Position numbers and translations under genes: made by a program
The notes under the pieces: model-generated
The model's input: only the letters and a program-made list of their open reading frames with translations
Database searches by the model: none
Told to the model about the DNA's origin: nothing
Shown here: positions 1-64,000 of the stretch, in pieces
Layout: every line of letters starts with the position of its first letter
Numbering within the stretch: the first letter of the stretch is position 1
Assembly (NCBI RefSeq): GCF_014652275.1
Contig: NZ_BMYM01000001.1
Location: 620,001-684,000, forward strand
Direction: 5' to 3'
Source: Parahalioglobus pacificus
GTDB lineage: Bacteria; Pseudomonadota; Gammaproteobacteria; Pseudomonadales; Halieaceae
DNA: 64,000 bases

Positions 1-1
1 C

Positions 2-631
2 AATGCGCTGTACGGTGCCATCGTGACAGCGCTATACCGCCGGGAGAAAACCGGTGAGGGCGGTCGCGTCGGTAGTTCTCTAATGGCGAATGGCCTGTGG
101 AGCAACGCTGTGTGCGTGCAGGCGGCGCTGGATGGTGCCGATACCAGTAAGCGACTGGAGCGTCACAAGCTCAGTGCCTTTTCCCAGACCTATCGGTGCA
201 GTGATGATCGCTGGTTCTTGCTGACGGTCTTGCCGCAGGTGCAGGAAAAGGTTTGGCCTGCGTTAGCCGAGTGTTGTGGACACCCGGAGTGGATCACGGA
301 TGAGCGTTTCACGACGATAGAATCGCGCCGCGCCAACAACGCAGACCTCACCGCGGCGCTTGAAGCCGTATTTCTCGAGCACCCCTGGTCCTATTGGGAG
401 CCGCGAATGGTCGAAGGGCACATCACCGCGGGCAAGATCGCGCGCCACAGTGATCATGCTGTGTGCGAGCAGGCGATGGCTAATCAGATGTTGGTGGGTT
501 TTGAGGCTGAACAGGGCCAGCTCACTATCAACAGCCCATTTTACATTGATGGTGTAGAGAAGGTGTCACCGCGTGAAGCCCCCGAGGTGGGGCAGCACAA
601 TGCAGCGCTGTTCGCGGAGTTTGGCCTGTAA
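2..631 (+). CDS. CaiB/BaiF family (class III) CoA-transferase, C-terminal part
   Basis: The reading frame is open at the left edge, so only the C-terminal ~209 residues are visible. The opening residues NALYGAIVTALYRREKTGEG continue upstream of the first possible start at 23 and match the conserved segment of class III CoA-transferases, where a small-residue loop precedes a TGxGxxV turn. The family moves CoA between carboxylic acids through a glutamyl-CoA-type (aspartyl) intermediate; the catalytic Asp would lie upstream of the window. The substrate cannot be read from this fragment. It is convergent with the iron ABC operon and ends just before a hairpin. The family call is secure; function within it is open. 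Confidence 0.85.
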   Translation, partial: NALYGAIVTALYRREKTGEGGRVGSSLMANGLWSNAVCVQAALDGADTSKRLERHKLSAFSQTYRCSDDRWFLLTVLPQVQEKVWPALAECCGHPEWITDERFTTIESRRANNADLTAALEAVFLEHPWSYWEPRMVEGHITAGKIARHSDHAVCEQAMANQMLVGFEAEQGQLTINSPFYIDGVEKVSPREAPEVGQHNAALFAEFGL

Positions 632-657
632 GCTGTGTACAGGGTGTGACTGTGAAA

Positions 658-681
658 GCAGCCTTGTGTTGACAGGGCTGC
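658..681. terminator. Candidate bidirectional terminator hairpin
   Basis: GCAGCCTTG and CAGGGCTGC form a 9-bp stem (one G-T wobble) between the converging CoA-transferase and fbpC genes. The flanks are only modestly T-rich on both sides (GTTTACTT and TTTCAC), so efficiency is uncertain. Confidence 0.45.
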
Positions 682-683
682 GT

Positions 684-1739
684 TTACTTCGCGCCCTCAG
701 CGGCATCAAACGTGACCTTATGTTTGATCTCGACACGCACCGGCAAGGCATAGCCTGGGGACACCTGCACGTGCCCGGGTGCATTGCAGCTGATGGTTTG
801 GCCGTCAGGTAGCTGTAGGCTAACCAGCGAATGAGCACCCCTGAAATCCACGCTGGAAACCACCAGCTTGCAATTACTGGTTGCATCCACAATCACGTCA
901 TCGGGTCGCAGCAACACCTCCAGTTCACGGGATGACGGCAACTGCCCTAGCGCGCTGGCGAGTTCTGTGACAGGTGTTTTGGCACCGCCGGTACTATCGG
1001 TGCTAACGCGCAGTAATGTGCCCTGTCCGATGAAGCCAGCAACGAAACGTGTTCGTGGTTGGTGATACAACTCGTAGGGGGATGCGACCTGCTCGACGTT
1101 GCCGTCATTCATCACCGCCACTGTATCTGCCATGGTGAGAGCTTCCTGCTGATCGTGTGTCACTAATACCGCGGTCACGTTGCTTTCTTTCAGAAGTTGC
1201 GTCACTTCCAGCGCCAGCTGTTCACGAAGGCTGGTATCCAGACTGGAAAACGGCTCATCCAGTAACAGGATGTCGGGTGAGGGCGCCAACGCACGGGCAA
1301 GGGCGACCCGCTGCTGCTGCCCACCGGAGAGTTCGTGGGGCATTGCGCTCGCCCAGTCCCGCATACTCACCAGCTCCAGAAGTCTTTCGACGGTGGTCTG
1401 GCGATCGTTTGCATTCAGTGCCTGTAGTCCGAAAGCGATATTGCGACTGACACTCAGATGGGGAAAGAGGGCAAAGTCCTGAAACACCATGCCAATGCGA
1501 CGCTGTTCGGGAGCTACCTGCAGCGCGGGGCTGCTGACCAATGTCTCACCCACTTCGATAGTGCCTTCACTGATGGATTGGAAGCCACTGATCGCGCGCA
1601 GTAAAGATGTTTTGCCGCAACCGGAGGGGCCCAGCAGGCAACCTATCTCGCCCGCTTCAAGGCGCAGACTGGCGCCCTGCACGGCGGTAACGTCGCCATA
1701 GCAGACGCTGGCTTTATCGATACGCAGCGACTTACCCAT
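684..1739 (-). CDS. fbpC: Ferric iron ABC transporter ATP-binding protein (FbpC-like)
   Basis: Cytoplasmic ATPase of an FbpABC-type importer. The 351-residue protein has a Walker A motif (GPSGCGKTS, about residue 38), the ABC signature LSGGQQQR, Walker B DILLLDEP and a switch His (VTHDQ), followed by a C-terminal TOBE-like regulatory domain of about 110 residues. This is the normal layout and length for FbpC/PotA-type subunits. Its start overlaps the end of the permease gene by 8 bp, so translation is probably coupled. Iron rather than polyamine or sulfate is inferred from the FbpA partner and the Fur-like site ahead of the operon. It could still serve another anion or metal, but iron is the simplest reading. 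Confidence 0.9.
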   Translation of the reverse strand: MGKSLRIDKASVCYGDVTAVQGASLRLEAGEIGCLLGPSGCGKTSLLRAISGFQSISEGTIEVGETLVSSPALQVAPEQRRIGMVFQDFALFPHLSVSRNIAFGLQALNANDRQTTVERLLELVSMRDWASAMPHELSGGQQQRVALARALAPSPDILLLDEPFSSLDTSLREQLALEVTQLLKESNVTAVLVTHDQQEALTMADTVAVMNDGNVEQVASPYELYHQPRTRFVAGFIGQGTLLRVSTDSTGGAKTPVTELASALGQLPSSRELEVLLRPDDVIVDATSNCKLVVSSVDFRGAHSLVSLQLPDGQTISCNAPGHVQVSPGYALPVRVEIKHKVTFDAAEGAK

Positions 1740-3414
1740 GCTGCTTTTCCCCCTCGGCGATAGCTCTAATGAGCAGGATGACCGGAATCAAACCAATGAT
1801 AACAATGGCGAGCGCCGGCAGCGCGGCGTCTGTGAGGCGCTCGTCAGAAGCCAGCTCATACGTGCGTACGGCCAGCGTATTAAAGTTGAATGGGCGCAGT
1901 ATTAAGGTTGCAGGCAGTTCTTTCAGTACATCCACGAATACCAACAGAAGTGCGGTGAGCAGGCTGCCTCGCAGTATGGGTAGGTGCACCCGCCGCAGCG
2001 TGGTACCTGCGCTTGCACCCAGAGTGCGTGCGGCGTCGTCCAGCGTTGGCTTTACCCGGGATAGCCCCGATTCAACACTTTGGAGGGAAACCGAGAGGAA
2101 CCGCACGGCATAGGCAAACACCAGTGCGAGCAGGGTGCCAGAGAGAAGCAGCCCGGTGCTGGTGTCGAACCATTCCCTGGCCAGCGCATCGACCCGATTA
2201 TCCAGCCAGGCCAGTGGAATGAGCACACCTACCGCAATGACCATGCCGGGGACGGCATACCCCAGGGCTGCAAGGCGCACCGCCGAGCGCTCTATCAGAC
2301 CCGGTGAAAGACGCTGGCCGTAAGCCAATAGCAGCGACAAGCCCAAACACACCACGGCGGTGATGCTGGCCAGCGAGAAACTGTTCCACACCAGTTGCAG
2401 GAACTGATCATCCCAGGCACCGCGCCAGTGATTGATCGCCCACATCAGTAACTGCATGGCCGGTACCAGGAAGCCGGCGAGCACTATCAGAACCAGGGCG
2501 CCGCAGCACAGCGCTGAGCGCCAACCTGACAATTGGGTGCGCTGCGCACGTCGCTGCGATTGGTGGTAACGCATCCGTGCCCGTGAGGTGCGCTCTACAA
2601 CGATCAGTACCAATATAAACAGCATGAGAAGCGCGCTGAGTTGCGCAGCAGTGGTCAGCTCACCCATGCCGTACCAGGTGCGGAAAATGCCGGTGGTAAA
2701 GGCGCTGACACCGAAGTAGTCCACGGTGCCAAAGTCTGCCAGGGTCTCCATCAGTGCCAGGCTCACGCCTGCCACGATAGCCGGGCGCGCCTGGGGCAGG
2801 GCGACCCTGAAGAACACCTGAGTTGGCGAGCGGCCCAGGCTGCGTGCAGCCTCGCGCATGGAGGCCGATTGCTCCATGAATGCAACCCTGGCAAGCAGGT
2901 ACACGTAGGGATACAACACCAGTGACAGCATTGCGATGGCGCCGCCCAAAGAGCGAATCTGTGGGAAGTAGTAGTCGCCATAGCCCCAGCCGAAGTTGTC
3001 GCGGAGCGCGCTTTGCACAGGTCCGCTGAAGTCCAGTAAGCCCGTATAGGTGTAGGCGATGATGTAGGCTGGCATCGCCATCGGTAACAGTAGCGCCCAA
3101 ACCAGCGCACTGCGCCCTGGGAATTGGTAGGCCGTGGTTAGCCAGGCGGCACCGACACCCAATACGGCCGTCCCTGCGCCCACACCCAGCATGAGCAGAG
3201 CAGATGTGCCCAGGTAATCGACGATAACTGTGTCCAGCAGGTGTCGCCAGGTGTCTGAAAAGGGAAGGGCCAGTGAGGCCGCGATGATGATGATCGGCAG
3301 CATTAATAATGCGGCCGTGATAACCAGCATCACCGGCCATCGGGAAAACCCGACCCCGGCTGTGCTGCCGGGGTTAGTGGATAGTGCCTGGAATAGTGTC
3401 TGGATTAACGCCAA
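1732..3414 (-). CDS. fbpB: Ferric iron ABC transporter permease (FbpB-like)
   Basis: Inner-membrane permease of the iron importer, 560 residues, a fused double permease with about 12 hydrophobic segments. Each half carries an EAA-type loop that contacts the ATPase (one near MREAARSLGRSP, one near DDAARTLGAS). The listed start is a TTG that overlaps the fbpA stop by 10 bp. An ATG at 3330 (MLVITAALL...) would begin directly before the first membrane helix and is a reasonable alternative. It sits between fbpA and fbpC, as usual for this family. Confidence 0.9.
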   Translation of the reverse strand: MALIQTLFQALSTNPGSTAGVGFSRWPVMLVITAALLMLPIIIIAASLALPFSDTWRHLLDTVIVDYLGTSALLMLGVGAGTAVLGVGAAWLTTAYQFPGRSALVWALLLPMAMPAYIIAYTYTGLLDFSGPVQSALRDNFGWGYGDYYFPQIRSLGGAIAMLSLVLYPYVYLLARVAFMEQSASMREAARSLGRSPTQVFFRVALPQARPAIVAGVSLALMETLADFGTVDYFGVSAFTTGIFRTWYGMGELTTAAQLSALLMLFILVLIVVERTSRARMRYHQSQRRAQRTQLSGWRSALCCGALVLIVLAGFLVPAMQLLMWAINHWRGAWDDQFLQLVWNSFSLASITAVVCLGLSLLLAYGQRLSPGLIERSAVRLAALGYAVPGMVIAVGVLIPLAWLDNRVDALAREWFDTSTGLLLSGTLLALVFAYAVRFLSVSLQSVESGLSRVKPTLDDAARTLGASAGTTLRRVHLPILRGSLLTALLLVFVDVLKELPATLILRPFNFNTLAVRTYELASDERLTDAALPALAIVIIGLIPVILLIRAIAEGEKQHG

Positions 3415-4433
3415 CCGGCCCGGTCCATCACCTTGACGGCATCAGCATTGAGGCGGCCCAGTTCTGAAACCGGTACTTCGTCGGCCTTGAATGTGCCCCA
3501 GGCGGCGAGAACCTCGCTGACCGGGATGCCATCACGCACTGGGTACTCATTGTTGGTTTCCGCGTACCAGCGCTGACTTTCGTCATTGGCCAGGAACTCG
3601 ATCAGCTTTACGGCATTCGCCGTATTCTTCGCAGACTTAGTGACGCCGGCTCCGGACACATTGACATGGGTGCCGCGACCGTCCTGGTTGGGCCAAAAGA
3701 TACCAACCTTGGCCGCTGCTGCCTGCTGCTCAGCATCACCGGAATTGATCATGCCGCCTAGGTAGTAACTGTTGACGATGGCCACGTCACACTGGCCTGC
3801 CGCCACAGCCTTGATCTGATCCCTGTCTCCGCCCTGTGGGGGGCGGGCAAAGTTAGCCACCAAACCTGTTGCAAAACTCTCAGCAGCGGCTTCGCCTTCG
3901 GTGGCGATCATACCGGCGATCAGTGACTGATTGTAAATGTTGCCGGAGGAGCGGATGCAGACTTTGCCCTCCCATGTGCTGTCGGTGAGCGCTTCGTAGG
4001 TGCTGAGCTCCGCGGGATCGACCCGATCTTTAGCGTACACGATGGCGCGGGCGCGCACGCTCAGTGCATACCACTGCCCGTCAGGGTCCCGCAGGTGGCC
4101 GGGGACTTCCGACATGAGCAGCTCTGAGCTGACGCTTTGCAGCACACCGGCTTCCTCAGCGCGGTAAAGGCGCCCGGCATCGACGGTTAGCAGGATGTCG
4201 GCCGGGGAGTTCATACCCTCACTGCGCAAACGCGTCAGTAGGGCATCGCCCTTGCCGGTGACCAGATTGATCTTGGTACCGGTTTGCTCGCTGAAACGGT
4301 CCAGCAAAGGCTTGATTAACGCTTCCTGGCGCGAGGAGTACACATTGACCTCGGCTGCGAGTGCGGCATTGCAGATGACGCCAGTCAGGGCAGTGAGGGC
4401 AGTGCCCAAAATGCGAATCAGTTGGGTTGGCAT
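3405..4433 (-). CDS. fbpA: Ferric iron-binding periplasmic protein (FbpA-like)
   Basis: Periplasmic solute-binding protein that delivers Fe3+ to the FbpBC permease. From ATG 4433 the product is 342 residues: a signal peptide (MPTQLIRILGTALTALTGVI to about ALAA), then mature EVNVYSSRQ, the classic start of this family. The tandem Tyr pair in NSYYLGG corresponds to the iron-ligand tyrosines of FbpA. The frame stays open upstream to 4658, but that extension is not signal-peptide-like and would run through the Fur-like site, so 4433 is preferred. First gene of fbpA-fbpB-fbpC. Confidence 0.92.
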   Translation of the reverse strand: MPTQLIRILGTALTALTGVICNAALAAEVNVYSSRQEALIKPLLDRFSEQTGTKINLVTGKGDALLTRLRSEGMNSPADILLTVDAGRLYRAEEAGVLQSVSSELLMSEVPGHLRDPDGQWYALSVRARAIVYAKDRVDPAELSTYEALTDSTWEGKVCIRSSGNIYNQSLIAGMIATEGEAAAESFATGLVANFARPPQGGDRDQIKAVAAGQCDVAIVNSYYLGGMINSGDAEQQAAAAKVGIFWPNQDGRGTHVNVSGAGVTKSAKNTANAVKLIEFLANDESQRWYAETNNEYPVRDGIPVSEVLAAWGTFKADEVPVSELGRLNADAVKVMDRAGWR

Positions 4434-4458
4434 GGCTTCGTCCGATTCAGGTTGAAAG

Positions 4459-4481
4459 GAATAGTTATTATTCTCAATTAG
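4459..4481 (-). promoter_or_regulatory. Putative Fur box upstream of fbpA
   Basis: On the minus strand the sequence reads TTGAGAATAATAACTATT, close to the AATGAGAATNATTNTCATT-like Fur consensus. It lies about 26-48 bp before the fbpA start, which is where an iron repressor would block a promoter. The call rests on consensus similarity only. Confidence 0.6.
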
Positions 4482-4657
4482 CGGGTTATAGCAACCGCAA
4501 TGATATACGCTGTGTCTACGCACCGCGACGGAATTGTCTCTATCTAGGCGCTCCCGCAGAGCCTCTTTCACCACGCGCGACGTGTGCGAGTCAGACTGGG
4601 TTAGCGGCACGTCGCGCAGCCATACGGTAAACTCACTGAAAATCTCATTGAACAGCA

Positions 4658-5392
4658 ATGCATATGATCGAATTCGCTAAAGGGGTTTCAGCAGCGGCGT
4701 TGATGCTGTCACTCACCGCCTGCTCGCCCGATCCGGTATTACCCGCTGGAACTTGTGCAAACGCTTTGACGGATGATGAGCAGCGCGCCGGCTGGACATT
4801 GCTGTTCGATGGGCAGTCACTGGCGCAGTGGCGTACCTTCGGCAAAGACGAAGTGGATGACGGCTGGGCTATCGAGGGAGGCTGCCTGACTCGAGTGGGC
4901 TGGGCGGGTGACTTGATCACCCGGCAGCAATACAGTGATTTTGAGCTGAAGCTGGAGTGGCGGATTTCCGACGCGGGAAATAGCGGTATCTTTATTCGGG
5001 GTGATGAGTCTGGCGATGCCATTCATGAAACTGCGATGGAGATGCAGGTACTGGACAACGCAGGCCACTGGGACAGGCACGACCCCACCCACCGGGCGGG
5101 GGCCTACTACGATATGATTGCGCCGGCCGAGGATACCAGTCAGCCCGTGGGCACATGGAATGCCGTGCACATCATTGCGCGTGGCCCTTATGTAGAGTTC
5201 TGGCTCAATGGCCAGCAGACCGCTGCATTTGAGCAGGGTAGCGAGGCCTGGCTGGCGCTCTACCAGCAAAGCAAGTTTGCGGACAGGCCTGCCTATGGCT
5301 CATTGCTGAAAGGCCACATCGGCTTGCAGGACCACTGGGATAAGGTCTGGTACCGGAATATTCGCCTGCTGGATACCTCGGCTGGCGAGTAA
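4658..5392 (+). CDS. DUF1080 (3-keto-disaccharide hydrolase-like) lipoprotein
   Basis: A 244-residue lipoprotein with a short signal ending in the lipobox LTAC (Cys about 22), then one DUF1080 domain. Recognisable segments are GWTLLFDGQSLAQWR near the N-terminus, GGCLTR, DFELKLEWRIS and a C-terminal HIGLQDHW. The fold is a concanavalin-like beta sandwich related to 3-keto-disaccharide hydrolases and lectin-like domains. It is probably envelope-anchored and acts on or binds a carbohydrate, but the substrate is unknown. A second ATG two codons in (4664) is an equally good start. It is divergent from fbpA and stands alone. Confidence 0.85.
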   Translation: MHMIEFAKGVSAAALMLSLTACSPDPVLPAGTCANALTDDEQRAGWTLLFDGQSLAQWRTFGKDEVDDGWAIEGGCLTRVGWAGDLITRQQYSDFELKLEWRISDAGNSGIFIRGDESGDAIHETAMEMQVLDNAGHWDRHDPTHRAGAYYDMIAPAEDTSQPVGTWNAVHIIARGPYVEFWLNGQQTAAFEQGSEAWLALYQQSKFADRPAYGSLLKGHIGLQDHWDKVWYRNIRLLDTSAGE

Positions 5393-5445
5393 GCCGCTAC
5401 GCTCCCGCGATTGAGTCACACTGCCGGGCGCTCGCCGCGCGTTGC

Positions 5446-6300
5446 TCAGGGCTTGTTGAGATCCCAGTCGTATTCGTACCGCACTTTGCCGGCCCAGCCG
5501 CGTACTTCCTCAGCTGAACCTTCGGGCGCATAATCGGCAATCCAGGACAGCACCGCGGCTTTGCTATCACCAAAGTCCTCGTCAAACCATTTGAAAATGG
5601 TGGACACGGTGATGGCCTCGTCTTCAATAGTGAGACCTCGCGGGTGAGCGAGGAAAGCGCGGGCAGCGCTGTCCATCAGGGCATCCAGATTGTTAGCGGT
5701 AAACGGCACGGCCTGTAGATCGGGGCAGCCGAGGCTGGCGCAATTGACGGCAAAGTGCACCCGCGCATCACGGTACAGCGGGCGAAGAATTCTGTGTTCT
5801 ATGTCGTTCAACGTGAGGGCCACACCATCCACGGTGACCAGTTCGCGATTCCAAGGCCCCAGGCTGAAAAAACCATCCTTGATGTCACGGATGCTGGCAA
5901 CGCCGGGGTTGTCGACAATCAGCGCCACGGTCAGCGCGTTGTAGAGGTTTATCCAGTACGCCTGCTGTTGTTGAGCGGTAAGCCGCAGCACCGGCTGTGA
6001 CGCGAGGTAGTCTACATAGCTCTGCAGCTGTTGACGGTCCGCGCTGGTGACTGCCGCATAGTCGAACAGGTAAATGCCCGAGTCGGTGCTTGTGTTGAGA
6101 TAGCGCGACAGAACGTTGGCCCAGGCGCTGTGATCGAGCGTTATCGTCGCCACATCGGCAGCAGGGCGCCAACGCTCCCAGGCCTCGGATTTGGGCTCGA
6201 ACAGGGCTCTCGCTGGTAAGGCTGTTACCAGCAGGAGTGCAAGCATGATGCAGCAGCTCACCGCTTTGCTGGTGTGGGTGTTGCGACGTCTGCCGTTCAT
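5446..6300 (-). CDS. DUF547 domain-containing exported protein
   Basis: From ATG 6300 the product is 284 residues, with an N-terminal signal (MNGRRRNTHTSKAVSCCIML to about PARA) followed by a DUF547 domain. Family landmarks are AYWINLYNALTV, the IRDIKDGFF segment, LNDIEHRILRP and VHFAVNCASLGCPDL. DUF547 proteins are widespread in bacteria and plants; no enzymatic role is established, although the conserved Asn/Cys/His positions suggest a thiol-type active site. The longer open frame (to 6375) adds residues before the signal peptide and is unlikely. It is convergent with the DUF1080 gene. Confidence 0.85.
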   Translation of the reverse strand: MNGRRRNTHTSKAVSCCIMLALLLVTALPARALFEPKSEAWERWRPAADVATITLDHSAWANVLSRYLNTSTDSGIYLFDYAAVTSADRQQLQSYVDYLASQPVLRLTAQQQQAYWINLYNALTVALIVDNPGVASIRDIKDGFFSLGPWNRELVTVDGVALTLNDIEHRILRPLYRDARVHFAVNCASLGCPDLQAVPFTANNLDALMDSAARAFLAHPRGLTIEDEAITVSTIFKWFDEDFGDSKAAVLSWIADYAPEGSAEEVRGWAGKVRYEYDWDLNKP

Positions 6301-6627
6301 GTTCCTTTTACCCCTGATAAAGACTATGCGATCGCTAAATGTGTCAAATAGTTCCCAACTGCCATCGTGGACCATCTACAGAGATGCAGGGTATTTCCCA
6401 TCTCTAGGTCTACGACCTTCGTTAATGCGGTGCCACCATTGTTCGACATATACGCGACCGCTCGACCTCAAACCGGTTTCTGTTAGTGCAGAGGTAGCCC
6501 CTGGAGATGGCGCACGCGGCAAGTTAAAAACCGTTTGGACCGTTAGATTCCCAATCAAACGTCAAAGCATAATCGTTTGTAATGCGAACCACATGTTATT
6601 CGCGCATGAATCAGAATCGATGCTGAA
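6301..6627. other. Intergenic region with no convincing gene
   Basis: 327 bp between the DUF547 start and the end of the globin gene. Both flanking genes are on the minus strand, so this should hold the DUF547 promoter and the globin gene's transcript end. Open frames here lack ribosome sites and recognisable protein features. I see no strong hairpin terminator or clear operator. Confidence 0.5.
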
Positions 6628-8361
6628 TTAAACACGCTCTCCGTCGTTTTGAGGCATTAATGCTCCAACAAGAAAAGCGTCATCTAAATCCGCCACGCTT
6701 ATGTCCGTATCTCTTAAGTTCGCGCCGCCTAGGTAGGTGCCACTAAAATTTGCCCCGCTTAGTTTGGCGCCAGCGAGATTGACGCCACTGAGATTTGCAT
6801 CGCTCAAGTCGGCGAACATCAGGTTGGCGTCACGCAGGTCTGCGCTGCTGAAGTTGGCTCCAATGAGTTTGGCAAAGCCTAGATTGGCGCCGCTGAGCTG
6901 GGCACCACTGAAATTCGCTTTAACGAGAGTCGCGTTGTTTAGATCAGCACTTGTGAGGCTGCCACCCGATAAGTTGCAGCTACACAGGTTGGCAGATGCC
7001 AAGTCCGCACTCGACAAGTCTATGCCCTTTAAGTCCGCCTCTTCGAGTGTAAGGCCCTTCAGGGATACGCCATCCTCGCACAGGTCCTGTAACGCGAGGA
7101 ATCTGGCATTACTCGTTTTAACGTGAGCCGCGTGATCGATAGTGCTCCAAGCGTGGTAATGGAACTGCTTTTTACGCTCCGGTGTCTCACGTAGGTACAA
7201 AAAAAGCGCAAGTAATAAACTTAAAGGATTAGCAAAAATGGCCACCGATCGCATCTCAGGAAAGACGAAAGACAGCGATATGAGTCCAACGCCGATGACA
7301 GCCCAGAGTCCTACAAGGGTGGAAAATCGAACAGAGTAAAACCAGTGAGTAAACCTGTTCTCACTCCTTGGACGCGGAGAGCTCGCCGATGATTCCTTAT
7401 CGCGATTTTGGCTAGCGTATGGGATTTTTGAATCAGTTAATTTGGGGGCGCTAGCTGAACTGGCGGTGGTGCCGGGAGCATCGTGCGCGCCATCAAGCAT
7501 CAGCGTAATTACCTGCTCAATCGTTTCCGACCATGCGTCGGCTATATCCTTAGACCACGCTGTTCCCAAGAATCTTTCAAGCGTGGCCAGTAGGGCTTCT
7601 CCCACTAATGGGTAGCTTTCTGCGGTCGCACCGTATGCGATATGTTTCTTGCCCAGTGGCAGCAGTATTTTCTCGATCTCACCAGGTTGCCGTATATTCT
7701 CTACCAAGAGAACGAGGGCAGCATGAAGCTTTTTCCCCTGCATTTTGATGTCAACGCTCTCAAACAAGGGGCGAAGATGTGAGTTTCGCCGAAAGAGTTC
7801 GTTGTAAAACGCCTCCGTGAACGCTTCGTAATCTTCACCTATTTGAGCGAAGCTTACCTGCACTAACTGTGCGGTATCGGCGCTGCCGGAATTGCTTACG
7901 TACTCATATGACGTAGGCATTACGTTGGTTATTTGTTCGGGTACAGCGATACCCGCACCACGGAGCATAGTTGCGGTAACGTCCCTAAATGTATTTTCCC
8001 AAGCCCGGCTGAGTTCAGGTGTCCAGCGATCACCGAGAAAGAGTTGCAACGTTGCGGTGATACTCTTCCCAACCTTAGGGAAAGCCTCGGGAGTGGCGCC
8101 ATAACCGACGTGTTTTTCACCCAGAGGTAGCAGAACTCTTTCAAGCTCTTCGGGGTGGCGTAAGTTCTCAACAAGTAAAACGAGCGCGGCGTAGAGCTTG
8201 CTACCTTGCCGGTCCATGTCTGTATTTGAAAAAAGCGGCTCGAGCTCGGGGTAATCCTTGAACAAGCGAGTATAGAATGCGTTAGAGAACTCCGCTTTGT
8301 GAATTTTAACCCTCTCAAAGCTATCTTCGATCAGGTCTATTTCCGCTCTGTCTCTTTGCAA
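6628..8361 (-). CDS. Tandem globin / transmembrane / pentapeptide-repeat protein
   Basis: 577 residues in an unusual order. Globin 1 spans about 5-135 and globin 2 about 165-292. Each has a CD1-type Phe (F44, F200, in PLF), a Gln at the expected distal E7 position (Q52, Q208) and a proximal His in a KH motif (H84, H240), so both could bind heme. A Ser-rich linker (about 293-336) leads to two hydrophobic helices (about 346-367 and 371-390). Residues about 430-566 are pentapeptide repeats of the A(D/N)LxX type, about 25 units, expected to form a right-handed square helix. The only usable start is TTG 8361, which has CAAAGG nine bases upstream; an in-frame TAG lies just above it. It is probably a membrane-anchored heme sensor or gas-binding protein, though no output domain of known enzymatic type is present. 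Confidence 0.85.
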   Translation of the reverse strand: MQRDRAEIDLIEDSFERVKIHKAEFSNAFYTRLFKDYPELEPLFSNTDMDRQGSKLYAALVLLVENLRHPEELERVLLPLGEKHVGYGATPEAFPKVGKSITATLQLFLGDRWTPELSRAWENTFRDVTATMLRGAGIAVPEQITNVMPTSYEYVSNSGSADTAQLVQVSFAQIGEDYEAFTEAFYNELFRRNSHLRPLFESVDIKMQGKKLHAALVLLVENIRQPGEIEKILLPLGKKHIAYGATAESYPLVGEALLATLERFLGTAWSKDIADAWSETIEQVITLMLDGAHDAPGTTASSASAPKLTDSKIPYASQNRDKESSASSPRPRSENRFTHWFYSVRFSTLVGLWAVIGVGLISLSFVFPEMRSVAIFANPLSLLLALFLYLRETPERKKQFHYHAWSTIDHAAHVKTSNARFLALQDLCEDGVSLKGLTLEEADLKGIDLSSADLASANLCSCNLSGGSLTSADLNNATLVKANFSGAQLSGANLGFAKLIGANFSSADLRDANLMFADLSDANLSGVNLAGAKLSGANFSGTYLGGANLRDTDISVADLDDAFLVGALMPQNDGERV

Positions 8362-8558
8362 CGTGGTATACCTTTGTCGTCCTTGAATAGCGATGTTCTA
8401 TCACATAACCGGCATTCACACTTCGTCAGGGTTTTAGTCATTGAATTGGTATTTCTCCTCAAGCTAAATCACGAATGTCTAGTGACGTTGTATTCGTGCC
8501 GGTCATATGCTGGAGATAGAACTCAGTGAAGCATACCTCTAAATTGTTCAAAGTCATC

Positions 8559-8999
8559 TTATTTAGATGACGTGCTACAGCCCACTTTTTTACGTATAAC
8601 CTTCGCGACGGTTTGTGAGGTTGCCAGCAGTTTCCCGTCCGTATCCCGGAGCTCTCCCTCCAGGAAAGCGGTTTTGTAGGCCGCCTTGGTGATCTTACCG
8701 ATAGCAATCAACTTGCCTGCACGCGTTGCCTCAAGGTAACGGGTAGTGATTTCCAGGGACGACAGATTGACAATGTCCTCACCGAGTGCAAACACGGCAT
8801 GACTCATCGCTGCGTCCAGCATGGCTGTGACAAAGCCCCCCTGAACAATGTCCACGGAGTGACAAAAATCTTGAGAGACATTGAACTCGAAGGTGCAGGT
8901 TTGAGCTTCGAGGTCGATGGCGATAACCCGGCCGCCCAACATCTCGATAAAAGGCAGCGTGTGTTCATTAAGGCTATCGACGATCGGTTGTGTTTCCAC
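8559..8999 (-). CDS. PaaI-family hotdog thioesterase
   Basis: 146 residues with a single hotdog domain. The segment HSVDIVQGGFVTAMLDAAMS matches the PaaI/YbgC-like active-site signature (H...QGG...D), in which the Asp and the glycine loop support acyl-CoA thioester hydrolysis. It is probably cytosolic and acts on a medium or aromatic acyl-CoA; chain specificity cannot be read. It lies 51 bp downstream of the desaturase gene on the same strand, which suggests a lipid-linked role. ATG start at 8999. Confidence 0.85.
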   Translation of the reverse strand: METQPIVDSLNEHTLPFIEMLGGRVIAIDLEAQTCTFEFNVSQDFCHSVDIVQGGFVTAMLDAAMSHAVFALGEDIVNLSSLEITTRYLEATRAGKLIAIGKITKAAYKTAFLEGELRDTDGKLLATSQTVAKVIRKKVGCSTSSK

Positions 9000-9050
9000 A
9001 GAGTCTCCCTGCGTAGTCTGGGTGAAAATGAAGTGATTGGCCGCCGCTGA

Positions 9051-9884
9051 CTAAAGACCGTCAAGCGGCGTGCCCTGCTGTTCAAGAAGGGGTCTAAGTT
9101 CACGATAAGCTGCCGGCGTCCGGTTCAGCGGTATGGCCGGGAACAGGTGGTGGACAAGATGGTACTCCATGCCGGCAGACAATACGGTACCTACCGGTGA
9201 TTTCCAGCCTCGCGTGTCCTTGTAGCGCCCCTGGTCCCGCATGGGATGATGCGGCGCCCAGGAGAGGGTGACCGGAATGTAGATGCCGGCGATCTGACGC
9301 GGTACCCACCAGAGCAATAACACCTCCATGGCCATACCGTTCCAGGCCATGACCGCCATAACCAGCCAGCCAATCCGGGTGACAATCAGCGCCTCAGTGA
9401 CCAGCCGCGTCTTCTCGGCGGAGTCGGGCAGCACGCCATCGGCGAGTCCTCCAACCCGGCCGGGCTGTTTGCTCAGGTAGGCGTTATACATGGCACCCCA
9501 AATCGTATCCGCACGCATATAGATATCCGGGTCGCGCTCATCATGATTGGTGTTCGCATGGTGTTTGAGATGGATGGCCCGATGCAGGCGATAGGGCAGC
9601 AGGATAGGAAAAATTGAAAGATGCCCAATGGTTTCGTTGAGCCAGCGCCAGCGTGTATTTGGCCGGCCAATATTGCCGTGCTGGGCCTCATGGCTGGGGA
9701 GGTAGCTATAGCACAGAATCACCGTTGCCAGCAGACAGCCCAGCCACATTGGGATGAACCCCAGGTGCACCAGGGGGAATAGCGCTACCCAACCCAGAAA
9801 GCCACCCAGGCCCCATATCACCATGAACCAGGGAAAGGGCCCGATATACTTTTGCGCGATGGCGCGTTCTTCTTTCATGCTCAT
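9051..9884 (-). CDS. Membrane fatty acid desaturase family protein
   Basis: 277-residue membrane protein with three histidine boxes of di-iron desaturases and hydroxylases: HEAQH (65-69), HLKHH (105-109, followed by NTNH) and HLVHH (242-246). Hydrophobic stretches flank the boxes in the usual pattern. Such enzymes use O2 and reduced electron carriers to desaturate or hydroxylate acyl chains or carotenoid rings. The HLKHHANTNHDERDPD segment is also seen in carotene hydroxylase/ketolase-like members, so the substrate is open. Its ATG overlaps the stop of the small membrane protein gene (4 bp), which indicates an operon. Confidence 0.88.
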   Translation of the reverse strand: MSMKEERAIAQKYIGPFPWFMVIWGLGGFLGWVALFPLVHLGFIPMWLGCLLATVILCYSYLPSHEAQHGNIGRPNTRWRWLNETIGHLSIFPILLPYRLHRAIHLKHHANTNHDERDPDIYMRADTIWGAMYNAYLSKQPGRVGGLADGVLPDSAEKTRLVTEALIVTRIGWLVMAVMAWNGMAMEVLLLWWVPRQIAGIYIPVTLSWAPHHPMRDQGRYKDTRGWKSPVGTVLSAGMEYHLVHHLFPAIPLNRTPAAYRELRPLLEQQGTPLDGL

Positions 9885-10075
9885 AGCCAGCGGCCTCGCA
9901 GCAGGGCAATGACGCCCCAGCTCCCACCAACAACTAGCGAGGCCGTTAACGACGGCAGACCGAACACCTGTGTATAGCCCAGGTTCACAAGAACGCCATT
10001 GAGCATGGGCGCGAATAGCAGGAATCCAAAGAACACAGGCCCCAGCGCCAGTAGTCGGGTGAGTAATGTCTCCAT
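9881..10075 (-). CDS. Small two-helix membrane protein next to the desaturase
   Basis: 64 residues with two hydrophobic segments (about 7-29 and 41-58) and a basic C-terminus (LLRGRWL). I do not recognise a family. Support for a real gene comes from the ATGA overlap with the desaturase start and from the position between hmgR and the desaturase on the same strand with a short gap. It may be a subunit or partner of the desaturase; this is inferred from the coupling alone. Confidence 0.65.
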   Translation of the reverse strand: METLLTRLLALGPVFFGFLLFAPMLNGVLVNLGYTQVFGLPSLTASLVVGGSWGVIALLRGRWL

Positions 10076-10112
10076 ACGCTATTCCTTCACTCCGTGTCAG
10101 TGGCGGTTTTTC

Positions 10113-11294
10113 TTAACGATTGCGGCCAAGCCGCTCGTGCGCATCTACCCACTCATTCACGCGGGTTTCTTTGTCCACTCGAGTGGCTGCGCCCAGCGAT
10201 AACTCACCCGCCACCGTTAATGCGGCTGCTATCTCCGCCAACTTAAGCGCCTTGCCGGCACCGTAGCAGTCCATGATCTCCAGGCACTCTCGCTGTGTCG
10301 GCAAATTGGTGCCGCCACCATAGGTAGCAAGAATCAGTGCGGGCAGTGTGATGGAGAAGTAATAATCGCCGGCACGTGTGACCTTGTTGTAGGTGGTGCA
10401 CTGATTGGATTCACCGATGTTGGCGATGTCCTGCCCAGTCGCGAGATACAGCGCTGCCAGGCCATTGGCGGGATGAGCCGCATTGTTGGATGAGCTGCTG
10501 AGAAAAGCACTCATGGTGCTGATGCCTTGCCCGTAGTGCATTTGCTCCGGCGTGATGCGCAGGTTGTCGATCATGACCTGCCGTGGGATGGTGATTTCCG
10601 CCGTAACCCGGCGTCCGCGCCCCTTTAGCATGTTGACGGAAGAGGTCTTTTTCTCGGTGTCGAAATTACCTGACAGCAAGTAGTGCGACAGGGCTGGGTA
10701 TTGCTTACGAATCCATTCACAGGCGAAGAAGGTGGCACGGCTGGTCATGTTCTGGCCTGCGGCATCGCCTGTGCTGTAATCGAAGCGCGTGAAAATCATG
10801 TTGTGTGCGTGATAGTTCTCGATCTCTATCAGCTTGCCCACTGACGTAGTGGATTCTGCCTGCGCTTTGATGGCCTCAAAGTTGTCGCGCAGCCAGAGTT
10901 GGAAGTCACGGGCATCCCGTGCGTTGCGGAACACGAATACGGGGGCTCTCTGCATGGATTCGGCAGACACCGTGGTAATGACACCGCCCGACTCGCGGAT
11001 GACTTTCATGCCACGGTTGTAACTGGCAAGCATGGTTCCTTCCACGGTTGCCATGGGTACAAAGAACTCGCCAGTGGCGTGCTCGCCGTCGATGAGCAGT
11101 GGGCCTGCAATACCGATGGGAATTTGTGCCACCCCAAACAGGTTTTCGATGTTGCCGGACATGGCCTCGGGATCGAAAGAGTACTGACGGGTGTGGTCCA
11201 GTCTGGCCGGGGTGTTCTCCTCGATGAACGACTGGCGCTCAGCAATGATTTCGCTTGAGTAGTCGTCCGGGCTGCGGGGTATGTTGGCTGACAC
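10113..11294 (-). CDS. Hydroxymethylglutaryl-CoA reductase
   Basis: Reduces HMG-CoA to mevalonate (or runs in reverse). From GTG 11294 the product is 393 residues. All four catalytic residues of the family can be placed: Glu in ATVEGT (E85), Lys in NMLKGRG (K224), Asp in ATGQD (D289) and the C-terminal His in AHERLGRN (H386). ENLFGVAQIPIGIAGPL and GDAAGQNM are further signatures. The GTG is chosen because CAGGAG stands six bases upstream; the frame runs on to 11342 without a better ribosome site. HMG-CoA reductase is uncommon in gammaproteobacteria, which normally use the MEP route. No other mevalonate gene is in view. Confidence 0.9.
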   Translation of the reverse strand: MSANIPRSPDDYSSEIIAERQSFIEENTPARLDHTRQYSFDPEAMSGNIENLFGVAQIPIGIAGPLLIDGEHATGEFFVPMATVEGTMLASYNRGMKVIRESGGVITTVSAESMQRAPVFVFRNARDARDFQLWLRDNFEAIKAQAESTTSVGKLIEIENYHAHNMIFTRFDYSTGDAAGQNMTSRATFFACEWIRKQYPALSHYLLSGNFDTEKKTSSVNMLKGRGRRVTAEITIPRQVMIDNLRITPEQMHYGQGISTMSAFLSSSSNNAAHPANGLAALYLATGQDIANIGESNQCTTYNKVTRAGDYYFSITLPALILATYGGGTNLPTQRECLEIMDCYGAGKALKLAEIAAALTVAGELSLGAATRVDKETRVNEWVDAHERLGRNR

Positions 11295-11428
11295 AGGGTG
11301 CTCCTGGGTGAAACGGGTGAGGGCTGTAAAACTACGCCCCACGCACTAGCAGGTCAATGCGTTGGTCTTTACGACTGCGATGAAGACTTTTACAGTTTCC
11401 GATCATCAGAAATATAGGAAATGTATCC

Positions 11429-12313
11429 ATGCTGCGTCTTTTATTCGTTGCCGCGCTGTTGTTGTCATACCGCGCGTTTGCTGCCGATCCTTTGAGCTCG
11501 GAGCCACCGCTGGATGAGGCTGCGCCTGCCGCGATTGTTGAGCTAACAATGACCAGCGATGGATCACGTATGCCGGGCCTAGCGTACCTGGCCAGCGGCG
11601 CCGGCCCACACCCCACCTTTGTCTTGCTACACGGCTTTCCCGGTAATGAGAAAAATCTGGACCTGGCTCAGGTGATGCGAAGGGCAGGATTCAACGTGGT
11701 TTTTTTTCACTACCGGGGCGCATGGGGTGCAGAGGGTGATTACCGCGTTACCCAGCTCCCTGATGATGTGGCTGCTGTATTGGCTTACCTGAGAGAGCCT
11801 GACAACGCCGAGAGCTTGCGCATCGATACCGACAAGCTGTCTCTGCTGGGACACAGTCTGGGTGGATGGACAGCGCTGGCCACCGGTAGCCGTGATTCAG
11901 ATTTGCAGTGCATAGGCGCCATGGCGCCGGGCAACATCGGTCAATGGAAAGCCGGGGTTGCCGCAAATGATCCCAGTGCTACCCGTTTTCTGGATTACGC
12001 CGATACACTTTTCATGTTGAACAATTTCGACAGCGCAGTGTTGAAGCAAGAGCTGGCGTCAGCGCCCATGGAGTCGCTGGATATTGAAACATTCGGACCG
12101 CAACTTGCGGGCAAATCAGTGCTGATGGTGACAGGCGATACCGATCCGGTAACCCCCGGCGAAACCATCATAGTGCCGGCAGAGAAGGCTTACTCGGCCG
12201 TCGATAATCTGAAGGTGCGATCAATGATAATCAGCGGCGACCACTCGTTTTCCTGGAGTCGATTGGCCCTGTCGCGCATCGTGCTGGAGTGGGCAGACGC
12301 GGACTGCCGATAG
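11429..12313 (+). CDS. Secreted alpha/beta hydrolase
   Basis: 294 residues with a signal peptide (cleavage about AFA-AD, residue 19) and an alpha/beta-hydrolase fold. VLLHGFPGNE forms the oxyanion-hole HG motif, and the nucleophile elbow is GHSLGG with Ser143. A distal Asp (TGDTDPVTP) and the C-terminal His (SGDHSFS) complete the triad. It is likely a periplasmic esterase or peptidase of the dienelactone-hydrolase-like group; the substrate is unknown. It is divergent from the HMG-CoA reductase gene across about 135 bp. Confidence 0.85.
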   Translation: MLRLLFVAALLLSYRAFAADPLSSEPPLDEAAPAAIVELTMTSDGSRMPGLAYLASGAGPHPTFVLLHGFPGNEKNLDLAQVMRRAGFNVVFFHYRGAWGAEGDYRVTQLPDDVAAVLAYLREPDNAESLRIDTDKLSLLGHSLGGWTALATGSRDSDLQCIGAMAPGNIGQWKAGVAANDPSATRFLDYADTLFMLNNFDSAVLKQELASAPMESLDIETFGPQLAGKSVLMVTGDTDPVTPGETIIVPAEKAYSAVDNLKVRSMIISGDHSFSWSRLALSRIVLEWADADCR

Positions 12314-12345
12314 TCAGCCTGCGTCGAATCTCCTGTTGCCACAGT

Positions 12346-12374
12346 GAAAAGCCGCCACTGGTTGCGGCGGTTTA
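12346..12374. terminator. Bidirectional terminator hairpin
   Basis: AAAGCCGCC and GGCGGTTTA can pair around a 9-base loop between converging genes, with A/T runs on both outer flanks. It overlaps the stop codon of the minus-strand SDR gene. Confidence 0.55.
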
Positions 12375-13052
12375 CTGGGCCCAACCGCCGCTGAAGGGAA
12401 TAGACTGGCCAACGAAAAAGTCGCTCTCGTCTGACGCAAGGAAGAGCGCGAATAGTGCGTCTTCGCGGCCAGTGGCCAGCCGCCCCAGTGGCACCTGTTC
12501 TTTTAGGCGCGCCTGGAAGTCTTCACGTGCCTGAATCGCCGGCGGGTAGTACACCGGGTTCTCTACCCAGTTCTGTGCGATCAGGTTGACCTGCACGTTG
12601 TGATGAGCGGCCTCCAAGCCCACGCTGCGTACATAGCCCACCTGAGCGGTGCGCGCGCTGCTATAGCCGGTGAAACCTTCCATGCCCTTGACGCCGCTGG
12701 CACTGCCAAAAACGACTATCTTGCCCTTATTGCGCTCGTACATTTGCGGCAACACCGCCGAGCACAGTTGCTGTAGTGGAAACACCATCACTTCATACAT
12801 CCGACGAAAGGTATTGGCATCAGTGTCGGGTGCCGGCTTGAAGCGACCTGCCGGGGCGGCAAGATTGGCAACCAGCACGTCGATATGGCCGCTGTTCTGC
12901 ACAAGCTCTTGCACGGCACCTGCCTGCGAGAGGTCGGAGGTGTTGGCAATGATCTCGGCGCCATGCTCCTCAAAGAGACGTATGACATCGGGCCCCATGT
13001 AATCATCGGCCTGGGTTATCAGTACACGCTTGCCCTGCAGTCGCTTTGACAT
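12372..13052 (-). CDS. SDR-fold protein with halohydrin dehalogenase motifs
   Basis: 226 residues from ATG 13052 (AAGAAGAG upstream), with a short-chain dehydrogenase fold but without the NAD(P) glycine motif TGxxxGxG. In its place T13-x4-Y18-x-G20 fits the halide-pocket motif T-x4-[FY]-x-G. The catalytic segment is S117-x12-Y130-x3-R134, with Arg where SDRs have Lys. These two motifs define halohydrin dehalogenases (HheA-G type), which convert vicinal haloalcohols to epoxides without cofactor and also open epoxides with small anions. The NPVYYPPA loop resembles the equivalent region in HheC. Annotation as a plain SDR oxidoreductase is the main alternative, but the missing cofactor motif argues against it. 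Confidence 0.78.
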   Translation of the reverse strand: MSKRLQGKRVLITQADDYMGPDVIRLFEEHGAEIIANTSDLSQAGAVQELVQNSGHIDVLVANLAAPAGRFKPAPDTDANTFRRMYEVMVFPLQQLCSAVLPQMYERNKGKIVVFGSASGVKGMEGFTGYSSARTAQVGYVRSVGLEAAHHNVQVNLIAQNWVENPVYYPPAIQAREDFQARLKEQVPLGRLATGREDALFALFLASDESDFFVGQSIPFSGGWAQ

Positions 13053-13169
13053 TGTTTTCTCTTCTTGATCCAAGTTTGATAATCGTCTGATGAAGTCGCG
13101 ATCGTGAGTAAACAGTCTACCAGCTCACCAGGGTCAGGCCCCGCGGCCCTCGGCACTTAGGTTAAAAGC

Positions 13170-14119
13170 TCACCTTCGGCGTAATTCGCGTGATTGTCGA
13201 GCGTCTTTACGATCAATCACCACGGCATTGTGGGCGTGCAGACTCTCCTGATGCTCCACCTTGAACCAGTAGTCAGTGATGTGTACTTGGGTTTCGAGGA
13301 ACTGCTTGATGCGCCGGGCGGCGTCCTCACAGAACATCAGGTTCGCAGCATTCAGTCGAGCGAACTCCTGTTCGTCTACGCGCTTCACAGCAGTTTGCAC
13401 TGGTGTGCCAATCACTGATTCCAGCTGCCGAATCAGATCTGCGAGCTCGGGCCAGCGGTGTTCGCCAATGTCCAATTCAAGGTAGGCATAGGAGCGCTGT
13501 GCGTGAGGCGTGGCAGCATTGCCCTGTTCAGTCGTCAGCCATTCGAGCAGTTCAGCCTTGTCAATCTGACCAGAGGAAAATTTGGCGTCTATGGCCGCCG
13601 CGTTCAGTTCGCGCGACAGCGCGGCAGAGCAGGGGCATGTGCTGGAGTAGGGGATGGTCAAACCCAGGGGATGGTCAAACCCAGGGTATAGCAATACTTC
13701 CCGTTCACGATCTCGCCGCTGATGGACGTTTTGTAGGATTGATAGCCGAACTCGCCGCTCAGAAGAGCGGGTTTTTTAAGTAGTAGATCGAACGCTAAAT
13801 CGATACGGGCATTATTGCTGATACCACTCTGGGATTCGACGCACTCCTTCAACAATTTATCCAGGGCACCTTGTGTGCACGACCCCTCGCTCAAATCGTT
13901 AAGCCGACGATGCAAGCGCGACATGTGAATACCTTTTGCGGCCGGATCGTCAACGCTGACGAAAATACTGGCTTTCGCCAGTGCTTGCTGAGGCTCGTCG
14001 CCATCTACCGCCATCGAAATGGGCACATCGATGTTTTCCATGCCCACCCAATCCAGTGACAGAGCACTCTGCGTCAGTGCCTGACTGGTAATGTCAGGTA
14101 GCCTTTCTCTTCGGTACAT
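13170..14119 (-). pseudogene. folE2: GTP cyclohydrolase FolE2, frameshifted by a 17-bp tandem duplication
   Basis: GTP cyclohydrolase IB makes 7,8-dihydroneopterin triphosphate from GTP. The N-terminal part (14119 to about 13685) begins MYRRERLPDITSQ and reaches KYCYTLGLTIP; it then enters a second copy of a 17-bp unit, loses frame and stops at 13658. The C-terminal part continues in another frame from LTIPYSSTCPCSAALSR to 13170. Removing one repeat copy restores one ORF of about 310 residues, the usual family length, with the catalytic Cys region intact. ATG 14119 has AGGTG upstream overlapping the dihydroorotase stop; a GTG at 14128 is possible. It may be a true null allele or a sequence error. 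Confidence 0.88.
13651..13684. repeat. Perfect 17-bp tandem duplication inside folE2
   Basis: GGGATGGTCAAACCCAG occurs twice head to tail (13651-13667 and 13668-13684). 17 is not a multiple of three, so the extra copy shifts the folE2 frame. Confidence 0.97.
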
Positions 14120-14128
14120 CAGTTTCAC

Positions 14129-15475
14129 CTATCTGTCGAAGACCATTGCCATGGGCGACCTGGCCGATTCAATAATCTCGTTGCCGTCAAAAACTCGCGC
14201 CCCGTTAACCCAGGTGGATTTAATGGACGCCGTAAACGTGTGGCCTGTATACGGCGACCAGCCGCACTTGTATCGGATGTTGTCGGCCGTAACGCGATGA
14301 GCGGCTCCTGGATCAACCATCACAAGGTCTGCGAAGTAACCCTCGCGGATGAATCCCCGCTCTGAAATGTTGTAGCGCTTGGCCGGTGCGTGTGCTGTTT
14401 TTTCCACCACAAGTGCTGGTGACATTCGTCCTGCATTGACGTGGTCCAGAAGGGTCAGTAGCGCGTGCTGCACAAGTGGCAGTCCCGCAGGTGCATTGGA
14501 GTAGGGCTGCTCTTTCTCATCCAGCGTGTGAGGGGCGTGGTCGGTGGCGATAATATCGATGCGACCGGACTTCAGCGCCTCAATGATCGCATCCCGGTCA
14601 CTTTGATATTTGATCGCAGGATTGCATTTGATCAGATTGCCGAGGCGGTCGTAGTCGTCAGCGGTGAACCACAGGTGGTGTACGCAAGCCTCCGCTGTGA
14701 TCGACTTATTCTCAATGGGGCCGGGTGCGAAGAGTTCGAGCTCCTTCGCCGTCGTAATGTGCAGTACGTGTAGTTGGCTGCCGTGCTTTTTCGCGAGCCC
14801 TACAGCGTATTCAGAGGATGCGTAGCATGCAGCCGTATCGCGCAGCACCGGATGATCATTGATGGTCAGCTGGTCTTTCGTCTCAAGGATTCTGTCTCGA
14901 TTAGCGGCCATAACGGGGCCGCTCTCACAGTGCGTAACGATTAGGCTGGGTGCCTCCCGAAAGATGGCCTCGAGCGCGTTAGGGTTTTCGACCAGCAGAT
15001 CGCCAGTCGACGCGCCCATGAATACTTTTACACCACAGTGCCGCTTGGGATTCATCCGCTTTATTTGGTCCAGATTATCCTCGGTTGCCCCAAGATAGAA
15101 CGAATAGTTCCCCATCGATCTTTGTGCAGCCAGGTCAAACTTGCTCTCCAATGCCTCAATGCTTGTAGTAGCGGGATCGACATTCGGCATTTCCATGAAA
15201 CTGGTAATACCACCGGCTACCGCCGCTCGCGACTCAGTCGCAATAGACCCCTTGTAGGTCAATCCCGGCTCTCGAAAATGAACCTGATCGTCGATAAATC
15301 CGGGCAGCAACCAGCAGCCTGCCGCATCAATGATGTCCTCGTGTACACCCGCGGACAGTTCATTTGCGATGGCAGCAATTCTTTGGCCCTCAATGCGAAG
15401 ATCACCCTCAACTATGCTGCCCTCATTAACGATTCTTGCGTTTTTAATTAGTGTAGAAGGTTCAGATTGGCTCAT
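14129..15475 (-). CDS. Dihydroorotase-like amidohydrolase
   Basis: 448 residues of the class I dihydroorotase/allantoinase type, which close or open cyclic ureides on a metal centre. The signature region reads GFIDDQVHFREPG; the usual H-x-H metal pair is Q-x-H here, so the first His is replaced by Gln. A candidate carboxylated Lys lies in CGVKVFMG, later His ligands in VTHCESG and HVLHITTA, and the catalytic Asp in ATDHAPH. A DDQVHFREPG form is, from memory, known in some Bacteroidetes-type dihydroorotases, so it need not be inactive. The stop abuts folE2, suggesting co-transcription. It could act on dihydroorotate or another cyclic amide. Confidence 0.85.
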   Translation of the reverse strand: MSQSEPSTLIKNARIVNEGSIVEGDLRIEGQRIAAIANELSAGVHEDIIDAAGCWLLPGFIDDQVHFREPGLTYKGSIATESRAAVAGGITSFMEMPNVDPATTSIEALESKFDLAAQRSMGNYSFYLGATEDNLDQIKRMNPKRHCGVKVFMGASTGDLLVENPNALEAIFREAPSLIVTHCESGPVMAANRDRILETKDQLTINDHPVLRDTAACYASSEYAVGLAKKHGSQLHVLHITTAKELELFAPGPIENKSITAEACVHHLWFTADDYDRLGNLIKCNPAIKYQSDRDAIIEALKSGRIDIIATDHAPHTLDEKEQPYSNAPAGLPLVQHALLTLLDHVNAGRMSPALVVEKTAHAPAKRYNISERGFIREGYFADLVMVDPGAAHRVTADNIRYKCGWSPYTGHTFTASIKSTWVNGARVFDGNEIIESARSPMAMVFDR

Positions 15476-15675
15476 TGTGGCTCGCTATTCGTGGCTGAGT
15501 GACGGGGCGTTTCCGGCGCTAGCCCGGTACAATACCCGGCACACAGTGCATTCGCTGCATGTCCAGGCGACGAGCATCCGCTCCCACGGTAACAGCGGGG
15601 AGCGGGGCGGCGGATGGGCGGCAAATGTTACAACATATCATTTATGCCCCTCAACAGCGGGGCCAGGGTGCTTTC

Positions 15676-16524
15676 ATGGCAAGACTGTTTGTGGAGAACC
15701 TCACGGTAATGGACTTCTCCTACCTAGACGCGGCGCGAGGCGTTGTGGGGGAGTCGTGGATCGTCGATATTGAACTCAGCGGCGAGCTCGACGATCAGGG
15801 CATGGTGTTTGACTTCGGCTCGGTCAAGAAACAGATCAAGCAGTTTATTGATGCGCAGGCTGATCATCGGCTGCTGGTTCCTGTCGAGTCCGCGGGATGC
15901 GAAATCGAGAAGGATGGCCAGGAAGTCCGAATCAGGTTCCCCTTATCGGATGGCGGCGAGGTGCGACACCGGTCCCCTAAAGATGCGGTGCTGTTACTCG
16001 ATAGCGATACGCTTGAGCTCCCACAGATCGGGGCTCAGCTTGAGATACAGTTGAAGGAAATACTGCCAGATAACGTGAAAGAGGTTGCTATCGTACTGCG
16101 CAGCGAATCCATCGCGGGCGCCTTTTATCATTACACCCATGGTTTGCAGAAGCATCAAGGGCAGTGCCAGCGCATTGCCCACGGGCACCGCTCCCGCCTG
16201 GAGGTTTCCATAGATGGCAGCCGCGACAGCGACCTGGAAACACAATGGTCACAGCGCTTAGCCGACGCCTATGTGGCCACCGACGTTCACGTTGTGGAGG
16301 AGTTTGAACACAACGGCATACCGCATACCTCTATGCAATACACTGCGGCACAAGGCGAGTTCGCTATAAGCTTGCCCAGCAAGTACGTGTTCACAATGCC
16401 ACATGTGAGCACGGTAGAGAATATTGCCATGCACCTTGCCAGCTGTATTGCCGAAGAATCGCGCGGTAAGGTATGCGTAAAAGCGTTCGAAGGTGTCGGC
16501 AAGGGTGCGCTGGGCTTTGCCTGA
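15676..16524 (+). CDS. Tandem 6-pyruvoyl-tetrahydropterin synthase (QueD-like) protein
   Basis: 282 residues from ATG 15676, about twice the length of QueD, and readable as two T-fold domains. The N-terminal copy (about 1-125) keeps the D-x-G-M-V-x-DF-x-x-K core (DDQGMVFDFGSVKKQ) and an ADHRLL segment but has lost the HGH zinc motif (VGESW in its place). The C-terminal copy (about 130-282) has HGHRS zinc ligands, a Cys shortly before them (GQCQR), and TVENIA plus a late Glu. Family members act on 7,8-dihydroneopterin triphosphate, the product of FolE2, encoded divergently. The exact reaction (QueD, PTPS-III or other) is not decided by the motifs seen. Upstream in-frame codons to 15559 lack a ribosome site. 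Confidence 0.82.
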   Translation: MARLFVENLTVMDFSYLDAARGVVGESWIVDIELSGELDDQGMVFDFGSVKKQIKQFIDAQADHRLLVPVESAGCEIEKDGQEVRIRFPLSDGGEVRHRSPKDAVLLLDSDTLELPQIGAQLEIQLKEILPDNVKEVAIVLRSESIAGAFYHYTHGLQKHQGQCQRIAHGHRSRLEVSIDGSRDSDLETQWSQRLADAYVATDVHVVEEFEHNGIPHTSMQYTAAQGEFAISLPSKYVFTMPHVSTVENIAMHLASCIAEESRGKVCVKAFEGVGKGALGFA

Positions 16525-16681
16525 ATTACTCAAGGGAGGTGCAAGCCACTGCCTGTACGGCGCGCGGCTGCATCCATGATTGCAGTGGGTCGGTGCGGCG
16601 TGCCGGGGTGGCTTGTTGTGAGTATCCAGCAGTGTGTCGTGAAGCAAGATCCGCATCATGTGATGAATAAGGAGCGTTGAA

Positions 16682-17572
16682 ATGGCCAGTTTAAATCGGG
16701 TTGTTGTGGTTGGGGGTACTCACGGCAATGAGAAAACCGGCGTTCAATTGATTCATCGGCTTCAGAACAATCCCCAGGAACTCACGCGTGAGAGCTTTAC
16801 CGCTCAGACGTTGTTGGCAAATGAAGCTGCAATAGCGCGGAACTGTCGGTATCTCGAGCAAGACCTAAACCGATGCTTTACTGACGAACTGCTGAGTGAG
16901 GCTGCTGCAAACAAAGAGCAGGCGTTGGCTCAGGCTATCAACCGCCAGTTTGGGCCCAAGGGTCCCGATAGCAAGACCGAATGGATGATTGATCTGCACA
17001 CCACGACTGCCAACATGGGCATAACGCTGGTGGTGCAGCAACACGATCCAATCGCCCTGGACATGGCGCATTATGTACAGCAAAAACTGCCTGAAGCCGT
17101 TATTTTTTACGAGAACAACACCTCGGCTGCCGATCCTTTCCTATGCTCTGTTGCGAGGCACGGCTTCCTGATCGAGGTGGGGCCCATCCCACAGGGCTTA
17201 TTGCGTTGGGAAATCTTCGAGCAAACGCGACAGGCCCTGTCTCATTCACTGGACTTTATTGAACGACTAGATGCAGGCGAGATAGACCTGGAATCGCCGC
17301 GGGAGGCCGAAGTCTTTCAGTTCGTGGAGAAACTGCACTTACCCCGTAACACAGCCGGTGAGATCAGCGGGATGGTACATCCTGATTTGCAGGACAAGGA
17401 CTATCATCAGCTAAAGCCTGGCGAGCCGCTGTTCATTCTCGATACAGGGCAGACCATTCCTTTCGATGGCCCAGAGCCGGTGCATGTTGCCTTTGTCAAC
17501 GAGGCGGCTTACTACGATCAAGCCTACGGGCTGTCAATCATGCGCAAGCGAAGCCTGAGCTGGAAGCACTAG
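16682..17572 (+). CDS. Aspartoacylase/succinylglutamate desuccinylase family protein
   Basis: 296 residues of the AspA/AstE zinc carboxypeptidase-like family. Metal ligands are in GGTHGNE and DLHTTT, and the substrate-binding N-x-R-x5-DLNR motif reads NCRYLEQDLNR. Aspartoacylases hydrolyse N-acetyl-L-aspartate (and related N-acyl amino acids) to free amino acid and acid. The length and the C-terminal beta domain (after about 210) fit aspartoacylase better than AstE, and no arginine-degradation genes are nearby. AAGGAG lies nine bases before the ATG. It stands downstream of the pterin-synthase gene with a 157-bp gap. Confidence 0.88.
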   Translation: MASLNRVVVVGGTHGNEKTGVQLIHRLQNNPQELTRESFTAQTLLANEAAIARNCRYLEQDLNRCFTDELLSEAAANKEQALAQAINRQFGPKGPDSKTEWMIDLHTTTANMGITLVVQQHDPIALDMAHYVQQKLPEAVIFYENNTSAADPFLCSVARHGFLIEVGPIPQGLLRWEIFEQTRQALSHSLDFIERLDAGEIDLESPREAEVFQFVEKLHLPRNTAGEISGMVHPDLQDKDYHQLKPGEPLFILDTGQTIPFDGPEPVHVAFVNEAAYYDQAYGLSIMRKRSLSWKH

Positions 17573-17609
17573 GTCCCTGTATTGATCTTTGACCGGAGTC
17601 GCAGCGCAA

Positions 17610-17867
17610 TCAGTGGCCGGTAGGTGACTTGGTCGTGGTTACTTCCGTGCTTCCAGAGCCGTTGCCCAAGGTTGCTGCCAGTGACGCAAGACTGGATAAC
17701 AACCACGCCGATGCCGCGAGCAATTGCAGCCAGTCCCCGGAAGAGTCCAGCCCGTAGGCCAGCATGCTCGCTACCCAGCAAAGACTCGCAATCGTTTGTC
17801 CAAGCCACTGAGGGCGCGTGATGGCGCGCCACAGGCGGTCACCAGCAGGTGCTTGTTTCTCCTTCAA
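17610..17867 (-). CDS. Small membrane protein coupled to the FAD oxidoreductase gene
   Basis: About 85 residues, not assigned to a family. There are two hydrophobic segments (roughly IASLCWVASMLAYGL and LQLLAASAWLLSSLASLAA) and a Thr/Ser-rich tail. A TTG start at 17867 forms a TTGA overlap with the stop of the upstream FAD gene and has GGGGAG eight bases before it; the frame is open further up to 17891. The coupling suggests it is co-made with the oxidoreductase, perhaps as a membrane partner, but this is inference. Confidence 0.5.
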   Translation of the reverse strand: MKEKQAPAGDRLWRAITRPQWLGQTIASLCWVASMLAYGLDSSGDWLQLLAASAWLLSSLASLAATLGNGSGSTEVTTTKSPTGH

Positions 17868-18997
17868 CAAACACACTCCCCGCCGCAGCACGATAGGTCG
17901 TCCAGATACATGCCCCAGGTGCGATAGGACTCCAGCGAGTCCGAAGGCATGCCTAGCGAGTCTGCTATCGCCTTGGCAACGACAGCAAATCGCTGCCTGA
18001 ACTTGTAAATAAAGCAGAACACCTGTTCATCGTGTCGCACGATGGGACCGCTGAAGAACAAGCCTGGCGCGAGTGTGGACTCATCACTCTCTGTCAGTTG
18101 CGGGAAGCCATCCGGGCGCATTTCGAACAGGTTCGCGATTCGCATATGACTACCTTCGAAACCACCCGCCCATAGCGGTGCCACGTCGGTGTGGAATGTT
18201 CTGCCATCAAGCACTGTGACTTCAAAACCTTGGTCATGCGGCTGTACCGCAGTGACTGGCGAGTAGGGGTGGAGCTCTACCTGCTCGACGAACCAGTCTT
18301 CGCGCATGCGCTCCAACGAGATGGGAGACAGTGCGATGCTGGGGTCGGTGCTGATTGATTCCCAAGGGCATTCACGGTCAAACAGGCGCACCAGCTTGTC
18401 GCGGAACGCAAGGTTAAAGGCTGCGTCGACACCACTCTCGTAGCCGCCGATAACGATGATGTCGTCACCATCGATATCGTCATAGCTGTCGATGCTCGCG
18501 GTGTGTCGGCATAGCTCAGCACCCGGAAACCCGAGACGTCTTGGATACTTGAATTCGCCCGCTGCCCAGATGACATGTCGCGCCTGGAGTTCGCTATTGG
18601 CGGTACGAACAAGAAATATCCCGCTGTCTTTAACAATGCCGGTTACGTTGACGCCCTCGCGAACCGGAACTCCGAAGTGATCTACGATCGCCCTCAGGTG
18701 CTGGGCAAATTCGAAACCTGTGGGGTGCTCCACCTGAAGGCTGGCACCGGGCGACACGCCAATGGCCACTGAGTTCAGGTCAAGCATGCCTACCGAGTTG
18801 GTGGGGAACGAAGGGGTGATAAACCGCGTCTCCCGCGGCCAGCTGGCGAACGAAGCACCCACCTGTTCGCTCTCCAGGACAGCAAAATTATCGATGTTTG
18901 CATCCAGCAGTGCGATCGCCACACCAATGCCAGCCGCGCCGGCACCGACAATCAGCACGTCATAGATGTAGTCCGAGTCAGACAACATCACACTCAA
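17864..18997 (-). CDS. FAD/NAD(P)-binding oxidoreductase with Cys-rich C-terminus
   Basis: 377 residues of the flavin monooxygenase/thioredoxin-reductase-like superfamily. An N-terminal FAD-binding GxGxxG (VGAGAAGIG) is followed by a second dinucleotide motif (IGGYESG) for NAD(P)H. There is no redox CxxC in the middle of the protein, so it is not a standard disulfide reductase. The C-terminus ends CCGGECVC, four Cys in eight residues, which could bind a metal or act as a redox tail. The start overlaps the cysS stop by 4 bp. A YpdA/CzcO-like role is possible; the substrate is unknown. Confidence 0.8.
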   Translation of the reverse strand: MSVMLSDSDYIYDVLIVGAGAAGIGVAIALLDANIDNFAVLESEQVGASFASWPRETRFITPSFPTNSVGMLDLNSVAIGVSPGASLQVEHPTGFEFAQHLRAIVDHFGVPVREGVNVTGIVKDSGIFLVRTANSELQARHVIWAAGEFKYPRRLGFPGAELCRHTASIDSYDDIDGDDIIVIGGYESGVDAAFNLAFRDKLVRLFDRECPWESISTDPSIALSPISLERMREDWFVEQVELHPYSPVTAVQPHDQGFEVTVLDGRTFHTDVAPLWAGGFEGSHMRIANLFEMRPDGFPQLTESDESTLAPGLFFSGPIVRHDEQVFCFIYKFRQRFAVVAKAIADSLGMPSDSLESYRTWGMYLDDLSCCGGECVC

Positions 18998-20370
18998 CCT
19001 ATTTTCTGCCAGCTTGCGCCATCCGCGCGGTCTTTTACCTCGATCCCCATCTCAGCCAGCTCGTTGCGAATGCGATCGGCCTCGGCGTAGTCTTTTTTAA
19101 CGCGTGCTGATTGTCGTGCGGCGATCAGTGTCTCGATCCTCGCTTCATCAACGCCATCGGTGGTGTGTGCCAACCACGAGGCCGGGTCCTGCTGCAAAAT
19201 GCCCAGGGCGTCACCTGCCTCCAGCAGGGCAGCTCGGTACTCTGCGCGCTCCAGCGGCGTTTGAGCGAGCCGCGCCGCTTTTGCCATTGCAAACAATTCC
19301 GCGGTTGCTTTGGGGAAATTCAGGTCGTCCTCTAGCGCGCTGTAAAATGGCTGCAACAAGATGGCGGGTGCCTCGGCCGCTTGTCCGTCTATCGCTTCGA
19401 GTACCGCGTACAGACGATCCAGACTGCGTTTAGCTTGGGCGAGTCCGCTGGCGCTCCAGTCAAGGGGCTGGCGGTAATGGGCTCCCATCAGGGCAAAGCG
19501 AATGGCTTCTCCAGGCGCTTGATCCAATAGATCACGAACCAGTAGAACGTTGCCCAAGGACTTGGACATCTTCCGCCCATCGACGGTAACAAAACCGTTG
19601 TGCACCCAATGTCGACAGTACAGCTCGCCATCGTGGGCACAGGTGCCCTGGGCGATTTCATTTTCGTGATGTGGAAAGATCAGGTCCTGCCCGCCGCCAT
19701 GGATATCAATAGAATCGCCCAGAAGATTTTCGATCATCGCCGAGCATTCGATATGCCAGCCCGGCCGGCCTCTGCCCCAGGGACTCGCCCAGCCAGGCAG
19801 GTCATCGCTCGAGGGCTTCCACAGCACGAAGTCAGCAGGATGGCGCTTGAACGGAGCTACCTCTACGCGAGCGCCAGCGATCATTTCGTCGGTATCGCGT
19901 CGCGACAGCGCGCCGTATTCAGCGAAGGAGGGCACATGGAACAGTACGTGGTCCTCGGCCTCGTAGGCGTGCCCGAGATCGATCAGGCGCCGCACCATGG
20001 CGATGATCTCGGGAATGTGCTCGGTGACCCGTGGTTCGAAATCGGGTGTGAGCACGCCGAGAGCCGTCATATCAGCACGATAAGCAGCGATGAAACGGTC
20101 AGTAATCGCAGTGATCGGCGATCCCGTCTCCTGCGCCGCCGCGTTAATTTTGTCGTCGACATCGGTGAAATTGCGGGCGTACAGCACCCTAGAGAAGCGA
20201 CGCTTGAGCAATCGGTATAAGACGTCAAATACCACCGCGGGTCTCGCGTTGCCGATGTGAGCGAAGTTGTACACCGTGGGGCCACAGACATAGAGGGTGA
20301 CCCTGTCAGGGTGTGCTGGCGAAACAATCTCCTTGGATTGAGTCAGGGTATTGGTGAGTGACAGAGTCAT
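18994..20370 (-). CDS. cysS: Cysteinyl-tRNA synthetase
   Basis: Charges tRNA-Cys with cysteine in the cytosol. 458 residues, the normal length. The class I HIGH motif is HIGN (38-41) in PTVYNFAHIGNARP, zinc ligands include Cys29 and the ECS/HHENE region (HGGGQDLIFPHHENEIAQ), and the KMSKS loop is intact at about residue 265. The C-terminal tRNA-binding helical region is complete. It is the first gene of a minus-strand run with the FAD oxidoreductase (4-bp overlap). Confidence 0.97.
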   Translation of the reverse strand: MTLSLTNTLTQSKEIVSPAHPDRVTLYVCGPTVYNFAHIGNARPAVVFDVLYRLLKRRFSRVLYARNFTDVDDKINAAAQETGSPITAITDRFIAAYRADMTALGVLTPDFEPRVTEHIPEIIAMVRRLIDLGHAYEAEDHVLFHVPSFAEYGALSRRDTDEMIAGARVEVAPFKRHPADFVLWKPSSDDLPGWASPWGRGRPGWHIECSAMIENLLGDSIDIHGGGQDLIFPHHENEIAQGTCAHDGELYCRHWVHNGFVTVDGRKMSKSLGNVLLVRDLLDQAPGEAIRFALMGAHYRQPLDWSASGLAQAKRSLDRLYAVLEAIDGQAAEAPAILLQPFYSALEDDLNFPKATAELFAMAKAARLAQTPLERAEYRAALLEAGDALGILQQDPASWLAHTTDGVDEARIETLIAARQSARVKKDYAEADRIRNELAEMGIEVKDRADGASWQKIG

Positions 20371-20553
20371 GATGGTGGTTCGTCTTGCGGCTACAGAACG
20401 CTATGTTATAACGTATCATTTTGTCGCAACAAGGCAGTCGCCACATCCGTTGTGCCCCTCGGGCGGACCGACGGTGCGAGTGTTCTGTCACGGTGGTCGC
20501 GAGTCCGAACGCTGAAGGCCTCGCCACTGGGCCATTACCAAGGAGATCCTAGA

Positions 20554-21231
20554 ATGCCTACAAAGGCAAAAGCACCCCCCAAAAAAACCGCCAAAAAGAC
20601 ACCGGCGAAAGCAAAGGCGGCAACGCCAAAAAAGGCTGGTGTCAGCTCTGGACGCAAGGTAGCAGCGAAGGCAAAAACCAAAGCGAATCCTGCGACAAAA
20701 ACCAAAGCGAAGTCGGGGGCCAAAACCGTGACAAAAGCCAAGCCAAAGGCCAAAGCCCGGGCAAAAGCGACACCGAAACAAGTGGCTGCTGCTGGACGTA
20801 GAAGGACAACTTCCCCGCAGACGATTTACGGCGTCACGCCCTACAAACGCCGCAAAAATGAAGCGTACATGAACGATCGCCAGCTGGAGCATTTCCGAAC
20901 GGTATTGGAAAGCTGGAAGCGGGAGTTAATGGAGGAGGTGGATCGCACCATTCATCACCTGCGCGATGACGCCGGCAACTTTCCTGATGCCAATGACAGG
21001 GCAACACAGGAGACGGAGTTCGGCATTGAATTACGAACCCGTGATCGAGAACGCAAGCTGATTCGGAAGATCGACGCGGCCCTGAGCCGAATCATTGACG
21101 GTACCTACGGCTACTGCGAAAAAACCGGTGAGGAGATAGGGTTGGATCGCCTCGAGGCGAGGCCGATCGCAACGATGTCAGTCGAAGCTCAAGAACGCTA
21201 CGAGACGGTTGAACGCCACTATGGCGATTGA
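20554..21231 (+). CDS. dksA: DksA with Lys/Ala-rich N-terminal extension and degenerate zinc site
   Basis: RNA polymerase secondary-channel factor of the stringent response. Residues about 91-225 align with E. coli DksA throughout: TPYKRRKNEAYM, the coiled coil and the tip motif D-x-x-D-x-A (DANDRA, 145-150). The zinc finger keeps a single Cys (C188 in GYCEKTGEE); the other three positions are Thr, Ser and Ala, so zinc is unlikely to bind. Residues 1-88 are an added tail rich in Lys, Ala, Pro and Thr, like histone H1 or AlgP tails, suggesting DNA or RNA contact. ATG 20554 has AAGGAG eight bases upstream, which decides against the longer frame to 20452. Confidence 0.92.
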   Translation: MPTKAKAPPKKTAKKTPAKAKAATPKKAGVSSGRKVAAKAKTKANPATKTKAKSGAKTVTKAKPKAKARAKATPKQVAAAGRRRTTSPQTIYGVTPYKRRKNEAYMNDRQLEHFRTVLESWKRELMEEVDRTIHHLRDDAGNFPDANDRATQETEFGIELRTRDRERKLIRKIDAALSRIIDGTYGYCEKTGEEIGLDRLEARPIATMSVEAQERYETVERHYGD

Positions 21232-21258
21232 GTGCTAGAGGCGATTGCGTGGCAGAAC

Positions 21259-21279
21259 GCGCCCGCAGCGGGCGGGCGC
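21259..21279. terminator. Terminator hairpin between dksA and nitronate monooxygenase
   Basis: A perfect 8-bp GC-rich stem (GCGCCCGC/GCGGGCGC) with a 5-base loop stands between two converging genes. The T tract after it is short (ATCTGATTT). Confidence 0.6.
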
Positions 21280-21286
21280 ATCTGAT

Positions 21287-22249
21287 TTACGCTGCGTTCA
21301 GACGAGCCTTGGCAGTGTTGTATTGCTCGATCATTTGCTCAACCAAGCTCTGGGCCGAACCAATGCTCTTGATAGCTCCGATGCCCTGTCCGCAGCCCCA
21401 GATGTCTTTCCAAGCTTTGGAGTCGGTGTTGCCGCCTGAGCCAAAATTCATCGCTGAGGGGTCGCTCTCTGGAAGGTTGTCCGGGTCCAATCCCGCAGCT
21501 TCGATTGAGGGGCGCAGGTAGTTGCCGTGCACCCCGGTAAACAGGTTGCTGTAAACGATGTCTGAGGAGCCGTTGTCGACAATGGCTTGCTTGTAGGCCT
21601 GCTCCGCGTTTGCCTCATCTGTTGCGATGAACGCAGACCCAATGTAACCAAGGTCAGCGCCCATGGCCTGGGAAGCCAGCACGGCATCGCCCGTCGCGAT
21701 TGAACCCGATAACAGCAGCGGTCCATCGAACCACTCGCGAATTTCCTGCACCAAGGCGAAGGGGGAGGTAGAGCCCGCGTGACCGCCAGCGCCAGCGGCA
21801 ACAGCGATCAGGCCATCCGCGCCTTTCTCTATCGCTTTTTTCGCAAACCGATTGTTGATGATGTCGTGCAGCACAATGCCGCCGTAGGAGTGCACCGCCT
21901 CATTAACGAACTCTTTTGCGCCCAGCGAGGTAATCACGATGGGCACCTTGTACTTCACGCACATTTCCAGGTCGTGTTGCAGGCGATCGTTGGAGCCGTG
22001 AACGATCTGGTTTACCGCAAAGGGCGCGGCAGGCTTATCCGGGTTCGCCTGGTTGTAGGCATCCAGTTCCTCTGTGATGCGCTTCAGCCACACTTCCAGT
22101 TCCTCTGCGGGTCTGGCGTTGAGTGACGGGAACGAACCAACCACGCCGGCCTTGCACTGGGCTATCACCAGGTCGGGGTTGGAGATAATAAACAGGGGAG
22201 CAGCAACAGCGGGCAGTCGCAGCGTGTCGAAGATGGGTGGCAGTGCCAT
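21287..22249 (-). CDS. Nitronate monooxygenase family FMN protein
   Basis: 320-residue TIM-barrel flavoprotein of the nitronate monooxygenase/2-nitropropane dioxygenase family. APLFIISNPDLVIAQCKAGVVG is the typical N-terminal strand, AGAGGHAG carries the catalytic His, and LLLSGSIATGD plus GADLGYIGSAF bind FMN phosphate. Such enzymes oxidise alkyl nitronates, including propionate 3-nitronate, and some relatives are enoyl reductases. It is divergent from a PadR gene with two inverted repeats between them, so it is likely controlled by that regulator. Confidence 0.9.
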   Translation of the reverse strand: MALPPIFDTLRLPAVAAPLFIISNPDLVIAQCKAGVVGSFPSLNARPAEELEVWLKRITEELDAYNQANPDKPAAPFAVNQIVHGSNDRLQHDLEMCVKYKVPIVITSLGAKEFVNEAVHSYGGIVLHDIINNRFAKKAIEKGADGLIAVAAGAGGHAGSTSPFALVQEIREWFDGPLLLSGSIATGDAVLASQAMGADLGYIGSAFIATDEANAEQAYKQAIVDNGSSDIVYSNLFTGVHGNYLRPSIEAAGLDPDNLPESDPSAMNFGSGGNTDSKAWKDIWGCGQGIGAIKSIGSAQSLVEQMIEQYNTAKARLNAA

Positions 22250-22283
22250 GGCGAGTTCCTCGCGTAGTCAGTAGAGATTGGTG

Positions 22284-22324
22284 TGCAATTTATTGCATAT
22301 AAAAACTATGTGCAAGTATTTGCA
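22284..22324. promoter_or_regulatory. Pair of inverted-repeat operators between nmo and padR
   Basis: Two 14-bp inverted repeats TGCAA-N4-TTGCA lie at 22284-22297 and 22311-22324, start to start 27 bp. The right flanks (ATATA) are also shared. The position in the divergent promoter region fits a PadR-type dimer bound at two sites. Confidence 0.65.
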
Positions 22325-22381
22325 TATATTTTTCGCTGGGATACCCTAGCGGCTATCCGGCATAACAACGCGAGAAACCCA

Positions 22382-22933
22382 ATGGCTCTGGCTCACGCCA
22401 TCATGACCGCTCTTATCGATGACGACCTGTCCGGCTACGAGTTGGCCAAGTCATTCGATGTGTCCCTGGGGTTCTTCTGGCGTGCGTCACACCAGCAGAT
22501 TTATCAGGAACTACGCAAGCTCGCTGAACGTGGACTGCTACGGGGTGAAAAGGTCAGTCAGAGCGGCAAGCCCAATAAGATCATTTATGGCCTGACGGAA
22601 GAGGGGCGAGAGGCCCTTGCGCAGTGGGTGTATGACAGCAGCCGTATGCAGGAAGCCAAAGACGATATGCTGGTGAAGTTGTACAACCTGGGTGATGACA
22701 ATATTTCGCACATGGTCAGTGAGATAGAAAAGCGCCGGGATGAAATGATGCAGCGCCTGTATCTCTATGAGCGCATACGGCGCACTCATTATGCAAAGCC
22801 CGATGTGCTACCGGTGCGCAGGCAAGGCGTTTATCTCGCGCTGCGCTGTGGCATCACCGGTGGTGAGCAATTTCTCGCCTGGTGCGACGAGGCGCTGAAA
22901 CGCCTGGCACAGATTCAGTCAGCGCAAGCCTAG
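22382..22933 (+). CDS. PadR family transcriptional regulator
   Basis: 183 residues from ATG 22382. The N-terminal winged helix-turn-helix has the PadR pattern: MALAHAIMTALIDDDLSGYELAKSF, then FWRASHQQIYQELRKLAERGLL. A helical dimerisation domain follows (PadR C-terminal/Vir-type, about 95-180). The upstream in-frame codons to 22283 run through the operator repeats and are unlikely to be translated. It probably represses itself and the divergent nitronate monooxygenase gene, releasing DNA on binding a small molecule; the ligand is not evident. Confidence 0.9.
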   Translation: MALAHAIMTALIDDDLSGYELAKSFDVSLGFFWRASHQQIYQELRKLAERGLLRGEKVSQSGKPNKIIYGLTEEGREALAQWVYDSSRMQEAKDDMLVKLYNLGDDNISHMVSEIEKRRDEMMQRLYLYERIRRTHYAKPDVLPVRRQGVYLALRCGITGGEQFLAWCDEALKRLAQIQSAQA

Positions 22934-23003
22934 TGCGCATGGCACAGGCTGGCGGGCCGGTGCATAATGTCCGCTGGACTGTGCTGACCTTACCCACCAC
23001 CGT

Positions 23004-24743
23004 ATGTATTACGCCTATTTCGGCCTGCACGAAGCGCCGTTCTCAATAGCGGTCAATCCCCGTTACCTGTTCATGAGCCCGCGTCACCGAGACGCGCTGG
23101 CGCACCTGTTGTATGGGGTGGGGGCCGGTGGCGGCTTTATTGTGCTGACCGGCGAGGTGGGTACGGGTAAAACCACCATCAACCGATGCCTGTTGGAGCA
23201 GCTGCCCGATAACACCGACACAGCGATTATTCTCAACCCTGCCCTCAGCGCGGATGAGCTTTTGGCCACCGCCTGCGATGAGCTGGGTATTGACTATGGT
23301 GACGACGCCCGCAGCCTGAAAACCCTCACAGACAAGCTGCATCAGTTTTTGCTGGAGAATCACGCCCGGGGCCGCAACACCGTGCTGATGATTGATGAAG
23401 CACAGCACCTGGACTTCGATGTGCTGGAGCAGATTCGTCTGCTGACCAATCTGGAAACCAACAGTGAGAAGCTGCTGCAGATAATCCTGATCGGGCAGCC
23501 GGAGCTGGCCCAGGTTCTGGCGCGCCCGGAACTGCGTCAGCTCAACCAGCGGATTACTGCGCGCTACAACCTTGGCCCACTGAGCCTGCAGGAGACGGAA
23601 GCCTATATCGCGCACCGTCTTGAGGTGGCAGGACTGCCGCCGGGGCGTGAGCTATTCCCGGCGGGCGTGATCCGCGGTATCCATCGCAAGACCCGGGGTA
23701 TTCCCCGCCTGATCAATGTGCTCTGTGACCGCATGTTGCTCGCCGCTTACGGCCAGGGGGCCAACCAGGTCGATAAAGCGATGCTCGCTCAGGCAGCGCG
23801 TGAAGTCATGGGTGAAGATAGCCGGGTTGGCGACCGGGGCCTTTCACGCCCGGCGCTATTATCGAATGTTGCCGTTCTGCTGGTGGCGGTGTTCATCGGC
23901 ATAGCGTTGGTGCTGTGGCCCAGTGCAGAGAATGCCCCGCAGACAACACAGCCGAAGGAGATCGCCGCATCGGAAACTCGAGAGGCAGTGCAAGCACCAC
24001 CGACACAGTCGGTTGCTGGCTCTTCAGTGCCTGCGCGGACCGAAGAGGCCTTTGATGCAGGTCTAACCCCCGATTCGCAGGTTGATATTTCGACAGAGGA
24101 CAAAGACTGGCTGCTTCCTCCGGAAGAGGGGCTCGCATTATTGTGGTCTCTGGTTAGGAGCGACCCGTTTCCCGCAGGCCTTTGCGAGACAAGCTCGTCG
24201 TCTAACAATGATCGTCAACGCTGTGCCCGCGCCGATGCCGAAACCTGGGACGATGTGCTGGCATTGGATCGGCCCGTGGTATTGGAAGCCATCACGCCAC
24301 AGCGGTTCGCGGCGTCTGTCGTCTTGCTGTATGTCGATGCTTCGCAGGCGCGGGTATTAACGGCGAGTGGCGTTATCAGGGTTCCACTGGAGACGCTGAC
24401 GGCGGCTTGGGGTGGGGGTTATCGCTTTTTCTGGCAAGCACCCGAGGGGTTCACGCGCCCCCTTGCCATGGGGGATCGAGGCGCGGTCGTGGCTGAAATT
24501 GCTGCGCTATTCGCCCAGCTTGACGGTCAGCCGCAGCCGCTGACCTCAGATCGGTTTAACGCTGCACTGCGCCAGCGTGTACGCCTGTTCCAACGCGAAC
24601 AGGGTTTGGAGGACGATGGCGTCGTGGGCGAGCGCACGTTGATGCAGTTGAACCTGCAACTGGGTATCGATCTATCCTCCGTGGCGGCACTGAGCCGTCT
24701 TGAGATGCCCGCGTCTTTGGTGGAGCGAGGCGAGAACCCTTGA
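23004..24743 (+). CDS. gspA: GspA/ExeA-like AAA ATPase with peptidoglycan-binding domain
   Basis: 579 residues. Residues about 1-270 are an ExeA-type AAA ATPase (YYAYFGLHEAPFSIAVNPRY start, Walker A GEVGTGKT at 50-57, Walker B VLMIDEAQHL). One membrane helix (about 290-310) is followed by a linker and a periplasmic part whose end (about 490-560, RFNAALRQRVRLFQREQGLE...VVGERTLMQLNL) is a PG_binding_1 domain. In Aeromonas, ExeA works with ExeB to open peptidoglycan for assembly of the type II secretion secretin. The next gene is GspB-like, which supports that role; no other T2SS gene is in the window. Confidence 0.9.
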   Translation: MYYAYFGLHEAPFSIAVNPRYLFMSPRHRDALAHLLYGVGAGGGFIVLTGEVGTGKTTINRCLLEQLPDNTDTAIILNPALSADELLATACDELGIDYGDDARSLKTLTDKLHQFLLENHARGRNTVLMIDEAQHLDFDVLEQIRLLTNLETNSEKLLQIILIGQPELAQVLARPELRQLNQRITARYNLGPLSLQETEAYIAHRLEVAGLPPGRELFPAGVIRGIHRKTRGIPRLINVLCDRMLLAAYGQGANQVDKAMLAQAAREVMGEDSRVGDRGLSRPALLSNVAVLLVAVFIGIALVLWPSAENAPQTTQPKEIAASETREAVQAPPTQSVAGSSVPARTEEAFDAGLTPDSQVDISTEDKDWLLPPEEGLALLWSLVRSDPFPAGLCETSSSSNNDRQRCARADAETWDDVLALDRPVVLEAITPQRFAASVVLLYVDASQARVLTASGVIRVPLETLTAAWGGGYRFFWQAPEGFTRPLAMGDRGAVVAEIAALFAQLDGQPQPLTSDRFNAALRQRVRLFQREQGLEDDGVVGERTLMQLNLQLGIDLSSVAALSRLEMPASLVERGENP

Positions 24744-24831
24744 GCGTGCTTGCAGTGTTTCAAAAGGATAGGGCGATGGCGGCGCAAGATCAGTGGGCGG
24801 CGGCAGAACGAGGTACAGGAGTCAGTCCACC

Positions 24832-25743
24832 GTGTCGATAATTCTGGATGCACTGAATCGCTCTGAGCGCGACCGACGCAATGACCAGGTGGTACCGGGA
24901 ATTGCCACTGCACATTATGCACAGACGGCACCGGGTGGCCGCGCGTGGCTGATCTGGGCATTGGGCGCAGCACTGTTGGTCGCGGGTGCTGTGATTGCCT
25001 GGCTTTTGCTGGCACAAACGTCTGGGTCCGCAGCACCTGGCGCGGCGGCGCCCGAGCCGGCCTCGGTTATCGCGCCGGTTGCCGCACCAGTTGTCGCACC
25101 CAAGGCATCCGCCGGGAAAGCCTCCGAGGCAAGCCAAGCCTCGCAACCGATTGCTACACAAGACAGCCGGTCTATTGCCGACACTTCAAGTGAGTCACGC
25201 GCTGTGACGGGCGATATGTTGTCAGCCAGAACCGCGGAAAACACGCCGCCGCCGGCCTCATATTCGGCGGTGCAGGCGCTGTATGAACAACCAGAACGAG
25301 GCGACCTTTCGGCCGAAGAGGAGAGCGTCTCTGCGAGCCGTGCGGAGACCGTGACGTCACAGCCCGCAGTGGCGGAGGCGCCAGCGCCTGCCGTATCGAA
25401 AGCGCCAGCGACCAGCAGCCGTGTGGAAGAGCCGTTGGATATCGAGGCAATGGTGAGTCGGGCGCAGGACGAACTGGAAAATGCTCGCCTTGCAGAGCAC
25501 GATGCACCCTTCATCGCGTCCTTGTCCCAGTCGCGCAAAGACCAGATTCCTACCCTGATGTACTTGCGCCACGACTACAGCCCGGAGGGCGCTACCGTGA
25601 CGATTAACGGCACCACTGCCAGAGCTGGTCAAGCCATTGGCAGTGGCGTGCGGGTTGATGAAATCCTGCCGGATTCTGTGGTGCTGTCGCACCGTGGTGC
25701 CCAGTTCAGACTCAGGGCACTCAACAGTTGGGTCAATCTGTAG
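24832..25743 (+). CDS. gspB: GspB-like type II secretion assembly protein
   Basis: 303 residues from GTG 24832, where the family motif SIILDALNRSERDR begins (AGGAG about ten bases upstream). A cytoplasmic stub is followed by one membrane helix (about WLIWALGAALLVAGAVIAW), a long Ala/Ser/Pro/Glu-rich periplasmic linker (about residues 65-215), and a C-terminal T2SSB domain (about 225-303) with HDYSPEGATVTINGTTARAG and DEILPDSVVLSHRGAQFRL. It partners the ATPase encoded 89 bp upstream to place the outer-membrane secretin. Confidence 0.88.
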   Translation: MSIILDALNRSERDRRNDQVVPGIATAHYAQTAPGGRAWLIWALGAALLVAGAVIAWLLLAQTSGSAAPGAAAPEPASVIAPVAAPVVAPKASAGKASEASQASQPIATQDSRSIADTSSESRAVTGDMLSARTAENTPPPASYSAVQALYEQPERGDLSAEEESVSASRAETVTSQPAVAEAPAPAVSKAPATSSRVEEPLDIEAMVSRAQDELENARLAEHDAPFIASLSQSRKDQIPTLMYLRHDYSPEGATVTINGTTARAGQAIGSGVRVDEILPDSVVLSHRGAQFRLRALNSWVNL

Positions 25744-25751
25744 CGACGGGC

Positions 25752-26162
25752 CTAGTCGGCGCTGAGTCCGCGCTTGCGAAGATCTTCTGCCTGCTCCAGA
25801 TCAAACCCTTTGCTGCGCCAGTCGCTGGCTTCTTCGGCGCTGAAATTTTCCGACTTCCACTCGTAGGCGTCTTGCAGGCCAAAACCACCGCGAGACCATG
25901 CACCTGCCTCTACCGCAGTAAAGCGTGCATCATGCCACGCAGTGATAGTGCGGCGGTCTGTGATGCCCGCGTCATACCAGCGTTTGATCGTGTCTGACGT
26001 GAAGCCCATTTCCTGATAGTGCGCGGCTTCTGCGGGTGATAGGCCAAGGGCCTGCAGGCTGGCGACCTCTGCCGGAGAATAGCCGTCCCAGGTGGCGGCA
26101 CTGCTGCAACCGCCGATAACAATGGTGGCGAGTAAAACGGCGGCGAGAGTAGACTTTTGCAT
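25752..26162 (-). CDS. Lipoprotein made of eight 13-residue repeats
   Basis: 136 residues from ATG 26162: signal peptide, lipobox VIGGC (Cys at about 19), a short linker, and then a run of eight repeats of 13 residues to near the C-terminus (one unit has 14). The pattern is [F/Y/L/I]-S-x-x-E-A-x-x-W-x-x-x-G; examples are FTAVEAGAWSRGG, FSAEEASDWRSKG and LSPAEAAHYQEMG. The spacing suggests a chain of short helices and turns. I do not recognise a named family. It is probably anchored to an envelope membrane. It converges with gspB with a gap of only 8 bp. Confidence 0.75.
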   Translation of the reverse strand: MQKSTLAAVLLATIVIGGCSSAATWDGYSPAEVASLQALGLSPAEAAHYQEMGFTSDTIKRWYDAGITDRRTITAWHDARFTAVEAGAWSRGGFGLQDAYEWKSENFSAEEASDWRSKGFDLEQAEDLRKRGLSAD

Positions 26163-26239
26163 GTTGCGTTCCGTATCAAGAGTGAATTGCGCAACCATAC
26201 CCCAGTTGCAACGCGGGGTGAAAGCACAGGAGCATCACA

Positions 26240-27271
26240 ATGCACGTCCTTGTCACTGGCGCCACGGGGTTTGTTGGCTTTCACACGGTGATGGCTTTGA
26301 TCCGCTCAGGCCACAGCGTGCGCTTTGCTGTGCGCAATCGCGAGAAGATGATCGCGCTCTACACACCTTTCGGCGTCGATGTTGGCGACTGCGTTGTTGC
26401 AGACGTGACCGATGAGGAAGGCATCGCATCGGCGATGAGAGGCGTTGATGGGGTGGTACACACCGCCGCCATGGTGAGTCTCGACGCCAATAAAGCCGAA
26501 GCGGTTTACAACACCAACGTGAACGGCACTCGTAATGTTGTCGGCCAGGCGCTTGCCCACAACATAGACCGCATACTGACCATCAGCAGTGTCACCGCTC
26601 TCTACCGTCCCGGTGCGTCATCGCTCAATGAAAATAGTTCGCCGACGGCTGCCGATTCGGCCTACGGACGTTCCAAGGTGGAGGCTGACGCCTATGTGAG
26701 GGAGCGGGTCAGCGAGGGGGCCCCCATCGCAACCTGTTATCCGGCAACAGTGCTTGGCCCCAACGATCCAGCCTTCAGTGAGGGCAGCCAGGGCATCGCT
26801 ATCTTTTACAACCAGGGCATCATCGTCACCGATGGCGGCATACAGATTATCGATGTTCGCGATCTCGCGGAGCTGAATGTGCGATTGCTGGAGGAGGGTG
26901 AGACAGGTCCCTGGGTGGCGGGCGGCCACTACTTGCCATGGCGTACTCTGGGTACGGTAATGGATAAGGTTAGCGGGCAGCGCTTGCGCCGCTTACCCGT
27001 GCCCGCGAGTCTGTTGCGTGTGATGGGGAGCGCTGTCGATGTGATCGCATGCTTCATCCCGATGGACACACCCTTCACTGCAGAAGGAGCCCGCTACGCC
27101 ACTCAATGGGTGCCGGTGGACGACCGGAAGATTCGCCGACGCATGAATTTTGAATACCGCGCACTGGAATCGACGCTGGCTGCAACCACCCGCGGTCTTG
27201 TCGCGGGGGGGCACATCGCCCCGCGCTGGGCTACTGGGCTGGGATCTCCAGAAAGTCACGCATCAGAGTGA
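26240..27271 (+). CDS. NAD-dependent epimerase/dehydratase family protein
   Basis: 343-residue extended SDR. The NAD(P)-binding TGATGFVG lies at residues 7-14, and the active-site pair is Ser in ISSVTALY and YGRSK. The long substrate domain resembles 3-beta-HSD/dihydroflavonol-reductase types rather than sugar epimerases. It is cytosolic; the substrate is unknown. The 3' end overlaps the converging alkaline phosphatase gene by 41 bp, so one of the two C-termini may be less conserved. Confidence 0.85.
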   Translation: MHVLVTGATGFVGFHTVMALIRSGHSVRFAVRNREKMIALYTPFGVDVGDCVVADVTDEEGIASAMRGVDGVVHTAAMVSLDANKAEAVYNTNVNGTRNVVGQALAHNIDRILTISSVTALYRPGASSLNENSSPTAADSAYGRSKVEADAYVRERVSEGAPIATCYPATVLGPNDPAFSEGSQGIAIFYNQGIIVTDGGIQIIDVRDLAELNVRLLEEGETGPWVAGGHYLPWRTLGTVMDKVSGQRLRRLPVPASLLRVMGSAVDVIACFIPMDTPFTAEGARYATQWVPVDDRKIRRRMNFEYRALESTLAATTRGLVAGGHIAPRWATGLGSPESHASE

Positions 27272-28652
27272 AAAGATCCGGCTGCAACAGATACGTGGGC
27301 AGGATATCAGCCGCGACCGCATTGCCGTATATCGGTACCTGCCCGCCCGTATGCTCGGCGTAGGGGAAATTATTGGTTGCGAAATTGACCACCATAATTG
27401 CGCCTTCGGGGGTTCTGATGCGCGCAATTTTCCCCGGTGAGAAAATGGGGATGGGGTACGCGGAAAACAGGCTGCCGTTGGGCGTTATTTGTGCCGCCTG
27501 AGCATGGTCCGCAGTAACCAGGACCAAGGTATTCCCTTGAGCATCGGCGTACGCCAGAGCGGCCTCCAGTGCCTCGTCTAACTGGCCCATTTCGCCGATG
27601 GAGCCGCAAGGCTTGCGCTCATGGGCTTCCTTGTCGATTGAGGCCGATTCGATCATCAGGAAGAAACCACGCGCATTCTCGTGATCAAGGTTACGCAGGG
27701 CAGTTTGGGTAAGCGCTTTGAGCGATGGGGTTTCGCCGTACTCGGGATTGGCCTCGCAATTCATAACAGCCGGAAGGTCAACTTCGCCCAGGTAGGGATG
27801 CACTTCATTGAGCAGGCTGGGTTCGGGGGACTCTGCCTCTCGTCCGTTTTCTCCGCGCATGCGCACCGGCAAGTGACTGGGCGCAAACAAACCCAGCAGC
27901 CTCGCATCAGGCGACGCTGTAGCAAGATCACTGCCGTCCAACAGTGCAGTGAAACCATTGTCGACGGCCAGCTCAAGCACCGACATGTTGCCGGCTTCTG
28001 TGGGCGGTTCGAAGTGCCTGGCGCCACCACCCAAAATCACATGCAGGCCAGACGTTGCTAACTGTTCAGAGATGGAACCCGGTCCGCCGTTGGCTTTGAG
28101 GTCTTGCGAGCAGTCACCGAGAGGGATACCGGAGTATTCAATATCAATCATGGTGGCGGGGCTCTCGCAGAAGCGCAGGGCGACGTGGGCAATAAATGAG
28201 GCCGGGGTCGCATCAGTGACACTGGACGTAGTGACCAACCCCACGCGGTACCCCGCATCACGAGCGAGCTCGCCGATGGTAGGAATGTCTTGGTCATCGC
28301 CTGCCGTAGTGGCAATCCTGCCGCGGCTGGTGACTACCCCGGTGGCCATGGACGTAGCGGTGTTAGCCGAGTCGCTTACGTAAACGGGCGTGTTATCTGT
28401 GCTGTCCTCGACAGCGAGAATCTGCATTGCGCCACGTTCGGGCATGGTGTCGAGGGTGAATTGGCCACGGGCACCGTGGAGATAGTTTCTGGCGATTGTG
28501 ACCTGCTGATCGTCCATGCCGTCGCCAATAATCAGTATGACGTTACGAGGCGCTGAATCTTGGCTGTTCGGGACGTCATCCATCGCCTGCAGTGCGGGTG
28601 CAAATAGTAGGGTGGAAATCAGGGCAAGCCTGGTGAGGAAACACGAGCGCAT
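27231..28652 (-). CDS. Exported alkaline phosphatase
   Basis: 473 residues from ATG 28652 with a clear signal peptide (MRSCFLTRLALISTLL to about ALQA). It belongs to the PhoA superfamily: metal site ILIIGDGMDDQQ, nucleophile Ser in VSDSANTATSMATG, ESASIDKEAHE, and TADHAQA for the second metal. It releases phosphate from monoesters in the periplasm. The GDGMD form (more often GDGMG) is a small deviation. Longer in-frame sequence to 28853 overlaps the divergent ABM gene and lacks coding character. No clear Pho box was found upstream. Confidence 0.9.
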   Translation of the reverse strand: MRSCFLTRLALISTLLFAPALQAMDDVPNSQDSAPRNVILIIGDGMDDQQVTIARNYLHGARGQFTLDTMPERGAMQILAVEDSTDNTPVYVSDSANTATSMATGVVTSRGRIATTAGDDQDIPTIGELARDAGYRVGLVTTSSVTDATPASFIAHVALRFCESPATMIDIEYSGIPLGDCSQDLKANGGPGSISEQLATSGLHVILGGGARHFEPPTEAGNMSVLELAVDNGFTALLDGSDLATASPDARLLGLFAPSHLPVRMRGENGREAESPEPSLLNEVHPYLGEVDLPAVMNCEANPEYGETPSLKALTQTALRNLDHENARGFFLMIESASIDKEAHERKPCGSIGEMGQLDEALEAALAYADAQGNTLVLVTADHAQAAQITPNGSLFSAYPIPIFSPGKIARIRTPEGAIMVVNFATNNFPYAEHTGGQVPIYGNAVAADILPTYLLQPDLFTLMRDFLEIPAQ

Positions 28653-28767
28653 GCGTGGGTTCCGTGACTGGTCTGTAATGCGCTGAGACTGTAACCTGAC
28701 GCTATAGCCGTCACAAGCGAGTGCGGCGATACCACCGCAGAACACGCTAAAACAAACAGGAATCAGC

Positions 28768-29067
28768 ATGATTATTGTCACCGGTACTATCGAGAGCAGT
28801 GAAGAGTCCATCGAAGCCATCAAGGGCGCCATCGCCGAATTGGAGCAGGCCACTCGTGCCGAAGAGGGCTGTATAGATTATGTGTTCAGCGTGGAATTGT
28901 CGCGGCCTGACTGCATTCGCATCGCAGAGAAGTGGGCTTCCAAAGAAGCGCTGATGGCACACATGGGTCAGCCCCATATGGCCACTTTCCAACAGGCGAT
29001 TGCCGAGCACCCGCCGAAGTCGCTGGACCTCAAGTTTTTTGAGGCCGAGGAAACCTCACTGGGCTAA
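28768..29067 (+). CDS. Antibiotic biosynthesis monooxygenase (ABM) domain protein
   Basis: 99 residues forming a single ferredoxin-like ABM domain: MIIVTGTIESSEESIEAIKGA, EEGCIDYVFSVELSRPDCIRIAEKW and HMGQPHMATF. Stand-alone ABM proteins act as cofactor-free quinone-forming monooxygenases or heme-degrading enzymes, or bind small molecules. The EExCxxYxF and W...AL..H pattern fits the YgiN-like group. It is the first gene of a plus-strand run with the epoxide-hydrolase-like and amidohydrolase genes. Confidence 0.88.
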   Translation: MIIVTGTIESSEESIEAIKGAIAELEQATRAEEGCIDYVFSVELSRPDCIRIAEKWASKEALMAHMGQPHMATFQQAIAEHPPKSLDLKFFEAEETSLG

Positions 29068-29131
29068 CCTCTCGGTGAGAGAGGCTCGCAGGGTTCGGTA
29101 AAACCGTATAGGAAAACGCAGGATAGCGACT

Positions 29132-30136
29132 ATGGAATGGACGCATCATTACGCAACGATTAATGGCATACGCATGCACTACGTGGAGCAGGGCGAGGGT
29201 ATGCCTATCGTGCTCTGCCATGGCTTTCCGCATATCTGGTTTAGCTGGCACCGGCAGATTACAGCTTTAGCCGCTGCGGGCTATCGCGTTATCGCACCTG
29301 ACATGCGAGGTATGGGCCAAACGGAAGCACCCGCTTCGCCAGCCGCTTATGACGTTGATCACATCACCGCCGACCTTGTGGGGCTGCTGGATCATCTGGG
29401 CCTCCCGGCTGCCGTTTTTTCGGGGCTCGATTTTGGTGCCTTTGCAATTCAGGATCTGGCGCTGCGCCATCCCGATCGTGTGCTCGCCCTGATCGTGCTT
29501 GAGAATCCGACGGCACCGCATAACCCGGAGGTGCCGCCTCTCACCGAATACCGCGAGATGGGCGAGAAGCATTTTCTGCACATTGAGTACTTCCGCGAGC
29601 CGCCGCGTGCCGATCAGGAGTTGGATGCCCAGCCGCGCAGATTCCTTCACAAGGTGTTTTACACGCTGAGTGGGGACTGTAATTACTTCGATGTATTCAA
29701 CTACCCGCCGGGCACGGCGTACACTGATGCCATGGCGGAGCCTCCACCATTGCCCTGGCGCTGGCTGTCGGAGTTGGAGCTGGAATTCTTTGTCGCCGAA
29801 TACAGCCGCAGCGGGTTCACAGGAGGCCTCAACTGGTATCGCTCTATGGATCTCAAATGGGAGCAGCGTCGACCGTTTGAGGGCGTACAGAGTGAGGTGC
29901 CTGCCTACTTCATTGGCAGCGAGCATGATGTCGACCTTGAGGGCTTTCACGGCGAGGACCCCATAGGCGGGATGCGCGCTATTTTCCCCAAGTTGCGGGA
30001 GGTCACCATGATTCCCGGTGCAGGGCATCTGGTGCAATTGGAAGCGTCTGAGGCGGTAAACCAAAAAATGCTGGCGCACCTCAATGAGATTCAATCTGAG
30101 TGCATGGCAGCCCCGGCGAGCGCCGAAGCACGTTGA
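29132..30136 (+). CDS. Epoxide hydrolase-like alpha/beta hydrolase
   Basis: 334 residues. [13 protein letters not shown] carries the HGxP oxyanion motif of epoxide hydrolases, and the nucleophile elbow SGLDFGAF has Asp rather than Ser, as in epoxide hydrolases and haloalkane dehalogenases. The distal acid is in IGSEHDVD and the His in [10 protein letters not shown] lid domain with Tyr residues spans about 145-230. It hydrolyses an epoxide (or halide) through an ester intermediate; the natural substrate is unknown. It sits 64 bp after the ABM gene. Confidence 0.88.
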
Positions 30137-30192
30137 TATCCCACTCACGCACACACCTACGATTTTCTGTCTTAATGTTTCGGAGAAGAGTC

Positions 30193-31476
30193 ATGAAACG
30201 ATTTGTATTGGCCGCTGCCGCCACGATGCTGGTTAACCTGCCCGCAGCGGCGCAAACCACTATCATCCACGCCGGTACCTTGATCGATGGCATTGCCGAT
30301 AAGTCGCGCAGCGAGGTCTCGATTGTTATTGAAGGTGAGCGCATCGCAGGCATTGAAGACGGCTTCGTCGAGTTGGACGGCGCGGAACTGATCGACCTCA
30401 GTGATCGCACAGTCATGCCAGGATTCATGGATATGCACGTGCACCTGCTCAGTGAGCTGGATCCCCCCCGGTCATACTCACAAGGCTTTTATATGAACTC
30501 GGCTGATGTAGCACTGGGCTCGCTGGTGTATGCCGAGCGCACGCTGGAGGCCGGCTTTACAACGGTTCGTGATCTGGGTGCTAACGACGTGGAAGCTATC
30601 CTGGCGCTGCGTAATGCCATAAATCGGGGCACCGTGGACGGACCCCGTATTTTTGCCGCAGGCAAATCGATCGCAACGACGGGCGGACATGCTGATCCGA
30701 CTAATGGCATACGGATGGACCTGCGCGGCGATCCCGGCCCCAAGGAGGGTGTAGTGAACGGCACTGCCGATGCGTTTAAGGCAGTGCGCCAGCGTTACAA
30801 AGACGGCAGCGATGTGATCAAGTTGACGGTGACCGGCGGCGTACTGTCACTGGCCAAAAGCGGTGACAACCCGCAGTTCACTGATGAAGAGCTGGAGGCC
30901 ATCATGAGTGCCTCGAAGGACTACAACTTCGTGGTGGCGGTGCATGCCCACGGCGCCGAGGGCATGAAGCGCGCTATTCGCGCCGGTGTGGATTCGGTAG
31001 AGCACGGCACCTACATGGATGATGAGGCCATGAAGCTGATGAAGCGCAATGGCACCTGGTATGTTCCGACTATTTCTGCGGGCAAGTGGGTGGCGGCGCT
31101 ATCCGAGCAGGACGGCAAGCTTCCCGCCGTGGTTAGGCCCAAGGCAGCAGCCGTGGGGCCGCAAATTCAGGACACTTTCGCTAAGGCCTATGAGTCAGGC
31201 GTGAAGATTGCCTTCGGCACTGACGCGGGTGTTTCACCGCACGGCGCGAATGCGAAGGAGTTTGTATTTATGGTCGAGGCGGGTATGCCGCCGATGGAGG
31301 CCATCAAATCCGCCACTATGAATGCGGCAACACTGCTGCGCGTTGAAGATGAACTCGGTTCGATTGAAGCTGGAAAGTATGCGGATATCGTGGCAGTTGA
31401 CGGTGATCCGCTGGCAAATATCGCGGTACTGGAAAGCGTGGACTTCGTGATGAAGAGTGGCCGTGTCTACCGCTAG
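30193..31476 (+). CDS. Exported metal-dependent amidohydrolase
   Basis: 427 residues from ATG 30193 (GGAGAAGAG upstream), with a signal peptide ([16 protein letters not shown] to AAAQ). It belongs to the imidazolonepropionase-like amidohydrolases often found exported in marine bacteria. Metal ligands are in DMHVHLL, the Lys in VIKLTVTGG, His in VAVHAHG and VEHGTYM, and Asp in FGTDAGV. It is likely a periplasmic dipeptidase (Xaa-Pro/Xaa-Arg type) or cyclic-amide hydrolase. Longer upstream frame overlaps the hydrolase gene and is not needed. Confidence 0.88.
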
Positions 31477-32993
31477 TTGTAAACGAGCTTAATGCCCAGT
31501 TTGGCGAGTTGGGTTTTTTCCTGACCCAACTCCCAACTGGTGAGCGGGTGCATTGCCAACCATCCCTCGGGTAAATCCAAGCTCAGCGTATCTTCCTGGG
31601 CACTCAGCGTCAGATCGGGTAACTGTTCCAGTTGCTCAACGTACTTGAACACCGCAGCCAGCCGCATAATAGTCACCAGGCGAGACAGTCGTGGCATGGC
31701 CTTGCGGCTGACCTCACTGAACACAACGTCATTCAGCTTGCCGCGATGGCTGGCGGCGAGAATCGCCAGCTCTTCCTGTTCATCTTGAGAGAAACCGGGG
31801 AGGTCGGAGTTCCTCAGCAGGTAGGCACTGTGACGATTGTAGTGCTTGTGAGAGATGGTCATTCCGATTTCGTGGGACAGTGCTGCCCAGTGCAGCAGCT
31901 CCCAGTCGTGCTGGGACAGGCCCCAGGTATCACGGGTGGCGTCAAATAGCACCTCGGCCCGCTTTGAGACAATAATGGCGTTATCGCCGTCGGCGCCGTA
32001 TCGCTGCACCAGGGCATTGACTGTGCGCTCTCTGACGTCCTCATGGCTGAGGCGCCCCAGCAGGTCGTAGACCACCCCTTCACGCAATGCACCTTTGGAC
32101 GTACGCATCTGCTCGATATGTAAGGTGTCGAATAATGCCAGCGTAATTGCGGCACCTGCAGCAATCACGTTCCTACGGCCTTCCGCTAGGCCATTGAGTT
32201 CAACAGACTCAAAGTCTTCAAACTGCAGTAAATGTTTCTTGAGCTTGCTCAGGCCCTTGCGGGTGATGGCGCCGTCGCTCCAGCCATTACTGCCCAGAAT
32301 CCCGGCAATGGCATTGAGAGTCCCGGACGAACCCACGCACTCTTCCCAGTGCTTGGCATCGTAGCTTTTGCGAATGTGTGACACCTCGGTGGCCGCGTGA
32401 TCATACGCTTGATCAAACGCTGCGGCAGACAAGCGGTTGTCGGGAAAGTGCTGCCCTGAGTATGAAACGCAGCCCAGTTGCAGCGACTCGAGTCGCTGTG
32501 GCTCAAAGCGCTGTCCGATGATGAACTCGGTGCTGCCGCCGCCGATATCAATCACCAGACGCGATTGCGCGTCATCGGCCAGTGAGTGTGCAACGCCCAA
32601 ATACACCAGACGCGCTTCTTCGGCGCCGTACACAACTTCAACCGGACAGCGCAGAATATCCTGTGCAGGCTCGGTGAAATCACGGCGGTTTTTTGCCTGG
32701 CGCAGGGCATTGGTACCCACCACCCGAATACGTTCAGGCTCTATGCTCTCCAAAAGCTGGGCGAAGCGCGACAGACAATTCAGGCCTCGCTCTATCGCCT
32801 CTGGTGTCAGGCGACCGTTAACCAATCCGGCGCCCAGCTGTACTTTCTCTGCCAAGGCTTCCACAGGGCGCATCTCGCCATGTTCGATGCGCGCAATGAT
32901 CAGGTGGAAGGAATTGGAGCCCAGGTCAATGGCAGCGAGTTGGCTGCCGTCCGGGAGTGGGTCGCGATGCGATGTGGTCACGCGGCTAAACAT
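31473..32993 (-). CDS. ppx: Exopolyphosphatase Ppx/GppA family
   Basis: 506 residues, the length of full Ppx/GppA enzymes. The ASKHA-type phosphatase core (about 15-310) shows [42 protein letters not shown] and [12 protein letters not shown]; a C-terminal HD-like helical domain follows ([33 protein letters not shown]). It degrades polyphosphate and/or pppGpp. The 3' end overlaps the converging amidohydrolase gene by 4 bp. Which of the two activities dominates cannot be read. Confidence 0.93.
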
Positions 32994-33061
32994 CTCTGAA
33001 TTGCTTCAGGACGCCATGGTACTGGAGTGGCGCGGCTGAGGTACAGCCCCGTTGTGCGTAC

Positions 33062-33670
33062 TCAGTAGATGAGCGAGTAGCTTACGAGTCCGACGACACC
33101 GGCAACCACGAAGGCCCGGCGGATAACGCCGAGGTCCGTCTTGGCCAGTTCCGTGAGGGGTTCGCCGCTTTGGCGGGTGCGCAGCAGTACCGGCCATTCA
33201 ATAGTACCTGCAAAGCCCATGCTGGCAATGGCAGTCGCCAACAGCACTGCGCGTCCGGCGCTATCTGCAGGGAGATTAAGCAGCAGCAGGCCGATAGCCA
33301 GCAGGCTGCCGACTGTCCCGCCAATACTCATCACGAAGAATTGCTTCAAGGTATTGGTTTGGAAGTTCCAGTCGTAAACGAACAGGCCGAGTTTGCGGGG
33401 GATCGTATAATCAGCGCCGCTCACGCGAGCGCCCAGATAGTGAAACCACTCGTGCACCAGAGTGGGTATCGTAGCGCCCGCCAGGATACCGGTCACCACA
33501 CACAGTGCCTGGGCCATTCCTAGTCCTGTCAGTACAAACCAGCTGTCTGCTGCGGCAAATAGTGCCAATGCGCCCAGGGCGAGCAGGCCGTGGTAACCCA
33601 AGTGCCGGGCAAGGCGCAGGGCCGGCGTATCCGGTGCGCTCATTTCCGTGGGTATCTCAGTCTCGGCCAT
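33062..33670 (-). CDS. Multi-pass membrane protein with HExxH motif
   Basis: 202 residues from ATG 33670. There are four or five hydrophobic segments; after the second comes TLVHEWFHYLGA with HEWFH at 73-77, a zinc-metalloprotease-type motif beside a membrane helix, as in site-2 proteases (M50). A clear second M50 motif (NPDG/LDG) is not seen, so protease activity is uncertain. The helix spacing and the GGTVGSLLAIGLLLLNLPAD segment suggest an integral inner-membrane protein. The frame is open to 33844 but that part is not membrane- or signal-like. Confidence 0.7.
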   Translation of the reverse strand: MAETEIPTEMSAPDTPALRLARHLGYHGLLALGALALFAAADSWFVLTGLGMAQALCVVTGILAGATIPTLVHEWFHYLGARVSGADYTIPRKLGLFVYDWNFQTNTLKQFFVMSIGGTVGSLLAIGLLLLNLPADSAGRAVLLATAIASMGFAGTIEWPVLLRTRQSGEPLTELAKTDLGVIRRAFVVAGVVGLVSYSLIY

Positions 33671-33699
33671 TGCCCTGTCACTCCCCGCTGTTTTGATTC

Positions 33700-33903
33700 T
33701 TATACTGTAGCTACGGTATGCACTTGCCCATGGATTAGCTCGGCCCTGGCCGGCTGGTAGCCATCGAACTTGCGTACTAGACAGTGGCATAGCGCTGACT
33801 CCGGTGCCAGCGTTAGAGGGGAAAACGGCAGTGGAGTAGGGCAACAGCGTGGACAGGTATAGATCTTCAGCCTGTTTCGCGCGGACTCAATATGGCGAAA
33901 CAC
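33700..33903 (-). CDS. Small Cys-rich hypothetical protein
   Basis: A 67-residue frame with GTG start that overlaps the end of the Ddn-like gene by 37 bp. It contains CPRCC (about 17-21) and CHC (about 39-41), a spacing that could suit a small zinc ribbon. I recognise no family. Its place directly after the operon supports it; the lack of a strong ribosome site weakens it. Confidence 0.35.
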   Translation of the reverse strand: MFRHIESARNRLKIYTCPRCCPTPLPFSPLTLAPESALCHCLVRKFDGYQPARAELIHGQVHTVATV

Positions 33904-34301
33904 CAGCCGCGCTGTGTGTAGTGATGCAGCACATCACAGAGTGCGCCCAGCCAGTCGGGAAATGACTTGGGCCGGCGGTAGCGCTTGCCAGCGCTAAGTA
34001 CAAAGGCACGTGCGGGTCTGGCTTTGCCCCCGCGGTAGAACACCACGTCTGGCTGTTTGCGCAGATTCTTTACCCAGAAAGACCGGTCGCCGCGAGCAGT
34101 GCTGATCAATGTATAAGGCCCCAGTCTGAGAGACAGTAGTGGAGTGCGACGGATTGCGCCCGATTTAAAGCCGGTGCTCTCGAGGACGATGAGCGCTGCG
34201 GGCGTGAATGAGGGTGAGCCTATGCCGCGCATGACGGCGGGTTCAACCACGCTATTCAAGCGGCGAAAGAAATCCCGTTCCAGCGTCTGCCGATTCAGCA
34301 C
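33867..34301 (-). CDS. Ddn-like nitroreductase/deazaflavin-dependent family protein
   Basis: 144 residues of the split beta-barrel family that includes Mycobacterium Ddn (DUF385). Visible hallmarks are LESTGFKSGAIRRTPLLSL, corresponding to the T-x-G-x-x-S/T-G-x-x-R-x-x-P pattern, and DRSFWVKNLRKQPDVVFYRGG. Actinobacterial members use F420; in a gammaproteobacterium FMN or heme-type use, or lipid binding, is more likely. It is the last clear gene of the D-amino-acid operon, 6 bp after alr. Confidence 0.8.
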   Translation of the reverse strand: MLNRQTLERDFFRRLNSVVEPAVMRGIGSPSFTPAALIVLESTGFKSGAIRRTPLLSLRLGPYTLISTARGDRSFWVKNLRKQPDVVFYRGGKARPARAFVLSAGKRYRRPKSFPDWLGALCDVLHHYTQRGWCFAILSPRETG

Positions 34302-34307
34302 AGCTCA

Positions 34308-35393
34308 TTACCCGCTGGTGAGTACACGGGGCGTACGCATGGGCATGCGTGTGGTGAGCTCATAACCAATGGTGCCGGCACAGTCGGCGATCTCGTCCAC
34401 CGGGAGTTCTGGCCCCCACAGCGTGACGGCATCGCCTTGCCGTGCAGCGGGCAGGTCTGTCACGTCGATAGTGATCATGTCCATAGAGACACGGCCTACC
34501 AGTGGTGCTCTCTGGCCGTTTACCAGCGTTGGCGTGCCATTGCGTGCCAGACGCGGGTAGCCATCACCATAGCCCACAGCGACAGTGGCGATACGCGATG
34601 GCCGCTCTGCGGTCCAGGTCGCTCCATAACCCACGGTTTCCCCGATAGCGATTTCGCGCACAGAAATAACGCGAGAGCTCAAGGTCATGACCGGCTTCAG
34701 CGGATCGGTATTGACATGTGGCACGGTCATCGGGGAGTTGCCGTAGAGCATGTAGCCGGGCCGAATCCAGTCGTAGTGCGCTTTAGGCCAGGCCAAAACA
34801 CCCGCAGAGTTTGCCGCACTGCGACTGCCCGGCAGTCCGGCTGTTGCCTGCTCGAATCGCTCCAGCTGCTGCAGTGTTTGCCCACTGCTCACATCATCTG
34901 CCGATGCAAAGTGTGTGCAGAGCACGGGATCGCCAGATACATTGTCGCAGGCACTAAGGCGCCGATGCACGCCGGCAACGTTCTCGGGTTGTACACCTAA
35001 CCGGTGCATGCCGGTGTCGATTTTTAGCCAGCACTTCACGGGTGTGCTGAGACGGGATTTCTCCAGCCATCTGACCTGCGCTTCGTTATCGATGGTGAGC
35101 CATAAGCCATGTTCGGCGGCAGCCTGAATCTCCGACTCCTCGAAAAGGCCCTCCAGCAGCAGCACCGGCGATGTAATCCCGGCCTGTCGTAAGGTGAGCG
35201 CTTCTTCCAGGCAAGCGACTGCCATGGCGTCAACGAATTGATCCAGCGCCCGCCCGATCACCTCGGTACCGTGGCCGTAAGCGTTGGCCTTGACCACGGC
35301 CATGACCTTTCGTCCTGGCGCAAGCGCACGCGCCACTCTCAGATTGTTCTGGAGAGCGTCCAGATCGATAAGGGCGCGGCTGGGTCTGCTCAT
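34308..35393 (-). CDS. alr: Alanine racemase
   Basis: 361-residue PLP enzyme that interconverts L- and D-alanine. The N-terminal TIM barrel carries the PLP Lys (K35) in VMAVVKANAYGHG; the C-terminal beta domain has the catalytic Tyr region (SRVISVREIAIGETVGYGATW) and GRVSMDMI. The length is normal. Its start overlaps the transaminase stop by 1 bp. Given its place in the operon it may supply D-alanine to the transaminase rather than, or besides, cell-wall synthesis. Confidence 0.95.
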   Translation of the reverse strand: MSRPSRALIDLDALQNNLRVARALAPGRKVMAVVKANAYGHGTEVIGRALDQFVDAMAVACLEEALTLRQAGITSPVLLLEGLFEESEIQAAAEHGLWLTIDNEAQVRWLEKSRLSTPVKCWLKIDTGMHRLGVQPENVAGVHRRLSACDNVSGDPVLCTHFASADDVSSGQTLQQLERFEQATAGLPGSRSAANSAGVLAWPKAHYDWIRPGYMLYGNSPMTVPHVNTDPLKPVMTLSSRVISVREIAIGETVGYGATWTAERPSRIATVAVGYGDGYPRLARNGTPTLVNGQRAPLVGRVSMDMITIDVTDLPAARQGDAVTLWGPELPVDEIADCAGTIGYELTTRMPMRTPRVLTSG

Positions 35394-36250
35394 CAGTAGT
35401 CGAACTTGTGCGCGGTATACAGGGTTTGTGCAGCCAGCCAGACGTCCCCGACCTCACCATTGCCGACGGCTTTGCCATCGATCTCTGTGACGGGTGCAAT
35501 CTCTTTACTGGAGCTGGTGATCCAGACTTCATCTGCGCTATCCAGCTCGTCCAGCATGACCACCCGTTCTTCAACGGGGATGCCGCCGTCCTTGCGCAGG
35601 ATATCCAGCAGCATCAGCCGCGTGATACCGGGCAGCTTCTGGTAATCCAGATTGGGTGTGGCAACCACGCCGTCCTTGATCACGAAAACATTACACGCCG
35701 CGGCTTCTGTGAGCTCCCGGTCTTCGTTGTAGAGAATGGTTTCGCTGTGTCCGCGTGAGTGGCCATGCTGGTAATGCATGACATTGCCCAGCAGGGCAGT
35801 GGATTTGATATTGCAGCGCTTCCAGCGAAGGTCTTCGGTGGTCGATACGGTGTAGCACGCGGCGCTTGCCTTCTCAGGGATCGGCGGCGGCGCGATCTCA
35901 AAGGCAAAGGCGTAGAGCGTGGGGGTGATGTTCTCGGGGTAGGCGTGATGGCGCTTGCTGTCGGCGCCACGGCTCACATGAAAATACACGCCCAGATTGC
36001 CGCCGCCATTGCGGCTCATCAGTTCGTCCGCGATGGCCTTCCATTCATCGCGATCAATTTTGAGCTGGATCTCCAGTGCATCGATGCCATCCTGCATCCG
36101 ATCCAGGTGGGGGCCAAAGCCGACCAATTTGCCGTTGTAAGAGGGCACGACCTCATAAATGCCGTCGCCAAATAAAAAGCCGCGGTCCATGGGAGAAATA
36201 CGTGCTTTATCCATCGGCATGTAGTCGCCGTTCAGGTATACGATGCTCAT
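35393..36250 (-). CDS. dat: D-amino-acid transaminase
   Basis: 285-residue fold-type IV PLP aminotransferase. Typical Dat segments are YLNGDYMPMDKARISPMDRGFLFGDGIYE and the PLP Lys (K149) in CNIKSTALLGN, then EAAACNVFVIKDG. Dat transfers the amino group between D-alanine and 2-oxoglutarate, giving pyruvate and D-glutamate. Alr next door makes D-alanine and a D-glutamate cyclase gene lies upstream, which fits D- rather than branched-chain specificity. Confidence 0.9.
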   Translation of the reverse strand: MSIVYLNGDYMPMDKARISPMDRGFLFGDGIYEVVPSYNGKLVGFGPHLDRMQDGIDALEIQLKIDRDEWKAIADELMSRNGGGNLGVYFHVSRGADSKRHHAYPENITPTLYAFAFEIAPPPIPEKASAACYTVSTTEDLRWKRCNIKSTALLGNVMHYQHGHSRGHSETILYNEDRELTEAAACNVFVIKDGVVATPNLDYQKLPGITRLMLLDILRKDGGIPVEERVVMLDELDSADEVWITSSSKEIAPVTEIDGKAVGNGEVGDVWLAAQTLYTAHKFDY

Positions 36251-36272
36251 TACGCTTATCCGTTCCTCGTCG

Positions 36273-37124
36273 TTAGCTTGCAGCTGCTTCGGTGTCAGCC
36301 ACCAGGGTTTGTAGCTCCCTGAGCACGGCTAAGCCTTCGCTGGCAGCCATGCCGTCTTCAGTGATTGTATTTTCGCCAGTCACCCCATCCACGCTGCCCA
36401 GCTCGGACAGGTATTCGAGAATGGTGACAGGTTGTATCTGCGAAAGCAGGTCGCGTCCTGCCCATCTGCCCAACAGTGCGATCAGGCCATAGGCCGCCCA
36501 ATTGGAGACGTCGGCGATCACCAGCTCATCGCAGGTCGTTATTGCGCCATTGATCGACAGCCCAGCTACCGTTTCGCGCAGGTTGCCCATGCCGATTTCG
36601 TTACCGCCATCGCCCGCGCCAATCGTGGGGCAGTTGGCCTCCGTGATAAACGGATCGAAGACCCCGCAGTGTTCGCTGATATCAACGCCGCGCATATTGT
36701 AGTAACGGCCGTCCTCAGTCAGGCCGGGTCGCTCGATGGAAATCACCGCCTTGGGTTGCAGCTTGGCCAGCTGCTCGCGCGCTTCCGTGATGGCTGAATC
36801 CACATCCGTGATCGTTAAGGACACCACGCGGTAGCGGTCGCTGATTCGATCGGCCAGGGGTGGGGCGCAGGCGATCCACGGGGTGGCGCCCAGTGACTCA
36901 AGCGCTTCATATAACGCAATCGCGCCCACCGGCCCGTCAGTTTCAAAGCTACCGGCCACGGGGAAGCCCGTGCCGATAATCACGTTGCCTTCGATATTCT
37001 CTAGCAGTTGTGCAGCTCGCAGGTAGTACCCGGGCGTCATGGCCGCCTGCAGCGTTTTCATGCCTCTGGGGTTGCGCGCCACCAGGACATCCTCGATAGC
37101 CCGACTCAGCTCGAGATCATTCAT
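36273..37124 (-). CDS. DUF4392 protein, D-glutamate cyclase C-terminal-domain type
   Basis: 283 residues matching the DUF4392 domain found at the C-terminus of mitochondrial D-glutamate cyclase (DGLUCY). Landmarks are IIGTGFPVAGSFETDGPVGA, a conserved Glu-rich VISIERPGLTEDGRYYNMRG and IGAGDGGNEIGMGN. The animal enzyme converts D-glutamate to 5-oxo-D-proline. Here the domain is a separate gene in an operon with 5-oxoprolinase subunits and a D-amino-acid transaminase, which supports the same reaction. Its start overlaps pxpC by 4 bp. Confidence 0.85.
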   Translation of the reverse strand: MNDLELSRAIEDVLVARNPRGMKTLQAAMTPGYYLRAAQLLENIEGNVIIGTGFPVAGSFETDGPVGAIALYEALESLGATPWIACAPPLADRISDRYRVVSLTITDVDSAITEAREQLAKLQPKAVISIERPGLTEDGRYYNMRGVDISEHCGVFDPFITEANCPTIGAGDGGNEIGMGNLRETVAGLSINGAITTCDELVIADVSNWAAYGLIALLGRWAGRDLLSQIQPVTILEYLSELGSVDGVTGENTITEDGMAASEGLAVLRELQTLVADTEAAAS

Positions 37125-38059
37125 GTGCCCAGGTCCTCAAACAAAGCGGTGACGTTGTTGTTGGCGGCAAGGTGCAGCGCGTTGTGTGCTTCGTGCTGCG
37201 ATATCGGCGTAAAGTGCACCTGCTGCCCTGGACGCAGCTGCGCCAGAAGCGCCAGATCCAGTGACAGCGCGGCGCCGATTTTTGGGTAGCCGCCAATGGT
37301 TTGTCGGTCATTGAGTAGTACGATCGGCTGGCCATCAGCCGGTACCTGAATGGCGCCCAGACAGATTCCCTCTGACAATATGCCCTGAATATCACAGCTG
37401 ATTTCCGGGCCTTCCATGCGATAGCCCATACGATCGCTGCGGGTAGATACGGTGTAGGGCAGGCTGAAGAATCGCCGCTGTTGATAGCGCGGGAAATGGG
37501 ATAGCTGATACCCCGGAATCACCCGCACGGTCAGCTCATCACTGTATACGGGGCGGTGCTGCGCCGGCAGTTGAAGTTGCTTGCGGGTGCTGATCGCACT
37601 GCAGTGCAGCGTATCGCCCGCTTCCAGTTTGCCGCCTTGCAGCCCGCCGATGCCTTCGCGTACAACCGTTGATGTACTGCCAAAACTCTCAGTCACCTTA
37701 AAACCATCGGCCACGCCCAGGTAACTGCGACAGCCATTTTCCGAGAATCCCAGATGAACCGTATCCCCAGCGCGTACTGGCAATACGGTGTAGAGAGGCT
37801 GTTCTTCACCGGCAATCGTCAACGGAGCGTCTGCACCGGTCACGCAGATAAAGGTGTCTTCGGTGGCGACCAGTTCGAGGCCGCCAAAACTCAACTCGAC
37901 AGCGGTGGTGCCGACGGGGTTTTCGAGCAGGGCGTTGCACAGATCGAACGCCCGTTTGTCCAGTGGTCCGCCGGTGGTTAGGCCAATGCGATGCTGACCG
38001 AATCGTCCCGCGTCCTGCAGCAGTGCCAACATGCCCGGTTGTTTGACCGTGAAGCCCAT
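37121..38059 (-). CDS. pxpC: 5-oxoprolinase subunit C
   Basis: 312 residues of the biotin-dependent carboxyltransferase-like (KipA/AHS2) family. Signatures are QDAGRFGQHRIGLTTGGPLDKRAF near the start, MGYRMEGPE and a late KIGAALSLDLALLAQLRPGQ. With PxpA and PxpB it opens 5-oxoproline to glutamate using ATP. The start forms a TAATG overlap with the pxpB stop, so production is likely stoichiometric. Confidence 0.92.
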   Translation of the reverse strand: MGFTVKQPGMLALLQDAGRFGQHRIGLTTGGPLDKRAFDLCNALLENPVGTTAVELSFGGLELVATEDTFICVTGADAPLTIAGEEQPLYTVLPVRAGDTVHLGFSENGCRSYLGVADGFKVTESFGSTSTVVREGIGGLQGGKLEAGDTLHCSAISTRKQLQLPAQHRPVYSDELTVRVIPGYQLSHFPRYQQRRFFSLPYTVSTRSDRMGYRMEGPEISCDIQGILSEGICLGAIQVPADGQPIVLLNDRQTIGGYPKIGAALSLDLALLAQLRPGQQVHFTPISQHEAHNALHLAANNNVTALFEDLGT

Positions 38060-38736
38060 TACAACTCCCCGCCCAAGGTGAGGTACTCCTCGCGTGTCAC
38101 CGGAACGAAGCGCACGCGATCGCCAACACCCACGGGCATGGTTGGCGTGGCATCGGGATCAAACATGCGAATCGGGCATCGACCAATCAGATTCCAGCCA
38201 CCGGGTGAGGGTGCGGGGTACACGGCGGTTTGCCGGTCAGCGATAGCCACTGCGCCTCTGGGTACGCGCTGGCGCGGTGTGGCCAGTCTGGGCGCAGCAA
38301 TGCGCTCGTCAACTTCACCGAGGTAGGCAAAACCCGGCGCGAAGCCGATAGCGTACACGCGGTACTCGGCGCCGCTGTGCAGTCCGATGACATCGTCTAT
38401 CGATAACTGCGCGGCCTCTGCCAACGATTCCAGGTCTTCGCCGACCTCGCTGTGGTAGTAAACGGGCAGTTCGATAAGCGCACCGCCGCCTGTCTCTGTG
38501 TCCGTTCCCTGTGCGACTACAGCGCGTATGCAGCGTGAGACTGCCATGTGATCGGTGGTCAGAGGGTCATAAATAACGAGCAAAGATGCGTAGGAGGGCA
38601 CGACGTCGATTAAGTCAGCGCCCAGTTGTTGCTGGAGACCTTCGGCCAGCGCCTGCACCTGCGCCGATACCACTGGCGTCGCAGCCTCGCCCAGATAGAC
38701 GATGAGAGCGTTTTCACCTGCCGGGTGAATGCGCAT
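38059..38736 (-). CDS. pxpB: 5-oxoprolinase subunit B
   Basis: 225 residues from ATG 38736, of the KipI/AHS1 family: MRIHPAGENALIVYLGE, the SYASLLVIYDP segment, FAPGFAYLGE and LATPRQRVPRGAVAIADRQTAVYP followed by PGGWNLIG. It forms a complex with PxpC. The start is 2 bp after the pxpA stop. The longer open frame into pxpA (to 38811) is not needed, since the family begins at MRI. Confidence 0.92.
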   Translation of the reverse strand: MRIHPAGENALIVYLGEAATPVVSAQVQALAEGLQQQLGADLIDVVPSYASLLVIYDPLTTDHMAVSRCIRAVVAQGTDTETGGGALIELPVYYHSEVGEDLESLAEAAQLSIDDVIGLHSGAEYRVYAIGFAPGFAYLGEVDERIAAPRLATPRQRVPRGAVAIADRQTAVYPAPSPGGWNLIGRCPIRMFDPDATPTMPVGVGDRVRFVPVTREEYLTLGGEL

Positions 38737-38738
38737 AG

Positions 38739-39470
38739 TCAGGCAGCGTCCACCAGGGCGCGAATATCCCGGATGGCCTGCACGCCTTCCATGTTGTCGC
38801 CGTGAACGCACAGCGTGTCAGCGTCCAGCGTCAGTGTCTGTTCGCTCACCGTAGTGACCGTGCCCTGTGTCAGCAGTTGTTCGACCTGTGCCAGCATGCG
38901 CGGTTTGTCGTGGACTGCGCCGGGCTTGCGACGCGAGAGCAGCTGCCCATTGTCGTCGTAGCAGCGATCAGCAAAGGCTTCGAACAGCACGGTAATGCCA
39001 GCGGCGCCGGCTTCTTCTCGGTGAGACTGGCTGGCGGGTGTGGCTTGTAGCATCAGCGGCAGTGGTCGGTGATAGCCTGCGATGGCGGCCATGATGGCCT
39101 CGCGAACCTCGGACTTGGCCATCATGTCGTTGTACAGCGCGCCGTGGGGCTTCACGTAGCTGAGTGTGAGGCCATGGCAGGCTGCCATACCGTCCAGTGC
39201 ACTGACCTGATACTGCACTGCGGCGATGGTTTCCTCGCGTGACAGGTTCATGCTCCGCCGTCCGAAACCAACCAGATCGGGGTACGCCGGATGTGCACCC
39301 ACGGTGACACCGTGCTCGGATGCCAGTTCCAGTGTTTTTTGCAGGGTTAGGGGGTCACCGCCATGAAAACCGCAGGCAATATTGGCCTGATCGATGTGTG
39401 GCATGACCTGCGAGTCCATTCCCATGGACCAGCTGCCGAAGCTTTCACCCAGATCACAATTGAGCAGCAT
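38739..39470 (-). CDS. pxpA: 5-oxoprolinase subunit A (LamB/YcsF family)
   Basis: 243 residues. MLLNCDLGESFGSW..., ANIACGFHGGDPLTLQ, GAHPAYPDLVGFGRR, VKPHGALYNDM and a late VHGDN are the family hallmarks, including the metal or substrate His and Asp residues. PxpA is the hydrolytic subunit acting with PxpBC on 5-oxoproline. It is 29 bp downstream of the DUF1445 gene. Confidence 0.93.
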   Translation of the reverse strand: MLLNCDLGESFGSWSMGMDSQVMPHIDQANIACGFHGGDPLTLQKTLELASEHGVTVGAHPAYPDLVGFGRRSMNLSREETIAAVQYQVSALDGMAACHGLTLSYVKPHGALYNDMMAKSEVREAIMAAIAGYHRPLPLMLQATPASQSHREEAGAAGITVLFEAFADRCYDDNGQLLSRRKPGAVHDKPRMLAQVEQLLTQGTVTTVSEQTLTLDADTLCVHGDNMEGVQAIRDIRALVDAA

Positions 39471-39499
39471 TGGCGACTCCTTACCCTGTTATGGCTGTG

Positions 39500-40285
39500 T
39501 TACATCACCGCCAGTTGGCTGTTGCGTAAATCGGACACCAGCATGCAACCGGGGCTGTGTGTCACGGCCAGCGGCGGCTTGGCATTCTCCAGCGCAACCT
39601 GAGGGGTCACACCACAGGCCCAAAATACCGGCAGCTCGCCATCTTTCATCGTTATGGCATCGCCATAATCCGGCGTGTCCAAATCTGTAATTCCAATCTG
39701 AGCGGGGTCACCCAGGTGGATCGGGGCGCCATGCACAGAGGGGAAACGCGTGCAGATTTGCACGGCGCGAATGGCATCTGCAGCGGCAAATGGCCGCATA
39801 CTCACGACCATTTTTCCTGCGAAGGGACCTGCGGGTGAGCAGTCGATATTGGTGCGGTACATGGGCACGTTGACCCCAGCACTCACATTGCGAACATCGA
39901 GCCCGTCTGCCAGCAGCGCTTCTTCAAAAGAGAAGGAGCAACCCAGTGCGAAAGTAACCATATCTTCCGACCATAAGTGCTTGATATCGTTACATTCTTC
40001 GACGAATTTGCCATCGCGAAAGACGCGGTAGCTTGGCACGTCAGATCGTATGTCTATATTCCCCAAAGGTGGTAGCGATGCATCCCCCGGAACGGCAGAA
40101 CTGGCGATCAATGGGCAGGGTTTTGGGTTGGCCTGACAGAAGCGCAGGAAGTCAGCTGCCCAGCGCGAGGGCAGTATCACGATATTGCACTGCACATGCC
40201 CGGGAGCCTGTCCCGACGTGTTGTCTGTGAAGTCGCCGCTGCGACAAGCTGCACGCAGAGCGGCAGGCGATGAGAATTGCGTCAT
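39500..40285 (-). CDS. DUF1445 (YcsI-type) protein, D-glutamate cyclase N-terminal-domain type
   Basis: 261 residues from ATG 40285. The family pattern is readable: [15 protein letters not shown] near the N-terminus, [38 protein letters not shown] and [17 protein letters not shown]1445 is annotated as a putative hydro-lyase and forms the other half of eukaryotic DGLUCY together with DUF4392. Here the two halves bracket the pxpABC genes in one operon. It is the promoter-proximal gene, divergent from tesB. Confidence 0.88.
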
Positions 40286-40399
40286 GGTATCTCGCTCCAA
40301 ATGAAGCGCTAACTATAGCGGGAGCTTGGCGGGGCGTAACGGAGTATTTGTTTTCCGATTTAGGCGATAATACGCGCCTCGTTGGGCGGGAGTAACAAG

Positions 40400-41239
40400 A
40401 TGCTGGATCAACTATTGGATGTGCTTCAGGTAAAGCCTGAAGGGGAGCTGCGGTTTCTGGGGGATAACATGCATCCAAAGGCGTATCGCGTTTATGGTGG
40501 TCAGGTATTGGCACAGGCGGTTATGGCTGCCCGCTATACGGTGGATGACGACCGTGAGCTTCATTCACAGCACGCCTACTTCCTGCGGCCGGGTAATCCG
40601 CGCGAGGATATTCACTTTACCGTTGAGCCGGCGCTGGACGGCGGCAGCTTTTCCTCGCGGCGTGTGGTTGCCAGTCAGCAGGGCAAGCCTATCCTGGTGA
40701 GCTCGATCTCATTTCAACGCCCTGGTGAAGGGGAAGTCTTTCAGGCCAGTAAGCCGGCAATGCCCGCGCCCGACAGCCTGCCTTCAGAACGCGAACTGGC
40801 CCTTAAGGACGGGAAGCTTGACGACAACTTTATGATTACCACCGGAACCGATCTGGACGTGCGCGTAGAGGACCCCATCGACTGGGACAACCCCGTGGAG
40901 CGCCCCCCGGTTATCCGCGCCTGGATGAAAACGACGGAAGCCTTGCCTGATCAGCCGGCGCTGCACCAAAGCGTACTGGCTTATATGTCGGACTGCTTTC
41001 TCATTGACGTTTGTCTGGCGACCCGCGGTCTCACCTTTCAGGACGGCAGCTTGCAGGTAGCGAGCCTAGACCATGCGCTGTGGTTTCATAGGCCTCTGCG
41101 CGCTGATCAATGGCTATTGCATGAGGTGCATGCCGAGGCGATGGCCGGTGGACGGGGGCTAGGCCGCGGCAATTTCTACACCGAAGACGGTACATTGGTG
41201 GCGACTACCATGCAGCAGGGGCTGATGCGCCCCCGTTGA
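40400..41239 (+). CDS. tesB: Acyl-CoA thioesterase II
   Basis: 279 residues forming the double hotdog fold of TesB. LRFLGDNMHPKAYRVYGGQVLAQA is the N-terminal signature; the active-site region includes HSQHAYFLRPG in the first hotdog and ASLDHALWFHRPLRADQWLL in the second. It hydrolyses medium to long acyl-CoAs in the cytosol. ATG 40400 has GGGAG seven bases upstream. Placed ahead of an acyl-CoA ligase gene. Confidence 0.93.
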   Translation: MLDQLLDVLQVKPEGELRFLGDNMHPKAYRVYGGQVLAQAVMAARYTVDDDRELHSQHAYFLRPGNPREDIHFTVEPALDGGSFSSRRVVASQQGKPILVSSISFQRPGEGEVFQASKPAMPAPDSLPSERELALKDGKLDDNFMITTGTDLDVRVEDPIDWDNPVERPPVIRAWMKTTEALPDQPALHQSVLAYMSDCFLIDVCLATRGLTFQDGSLQVASLDHALWFHRPLRADQWLLHEVHAEAMAGGRGLGRGNFYTEDGTLVATTMQQGLMRPR

Positions 41240-41311
41240 TGATTGTCTCGCGCTGGGCCTGAATCTATAGTGAGGCTATAAATAACGAAACAACAATAAC
41301 AGGAGAGCCCC

Positions 41312-42868
41312 ATGCCTCATCCCAGTGTGACTGCGCAGACCTACCCACATAAACCCGCCATCATCATGGGTGATTCGGGTGAGATGGTCACCTACAAACA
41401 ATTGGATGAGCGTTCCAACCAGGGCGCGCAGTTGTTTCGTTCGCTGGGGCTGAAGAAGGGCGATCACATCGGCATGATGATGTCTAACTGTCGGCAGTTC
41501 CTCGAGATCTGCTGGGCAGCACAGCGTGCCGGCATTATATACACCCCCATCAGCACCCATCTCAAACGCGATGAAACCGCCTATATCCTCGAGAACTGCG
41601 GTGCCCAGCTATTCATCGCCAGTCACGACCTGGCTGTTGTGGCCGGCGAGATCGTGGACGCGGCACCAAACATTCAGCACTTCTACATGGTGGACGGTAT
41701 CGTCAATGGCTTCGAGTCGTGGGAAGAGGCGACGGATGCGCAACCGGAGACGCCTATTGATGACCAGGCCAACGGCGTGCCCATGCTGTACTCCTCCGGC
41801 ACAACCGGCAAGCCCAAGGGTGTGTTCATCGCGCCGCAAAGTGACGACGTGTTGGCTGACCACAACATGGCGGGCACGCTGGGGCTGATTTTCGGTTTCA
41901 GTGACGAGACGGTGTACCTATCGCCGGCACCGCTTTATCACGCAGCGCCGCTGCACTACAACAATATGGTGCTGTCCATGGGTGGCACCACGGTTGTCAT
42001 GGAGAGCTTCAATCCCGAACGCGCGTTGCAACTGATTCAGGAGCATCGGGTAACCCATAGCCAGTGGGTACCCATCATGTTTATTCGCATGCTCAAGCTG
42101 CCCGAGGAAACGCGCAACCAGTACGACGTCAGCTCAATGCAGTTTGCCATTCATGCGGCTGCCCCTTGCCCGGTAGAAACCAAGGAGAAAATGATCGAGT
42201 GGTGGGGGCCCATCATTGTCGAGTACTACGCCGCCAGTGAAGGCATTGGCGCCACCATTATTGATTCCGCAGGTTGGTTGAGCCACAAGGGCTCAGTGGG
42301 ACCTGCGATGTCCGGCACCCTCCACATTCTCGACGATGGCGGCAACGAGTTGCCCACCGGCGAGATCGGTACGATTTACTTCAGCGGCGAGCAGGCTTCC
42401 TTCAAGTATCACAACGAACCCGAGAAAACGGCGGGGGCGTATAACGCGAACGGATGGGCGACCACCGGTGACGTGGGCTACGTGGATGATGACGGATTCC
42501 TGTATCTGACCGATCGCAAGAACTTCATGATCATCAGCGGGGGAGTGAATATCTATCCCCAGGAAATTGAGAACCTGTTGATCACCCACGATAAGGTTGC
42601 TGACGTTGCCGTATTCGGCATCCCTAACGAAGAATTCGGGGAAGAAGTAAAAGCTGTAGTGGAGCCTGCGAATTGGGCCGATGCTACTGACGAGGTAGCG
42701 ATTGAACTGATCGAATGGCTGCGCGAGCGCCTGTCCAGCATCAAGTTGCCCCGTTCGCTGGACTTCCGTGAAAAGCTGCCCCGCATGGATAACGGCAAGT
42801 TGTACAAGCGCCACCTGGCGGATGAGTACCGAGGTGCCGCCCGCGATGACAGCACAGTGGGGCACTGA
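41312..42868 (+). CDS. AMP-dependent acyl-CoA synthetase
   Basis: 518 residues of the ANL superfamily that activates a carboxylic acid to acyl-AMP and then acyl-CoA. The P-loop is YSSGTTGKPKG, the A5 region EYYAASEG, the hinge DRKNFMIISGGVNIYPQEIE, and the catalytic Lys lies near the C-terminus in PRMDNGKLYKR. The substrate is not readable; fatty or cyclic acids are plausible. AGGAGAG lies upstream of the ATG. A 19-bp repeat spans the stop codon. Confidence 0.92.
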   Translation: MPHPSVTAQTYPHKPAIIMGDSGEMVTYKQLDERSNQGAQLFRSLGLKKGDHIGMMMSNCRQFLEICWAAQRAGIIYTPISTHLKRDETAYILENCGAQLFIASHDLAVVAGEIVDAAPNIQHFYMVDGIVNGFESWEEATDAQPETPIDDQANGVPMLYSSGTTGKPKGVFIAPQSDDVLADHNMAGTLGLIFGFSDETVYLSPAPLYHAAPLHYNNMVLSMGGTTVVMESFNPERALQLIQEHRVTHSQWVPIMFIRMLKLPEETRNQYDVSSMQFAIHAAAPCPVETKEKMIEWWGPIIVEYYAASEGIGATIIDSAGWLSHKGSVGPAMSGTLHILDDGGNELPTGEIGTIYFSGEQASFKYHNEPEKTAGAYNANGWATTGDVGYVDDDGFLYLTDRKNFMIISGGVNIYPQEIENLLITHDKVADVAVFGIPNEEFGEEVKAVVEPANWADATDEVAIELIEWLRERLSSIKLPRSLDFREKLPRMDNGKLYKRHLADEYRGAARDDSTVGH

Positions 42869-42910
42869 TAGAGGAGTGGGGCACTGATAGAGGAGTGGGG
42901 CACTGATAGA
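42857..42910. repeat. 19-bp tandem repeat (2.8 copies) across a stop codon
   Basis: The unit GTGGGGCACTGATAGAGGA is present twice in full and once for 16 bases. The first copy encodes the last residues (VGH) and stop of the acyl-CoA synthetase; the next copies repeat the stop in the leader of the following gene. Confidence 0.95.
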
Positions 42911-42958
42911 ACGTCCCGACAAAACCTATGAGCCGCGTTGATAAGGACCGTCAGCGAT

Positions 42959-44842
42959 ATGAGTGACACAGGTAATGCCCGCCGGCGCTCCACGTCCCTG
43001 TGGGCCCAGCACGAATGGTCGATTGTTGCCTTGGCGGCCGCCATGGCGTTTTTGCTGGGCTGCTGGGGCTATGCGCTGGCAATGTCGCCGTCGGCCGCAG
43101 GCAGTGAGCACACCTGGTGGGACGTTGTATACGCCAGCTTTCAGCTGTTTATTTTTGAGGGCCCGGATGCGACCGCTGGTTGGCCCTTGCAGCTGCAAAT
43201 CGCCCGTGCGCTGGCCCCCGTTGTACTGCTGTACACCGCAGCGGCGGCGATCCTAAAACGCACAGAAACCCAGATTGCCCTTTATAAATTGCTGTTTCGA
43301 AAGCGCCGCTTTGTGGTGGTGTGCGGCATCGGTGAAACCGGATTTCGAATCGCCAAGCAGTACCTGCGCCACAGCGATAAACAGGTTGTGGTGATCGAGA
43401 AAGATCCAATGAACCCGATGGCAGCAGAGCTAGCCAAGTGGGGCGCGATTGTTATTTTTGGCAATGCCATGGATCCGGTGACGCTGGATCGCGCTCGCGT
43501 GGTTTACGCCAAGGAAGTGTTCCTGTGCACCCACGATGATCAGGCCAACATTGCCGCAGCCAAGGCGATAGACCGGCTCACCCGTGTGCTGTCAGACAGT
43601 GACATGGCGGCAATGGCGAAAACGGTTCAACGGCACGAGCCTCATCTTGCGGGGGAGCCGCCGTACGTGGGGCTGCGTGCATTCCTGTGCGTAGATGAGC
43701 CACACCTCTACGATGTGTTTGCTAACCATCCGTTCTTTGCCCACGCCACTGACCGATTCGCCATTCGCATCTTCAATCGCAAGCAGACGATCGCCCGCAA
43801 CGTGTTTAGCCGTTGCGCGCCGGATATGTACTACATGCCCAGGGAGGAGTCTCAGCCGCCCATGCATGTGCTGTTTGTGGGCTTCGACAACCTGGTTGGA
43901 GAACTTATTTTACAAACGGCGCTGACCGCTCATTACCCCGACCGTCGGCGGGCACAAATTACCGTACTTTGCGGCGACGTTAATCGAGAGCGTGTGCAAC
44001 GCTTTCTCTATCGCTTTCCCCACCTCGAAAGCGTGGTGTCACTAAAGACGTCGTTTCACGACCCCTTAACCTTGTCGCAGGCGCAGTGGGTAGATTTGCA
44101 ACGCGAGGCCCCATTTTCCGTTGCCTATGTGGCGATGCGCGAAGACGTTGATGGCATTCTGGCTGCACGGCGCCTGAACCGTCACCGCCGACAATTGGGC
44201 GAGGCGCCGGTGAACATGGTGGTGTGCCTAAACCAGCAAACCTTCCTGGCCGAGATTATTGACGACGACTTTCTGCCCATCATTGACGACAAGTCGAGTC
44301 TACCCGCGCACGAGCCCATTGAGTACTTCGAAACGCTGGACGAGACGATCACTATCGACGTGGTAGTGAACGACGCACTGGATACGCTGGCGCGCACCTT
44401 GCACAACGCCTATCTGGATACGTTGGCGCAAACCGAGCCCGCACAAACAGCCGCGGAGAATGCGTCTATTGTGCCGTGGTCAGCGTTACCCGCACATAAA
44501 AAACAGGCTAACCAGCATGCGGCTGCGCACATTGCGACCAAACTGCGCAGCCATGGCTGCATTGCCTGCGATGAAAGTGACGAGCGACCCGCCATTGCAT
44601 TCCCGCCAGATGAGTCCGCTATGGAGGTGCTGGCACAGGTTGAGCACCGCCGCTGGATGGCGGACAAGCAACTCGCGGGCTATGACTACGGCGACACACG
44701 GGATGAAGATTTTATGACCCACCCCGATCTGGTGCCCTGGGAAAAGCTTGGCGAGTCCGACAAGGAAAAAGACAGGAGTAATATTCGCCAGATAGCCGGT
44801 CTGCTGGCTATGCAGGGCAAGAAGGTGTGTGCCTCAGGCTAG
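42959..44842 (+). CDS. Membrane protein with TrkA-N (RCK) and RyR domains
   Basis: 627 residues from ATG 42959. Two membrane helices (about 21-42 and 81-98) flank a short loop WDVVYASFQLFIFEGPD that has no K+ selectivity filter (no TxGYG). A TrkA-N Rossmann domain follows, with GIGETG at 123-128 and an acidic VIEKD binding the nucleotide ribose; a second Rossmann-like half may lie at about 300-430. Near the C-terminus, VEHRRWMADKQLAGYDYG...HPDLVPWEKL...DRSNIRQI is a RyR domain, the repeat known from ryanodine receptors. It could be a ligand-gated ion-flux or sensing protein; no partner is evident. Confidence 0.82.
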   Translation: MSDTGNARRRSTSLWAQHEWSIVALAAAMAFLLGCWGYALAMSPSAAGSEHTWWDVVYASFQLFIFEGPDATAGWPLQLQIARALAPVVLLYTAAAAILKRTETQIALYKLLFRKRRFVVVCGIGETGFRIAKQYLRHSDKQVVVIEKDPMNPMAAELAKWGAIVIFGNAMDPVTLDRARVVYAKEVFLCTHDDQANIAAAKAIDRLTRVLSDSDMAAMAKTVQRHEPHLAGEPPYVGLRAFLCVDEPHLYDVFANHPFFAHATDRFAIRIFNRKQTIARNVFSRCAPDMYYMPREESQPPMHVLFVGFDNLVGELILQTALTAHYPDRRRAQITVLCGDVNRERVQRFLYRFPHLESVVSLKTSFHDPLTLSQAQWVDLQREAPFSVAYVAMREDVDGILAARRLNRHRRQLGEAPVNMVVCLNQQTFLAEIIDDDFLPIIDDKSSLPAHEPIEYFETLDETITIDVVVNDALDTLARTLHNAYLDTLAQTEPAQTAAENASIVPWSALPAHKKQANQHAAAHIATKLRSHGCIACDESDERPAIAFPPDESAMEVLAQVEHRRWMADKQLAGYDYGDTRDEDFMTHPDLVPWEKLGESDKEKDRSNIRQIAGLLAMQGKKVCASG

Positions 44843-44847
44843 GCGAC

Positions 44848-45588
44848 TCAGCCGATTCGCGCTGCTTTTACCGACACTGGCCACACCACCGTCTTTTCCC
44901 CCGCATCGCCCCAGGCGCGAGAGAGCGACTCAAAGAACTGCTCGAAGGCGGTTGTGTCGCCGGCTTTCTGTGCGGTGGCATAGGCCGACCAGGTGGTGAT
45001 GTAGCCGATCAGGCCCGCTAGGGAGAGGGAGGCCCGACAGTCGTGGTCTGGCGCCGCCAGCGGGTTAAACGGCAGATTCAGATCGGCGTACCCGGTTTCA
45101 ACGTGACGTCGCTCTGGACTCCAGAAGCGGTACACATCCTGCCAGTAGCCTTTCTGAAAGATCGCATTAATCGGATCTTCGATATACGGCACCCCATAGC
45201 TGATCAGGGCCAGAGCCGCACCGGGGGACGCAATCCGCCGCACTTCGTTGCAAAACGCAGGGAGATCAAACCAGTGCGCGGCCTGGGCTACGGTAATCAG
45301 GTCGGCGCTGTGTTCGGGTAAACCTGTGTTCTCTGCAGGGGCGCAGTGATAACTGACCCCCGCGTGCTGATGAGCCGAAGCCAATTGGCTCTCGCTGGGA
45401 TCAACACCGATAACGCGTTCGAAATGCGGTGCAAGCAGGGTTGTCAGCTGACCCGAACCGCAGCCGATATCGACCGCGATACGCTTTGCTGGCGCAAGTG
45501 CAGCCAGTGCCTGTGCCAGTGCCGCCGGGTAGTGGGGCCGAAACTGTGCGTAGCGCTCGCCACCCGCCGTGAAGTGCCCTTCAGTCAC
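44848..45588 (-). CDS. Class I SAM-dependent methyltransferase
   Basis: 246 residues. N-terminal YAQFRPHYPAALAQAL precedes SAM motif I AVDIGCGSGQLT, acidic VDPSESQL and the DLITVAQAAHWF motif IV region (Methyltransf_11). The N-terminal RPxYP pattern is common in TMT-type and UbiE-like small-molecule methyltransferases. The substrate is unknown. It lies 4 bp downstream of the RND permease gene, probably in the same transcript. Confidence 0.88.
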   Translation of the reverse strand: MTEGHFTAGGERYAQFRPHYPAALAQALAALAPAKRIAVDIGCGSGQLTTLLAPHFERVIGVDPSESQLASAHQHAGVSYHCAPAENTGLPEHSADLITVAQAAHWFDLPAFCNEVRRIASPGAALALISYGVPYIEDPINAIFQKGYWQDVYRFWSPERRHVETGYADLNLPFNPLAAPDHDCRASLSLAGLIGYITTWSAYATAQKAGDTTAFEQFFESLSRAWGDAGEKTVVWPVSVKAARIG

Positions 45589-45591
45589 GTG

Positions 45592-48500
45592 TTAATGACC
45601 TGTTGCCGGCTCTGCTGGCAACGATGCAGGCGCGGGCGTGGCTCTTTGATCCTGGTTAGCTTCTGCTGATTTTTCCTTGAGGAACGGCAGGAAGAAAACC
45701 GGCAGTACGAACAGCGTGAACAGCGTGCCGACCAACATACCCGTGGTAATCACCAGCCCAATACTGAAGCGGGCGTTAGCGCCGGGCCCGACTGCGATAA
45801 GAAGAGGCAGTACCCCCAGCACGGTGGCAAAGGTGGTCATAAGGATGGGGCGCAGCCGCATGGCAGCAGATTGCAGCACGGCGTCGTAGCGGCTATGCCC
45901 GTGCGCGCAGAGCTGATTTGCGAACTGCACGATCAGAATACCGTGCTTGCTGATCAGGCCGATCAGTGTCAGCAAGCCGATCTGGGTGTAGATATTCAGC
46001 GTGGCGAAACCCAGGGCAATAGGAACAACAGCGCCAAAGATAGACAACGGCACCGAAACCAGTACCACCAAGGGGTCGCGGAAGCTGTTGAACTGCGCGG
46101 CGAGCACCAGGAATATCAACAGCATCGACAGCGTGAACAGAATAGGGAATGACGCGGTTTCCTGCATGAGGCGGCGCGAGGGACCGGTATAGCCATCGCG
46201 GAAACCGGTGGGCGCAATGTCTGCCAGTTCAGCGCGCAGGTACTCAAGCCCTGTTCCCAGGGTGTTGGGGGGCATCATCAGCCCCTGAATGGTCGTGCTG
46301 TTGAGCTGCTGGTATTGCGTGAGGTCGTTGGCTTCTACCCGAGAGCCTAGCGATATAACGCTGGACAGTGGCACCAGTTCATCACTGGCGGTACGCAGGT
46401 AGTACTTTTCCAGTTCTTCCTTGGTTAGGCGGAAGCCCCTTCCGGCCTGCGGGATCACTTTGTAGCTTCTGCCTTCCACAGTGAAGCGATTCACTTCGCC
46501 TTCACCCAGCATGGTGGCCAGTGTTTGGCCAATATCGCGCATGGAAATGCCCAGACGCGCAGACAACTCCCTGTCGATGTTGACCTGTACCTCAGGGCGA
46601 TCGAAGTTGAGTGACTGGGTCACAAAGATAAATTGGCCGGATTCACGCGCGCGCTTGAGCAACTCCTCGCCGACACGGTAAACCTCTTCGTAGGGCGCGG
46701 TGGACGCAATCACGAAGCTCACCGGCAGTCCCGCATCAGAGCCGGGCAGGGGGGGCGTGCCGAAACTGAACAGCTCCATGCCGGCTACGCTGCCCAGTTT
46801 TTGCTGGAACTCCTGTTGCACTTCCTGCTGTGTGCGTTCGCGTTCGTCCCAACGGTGCATGGTGACTCCGCCGAAGTTTGAATCCGGCGACATGAACTGC
46901 CAGGAGTGGCTGAACTCGGGGATTGCCTTCCACAATGAGACCACTTCATCCAGGTAGTAGTTGATGTAGTCGATGTTGGCGAAGCGGGGTGGCGTACCCA
47001 CCACGTACAGCGAGCCCGTATCTTCCTCCGGCGCCAACTCCTGCTGTGATAACAGGAACAGGGCAGGCAGGCTTAGCAGGATCGTGCCGCTGAACAGCAG
47101 CACGGCGCCGCGGTTGCGCAAACAGCTCACCAGCAGTTTCTGGTACTGGTGGATCAGCACTTCAAAACGCTGGTCCAGCCAGTCGGCGAAGCGACCCTGG
47201 TGCTCTGCATCCTTGAGAACGTAGGCACACATCATGGGGCTCAGCGTCAGGGCCACAATCCCCGATACGAAAACCGCACCCGCCAGTGTCAGGGCGAATT
47301 CACTGAACAGGGCGCCCGTTAAGCCCCCAATAAAGGCTATGGGCGCATACACCGCGGCCAACGTCAGCGTCATGGCCACCACCGGTGTGGCCACTTCCCG
47401 CGCACCCATGATCGCGGCTCGCATGGGGGTGGCGCCTTCTTCGATGTGGCGGTGAACGTTTTCCACCACCACGATGGCGTCGTCCACCACCAGCCCGATG
47501 GCGATAACCATGGCCAACAGTGTGAGCAGGTTCAGGGAGAATCCAAGGCTATAAACCATGAACACCACACCGATCAGCGAGAGCGGAATCGCCACCAGCG
47601 GAATCAGTACTACCCGGAAAGAGCCCAGGAACAGGTAGATGACCAGCATCACGATCAGCGCGGCTTCAATCAGTGTGCGCACCACCTCGGTGAGTGCGTC
47701 GTTGATGGGCTCGCTGCCGTCCCAGTCCAGGAACAGCGTCATATCGGCGGGTAGGTTCTCCCGGATGCGGGGAATCGCTGCGTGAACTTCGCGCGAGAGA
47801 TCCAGAGGGTTGGCATCCGGTGTGGGCGTTAACCCCATGAATACCGAGGCTTCGCCGCTGGAGTAGGTGCGTACTTGCGAGTTTTCCGCTGACAGCTCAA
47901 CCTCGGCAACATCCCCAAGGCGCACACGGTCTTCCCCGGACTGGCGCACAACGATGGCCTCGAAATCCGCTTCGGTCTGCATGTCGGTGCGCGCATCCAC
48001 CGTCGCTCGCACCAGATTGCCCTCTGTGGCGCCCGTGGTAGAGACGAAATTGTCGCGCTGAATAGCCTCACTGATATCCGCCGCCGTCACACCTAGGGCA
48101 GCCATGCGTACAGGATCCAGCCAGATACGCATAGCCAGGAAACGGCCAAACATATTGGCCTTGCCCATGCCGGGCAGGGTGGCCAGATCCGGCTGCACGT
48201 TACGCACCAGGTAGTCGGTGATTTGGTAGGGCGTCATCTGATCGCTGGAGAAGGCCAGATACATCAGCGCATCCCCGCCGGATGCGGTGGAAACCACGGG
48301 GTCTTCCGCATCGCGGGGCAATTCGTCCCTGGCTTCATTCACCTTTGCGATCACCTCGGCCAGTACATCACTGCTGTTCTCGCCAAGCCGCACGTGCACT
48401 TCGATGCTGGAGATGCCCGGGTTGCTGGTGGAGGTCATGTACTCAATACCGCTGGCACCGGCGATATTGATTTGCAGTGGTGTGGTGACAAAGCCTTGCA

Positions 48501-48675
48501 CGGTGCGCGCACTGGCACCCCGGTAGGCTGTGTTTACGTAGATAACGCTGCGTTCCAGTTCCGGAAACTCACGCACGGCGACGCGGGACAGGGAAGCGGC
48601 GCCCAGTAGCAATATGATGCTGGACACCACAATGGCGACAACCGGTCGTTTGATAAAGAGGTCAGTGAACCACAT
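45592..48675 (-). CDS. RND efflux transporter permease
   Basis: 1027-residue inner-membrane pump of the HAE1/AcrB superfamily. It starts MWFTDLFIKRPVVAIVVS and has 12 membrane helices in two halves, two large periplasmic loops and the proton-relay Asp pair in TM4 (GLVVDDAIVVVENVHRH). It exports hydrophobic compounds with the adaptor encoded just upstream; an outer-membrane channel is not in the operon and would come from elsewhere (TolC-like). The short C-terminal tail has no known motif. Substrate range unknown. Confidence 0.95.
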   Translation of the reverse strand: MWFTDLFIKRPVVAIVVSSIILLLGAASLSRVAVREFPELERSVIYVNTAYRGASARTVQGFVTTPLQINIAGASGIEYMTSTSNPGISSIEVHVRLGENSSDVLAEVIAKVNEARDELPRDAEDPVVSTASGGDALMYLAFSSDQMTPYQITDYLVRNVQPDLATLPGMGKANMFGRFLAMRIWLDPVRMAALGVTAADISEAIQRDNFVSTTGATEGNLVRATVDARTDMQTEADFEAIVVRQSGEDRVRLGDVAEVELSAENSQVRTYSSGEASVFMGLTPTPDANPLDLSREVHAAIPRIRENLPADMTLFLDWDGSEPINDALTEVVRTLIEAALIVMLVIYLFLGSFRVVLIPLVAIPLSLIGVVFMVYSLGFSLNLLTLLAMVIAIGLVVDDAIVVVENVHRHIEEGATPMRAAIMGAREVATPVVAMTLTLAAVYAPIAFIGGLTGALFSEFALTLAGAVFVSGIVALTLSPMMCAYVLKDAEHQGRFADWLDQRFEVLIHQYQKLLVSCLRNRGAVLLFSGTILLSLPALFLLSQQELAPEEDTGSLYVVGTPPRFANIDYINYYLDEVVSLWKAIPEFSHSWQFMSPDSNFGGVTMHRWDERERTQQEVQQEFQQKLGSVAGMELFSFGTPPLPGSDAGLPVSFVIASTAPYEEVYRVGEELLKRARESGQFIFVTQSLNFDRPEVQVNIDRELSARLGISMRDIGQTLATMLGEGEVNRFTVEGRSYKVIPQAGRGFRLTKEELEKYYLRTASDELVPLSSVISLGSRVEANDLTQYQQLNSTTIQGLMMPPNTLGTGLEYLRAELADIAPTGFRDGYTGPSRRLMQETASFPILFTLSMLLIFLVLAAQFNSFRDPLVVLVSVPLSIFGAVVPIALGFATLNIYTQIGLLTLIGLISKHGILIVQFANQLCAHGHSRYDAVLQSAAMRLRPILMTTFATVLGVLPLLIAVGPGANARFSIGLVITTGMLVGTLFTLFVLPVFFLPFLKEKSAEANQDQRATPAPASLPAEPATGH

Positions 48676-48677
48676 GG

Positions 48678-49763
48678 TTACATATCCACCGTGTCATCAA
48701 TGGCGATACGAGCGCCGCGGGTGAGCTTGTTCTGCCCGGCGATAACAACCTGATCGCCAACCGCTATACCTTCATTCACCACAATTCTCCCATCGCGGGA
48801 ATCACCGGTGGTTACTACTCGGGGTTGGGCCACGGGTGCGCCATCATTGTCTTCGATTACCCACACGATGTTCCCCTGTAGCGAATAGCTCACGGCCGTT
48901 TCAGGTACCGTGATGACCTGGCGTGGCTGACCGAGATCGATAGTCAATCGCGCAAACATTCCCGGTAACAGCCCCTCGGCGGGCTCCAGAGTGGCGCGCA
49001 GCGACAGATTACGGGTGCCGGCGTCTACCTGGGCATCCAAAGCCTGCAGGGTTGCCGGAAACACCTGGTCAGGAAAGGCTGCCGTGCTGACGGCAACTGC
49101 CAGACCGGGACGCAGGCGCGGTGTGTGGCGTGCCGGAACCGAAAAATCGACCTCCAGCTCGGTTAAGTCCTGCAGGGTGGTGATTGGGTCACCGGAGGCG
49201 ATGTAATCACCCAGTTTGGCGCGCACGATACCCACGGTGCCATCGAAGGGCGCGACGATGCGCTTGTTGTCCAGCCTGGCTTCGGTTTCCGCCAGCTGAG
49301 CCACAGCGGACTCCAGGTCGGCGCGCGATCGATCGTATTGAGTCTGCGGGATAGAGTTTTGTTCAACCAGGCTGGAATCGCGCTCGAACAGCAGCTTGGC
49401 CAGCGCCAGATTCGCCTCCTGACGCTCCCGGCTGGCCTTTTCAACGCTGTCATTGAGCACCAGCATTAACTGGCCCGCTTCAACCTGTTGTCCACTGACC
49501 ACGTTTATCTCAGTCACCTCGCCGCTGGCTTCTGCTGCCAGCTGCACGCCGCGCACCGCAGCAATAGTGCCCACTGCCTCTAATTCGGTGGCCCAGGTCT
49601 CATCTGTCGCGCGGCCCGCCGCGATGACAACCGGTGGAGGCGTAAAGTCCATCCCCGCCAGAGTCGAAAACTTGTTGTAGAGGTATCCGGCGATGCTGCC
49701 GAAGATGATGACGAGTAGGGCAATTACCAATGAATATGCGCGCACGAGGGCTCCAGGGGCCAT
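48678..49763 (-). CDS. RND efflux periplasmic adaptor subunit
   Basis: 361 residues: an N-terminal membrane anchor (ALVRAYSLVIALLVIIFGSIAGYLY), a lipoyl-like domain (GTIAAVRGVQLAAEASGEV), a coiled-coil hairpin (about 115-165), the second lipoyl half (RIVAPFDGTVG) and beta-barrel domains (TVPETAVSYSLQGNIVWVIE). It links the RND pump to an outer-membrane channel. The stop is 2 bp before the permease ATG. The listed ATG lacks a clear ribosome site; a GTG at 49745 with GGAG upstream is a good alternative. Confidence 0.92.
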   Translation of the reverse strand: MAPGALVRAYSLVIALLVIIFGSIAGYLYNKFSTLAGMDFTPPPVVIAAGRATDETWATELEAVGTIAAVRGVQLAAEASGEVTEINVVSGQQVEAGQLMLVLNDSVEKASRERQEANLALAKLLFERDSSLVEQNSIPQTQYDRSRADLESAVAQLAETEARLDNKRIVAPFDGTVGIVRAKLGDYIASGDPITTLQDLTELEVDFSVPARHTPRLRPGLAVAVSTAAFPDQVFPATLQALDAQVDAGTRNLSLRATLEPAEGLLPGMFARLTIDLGQPRQVITVPETAVSYSLQGNIVWVIEDNDGAPVAQPRVVTTGDSRDGRIVVNEGIAVGDQVVIAGQNKLTRGARIAIDDTVDM

Positions 49764-49936
49764 TGAGGGTCAATCCGTTATTGTATGTGTACGCAGAGGC
49801 GGGCGCATCTGCCCAATCTTTCTGGTTTTAGCAAGGGCTTGGCCACGATTTTTGTGCTGGGCGGGTTCGTCTGCATGCTTTATCCTTCGCGCATCGATTG
49901 TTGAGAGGGGGTATCGCGGTGAGACAATCGCGCCAA

Positions 49937-51820
49937 ATGAAAAAGCTGGAACGCATCATGGATAAATGCGACAGCTACGAGGACTGGAAAGAGGCCGCAC
50001 AGAGCCACGATGATATCAGCGGGCAGAAGCGCTGGCGTGAGGTAGACCAGACCAGCCAGTACGATTACTCCCAGATTCGCCTACGACTGGACCGATTGCG
50101 CAGCCTGCGCGCGCGGCACGACAACCAGGGCCTGTTGTTTACCCTGAACGAGGGGATACACGGCAACATGGGCGGCATGGGCCGCAGCTCTCTGTACCGT
50201 CGTGCAAAATTTGGCACCAAGCACCTGATTGAACAGTACATCGACGAGATCGATGACTGCCTGCGCTACTTGGCTGACCTGGACGAAGACCTGATCTCTG
50301 CCCAGGACAAAATGGACTTTTTCTACCGGGCAAATATCTGCTTTGGCCGCTCTGCCCTGATGCTCAGCGGCGGTGGTGTTCTGGGCTTTTATCACCTGGG
50401 TGTGGTGAAGGTGCTGTTAGAACAGGGCTTGTTACCCCGCGTCATCTCGGGCTCCAGCGCTGGCTCTCTCGTAGCCGGTGTGTTGGGCACCCACAGCGAT
50501 TCCGAGCTTGAGCAGTTTTATGATCCTGCCAACGTGCATTTCGAAGCAGAGCGCGAAGCCAGCGTATTCTCGCGGATGTTCTTTGGCTCAAATCCCCAGA
50601 TCGATATAGGTGACCTGGAACAGATTATCGCCCGGTTAATCCCCGACATGACCTTCCAGGAAGCCTACGAGAAAACCGGCCGCCAGATCAGCATCACCGT
50701 GGCCCCGGCTGAGCCACACCAGCGTTCGCGGCTCTTGAACGCCATTACTTCACCCAACGTATACATCCGCTCTGCAGTGATGGCCTCCTGTGCGGTTCCG
50801 GGTGTGTTCCCGCCCGTAATGCTGATGGCCAAGAACCTTCATGGCGAAGCGCAGCCTTACCTACCCACCCGCAAGTGGGTGGATGGCTCCATTGCGGACG
50901 ATTTGCCCGCCAAACGGCTGTCGCGCCTGTACAGCACGAATCACTACATCGTGAGCATGGTGAACCCCATTGCCACCCCGTTTTTGCAGAACAACCGTGA
51001 GCGCAGCCGTACGTCGGCGGCCCTGGGCGCGTTGGGCATGGGTGTAGGCCGGGAGATACTCAACTTCTACCGGGGTATTGCCCAGAAGCAGGGTGATAAC
51101 TGGCCTCGTTTTAATATGCTGATTAATGGCGTGCATGCGTTGATGGATCAGGAATACTCGGGCGATATCAATATCGTGCCCAGCTTCCGCTGGTACAACC
51201 CCGGTAAGTTGCTGTCGCATCTGTCCGAGAAGGAACTGGTGACCCTGATGCAGGGTGGCGAAAACTCCACGTTCCCGAACGTAGAATCCATTCGCATCTG
51301 CACGAAAATCTCCCGAACCATGGAAGAAATTCTGCATCGCTTTGAATACGGTGATCTGCGCCCGGCAGACAGTGAGTATCATCGCCCGCGTTCATCGCGT
51401 CGTAGGCCCACAGCGACACGCGCCGACAGGGAAGCCCTGCGCGAAACCGCCTCCCAGCGCGCGTCTGCGGGTGAGGCCTTAGAGGCCAAACCAAAGAAGC
51501 CGGTGAAATCGAGGGCCAAGAAGACCAGCGACAGCGCATCAAAAGCTGGCAAAGCACCGGCTAGGACGCGCACTAAAGCGACGAAAAAAACGGCCAGCGC
51601 TAAGCCGGCGGCCAAGCCTAAAGCAGCAGCAAAGAAAAAGCCCGCTGCCGCCAATGTCAAGAAAAAGACGCCGGCTCGCACTCAGGTCGCTAAAAAAGCA
51701 CAGCCTGTGAAAGCCGCGGCCAAAAAAGCGGCCAAGAGCAAGTCTGCTATTCGCAAAGCGCCGGCCAAGAAAAAGGCCGCCAAGGAATCGCCCAGCGAAT
51801 TGCAGGGCGAGCTCTGGTAA
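49937..51820 (+). CDS. Patatin-like phospholipase with DUF3336 and Lys/Ala-rich tail
   Basis: 627 residues. About 1-135 is a DUF3336-type helical region (SYEDWKEAA, RLDRLRSLRARHD...). The patatin domain (about 138-330) has the oxyanion loop SGGGVLGFYHLG, the nucleophile in GSSAGS (S174) and the catalytic Asp (D316, WVDGSIADDLP), so a Ser/Asp dyad lipase is expected, as in PlpD and yeast Tgl types. Residues about 515-617 are an H1-like tail rich in Lys, Ala, Pro and Thr, ending SELQGELW; this is not usual in the family. ATG 49937 is preferred; 49958 is also possible. Confidence 0.88.
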   Translation: MKKLERIMDKCDSYEDWKEAAQSHDDISGQKRWREVDQTSQYDYSQIRLRLDRLRSLRARHDNQGLLFTLNEGIHGNMGGMGRSSLYRRAKFGTKHLIEQYIDEIDDCLRYLADLDEDLISAQDKMDFFYRANICFGRSALMLSGGGVLGFYHLGVVKVLLEQGLLPRVISGSSAGSLVAGVLGTHSDSELEQFYDPANVHFEAEREASVFSRMFFGSNPQIDIGDLEQIIARLIPDMTFQEAYEKTGRQISITVAPAEPHQRSRLLNAITSPNVYIRSAVMASCAVPGVFPPVMLMAKNLHGEAQPYLPTRKWVDGSIADDLPAKRLSRLYSTNHYIVSMVNPIATPFLQNNRERSRTSAALGALGMGVGREILNFYRGIAQKQGDNWPRFNMLINGVHALMDQEYSGDINIVPSFRWYNPGKLLSHLSEKELVTLMQGGENSTFPNVESIRICTKISRTMEEILHRFEYGDLRPADSEYHRPRSSRRRPTATRADREALRETASQRASAGEALEAKPKKPVKSRAKKTSDSASKAGKAPARTRTKATKKTASAKPAAKPKAAAKKKPAAANVKKKTPARTQVAKKAQPVKAAAKKAAKSKSAIRKAPAKKKAAKESPSELQGELW

Positions 51821-51828
51821 ATCCCGAA

Positions 51829-52323
51829 TCAGTAGGCCCCGGCGGAGTAGGTGAGCTCGTAGCTGTGTGAGTACACCTCGAAGATCAGTCCAAAGGGGTC
51901 TTCCACGTAGCACATACGAAACGGCTTCTCGCCGGGATAGTACTCCCTGATGGGCATGCGCTGGCGACCGCCGTGCGCCACGATGCTCTCCACCAAGCCC
52001 TCGATGTCCGGGTCCTGCACGCAGAAGTGAAAGGTACTGGTCTTCCAGTACGCAAACTCTCCCGGCGGCTCATTATTGCTGAACTCAAACATCTCAACAC
52101 CGATGCGATCGCCGGTAGACATGTGCGCGATCTTGAACGACCCCCAGCCTGAGCCAAACACATCGATGCACATCTGCCCGATGGGGGTCTCTGATTCCTC
52201 AGTGATCACCGTAGGCTCCATGATGAGGTACCAGCCCATGACCGTTTGGTAGAACGCGACGGCGTCTTCCACACTGGGAACTGAGATACCGATATGGGAG
52301 CAGGTGCGGGGGTAGTTTGCCAC
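51829..52323 (-). CDS. VOC (glyoxalase/bleomycin resistance) family protein
   Basis: 164 residues from GTG 52323, chosen because CAGGAG stands seven bases before it and the domain begins at CSHIGISVPSVEDAVAFYQ. Two beta-alpha-beta-beta-beta modules with His (HIGISV), the HFCVQD strand and Glu (GLIFEVYSH) give a likely metal site of glyoxalase or dioxygenase type. GEKPFRMCYVEDPFG is a typical second module. The substrate is unknown. The frame is open to 52362. Confidence 0.88.
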   Translation of the reverse strand: MANYPRTCSHIGISVPSVEDAVAFYQTVMGWYLIMEPTVITEESETPIGQMCIDVFGSGWGSFKIAHMSTGDRIGVEMFEFSNNEPPGEFAYWKTSTFHFCVQDPDIEGLVESIVAHGGRQRMPIREYYPGEKPFRMCYVEDPFGLIFEVYSHSYELTYSAGAY

Positions 52324-52449
52324 GGCTGTGCTCCTGAGGGCTTTGGGGTACATTGCAGTCATGGTGTAGAAGCTGCTGGTAAACGTGCAGGCATAGGCCT
52401 CAGTTACCCGGCTTGACGATCTGAACGAAAACAGAACGAGGAGAGTGTG

Positions 52450-53232
52450 ATGATTGATGGCTTGTTTTCCATGCAGGACAAGGTCTGTGTGGTTACCGGT
52501 GGCAGCAGGGGCCTTGGTGCGTTTATGGCTCAGGGTTTTTTGGAATCGGGAGCCAAGCGCGTTTACATCACAGCCCGCAAAGCCGAGGCCTGCGTGAGCG
52601 CTGCAGAGGAACTCAGCCAGTACGGCGAATGCATTGCCATCCCCGCCGACATCTCCAACGCCGAGGGCATGCAGACTTTTGTATCAGAGCTGATGTCGCG
52701 TGAAAGCCACATTGATGTGCTGGTGAATAACGCAGGTACGGGGTGGGGCGCCCCTTTCGGCCAGGTGCCTGAAAAGGGCTGGGACAAGGTGATGGATATC
52801 AACGTGAAAAGCCCCTTCTTCCTCACGCAGGCATTGGCGCCTTTGTTGCGTGCTGCAGCCTCACCAGACAATACAGCCAGCGTTATCAATATCGGCTCTA
52901 TCGCCGGGGTGGTTGGCAATGCTGTTGATAACTTTGGCTATGCTGCGTCAAAAAGCGCCATACATCAGCTGACACGGGTGCTGTCCACGGAGTTGGCCAA
53001 TGATCACATCCGTGTGAATGCCATAGCGCCGGGGCGGTTCTATTCCAAGATGACGGAGTTTCTGAGCAATGATCAGGCCGCGTTTGAGGAAGAGTTGAAG
53101 ACCATTCCCATGCACCGCTGGGGTGAGCCCAGTGACATCGCGGGTGTGGCAATTATGTTGGCCTCTAAGGCGGGCGCGTTCATTACCGGCCAGATCATCG
53201 CCATCGACGGTGGCACATCGGTTGTGAACTGA
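52450..53232 (+). CDS. Short-chain dehydrogenase/reductase
   Basis: 260 residues. The cofactor motif TGGSRGLG, NNAG, Ser in NIGSIAGV and Y-x-x-x-K in GYAASKSA are all intact, so this is a classical NAD(P)H SDR. LSTELANDHIRVNAIAPGRF and the C-terminal ITGQIIAIDGG are typical. GAGGAG stands just before ATG 52450; a GTG three bases earlier is also open. The substrate is unknown. The degraded methyltransferase gene starts 14 bp downstream. Confidence 0.92.
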   Translation: MIDGLFSMQDKVCVVTGGSRGLGAFMAQGFLESGAKRVYITARKAEACVSAAEELSQYGECIAIPADISNAEGMQTFVSELMSRESHIDVLVNNAGTGWGAPFGQVPEKGWDKVMDINVKSPFFLTQALAPLLRAAASPDNTASVINIGSIAGVVGNAVDNFGYAASKSAIHQLTRVLSTELANDHIRVNAIAPGRFYSKMTEFLSNDQAAFEEELKTIPMHRWGEPSDIAGVAIMLASKAGAFITGQIIAIDGGTSVVN

Positions 53233-53246
53233 GACAGCGAATCCCT

Positions 53247-53998
53247 GTGGCAGCTATCTACGACCAGATCGGAGCGGGCTACGACACTGCGCGAAGGGCA
53301 GACCCTGAGATCGCGAGTCAGCTGGCATCGCTGGTGATGCTGCAGCAGAACGCTGACTACCTGGATCTGCCTTGGGCGGTCGTTGGGTGGCGGTGGACGC
53401 ATCCACCACCATGCTGGCGGAGGCGCAGCACAAATGCGAGGGTGTGCAGTGGCGCTGCATGAGTGCCGAGCATCTATCGCTGGATGATCAGTCTTTTGAT
53501 GCCGCTATCTGTACGTTGGTTATTCATCACTTCAGTCGTCTCGTCGCCGCCTTTGCTGAAGTGGCGAGGGTGCTGAAGCCAAAGGCGCGTTTTGTGCTCT
53601 TCACCGCGTTTCCTGAGCAAATGGAGCGCTACTGGCTCTGTCACTACTTCCCGGAAATGATGCGACTTGCCTGCGAGCAAATGCCTGGCCGCGATGCGGT
53701 GACAACGGCGCTTTCCGATGCGGGCTTTACACAATGCGAGATACAGCCCTTTGAGGTAACACCGGCGCTGCAGGACTTCTTTCTTCACAGTGGGAAGCAG
53801 CGGCCCGAAGTATATTTGTCTGAGGCTGTACGCCTGGGTATCTCCTCATTTAGAAATGGCTTGTGCAGCGCCGCAGAAAAACGCGATGGCGTTGCCCGGC
53901 TAGCGGCTGACATTGAAAGCGGGGCTGTTGAGAGCGTGATGCGTGAATACCAACACAGCGGCGGCGCCTACGCGTTTGTGGCGGCGCATGCTTCTTAG
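53247..53998 (+). pseudogene. SAM-dependent methyltransferase lacking motif I (deletion and frameshift)
   Basis: The N-terminal part reads MAAIYDQIGAGYDTARRADP to NADYLDLP, where methyltransferases continue with the glycine-rich SAM motif. Instead the frame runs into WAVVGWRW and stops at 53462. A second frame from 53372 resumes directly at GGRWVAVDASTTMLAEAQHK, the strand after motif I, and continues to a normal C-terminus at 53998. So roughly a dozen codons including the SAM glycine loop are missing and the frame is shifted. The product would be inactive. The gene follows the SDR by 14 bp and may have shared its transcript. Confidence 0.8.
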
Positions 53999-54046
53999 TT
54001 ATAGGCTTGATAGCACGTTTGGAGGGATGACCCAGGGAGGGGAGAC

Positions 54047-54868
54047 ATGGCAATCGTGTCGCGCCTGTTCAGTGCTACAAGGCTAACGATCTTTTAATTC
54101 ATCATCACCGTTCTCGGTGTGCTCGTGGCGCTCGCTGTAGATGCCTGGCAGCAAGAGCGGGATGATACAGAGCAATTGCAGGGTTACCTCGCGTCGTTCG
54201 TGCGTGAGATCGATCAGAACCTCTTCAGCATCAACATCATTAAGGATGATGTCGTGCCAACCAAGTTGGCCCGACTCGAACGCGTCATCGCTGTCCTTGA
54301 GTCTGGTGATGAGGCGGCGCTGCAGTCTGAAAGCTTGCTGAGTGACATGACCCTGAGCACGAGCAACGCTGAGCTTTGGCTCACTCGGAGCAGCTATGAC
54401 TCCGTCATTAACGCCGGCGGCTTTAGGCAATTAGACGACCGTGAATTGGAAGCTTGGATATCGGGCATCTTCACTGGCCCGGGGGTGCTGCTCAAGCAGA
54501 CGACACCGCTACGCGGTGATTATCCGGCACTTGTGAGTGGGCTAGTGCCGGTAGATATGATGGCCGCGTACAATCCTCTGGCGGGCTATTTTCGCAATTC
54601 TGACGAAGCCGAGGATCCGAATACCCTCTCGCCTACCGTGACGGAGCCCTCGTCGAGGCTAGGCACGGCGCAACGGATTTTGGCGTCGCGGGATGATCTG
54701 TTACTGGCTGCCAGAGCAGAGGTGAGTTTCGCCACTGCTGTGTGGTACGCCCTGGCGCGTATGGAATCTGACTTCACACATCTTCGCCGGCGTATCGTTG
54801 ACCATCCCCTATTGCAGGAAGTGGATACCAGTAACTTGTTTGACTCAGTTGTCGAAGATGCTGACTGA
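54047..54868 (+). pseudogene. Membrane-anchored hypothetical protein with early in-frame stop
   Basis: A strong ribosome site (AGGGAGGGGAGAC) precedes ATG 54047, but the frame meets TAA at 54095 after 16 codons, inside the N-terminal membrane helix. The same frame then continues FIITVLGVLVALAVDAWQQ and stays open for about 257 residues to 54868. The helix followed by a long helical soluble part (YLASFVREIDQNLF...) resembles small-helix DUF6090-like proteins (weak recognition). One base change (for example CAA or GAA to TAA) explains the stop. A downstream GTG (54119) might still give a truncated product. Confidence 0.65.
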
Positions 54869-54935
54869 AGGCATCCCTGAACTGAGACGCACGCTGTATG
54901 GGAACTCCTAAAAGCTGTTGAACGGGGTTCTCCGG

Positions 54936-54963
54936 ATGTCCGCTTTCGCCTAACTGCGGACCT
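54936..54963. repeat. Degenerate copy of the TCCGCTTT hairpin repeat
   Basis: ATGTCCGCTTTCG is followed by a partly matching right arm (TGCGGACC). Related to the perfect copy about 45 bp downstream. Confidence 0.6.
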
Positions 54964-54982
54964 TTTGCTATGGTTTGTTGAA

Positions 54983-55010
54983 CGTCCGCTTTCGTCCACA
55001 AAGCGGACAT
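54983..55010. repeat. TCCGCTTT/AAAGCGGA hairpin repeat, best copy
   Basis: GTCCGCTTT and AAAGCGGAC form a perfect 9-bp stem around CGTCCAC. Further copies or variants lie at 54936, 55529, 56527, 57382 and 63891. GTTGAAC also recurs three times around it (54917-55025). Confidence 0.85.
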
Positions 55011-55035
55011 TAATTATGTTGAACGATTTGAGCCG

Positions 55036-55506
55036 ATGTTCCGACTCCTTGCCCTAAGTTTATTATCGCTGACCGTGTATGCTTGCTCTGGCTCTTCCGA
55101 TGAATTGGTTGGGCATCGTGGCCGAGTATTCGCGATGGCCGACCCTGCCAAACAGGCACTCGCGCTAACGCGGTTTGATGAAGAAGGCATTCAATACGAA
55201 GTACAATCAGAAGGGGCTTCTGAGGGAATGGTTGTCACTCTACTCAAGGATCAAGCGCGTGTGGACGGCATAACAAGGGAAGTCCATTCTGGGCCTGAAC
55301 TAAGTAGTACCACGTGGGAGACAGCAGTGTTGCTGAATGACGACATGCAAGCACGCTATGAAGCCGCATTCGAAAAAGCAGGTATCGATTATTCAATAGT
55401 TACCCATGAGGGCACAAAACAAATAGAGTGGAACCAATTGGATGGTCCGAAGGTTGATCTTATCAATCAGCGAATCGCGGAGCAGATAGTTGCTGAGCGT
55501 AAGTGA
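55036..55506 (+). CDS. Small lipoprotein of unknown function
   Basis: 156 residues with a short signal and lipobox VYAC (Cys about 17). The mature part seems to contain two related modules: ALTRFDEEGIQYEVQSEG...DQARVDGI and AAFEKAGIDYSIVTHEG...GPKVDLIN, each a helix, a G-I-x-Y strand and a D-x-V end, suggesting an internal duplication. I do not recognise a family. It lies in the repeat-rich accessory region and has no operon partner. Confidence 0.7.
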   Translation: MFRLLALSLLSLTVYACSGSSDELVGHRGRVFAMADPAKQALALTRFDEEGIQYEVQSEGASEGMVVTLLKDQARVDGITREVHSGPELSSTTWETAVLLNDDMQARYEAAFEKAGIDYSIVTHEGTKQIEWNQLDGPKVDLINQRIAEQIVAERK

Positions 55507-55663
55507 ATTCCATCTATCAACCATGTCTGCTCTTGGCCCCATAGCTGCCCCTGGGTTCTGTGGTAAATTGTATGGCAGATAACGTCCACGAAGCTGCCCT
55601 TCAATGAAAAGGATTTCCTGTGCACAATTACTTAGTCCATATACTTAGCTGGTAGGTGCCCGG

Positions 55664-56140
55664 ATGGCCAAAGATACGCCGTCTATGGCAAAGAATAAGA
55701 TCAAGAGAAGCCTCGGAGCTATTTGTGATCCACACCCTTCAAAGGCAGAGGAAAAAGAACTATGGGAATATTTTGATTCCCAGTGTGCCTATTGTGGTGT
55801 GTCAATCGAACGGGATTCAAGAACCGGTCATCTCGATCATCTTGTCCCGATTTCAGAGGGCGGAACGAACAGCATATTTAATCACGTGCTCTCATGTGCG
55901 AAATGCAACGGAGATGAAAAACGGGAAGAGGAATGGGAGTCATTTTTGAAGAGCAAGTCGGTGTCCCTCGACGTCTACGAACAAAGAAAAAATAGAATCT
56001 CTCAATGGCTACAGCGAGCCCCTAAAGGAGTGAACGAGCCTGATATTGTCGCAGTAAGAGCATCGATCATTAATAAGGCGTTAGCAGATTTTGATGGCGC
56101 AGTAGCTCGGATGAGGGAGCTTCGAGATAGATGCACCTGA
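55664..56140 (+). CDS. HNH endonuclease family protein in an integron-type cassette
   Basis: 158 residues. The HNH core is complete: CAYCG, GHLDHLVPISEGG, the Asn in NSIFNHV and CAKCN, so a zinc-stapled beta-beta-alpha nuclease fold is expected. The N-terminus is basic and the C-terminal 60 residues are helical. The stop codon TGA falls inside the first box of an attC site, as is typical of gene cassettes. AGGTG stands about seven bases before ATG 55664; ATG 55688 is an alternative. Its role could be anti-phage or DNA processing, inferred from context only. Confidence 0.85.
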   Translation: MAKDTPSMAKNKIKRSLGAICDPHPSKAEEKELWEYFDSQCAYCGVSIERDSRTGHLDHLVPISEGGTNSIFNHVLSCAKCNGDEKREEEWESFLKSKSVSLDVYEQRKNRISQWLQRAPKGVNEPDIVAVRASIINKALADFDGAVARMRELRDRCT

Positions 56141-56216
56141 CAAGGCCAGGCACAGCTGCCCCCTCGGGGCTGGGCCTCCGCACTGCGTGCTCCGGCCAGT
56201 GCTGGCGGCGTTATGT
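56135..56216 (+). other. Integron attC recombination site 1
   Basis: The left box ACCTGAC (56135-56141) contains the HNH stop codon. Inner arms GCCAGGCAC and GTGCTGGC pair with one extra unpaired G, and the right box is GTTATGT (56210-56216). The spacing, the extrahelical base and the imperfect palindrome between them fit attC structure. Confidence 0.75.
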
Positions 56217-56226
56217 GTAAATCAAA

Positions 56227-56457
56227 ATGAGTTTTAATAAGCCCGCATTACTACTTCTTATTTCAATTACTATCGTAGCTCTTTGCTACTTCGTAATCGG
56301 GCCACTTTGCATGTGGGGATGCCCTAATGGTTTTTTACTTGAATTTGTAAGAGCTCTTTTTTGGCTTGGGTCACTAGGCATTATCATTTCTGCAATTTGG
56401 TTTATCATTGCAACATTAATAGCAATAAGAAATAAAGTTTGTGAAAGTCACACATAA
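56227..56457 (+). CDS. Small two-helix membrane protein in a gene cassette
   Basis: 76 residues with two hydrophobic helices (about 6-26 and 41-66) and a short charged end. No family recognised. The ATG is 11 bp after attC site 1, and the TAA stop lies inside the first box of attC site 2 (ACATAAC). This gives a complete cassette of about 310 bp. It is noticeably more AT-rich than the chromosome-type genes upstream. Confidence 0.7.
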   Translation: MSFNKPALLLLISITIVALCYFVIGPLCMWGCPNGFLLEFVRALFWLGSLGIIISAIWFIIATLIAIRNKVCESHT

Positions 56458-56525
56458 CAAGTCAAGGCAGCAACGCCCTAACGGGCTAGACGCGCTAACG
56501 CGCGCCGCTGCTTGAGGCGTTAGCG
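56452..56525 (+). other. Integron attC recombination site 2
   Basis: ACATAAC (56452-56458) and GTTAGCG (56519-56525) are the outer boxes. Inner arms TCAAGGCAGC and GCTGCTTGA pair with an extrahelical G, and the centre (CCCTAACGGG, GCGCTAACGCGC) folds further. A clear attC pattern. Confidence 0.85.
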
Positions 56526-56615
56526 AGTGTCCGCTATTGGCCCCAAAGCTGTCGCTGAAGAAACAGCCGAATTCAGTCCCGTGAGAATAGTAGCCCACAT
56601 TTGTGAGTCTAAATT

Positions 56616-56969
56616 TTGATTGCTGCCGCAATAACGATAACCATTGGCCTAGTTTGCGGTTTGCTGATCGGTTTTGTCCTTGGGATCTCTAGCAACGAAA
56701 TATCTGAAGGGACAGACAGGCAATTTAACTCCTCTTTCCTTACGGCTATCTACAAGAAGAGACCTATATACATAAACATGCTGACCGGTGGCATCTTGGG
56801 ACTGAGTATTATGGTTGGTCTTACTGTTGTAGCTGCCATGTCGCCCAAATGGCTTGGGTGCCCGTCAAACTACTTGATGTCATATTCAGCACCCTCTTAC
56901 GTCGTGGGCATTTTGCTAGGCAAGATTATTCGCTATTGGGTCTGGAAAAAGTATCTGAGGTTTATGTAG
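56616..56969 (+). CDS. Hypothetical small membrane protein
   Basis: 117 residues from a TTG start (an uncertain choice). Hydrophobic segments lie at about 2-25, 50-70 and 85-105, with a basic C-terminal WVWKKYLRFM. No family recognised. It is in the position of a third cassette after attC site 2, but no attC was found after it. Confidence 0.5.
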   Translation: MIAAAITITIGLVCGLLIGFVLGISSNEISEGTDRQFNSSFLTAIYKKRPIYINMLTGGILGLSIMVGLTVVAAMSPKWLGCPSNYLMSYSAPSYVVGILLGKIIRYWVWKKYLRFM

Positions 56970-57019
56970 AACTCATGACCATCCAAGTCCGCTCTTGGCC
57001 TCTTAGAGGAAGCTAGATC

Positions 57020-57376
57020 GTGGAAAAATCGTTAGACGCGTTCGCGAGGAAAGAGAGAGTCCGAGCGTGGTTACCTTGGGTGTTATTGCTTGCGGTCATT
57101 CTTTGCGTTTACGCGGCTGCCAGCTATGTTCACTCGACCGGAGAGGTCGATACATCAGGGCGAATCGTCTACGGTCACGTTAAGCAATCCGCTTCTGGAG
57201 GTGTTTTCGCACGTCCCGGAGGCAGAAGGTATCGAGTAGAGTTGGACTCTGGTCAGCTGATTCTGGCAGACGGTCTTGGCAATATTCCCGCTGGTTATAC
57301 GGGTAGAGTGAAATTGCGCCTGACTCAGAACACCGGCCGGGGCGACCAATATTTAATCGAGGATATAGCGGAATAG
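57020..57376 (+). CDS. Hypothetical single-pass membrane protein
   Basis: 118 residues from GTG 57020, with one membrane helix (about 18-36) and a soluble part of about 80 residues predicted to be beta-rich (SGRIVYGHVKQSASGG..., RYRVELDSGQLILADG, GRVKLRLTQNTGRGDQYLIEDI). No family recognised. It ends six bases before a hairpin repeat. Confidence 0.55.
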   Translation: MEKSLDAFARKERVRAWLPWVLLLAVILCVYAAASYVHSTGEVDTSGRIVYGHVKQSASGGVFARPGGRRYRVELDSGQLILADGLGNIPAGYTGRVKLRLTQNTGRGDQYLIEDIAE

Positions 57377-57381
57377 TCAAC

Positions 57382-57406
57382 GTCCGCTAATGGCCCCAAA
57401 GCGGAC
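57382..57406. repeat. TCCGCT hairpin repeat copy
   Basis: GTCCGCT and AGCGGAC pair around AATGGCCCCAA. The GGCCCCAAAGC core recurs at 56527 and, in weaker form, at 55529. Confidence 0.75.
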
Positions 57407-57412
57407 ATTCAA

Positions 57413-57595
57413 CTACCAGCGATCGATGTCCGCTACGAGGTGGAAGGGGACATGACCGCTTTCGCCTATTTTGAGTCGTTGGGAGAATCTTGGGCCGATG
57501 ACCGCTTTATCGGTTGTGCCTTCCTCCGCTGCTCTGTGTACCGCCTCTTGCGTAAACTCCGTGCGATAGCGTTTGTACGCCTTGGGGTTTGTCAT
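57413..57595 (-). pseudogene. IS3-family transposase OrfA fragment
   Basis: The frame from ATG 57595 reads MTNPKAYKRYRTEFTQEAVH, the start of IS3-type OrfA (RRYTxEFKxEAV helix-turn-helix), then diverges after about 35 residues into unrelated sequence. No OrfB or terminal inverted repeats remain. TGACCGCTTT (57453) and AAAGCGGTCA (57659), variants of the local repeat, flank it in inverted orientation. Confidence 0.6.
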
Positions 57596-57728
57596 CTGAC
57601 ACATCCGCCGGGCTTTCTGTCCCTACTCTAGGTGTTCACGGATTTAGGGCAAAACCACAAAGCGGTCACGATTAGAGGTTGTTGCTCCGTCAACGGTCTA
57701 GCCCTTCCAGCCTAGTGGCTTTGACGTA

Positions 57729-59009
57729 CTAGTAATTGCACATCTCCATCTTCACGCCGGCTCGCTGCAGGCGGGGCAGAAACTCTAGTCCTAGCGCCGT
57801 TGCGGGAGTTACCACACCGAAGGAAACGGGCGGCCGTGTGTTCTCCTCCGCAAGAAAAAGCCCCACCTCCGCGACGATCTTTGAAGTGGATAAGTAGCCA
57901 GGATGCCCTTTAGCCCTGGCTTGTGCCCGTATAGAACGCCCTCTGTCAGATTCGCCAAACAGTCTCAGCGTGTAGTCAACGAAGGGCAGCGACTCCTGGC
58001 TGGGGCCGTCACCGGGCTCGACACCCAGGCTATCAAGTCGGCGCCGGATAAGCCCACGCAGTGGCCTGGGCCCTGCAAGCGCCATTGAGGTAATTTTGTT
58101 GATCCTCGCACTTCTCTTCGCGGCTCGCTGCTGACCCTCAGGGCTGTCAGCATAGAACTCCATAGTCATGGAATCGCTGTAGGAGAAGTTTGCTCCGTAG
58201 TCGATACCAACCTGGGAAAGGAGGTGTGCAGAACGAAGAACGACAGGGACGTTCAGAAAGGGCGCGGGCTGCAGCGGACCCGTAAAAGCCTGGACGTCCT
58301 CATCATAGCGAGCAGCATAGCGAATCTTGTTGCGGTCTCGCACCCGACCGTTGTCTGCCTTGGGAGGCAGGAGGCAGGCCATGTCATTAAACGCATTGCA
58401 GTCATCCCCCGCCAAAATGTTCCTCATTGTGCCGATGCTTCCTCCGCTAATACGGTTATCTCGGACGCCCCCTAATCTGTGGAATGAGGTGACAATTTTT
58501 ATCTTTGCGCAGTGCTCCTGATAGGCGCCTTCAAGATGTGTTATCGCAAGCAGGGTTAGCAGATCAAAGGGTACTGACTCGTACCCGGCCGTGGGGAGCA
58601 AAATCACGTTTTTGTCGCTCGCAGCCTGGTGGTACTTTTCGATCATCCGCTTAATAAAGAACGTTTCGCCGCCGATATCGACGTAATGCGTGCGATGCTC
58701 GATACATTTTTCAAAAAACAGTTCGCCGTGCGTGGCGTAAGGGCCCGCGAGGTGAATCAGCACGTCGCAATTTTTGATTAGGGCATCGACGGAATCTCTG
58801 TCTACGACGTCCGCCGGGATGTAAGCGGGTGTGGATTTCCTGTCGGGGAAGTCGGACACGAGCTTCTTCATTTTGTCCGGATTTCTCCCGGCTATCGCCC
58901 AGCTAAAGTCCGCCGGAAGATGCTCAGCAAGATGCCGGAACGTGTTTTGACCCGTAACGCCAGTGGCACCGAGCACGACCAATCGATAAGTTTTCAAGAG
59001 CCGAACCAC
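57729..59009 (-). CDS. Saccharopine dehydrogenase-like NADP-binding protein (trans-acting enoyl reductase type)
   Basis: 426 residues. An N-terminal Rossmann domain with GATGVTG and SWAIAGRNPDKM is followed by HLAGPYATHGELFFEKCIEHRTHYVDIGGE and LPTAGYESVPFDLL, the pattern of Sccpdh_NADP proteins such as mycobacterial trans-acting enoyl reductases and SCCPDH. It probably reduces a lipid or acyl intermediate, though this is uncertain. The start is GTG 59009, overlapping the TetR stop by 16 bp; this suggests the pair is co-expressed. It is apparently intact among decayed neighbours. Confidence 0.85.
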   Translation of the reverse strand: MVRLLKTYRLVVLGATGVTGQNTFRHLAEHLPADFSWAIAGRNPDKMKKLVSDFPDRKSTPAYIPADVVDRDSVDALIKNCDVLIHLAGPYATHGELFFEKCIEHRTHYVDIGGETFFIKRMIEKYHQAASDKNVILLPTAGYESVPFDLLTLLAITHLEGAYQEHCAKIKIVTSFHRLGGVRDNRISGGSIGTMRNILAGDDCNAFNDMACLLPPKADNGRVRDRNKIRYAARYDEDVQAFTGPLQPAPFLNVPVVLRSAHLLSQVGIDYGANFSYSDSMTMEFYADSPEGQQRAAKRSARINKITSMALAGPRPLRGLIRRRLDSLGVEPGDGPSQESLPFVDYTLRLFGESDRGRSIRAQARAKGHPGYLSTSKIVAEVGLFLAEENTRPPVSFGVVTPATALGLEFLPRLQRAGVKMEMCNY

Positions 59010-59605
59010 TCCTCGCTGATTAGCATCTCCGACGAGTATCTTGGTCCGGCAAAAGTGCTGAACAAGGCCAGAGTTGCCTGTTGTAAAAAGCGCTCATCAT
59101 CTGATCGAAGGTATCCATGGATGGTGAGATCGATGTACCCGTGCGCCGTGGACCACAGGAGACGTCCAATTTCGTCTGGTGAGCCGGATAGAATTCCATC
59201 AGCTATAGCTTTGTTGACGACATTGATGGTGATGGAACTCCACGGCGCCGCGTGCCGTAGCTCCCGATCAGGCACGGTAACGCTGCCAGTGGCCCGACCG
59301 ATCATTAGCGTGTAGAACTCCGGGTTCTCTTTGGCAAACTGGATGTAACAACGACCTAGGGAACACAGGGTTTCCAGGGGGTGGCTGCTCTCTGGCACAT
59401 CGCGAAGACGATAAGTCAGCGTATTCCAACACTCCTCAAAGAGAGCGGCGATTAAACCTTCCTTCCCGCCGAATAGTGTGTAGACCGCCTGTGTCGTAAC
59501 CCCGGCGTCTTCGGCTACGTTTCGTATAGTCAGCTTTCGGTTATCGGGCGTGGTCGCCAATTTAGCCGTGCAGTTCAGGATGCGATCTCGAGTAGCTGTC
59601 TTCAT
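58994..59605 (-). CDS. TetR family transcriptional regulator
   Basis: 203 residues. The N-terminal HTH is typical (TRDRILNCTAKLA, LTIRNVAEDAGVTTQAVYTLFGGKEGL) and the C-terminal part has the WHG-type ligand domain (FEECWNTLTYRLRDV..., AHGYIDLTIHGYL). It presumably controls itself and the overlapping downstream reductase gene. A 9-bp direct repeat stands 17 bp before the ATG. Confidence 0.92.
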   Translation of the reverse strand: MKTATRDRILNCTAKLATTPDNRKLTIRNVAEDAGVTTQAVYTLFGGKEGLIAALFEECWNTLTYRLRDVPESSHPLETLCSLGRCYIQFAKENPEFYTLMIGRATGSVTVPDRELRHAAPWSSITINVVNKAIADGILSGSPDEIGRLLWSTAHGYIDLTIHGYLRSDDERFLQQATLALFSTFAGPRYSSEMLISEEWFGS

Positions 59606-59621
59606 AAATAAAATAATATTA

Positions 59622-59641
59622 CAACGTTATATCAATGTTAT
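59622..59641. promoter_or_regulatory. Direct repeat upstream of tetR, candidate operator
   Basis: CAACGTTAT and CAATGTTAT are separated by two bases in an AT-rich promoter region just before the TetR start. AACGTT is itself palindromic. Assignment as operator is by position only. Confidence 0.4.
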
Positions 59642-60692
59642 GATTGAGCGGGTACTTTGTCAACCTCGCTGGACTGGCGGCTGGATTTTCAGATGCTAAG
59701 TGTTTTTCCGGGCAATAAATCAGATTCATGAATCTACAGTCCCTCATTGATCGATAACAATATCCAACGCTGCGCTGCTCCCGGCCGATCAGTGCCCTTC
59801 GATTCTGGCTGGAGAGCGTTTCCAGAGCTTTCACTTCAACGTTTCTGGAAATTACGTCAATTCTGGCAACTTCAAGCATCACAGATGTGATTTAAGTTGG
59901 CTGCTCCTGGCCGGAAGCGGTCCTAAAAAAACGTTATCTGAACTTCACCGACCGGCCGCTTTTAGGTGAGAGCGGATCTTGTTGTCTCGGTTCAGGAAAG
60001 GTTCTGAGTTCGGCTTCGGAAACGGCTTAAGTTTCTTCTGGTTACTAGTAGCCTGCCACCGAAACTGACTCATCCTGGTTCTGAATAGGCTCGGCTTCGA
60101 TTTTCGCGCACCTCCGTCTGGTGAAAAACCGTTAGCTTTCTTGCTTGCACCTGCTGAGCCGAAAACCCAGTCTCAAAGCCCCTCATAATCGGCAGGTCGA
60201 AGACGGTCGGCCGCTGCCGTTCAAGTCCTTCCGGGTCCACCGTTTTTGAATGTTTCTCAGAGACTAATAGTTATTTACACCACCCGACTATTCCGGGAGG
60301 AATAGGTGACACCTCGGTTTTCACAGTCGGTGGGTGGATCACTGGCTGATAACAATGCCTCATTCAGCGAGAAGATCTTAGATATCCGCGTGGCCAAGCT
60401 CGAAACGGCATTAGAGCCAAACGGCGTAAGTGATTTTGTCAGATGGGAACCTATAGCGTTTGTAAATATTCGTCAGCCCGTTCTGCCAATGACGGTCTGT
60501 TAACTTGGCAATACCAAGCGTTCAGTTCATCTCTCAAGAAAAACGTGAACTTGATCAAGCTCTGATAATACGGACAACAAACCCGGTCATTTTAACAAGA
60601 GGTATTGGTGTGCTAAGTGCTACCATGACCAATTCTCATCGCGGCTATACGCGTGGGAGAATCTCTCACACATGCGTTAGAACAACACTGAA
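59642..60692. other. Long region without a convincing gene
   Basis: About 1 kb. Short frames (for example 59619-59882 minus, 60306-60503 plus, 60505-60699 plus) have no recognisable protein features or ribosome sites. It holds a tRNA-like remnant (60174-60242) and presumably the leader of the lipoprotein gene that follows. Otherwise it looks like decayed sequence. Confidence 0.5.
60174..60242 (+). pseudogene. tRNA-Ile2 (CAU)-like remnant
   Basis: CTCATAATCGGCAGGTCG matches the anticodon arm and variable region of tRNA-Ile2 (anticodon CAU), and GTTCAAGTCC...CCGGGTCCACC matches its T arm and acceptor end. About 17 bases are inserted between them, the 5' anticodon stem has lost a base, and the T stem is mispaired. 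Upstream GTTAGCT (60131) may be the D-arm start, displaced. No intact cloverleaf can be drawn. Confidence 0.5.
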
Positions 60693-63053
60693 ATGCTAGA
60701 TCGTATGTATCGCCATCTATTAAAAAGCACTGCCGTGACCTGCCTGGCCTTGACCGTAGGATGCGGGGGGGGTTCTGGTTCCAGCTCAGGGCAGGACCCA
60801 GTTGTCACATCGTCACAGCCCCAACAGCCATCTCAGCCCGAGCTGCCCGAGCAGCCCGGTGAAGAAAATACGTTCAAAGCCTGCAATATCCAGATTGAAA
60901 CTCCTGTGGAAGGCCGCGTTACCACCGCATCAACAGCGATAGAGTGCGCGCCGAACAAGACATGCACCGTGGATGTCATTGACACCTACTTTGATGAGAC
61001 TTTTATCGCCCAGCCGGCACCAGGCTGGTACTTCGCGGGCTGGGAGGAAAACCAGGCTGGTTTATGTGGCGGCGACTCTGCATCGTGCACTTTCCGTTCT
61101 TCGGATTTCGAAGGGAATACATGCGAGGAGGGCGTACTGGTCGACGCTACGCTCACTACCTATCTGGAGCCCCGGTTCACTGTCAACCGAACCACCAGCG
61201 GTATCGCACTTACCGCCGAACGGAACTCGACCCGGTCCGGCCTGGATATCGATTTCTACCGCAACTCTGCCTACCAATGCGGCATATCGGGCAATTACAC
61301 GTTCATGGTCCTGAACCCCACCAACGGCAGCGCCGATGATGAAGCGCCTCTGTGGGTCTACCTGCACGGCGGCGGAGTCGGCCACTATGACGATAAGGGC
61401 AACTATTACGCTGTTCGCGGCCAGACAGAAGACACATGGAACAATGAAGAGACTTTCCCGGATTTGCTGAACACTCTGGAAGTGCGCACCATTGATGGTG
61501 GGCAGGTGATTGACAACACCCTGACGCGCCGCATACGAGATGGCTATAGGCTGCTGGTGGTTTCCATGTGTGATCACGACCTGTATTCCGGCCTGGGCAC
61601 ACCTTACCCCGACAACCCGAACCCCGAGGCAGAGGTCAACGGCATGCAGGCGACCATGTCTGCCGTGGCGTACACCGTGGCCAACTACCCCACGACCGAG
61701 GTGTGGGCCCACGGCACCAGCGCGGGTTCCACAGGGGTATACAACCTGGCCATGAGCTTTGCCGCGGAGGACATTTACCTGACAGGCGTCGTACCGGACT
61801 CGGCTATCATCACGCCTAATGGCCTGCCCCTTGCAGAGGCGTATAGCGGGCAGCCTGGCTCAAACAACCAGCCGGGTTTCGACCCAGACGCCGTTATCGA
61901 AAAGCTTGGTTTCTACGGCCAGCTGGACAACAACGCCTATGTTGAGGCACGCATAAACGGAGGTTTTGTCGATGTACCGATGATCTTCGTGGGGGGGAGG
62001 AACGACGCGTTCTGCTATAACGATTTCCCCGTCATTCCCGAAGCACAGGCCCTGGGTCTTATCAATAACTGTGACTATCACTATGAAGGCATCAGGCAGG
62101 CCATTGCGGACCAGCCCGATTCACCGCACCAAATGGCCTTTATCACGGATCGCGGCCATGTACCCACGCTCGATGCCGGGCCAGTCAATAACACCGTGGA
62201 TAACTTTATTGACGACGTGCGCGCGGGCGATCCCGCCCTGCCATTCCGACAAATCCCCGGCCTCAAAATGATGCTGATGGGCCACAGTTTTTTCCGTCCC
62301 ATCGCCGAGCAGGTGCGTTACCACGCCGTACGCGCCGGCGTTGACGGGCACAGTCAGACCGTAGAGTTTTCTGGCGGCACCTCCGGTGCACCCTTGGCCC
62401 TTTGGAACGATGCGGGACATCGCGCCAATGTACAGGCAGTGCTGGACTCAGGTGACGTCGACGTTTTCGGCATGACCTGTTGCGACTTCGAGCGAACCCT
62501 CGAAGGGGATCCTGTGCTTAACCCTGACGGAGAACCCACGCTTCTCCTCGAGGGCTACCAGCTCTGGTTCGACTACGCACTGGCCCAAAACCCGGATACC
62601 GAATTCTTCATCGGTATGCCCTGGATTGACTTTCCAACCGACTATGCGGATGCCGCCAGTTATGCAGACCTCTGGCACCGCTTCTATAACACTATTGTGC
62701 TGCATGCAGTAGACGACTTACGTGCGCAGTATCCGGGGGTGACAATTTATGCCATCCCTTACGGCATGGCGGCCCTTGAGTTACGCGCGCTGTTTGAAGC
62801 GGGTGAGTTGCCGGATGTGAGTAACCTGCAGGGCTCGAGCGATAGCTCTCTGTTCACAGACTACAAGGGACACGGTGGCCAGATCATCAAGGATCTGGCT
62901 GAGTTGATCTGGATGGACGCGATCTACGGCGTAGACCTCGATAAGTACGCCTACGACTCCGACTACCAAACTGACCTGAAAGCGATCGCTAGGTCGATTA
63001 TGGATGCACACGACCCAAAATATAACGGGCCTAATCGACAATCAACTCACTGA
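60693..63053 (+). CDS. Large lipoprotein with alpha/beta-hydrolase-like and SGNH-like domains
   Basis: 786 residues. A signal peptide ends in the lipobox LTVGC (Cys about 24), then a Gly/Ser and Pro/Gln-rich spacer to about 55 and a Cys-containing beta region to about 165. Residues about 190-510 resemble an esterase: WVYLHGGGVG (oxyanion), nucleophile elbow GTSAGS, and a late His in DRGHVPTLD. Residues about 525-786 begin LKMMLMGHSFFRPIAEQV, like block I of an SGNH-type hydrolase, with SGGTSGAPLALWND and a C-terminal KGHGGQIIKDL. Both may be catalytic. No family name is certain. ATG 60693 or 60705 could be the start; neither has a strong ribosome site. Confidence 0.8.
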   Translation: MLDRMYRHLLKSTAVTCLALTVGCGGGSGSSSGQDPVVTSSQPQQPSQPELPEQPGEENTFKACNIQIETPVEGRVTTASTAIECAPNKTCTVDVIDTYFDETFIAQPAPGWYFAGWEENQAGLCGGDSASCTFRSSDFEGNTCEEGVLVDATLTTYLEPRFTVNRTTSGIALTAERNSTRSGLDIDFYRNSAYQCGISGNYTFMVLNPTNGSADDEAPLWVYLHGGGVGHYDDKGNYYAVRGQTEDTWNNEETFPDLLNTLEVRTIDGGQVIDNTLTRRIRDGYRLLVVSMCDHDLYSGLGTPYPDNPNPEAEVNGMQATMSAVAYTVANYPTTEVWAHGTSAGSTGVYNLAMSFAAEDIYLTGVVPDSAIITPNGLPLAEAYSGQPGSNNQPGFDPDAVIEKLGFYGQLDNNAYVEARINGGFVDVPMIFVGGRNDAFCYNDFPVIPEAQALGLINNCDYHYEGIRQAIADQPDSPHQMAFITDRGHVPTLDAGPVNNTVDNFIDDVRAGDPALPFRQIPGLKMMLMGHSFFRPIAEQVRYHAVRAGVDGHSQTVEFSGGTSGAPLALWNDAGHRANVQAVLDSGDVDVFGMTCCDFERTLEGDPVLNPDGEPTLLLEGYQLWFDYALAQNPDTEFFIGMPWIDFPTDYADAASYADLWHRFYNTIVLHAVDDLRAQYPGVTIYAIPYGMAALELRALFEAGELPDVSNLQGSSDSSLFTDYKGHGGQIIKDLAELIWMDAIYGVDLDKYAYDSDYQTDLKAIARSIMDAHDPKYNGPNRQSTH

Positions 63054-63069
63054 TAAGACACGCCGATCT

Positions 63070-63260
63070 TCACGCTTTAAAGGCCTTGTCACAGGCTGGG
63101 CGCGCCAACAAGCGCTCGACATAGTCACTGAGGTTCGGGTAAGTCTCGTCATTGGTAACACCCAAACACTTGGTCCTGGCAGGCATGCCCCAGAATGTTG
63201 ACGGCCGCTGAAAAATCGCCGATGAGGTAGTCCCTGCCCTCTATGGCTCGCTGCGTCAGG
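63070..63260 (-). pseudogene. Glutathione S-transferase C-terminal fragment
   Basis: Read on the minus strand, one frame gives TQRAIEGRDYLIGDFSAAVN (the D-x-F-S-A-A-D region of GSTs), and after a frameshift near 63180 another gives KCLGVTNDETYPNLSDYVER and LLARPACDKAFKA then stop. These are the C-terminal helices of a GST. No N-terminal thioredoxin domain is found upstream. Confidence 0.7.
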
Positions 63261-63384
63261 GGGATTCAAGCCAAGCTTCACGTTTGATGTTGTCAACCAG
63301 CAGGCCCAGCGGTTTTCTCTTGCGTCGGACACCAGCATTTAGGCGGTCGTGGCCTGGGGTGCCTATGGTTCAGGTTTACCTTAA

Positions 63385-63859
63385 GACAATTTCACAATTC
63401 ACATTTTTGCTGACGATGGTGGTGGCTCTCCTGAAGTCGTTCCACTGATCGAGTTGCCTGGCGTTGCTGTCGTGCGCGTAGACACTGAAGGACTTGAACT
63501 AGGAACTGATCCGATCTACCAATACACGTTTAACGTTGCCGCTCCGATAGCCCTGATGGGTTCCACTGACTACTGCCTATGTGTATTCAACAACACGAGT
63601 CTCGCTGGGTCATGGAGTTGGGCTAAGGGCGCTACTACCAACGATCTCCGGTGGAGTTTTGATGCGGATGGAAACGTATGGTTGTGCCCCACAACCCGAT
63701 AACTTGGCGTTTGAATTGCACGATGCTTCTATCGCTATTCCGCAGCCGAGTCCGACTACGCCCTCACAGCCGGTGCCGGCAATGCTGGTAGGTTTATTGT
63801 TGGCACTGATTCTCAGGTTTATCGCTATCGCACGAGTGTTCGCAAATCGCGGCCGGTAG
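63385..63859 (+). pseudogene. Surface/extracellular protein fragment with PEP-CTERM-like tail, frameshifted
   Basis: After an in-frame TAA at 63382 the frame reads DNFTIHIFADDGGGSPEVVP and continues YQYTFNVAAPIALMGSTDYC to WLCP, typical of secreted beta-sandwich proteins. It stops at 63702, while an overlapping frame continues DNLAFELHDASIAIPQPSP into PVPAMLVGLLLALILRF and a basic end. That Pro, hydrophobic helix, Arg layout resembles a PEP-CTERM-type sorting tail. The N-terminus is missing. Confidence 0.55.
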
Positions 63860-63890
63860 CAAAAGTACGAATGCAGCTCCTCCGCCCTAA

Positions 63891-63918
63891 TGTCCACTAT
63901 TGGCACAAAGCGGACATT
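63891..63918. repeat. TCCGCT-type hairpin repeat, distal copy
   Basis: TGTCCACTATTGGCACAAAGCGGACA keeps the outer arms (GTCC/GGAC) and the TTGG-CAAAG core of the repeat seen near the cassettes, 6 kb away. Confidence 0.7.
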
Positions 63919-64000
63919 CGAATCATCTCAAAATCGCGCTCAAATAAGGTCTCCTTTGAGGTGGCCGCGGTCGCCCGCTTCATCGCTTTCGCCTGAGACA

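Follow-up and report, generated by a model that had tools for sequence, protein, structure and literature searches.

The window, a 64,000-nucleotide stretch of the Parahalioglobus pacificus genome, carries on its minus strand a 577-amino acid ORF that begins with a TTG codon and encodes two globin domains, a predicted two-helix membrane hairpin, a neck and a rod of pentapeptide repeats (Table 1). The coordinates given in an earlier note on this DNA hold, as does its domain order; the strand, absent there, is minus, and the limits of the globins are corrected to approximately residues 1-140 and 158-297. An in-frame stop codon lies 12 codons upstream of the TTG, and the open frame spans 589 codons. 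Between positions 6300 and 9100 no promoter-like match was found (2.3 expected), and the number of FNR-like sites in the window (19 vs 20.2 expected) is not above chance. ABC transporter genes, assigned by Pfam, occupy positions 684-4658 of the minus strand.

Table 1. Features of the double-globin gene and of the ABC transporter genes in the window, with residue numbers of the 577-amino acid protein.
Feature	Position	Strand	Residues	Basis and details
Whole gene	6628..8361	minus	577 aa	Globin-globin-TM hairpin-neck-pentapeptide rod
Possible ribosome-binding site, AAAGG	8371..8375	minus		Read from sequence; 9 nt before TTG
Globin 1	7942..8361	minus	1-140	Pfam, residue table, AlphaFold2; Y30 (B10), F44 (CD1), Q52 (E7), H84 (F8), F94 (G5)
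Globin 2	7471..7890	minus	158-297	Pfam, residue table, AlphaFold2; Tyr (B10), F200 (CD1), Q208 (E7), H240 (F8), Y250 (G5)
Low-confidence linker, probably disordered	7357..7470	minus	298-335	pLDDT 28-46, blocks 301-340
Predicted two-helix membrane hairpin	7192..7326	minus	346-390	Hydropathy; helices in both AlphaFold2 models
Neck, two helices	7072..7191	minus	391-430	ERKKQFHYHAWSTID...SNARFLALQDL; tblastn and alignments; common to cyanobacterial membrane pentapeptide proteins
Pentapeptide-repeat beta-helix (rod), 27 units	6652..7071	minus	431-570	Pfam, AlphaFold2, Foldseek, conservation; F496 and F516
ABC transporter ATPase	684-1739	minus		Pfam
ABC transporter permease	1732-3414	minus		Pfam
ABC transporter solute-binding protein	3405-4658	minus		Pfam

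When the whole protein is searched against Pfam, the Globin family (PF00042) matches two stretches (E=5.8e-29; 101.4 bits for both, against a cut-off of 22) and the Pentapeptide family matches four (E=1.4e-30). The earlier note had proposed searching the globin parts separately, and each of them passes the PF00042 cut-off by itself (60.3 and 48.7 bits). The two are 48% identical over 127 residues in a BLAST comparison (E=2e-45), which indicates an internal duplication, and 43% identical in a wider alignment. By sequence, globin 1 matches the solved heme globin 3s1i, Hell's Gate globin I (E=9.1e-17), and the best PDB match of globin 2 is 3wfw, also a solved heme globin (E=4.3e-18). Foldseek aligns one of the two globin parts with 3s1i at TMt 0.94 and rmsd 1.1, and the AlphaFold2 model of the globins has pLDDT values of 77-93 in ten-residue blocks. 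With the position names used for Vitreoscilla hemoglobin and flavohemoglobin mapped by alignment, Tyr B10, Phe CD1, Gln E7, Leu E11 and His F8 are present in each of the two domains. The residue table thus upholds the earlier assignment of H84, H240, the CD1 Phe and the E7 Gln in the two domains, which probably bind heme. Protoglobin (PF11563) gave no match at E up to 0.1, and the globin models matched were PF00042 and, below its cut-off, PF01152. Judged by sequence, the window globins belong to the F-type, whereas classical globin-coupled sensors have S-type globins.

Downstream of the linker, hydropathy peaks at residues 349-367 and 372-390 coincide with AlphaFold2 helices at 346-366 and 368-390 (block pLDDT 55-74, a moderate confidence), in agreement with the two membrane helices predicted previously. 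A hydrophobic hairpin is present in all six members of the protein group that were scanned. Lys and Arg outnumber Asp and Glu by 6 to 3 before the hairpin (320-345) and by 4 to 3 after it (390-412), around a very short loop. Following the positive-inside rule, these flanking charges would place the globins and the rod in the cytoplasm, with the bias after the hairpin being slight. In the neck, the ID/SxAR residues are kept in all eight globin-bearing members, with the T of TID missing in one of them (locus L082). A 131-amino acid query covering the hairpin, neck and rod start retrieves 11 cyanobacterial plasmid records by tblastn (35.9-49.3% identity, four covering at least 80% of the query), the best with E=2e-15 and 39.9% identity over 97% of the query. 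Nine of the 11 genes are annotated as pentapeptide repeat-containing and two as hypothetical. No globin was seen by eye in the Leptolyngbya (L031) and Nostoc (L032) proteins, nor by Pfam in the former. On the strength of these matches, hairpin, neck and rod make up an existing module that is also found without a globin, notably in cyanobacteria.

The rod comprises 27 pentapeptide units, close to the approximately 25 repeats counted at first, and 25 of them satisfy a simple consensus criterion. AlphaFold2 forms a beta-helix at about residues 431-570 (block pLDDT 83-97), and Foldseek matches it to NP275-NP276 (2j8k; TMt 0.75, rmsd 1.4). With this number of units and a beta-helix from both methods, the rod is of the kind that the accessible text of PMC8145042 defines as a pentapeptide-repeat protein, namely at least eight contiguous repeats in a quadrilateral beta-helix. 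Twenty of the 135 rod positions examined (432-566) are invariant in all eight globin-bearing members, a count that includes one split copy, leaves out three globin-less proteins and draws five of its eight members from close one-globin sequences. Eight of these 20 are at the i position, whose residues point inward, and all are Leu. F496 and F516 are likewise invariant in 8/8 members; both are at the i+2 position, from which side chains point outward in known pentapeptide structures, and they lie four units, or one coil, apart on one face.

A structure prediction of the full chain, which had also been proposed, yields two globins, two helices, the neck helices and the beta-helix. This AlphaFold2 model was built from 12 sequences and has a mean pLDDT of 79.6 and a pTM of 0.38; the individual domains are well modelled, but their mutual arrangement is uncertain. 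A separate model, built from five sequences for the hairpin and rod, has a pLDDT of 80.8 and a pTM of 0.67.

Contrary to the impression that the domain order is unique, other proteins with globin, hairpin and rod were found. The two-globin layout occurs in one more genome, a Flavobacteriales MAG (G1222), in which locus L082 (3543-5315, minus strand) encodes a 591-amino acid protein in which Pfam recognises a pair of globins (E=1e-31, two stretches) and pentapeptide repeats (E=2.1e-23); two hydrophobic peaks and the neck are also present. A form with one globin, hairpin and rod is present in five further genomes by Pfam, three of Enterovibrio plus G072 and G225, both relatives of the host. In total, no fewer than two genomes carry the order with two globins, and another five the version with one. 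The MAG carries a second locus (L038, 204-1541) where a globin and a hairpin-rod part share one frame that a single TAA interrupts, and an ATG in that frame follows within a few codons; the split may mean that one gene has undergone fission, that two genes form a unit or that the assembly is in error. The recurring globins show 33-46% identity to globin 1, apart from the second L082 globin, for which the value is 35%.

Some of these copies came from a pattern scan of genome contigs with two short peptides, a narrow approach that will miss members, in which 82 stretches matched and 10 loci were confirmed: the three Enterovibrio proteins, L038, three Aquimarina tandem globins and three single globins. 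The Aquimarina proteins (L042, L043 and L044) are about 290 amino acids long, end in KPWWK[FI]W and have neither hairpin nor rod. Among 398 genomes of the phylum, 28 matched the A5 model at 1e-18, a strict cut-off that may hide distant members, and the listed matches outside the host cover only the globin part (to position 156 of 252). At 1e-20, the MAG was the only one of 246 genomes of its order to match. Viral contigs gave no match, and 158 plasmid records match the 408-amino acid N-terminal part, none over 80% of it. No neighbour gene is common to the window, G072, G225, the MAG and Enterovibrio, as inspected by eye outside the window; neighbours are held in common only between two Enterovibrio loci. 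Because no neighbour recurs across the different lineages inspected, a partner cannot be named from gene context.

The relatives of the window globins point to a sensory role. In a tree of 43 rows, a clade of 15 rows (support 100/98) excludes the sampled flavohemoglobins and single-domain globins and holds the two window globins, both L082 globins, L038, the five one-globin copies, a globin from a Nostoc plasmid and four globins of globin-PAS-HAMP-MCP proteins. The same grouping, with 13 rows (97/99), appeared in an earlier tree of 39 rows (the two window domains, 34 domains from 32 loci and three PDB stretches, with repeat retrievals of one region and L027, L028, L044 and L046 left out), to which four rows were added for the larger tree. 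Both trees are weakened by a long-branch warning. The four proteins of the last kind (L048, L051, L052 and L004) come from the host's bacterial family, and in all of them Pfam detects a PF00042 globin fused to PAS, HAMP and MCP domains; one of their genes (L048) lies between those for CheW and CheR. The clade therefore indicates that close kin of the window globins serve as sensor inputs. A CheD-like frame follows CheR at this locus by eye, and its 124-amino acid piece has no Pfam match. The two globins of the window group together (98/78 and 97/86; 85/83 in a tree of 13 of the 43 rows, where the grouping is unstarred). Topology tests nevertheless reject neither a pairing of the two first globins nor one of the two second globins (p-AU 0.105 and 0.092), and a duplication shared with the MAG copy is likewise compatible with the data (p-AU 0.09-0.14). 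Two other globin-PAS-HAMP proteins that were expected in the clade, L058 and L069, which come from a family of the same class, instead group with single-domain globins in the 43-row tree, so that fusions of this kind may have more than one origin. Their open frames of 927 and 950 amino acids have a C-terminus beyond the locus and lie beside CheW-like genes (by eye). The Nostoc plasmid globin (L033, 2161-3432) is near an nrtS nitrate/nitrite transporter gene.

The interpretation we favour, at about even confidence, is that the protein is a membrane-anchored heme sensor of O2 or NO with F-type globins that signals through docking of a partner on its rod. Under this proposal, for which we infer heme binding, the ligand, the topology and the signal transfer, the two cytoplasm-facing heme globins would bind O2 or NO while the hairpin anchors the protein in the inner membrane. 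The helical neck would relay the ligand state, or a ligand-driven rearrangement of a dimer, to the beta-helix, whose conserved surface, marked by the stacked Phe pair, might then capture or release a partner protein at the membrane. A membrane gas sensor that acts through protein contact had been suggested in the earlier note, and that suggestion gains from the recurrence of the layout in two phyla and from the invariant Phe pair on the rod surface. Points against the sensor reading are the lack of a recurring neighbour gene, of FNR-like sites above chance and of a promoter-like match, and a heme pocket that varies between copies.

The main rival to this sensor reading is membrane O2 storage or NO removal, in which an O2-handling or NO-detoxifying globin is tethered to the membrane and the rod is only a scaffold beside an oxidase or reductase. 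Membrane tethering has been proposed for Vitreoscilla hemoglobin, the Tyr B10, Gln E7 and His F8 set is common to solved O2-binding bacterial hemoglobins, and two hemes would raise the capacity. In addition, the 99.98%-complete host genome gave no PF00042 match beyond these two domains, and hence no flavohemoglobin was found there. However, a profile search of the 577-amino acid protein finds no C-terminal FAD/NAD reductase domain, and the flavohemoglobin model reaches 117.3 bits against a cut-off of 432, with only its globin part matched. In the 39-row alignment, the H23 Glu present in 8/8 flavohemoglobin rows is Ala in both window globins, although it is missing from every non-flavohemoglobin row that reaches the position, single-domain globins included, and so its absence cannot tell a sensor from an O2 store. 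The heme pocket is also not kept uniformly: position E7 is Met in 5/5 one-globin copies, and the second L082 globin has Phe B10, Glu H23 and, in place of the proximal His, Tyr F8. Heme binding by that globin is doubtful given its B10 and F8 residues, whereas the first L082 globin keeps the residues checked. On balance, we regard storage or removal as rather unlikely.

A recent, weakly constrained fusion in the host genome without a dedicated function would account for the narrow local distribution. The host's family was covered by 140 genomes, its own among them; within it the hairpin-neck module is confined to the host and G072, and a match over both globins and the hairpin to the host. The module is found in four of 390 genomes of the order, of which the host, G072 and G225 carry globins and G168 has a hairpin-neck protein without one, and among 369 genomes of the class the host's own copy is the only one. 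Moreover, the GC3 of the double-globin gene is 0.533, below the range of 0.599-0.727 for the 15 other ORFs measured; this value, together with the patchy distribution, suggests horizontal acquisition. Nevertheless, the recurrence of the layout in Enterovibrio, in a relative from the same order and in a Bacteroidota MAG, with invariant neck and rod residues, speaks against an accident, which we consider improbable.

The possibility of a DNA-mimicking rod, or of a heme-gated gyrase inhibitor of the Qnr/MfpA kind, draws on Foldseek and phmmer matches to MfpA and Qnr structures and on the rod net charge of -10 in this copy, but is very improbable given charges of 0 and -3 in the two MAG copies, -6 in L039 and -7 in G072, the probable membrane location of the protein, and scores far below cut-off for the Qnr models (26-44 bits vs 240-500) and for MfpA (42.3 vs 360). 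The charge values cover five of the eight globin-bearing members, in addition to two globin-less proteins. With a net charge that varies in this manner, no conserved DNA-like surface is expected, and we rejected the DNA mimicry that had initially been offered for the rod. The invariant F496 and F516 and the range of charges from -10 to 0 favour a docking surface instead.

Extending the docking-sensor proposal, F-type globins that control a membrane-bound pentapeptide docking rod could represent a heme-based type of signalling protein that is new as a class, occurs in at least two phyla, has spread horizontally and uses F496/F516 as the partner site; we advance this broader claim only tentatively. 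If true, the pentapeptide beta-helix would serve as an output module under gas control, and the known repertoire of F-type globins would gain anchoring in the membrane and an output that docks a partner without catalysis. As the earlier note had anticipated, no described family with this exact architecture, and no description of a globin joined to pentapeptide repeats, was found among the titles and abstract openings listed from the literature searched, a body that most subscription journals and preprints fall outside. The combination would be a sensor built on heme globins but with a new kind of output; sensing by such globins has been proposed before, and membrane pentapeptide proteins are known.

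Diguanylate cyclase outputs occur in classical globin-coupled sensors. These S-type proteins, represented by HemAT in the portion of PMC1457004 available, similarly have an N-terminal globin fused to a further part, but the window protein lacks a Protoglobin match and has the hairpin and pentapeptide rod instead. SyNOS, which is among the Foldseek matches, also fuses an N-terminal globin to another module, in this case a catalytic NOS output (PMC6104048, in part). The chemoreceptors L048, L051, L052 and L004 belong to the same globin clade and have the sensor in the same N-terminal position, but with one globin, a PAS-HAMP-MCP output and no rod found by Pfam. In HGbRL from Methylacidiphilum infernorum (3wfw), a related N-terminal globin is joined to a non-flavin output, a Roadblock/LC7 domain. 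As far as the available part of PMC4476040 describes it, HGbRL differs in having one globin and no membrane hairpin, and it falls outside the clade in both trees, a weak placement. Its authors call it a putative globin-coupled sensor, and sensing by such globins has thus already been proposed.

Functions of most pentapeptide-repeat proteins remain unknown according to the accessible text of PMC8145042, and the tie to a globin domain whose ligand can be measured turns the function of this rod into a testable question. The best NCBIfam pentapeptide models for the rod are Alr5209 and HetL, although their scores (84.2 and 76.8 bits) are below the family cut-offs of 125 and 260. HglK of Anabaena/Nostoc, which has a role in heterocyst glycolipid localisation, likewise places membrane helices before a pentapeptide-repeat region and makes membrane pentapeptide proteins a known type; it differs in its four TM regions and 36 repeats, with no globin mentioned in the same part of that source. 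Closer in layout are the cyanobacterial proteins L031 and L032, which share one or two hydrophobic helices, the neck motif and the start of the rod, but have no globin and, by eye, a different C-terminus of the rod.
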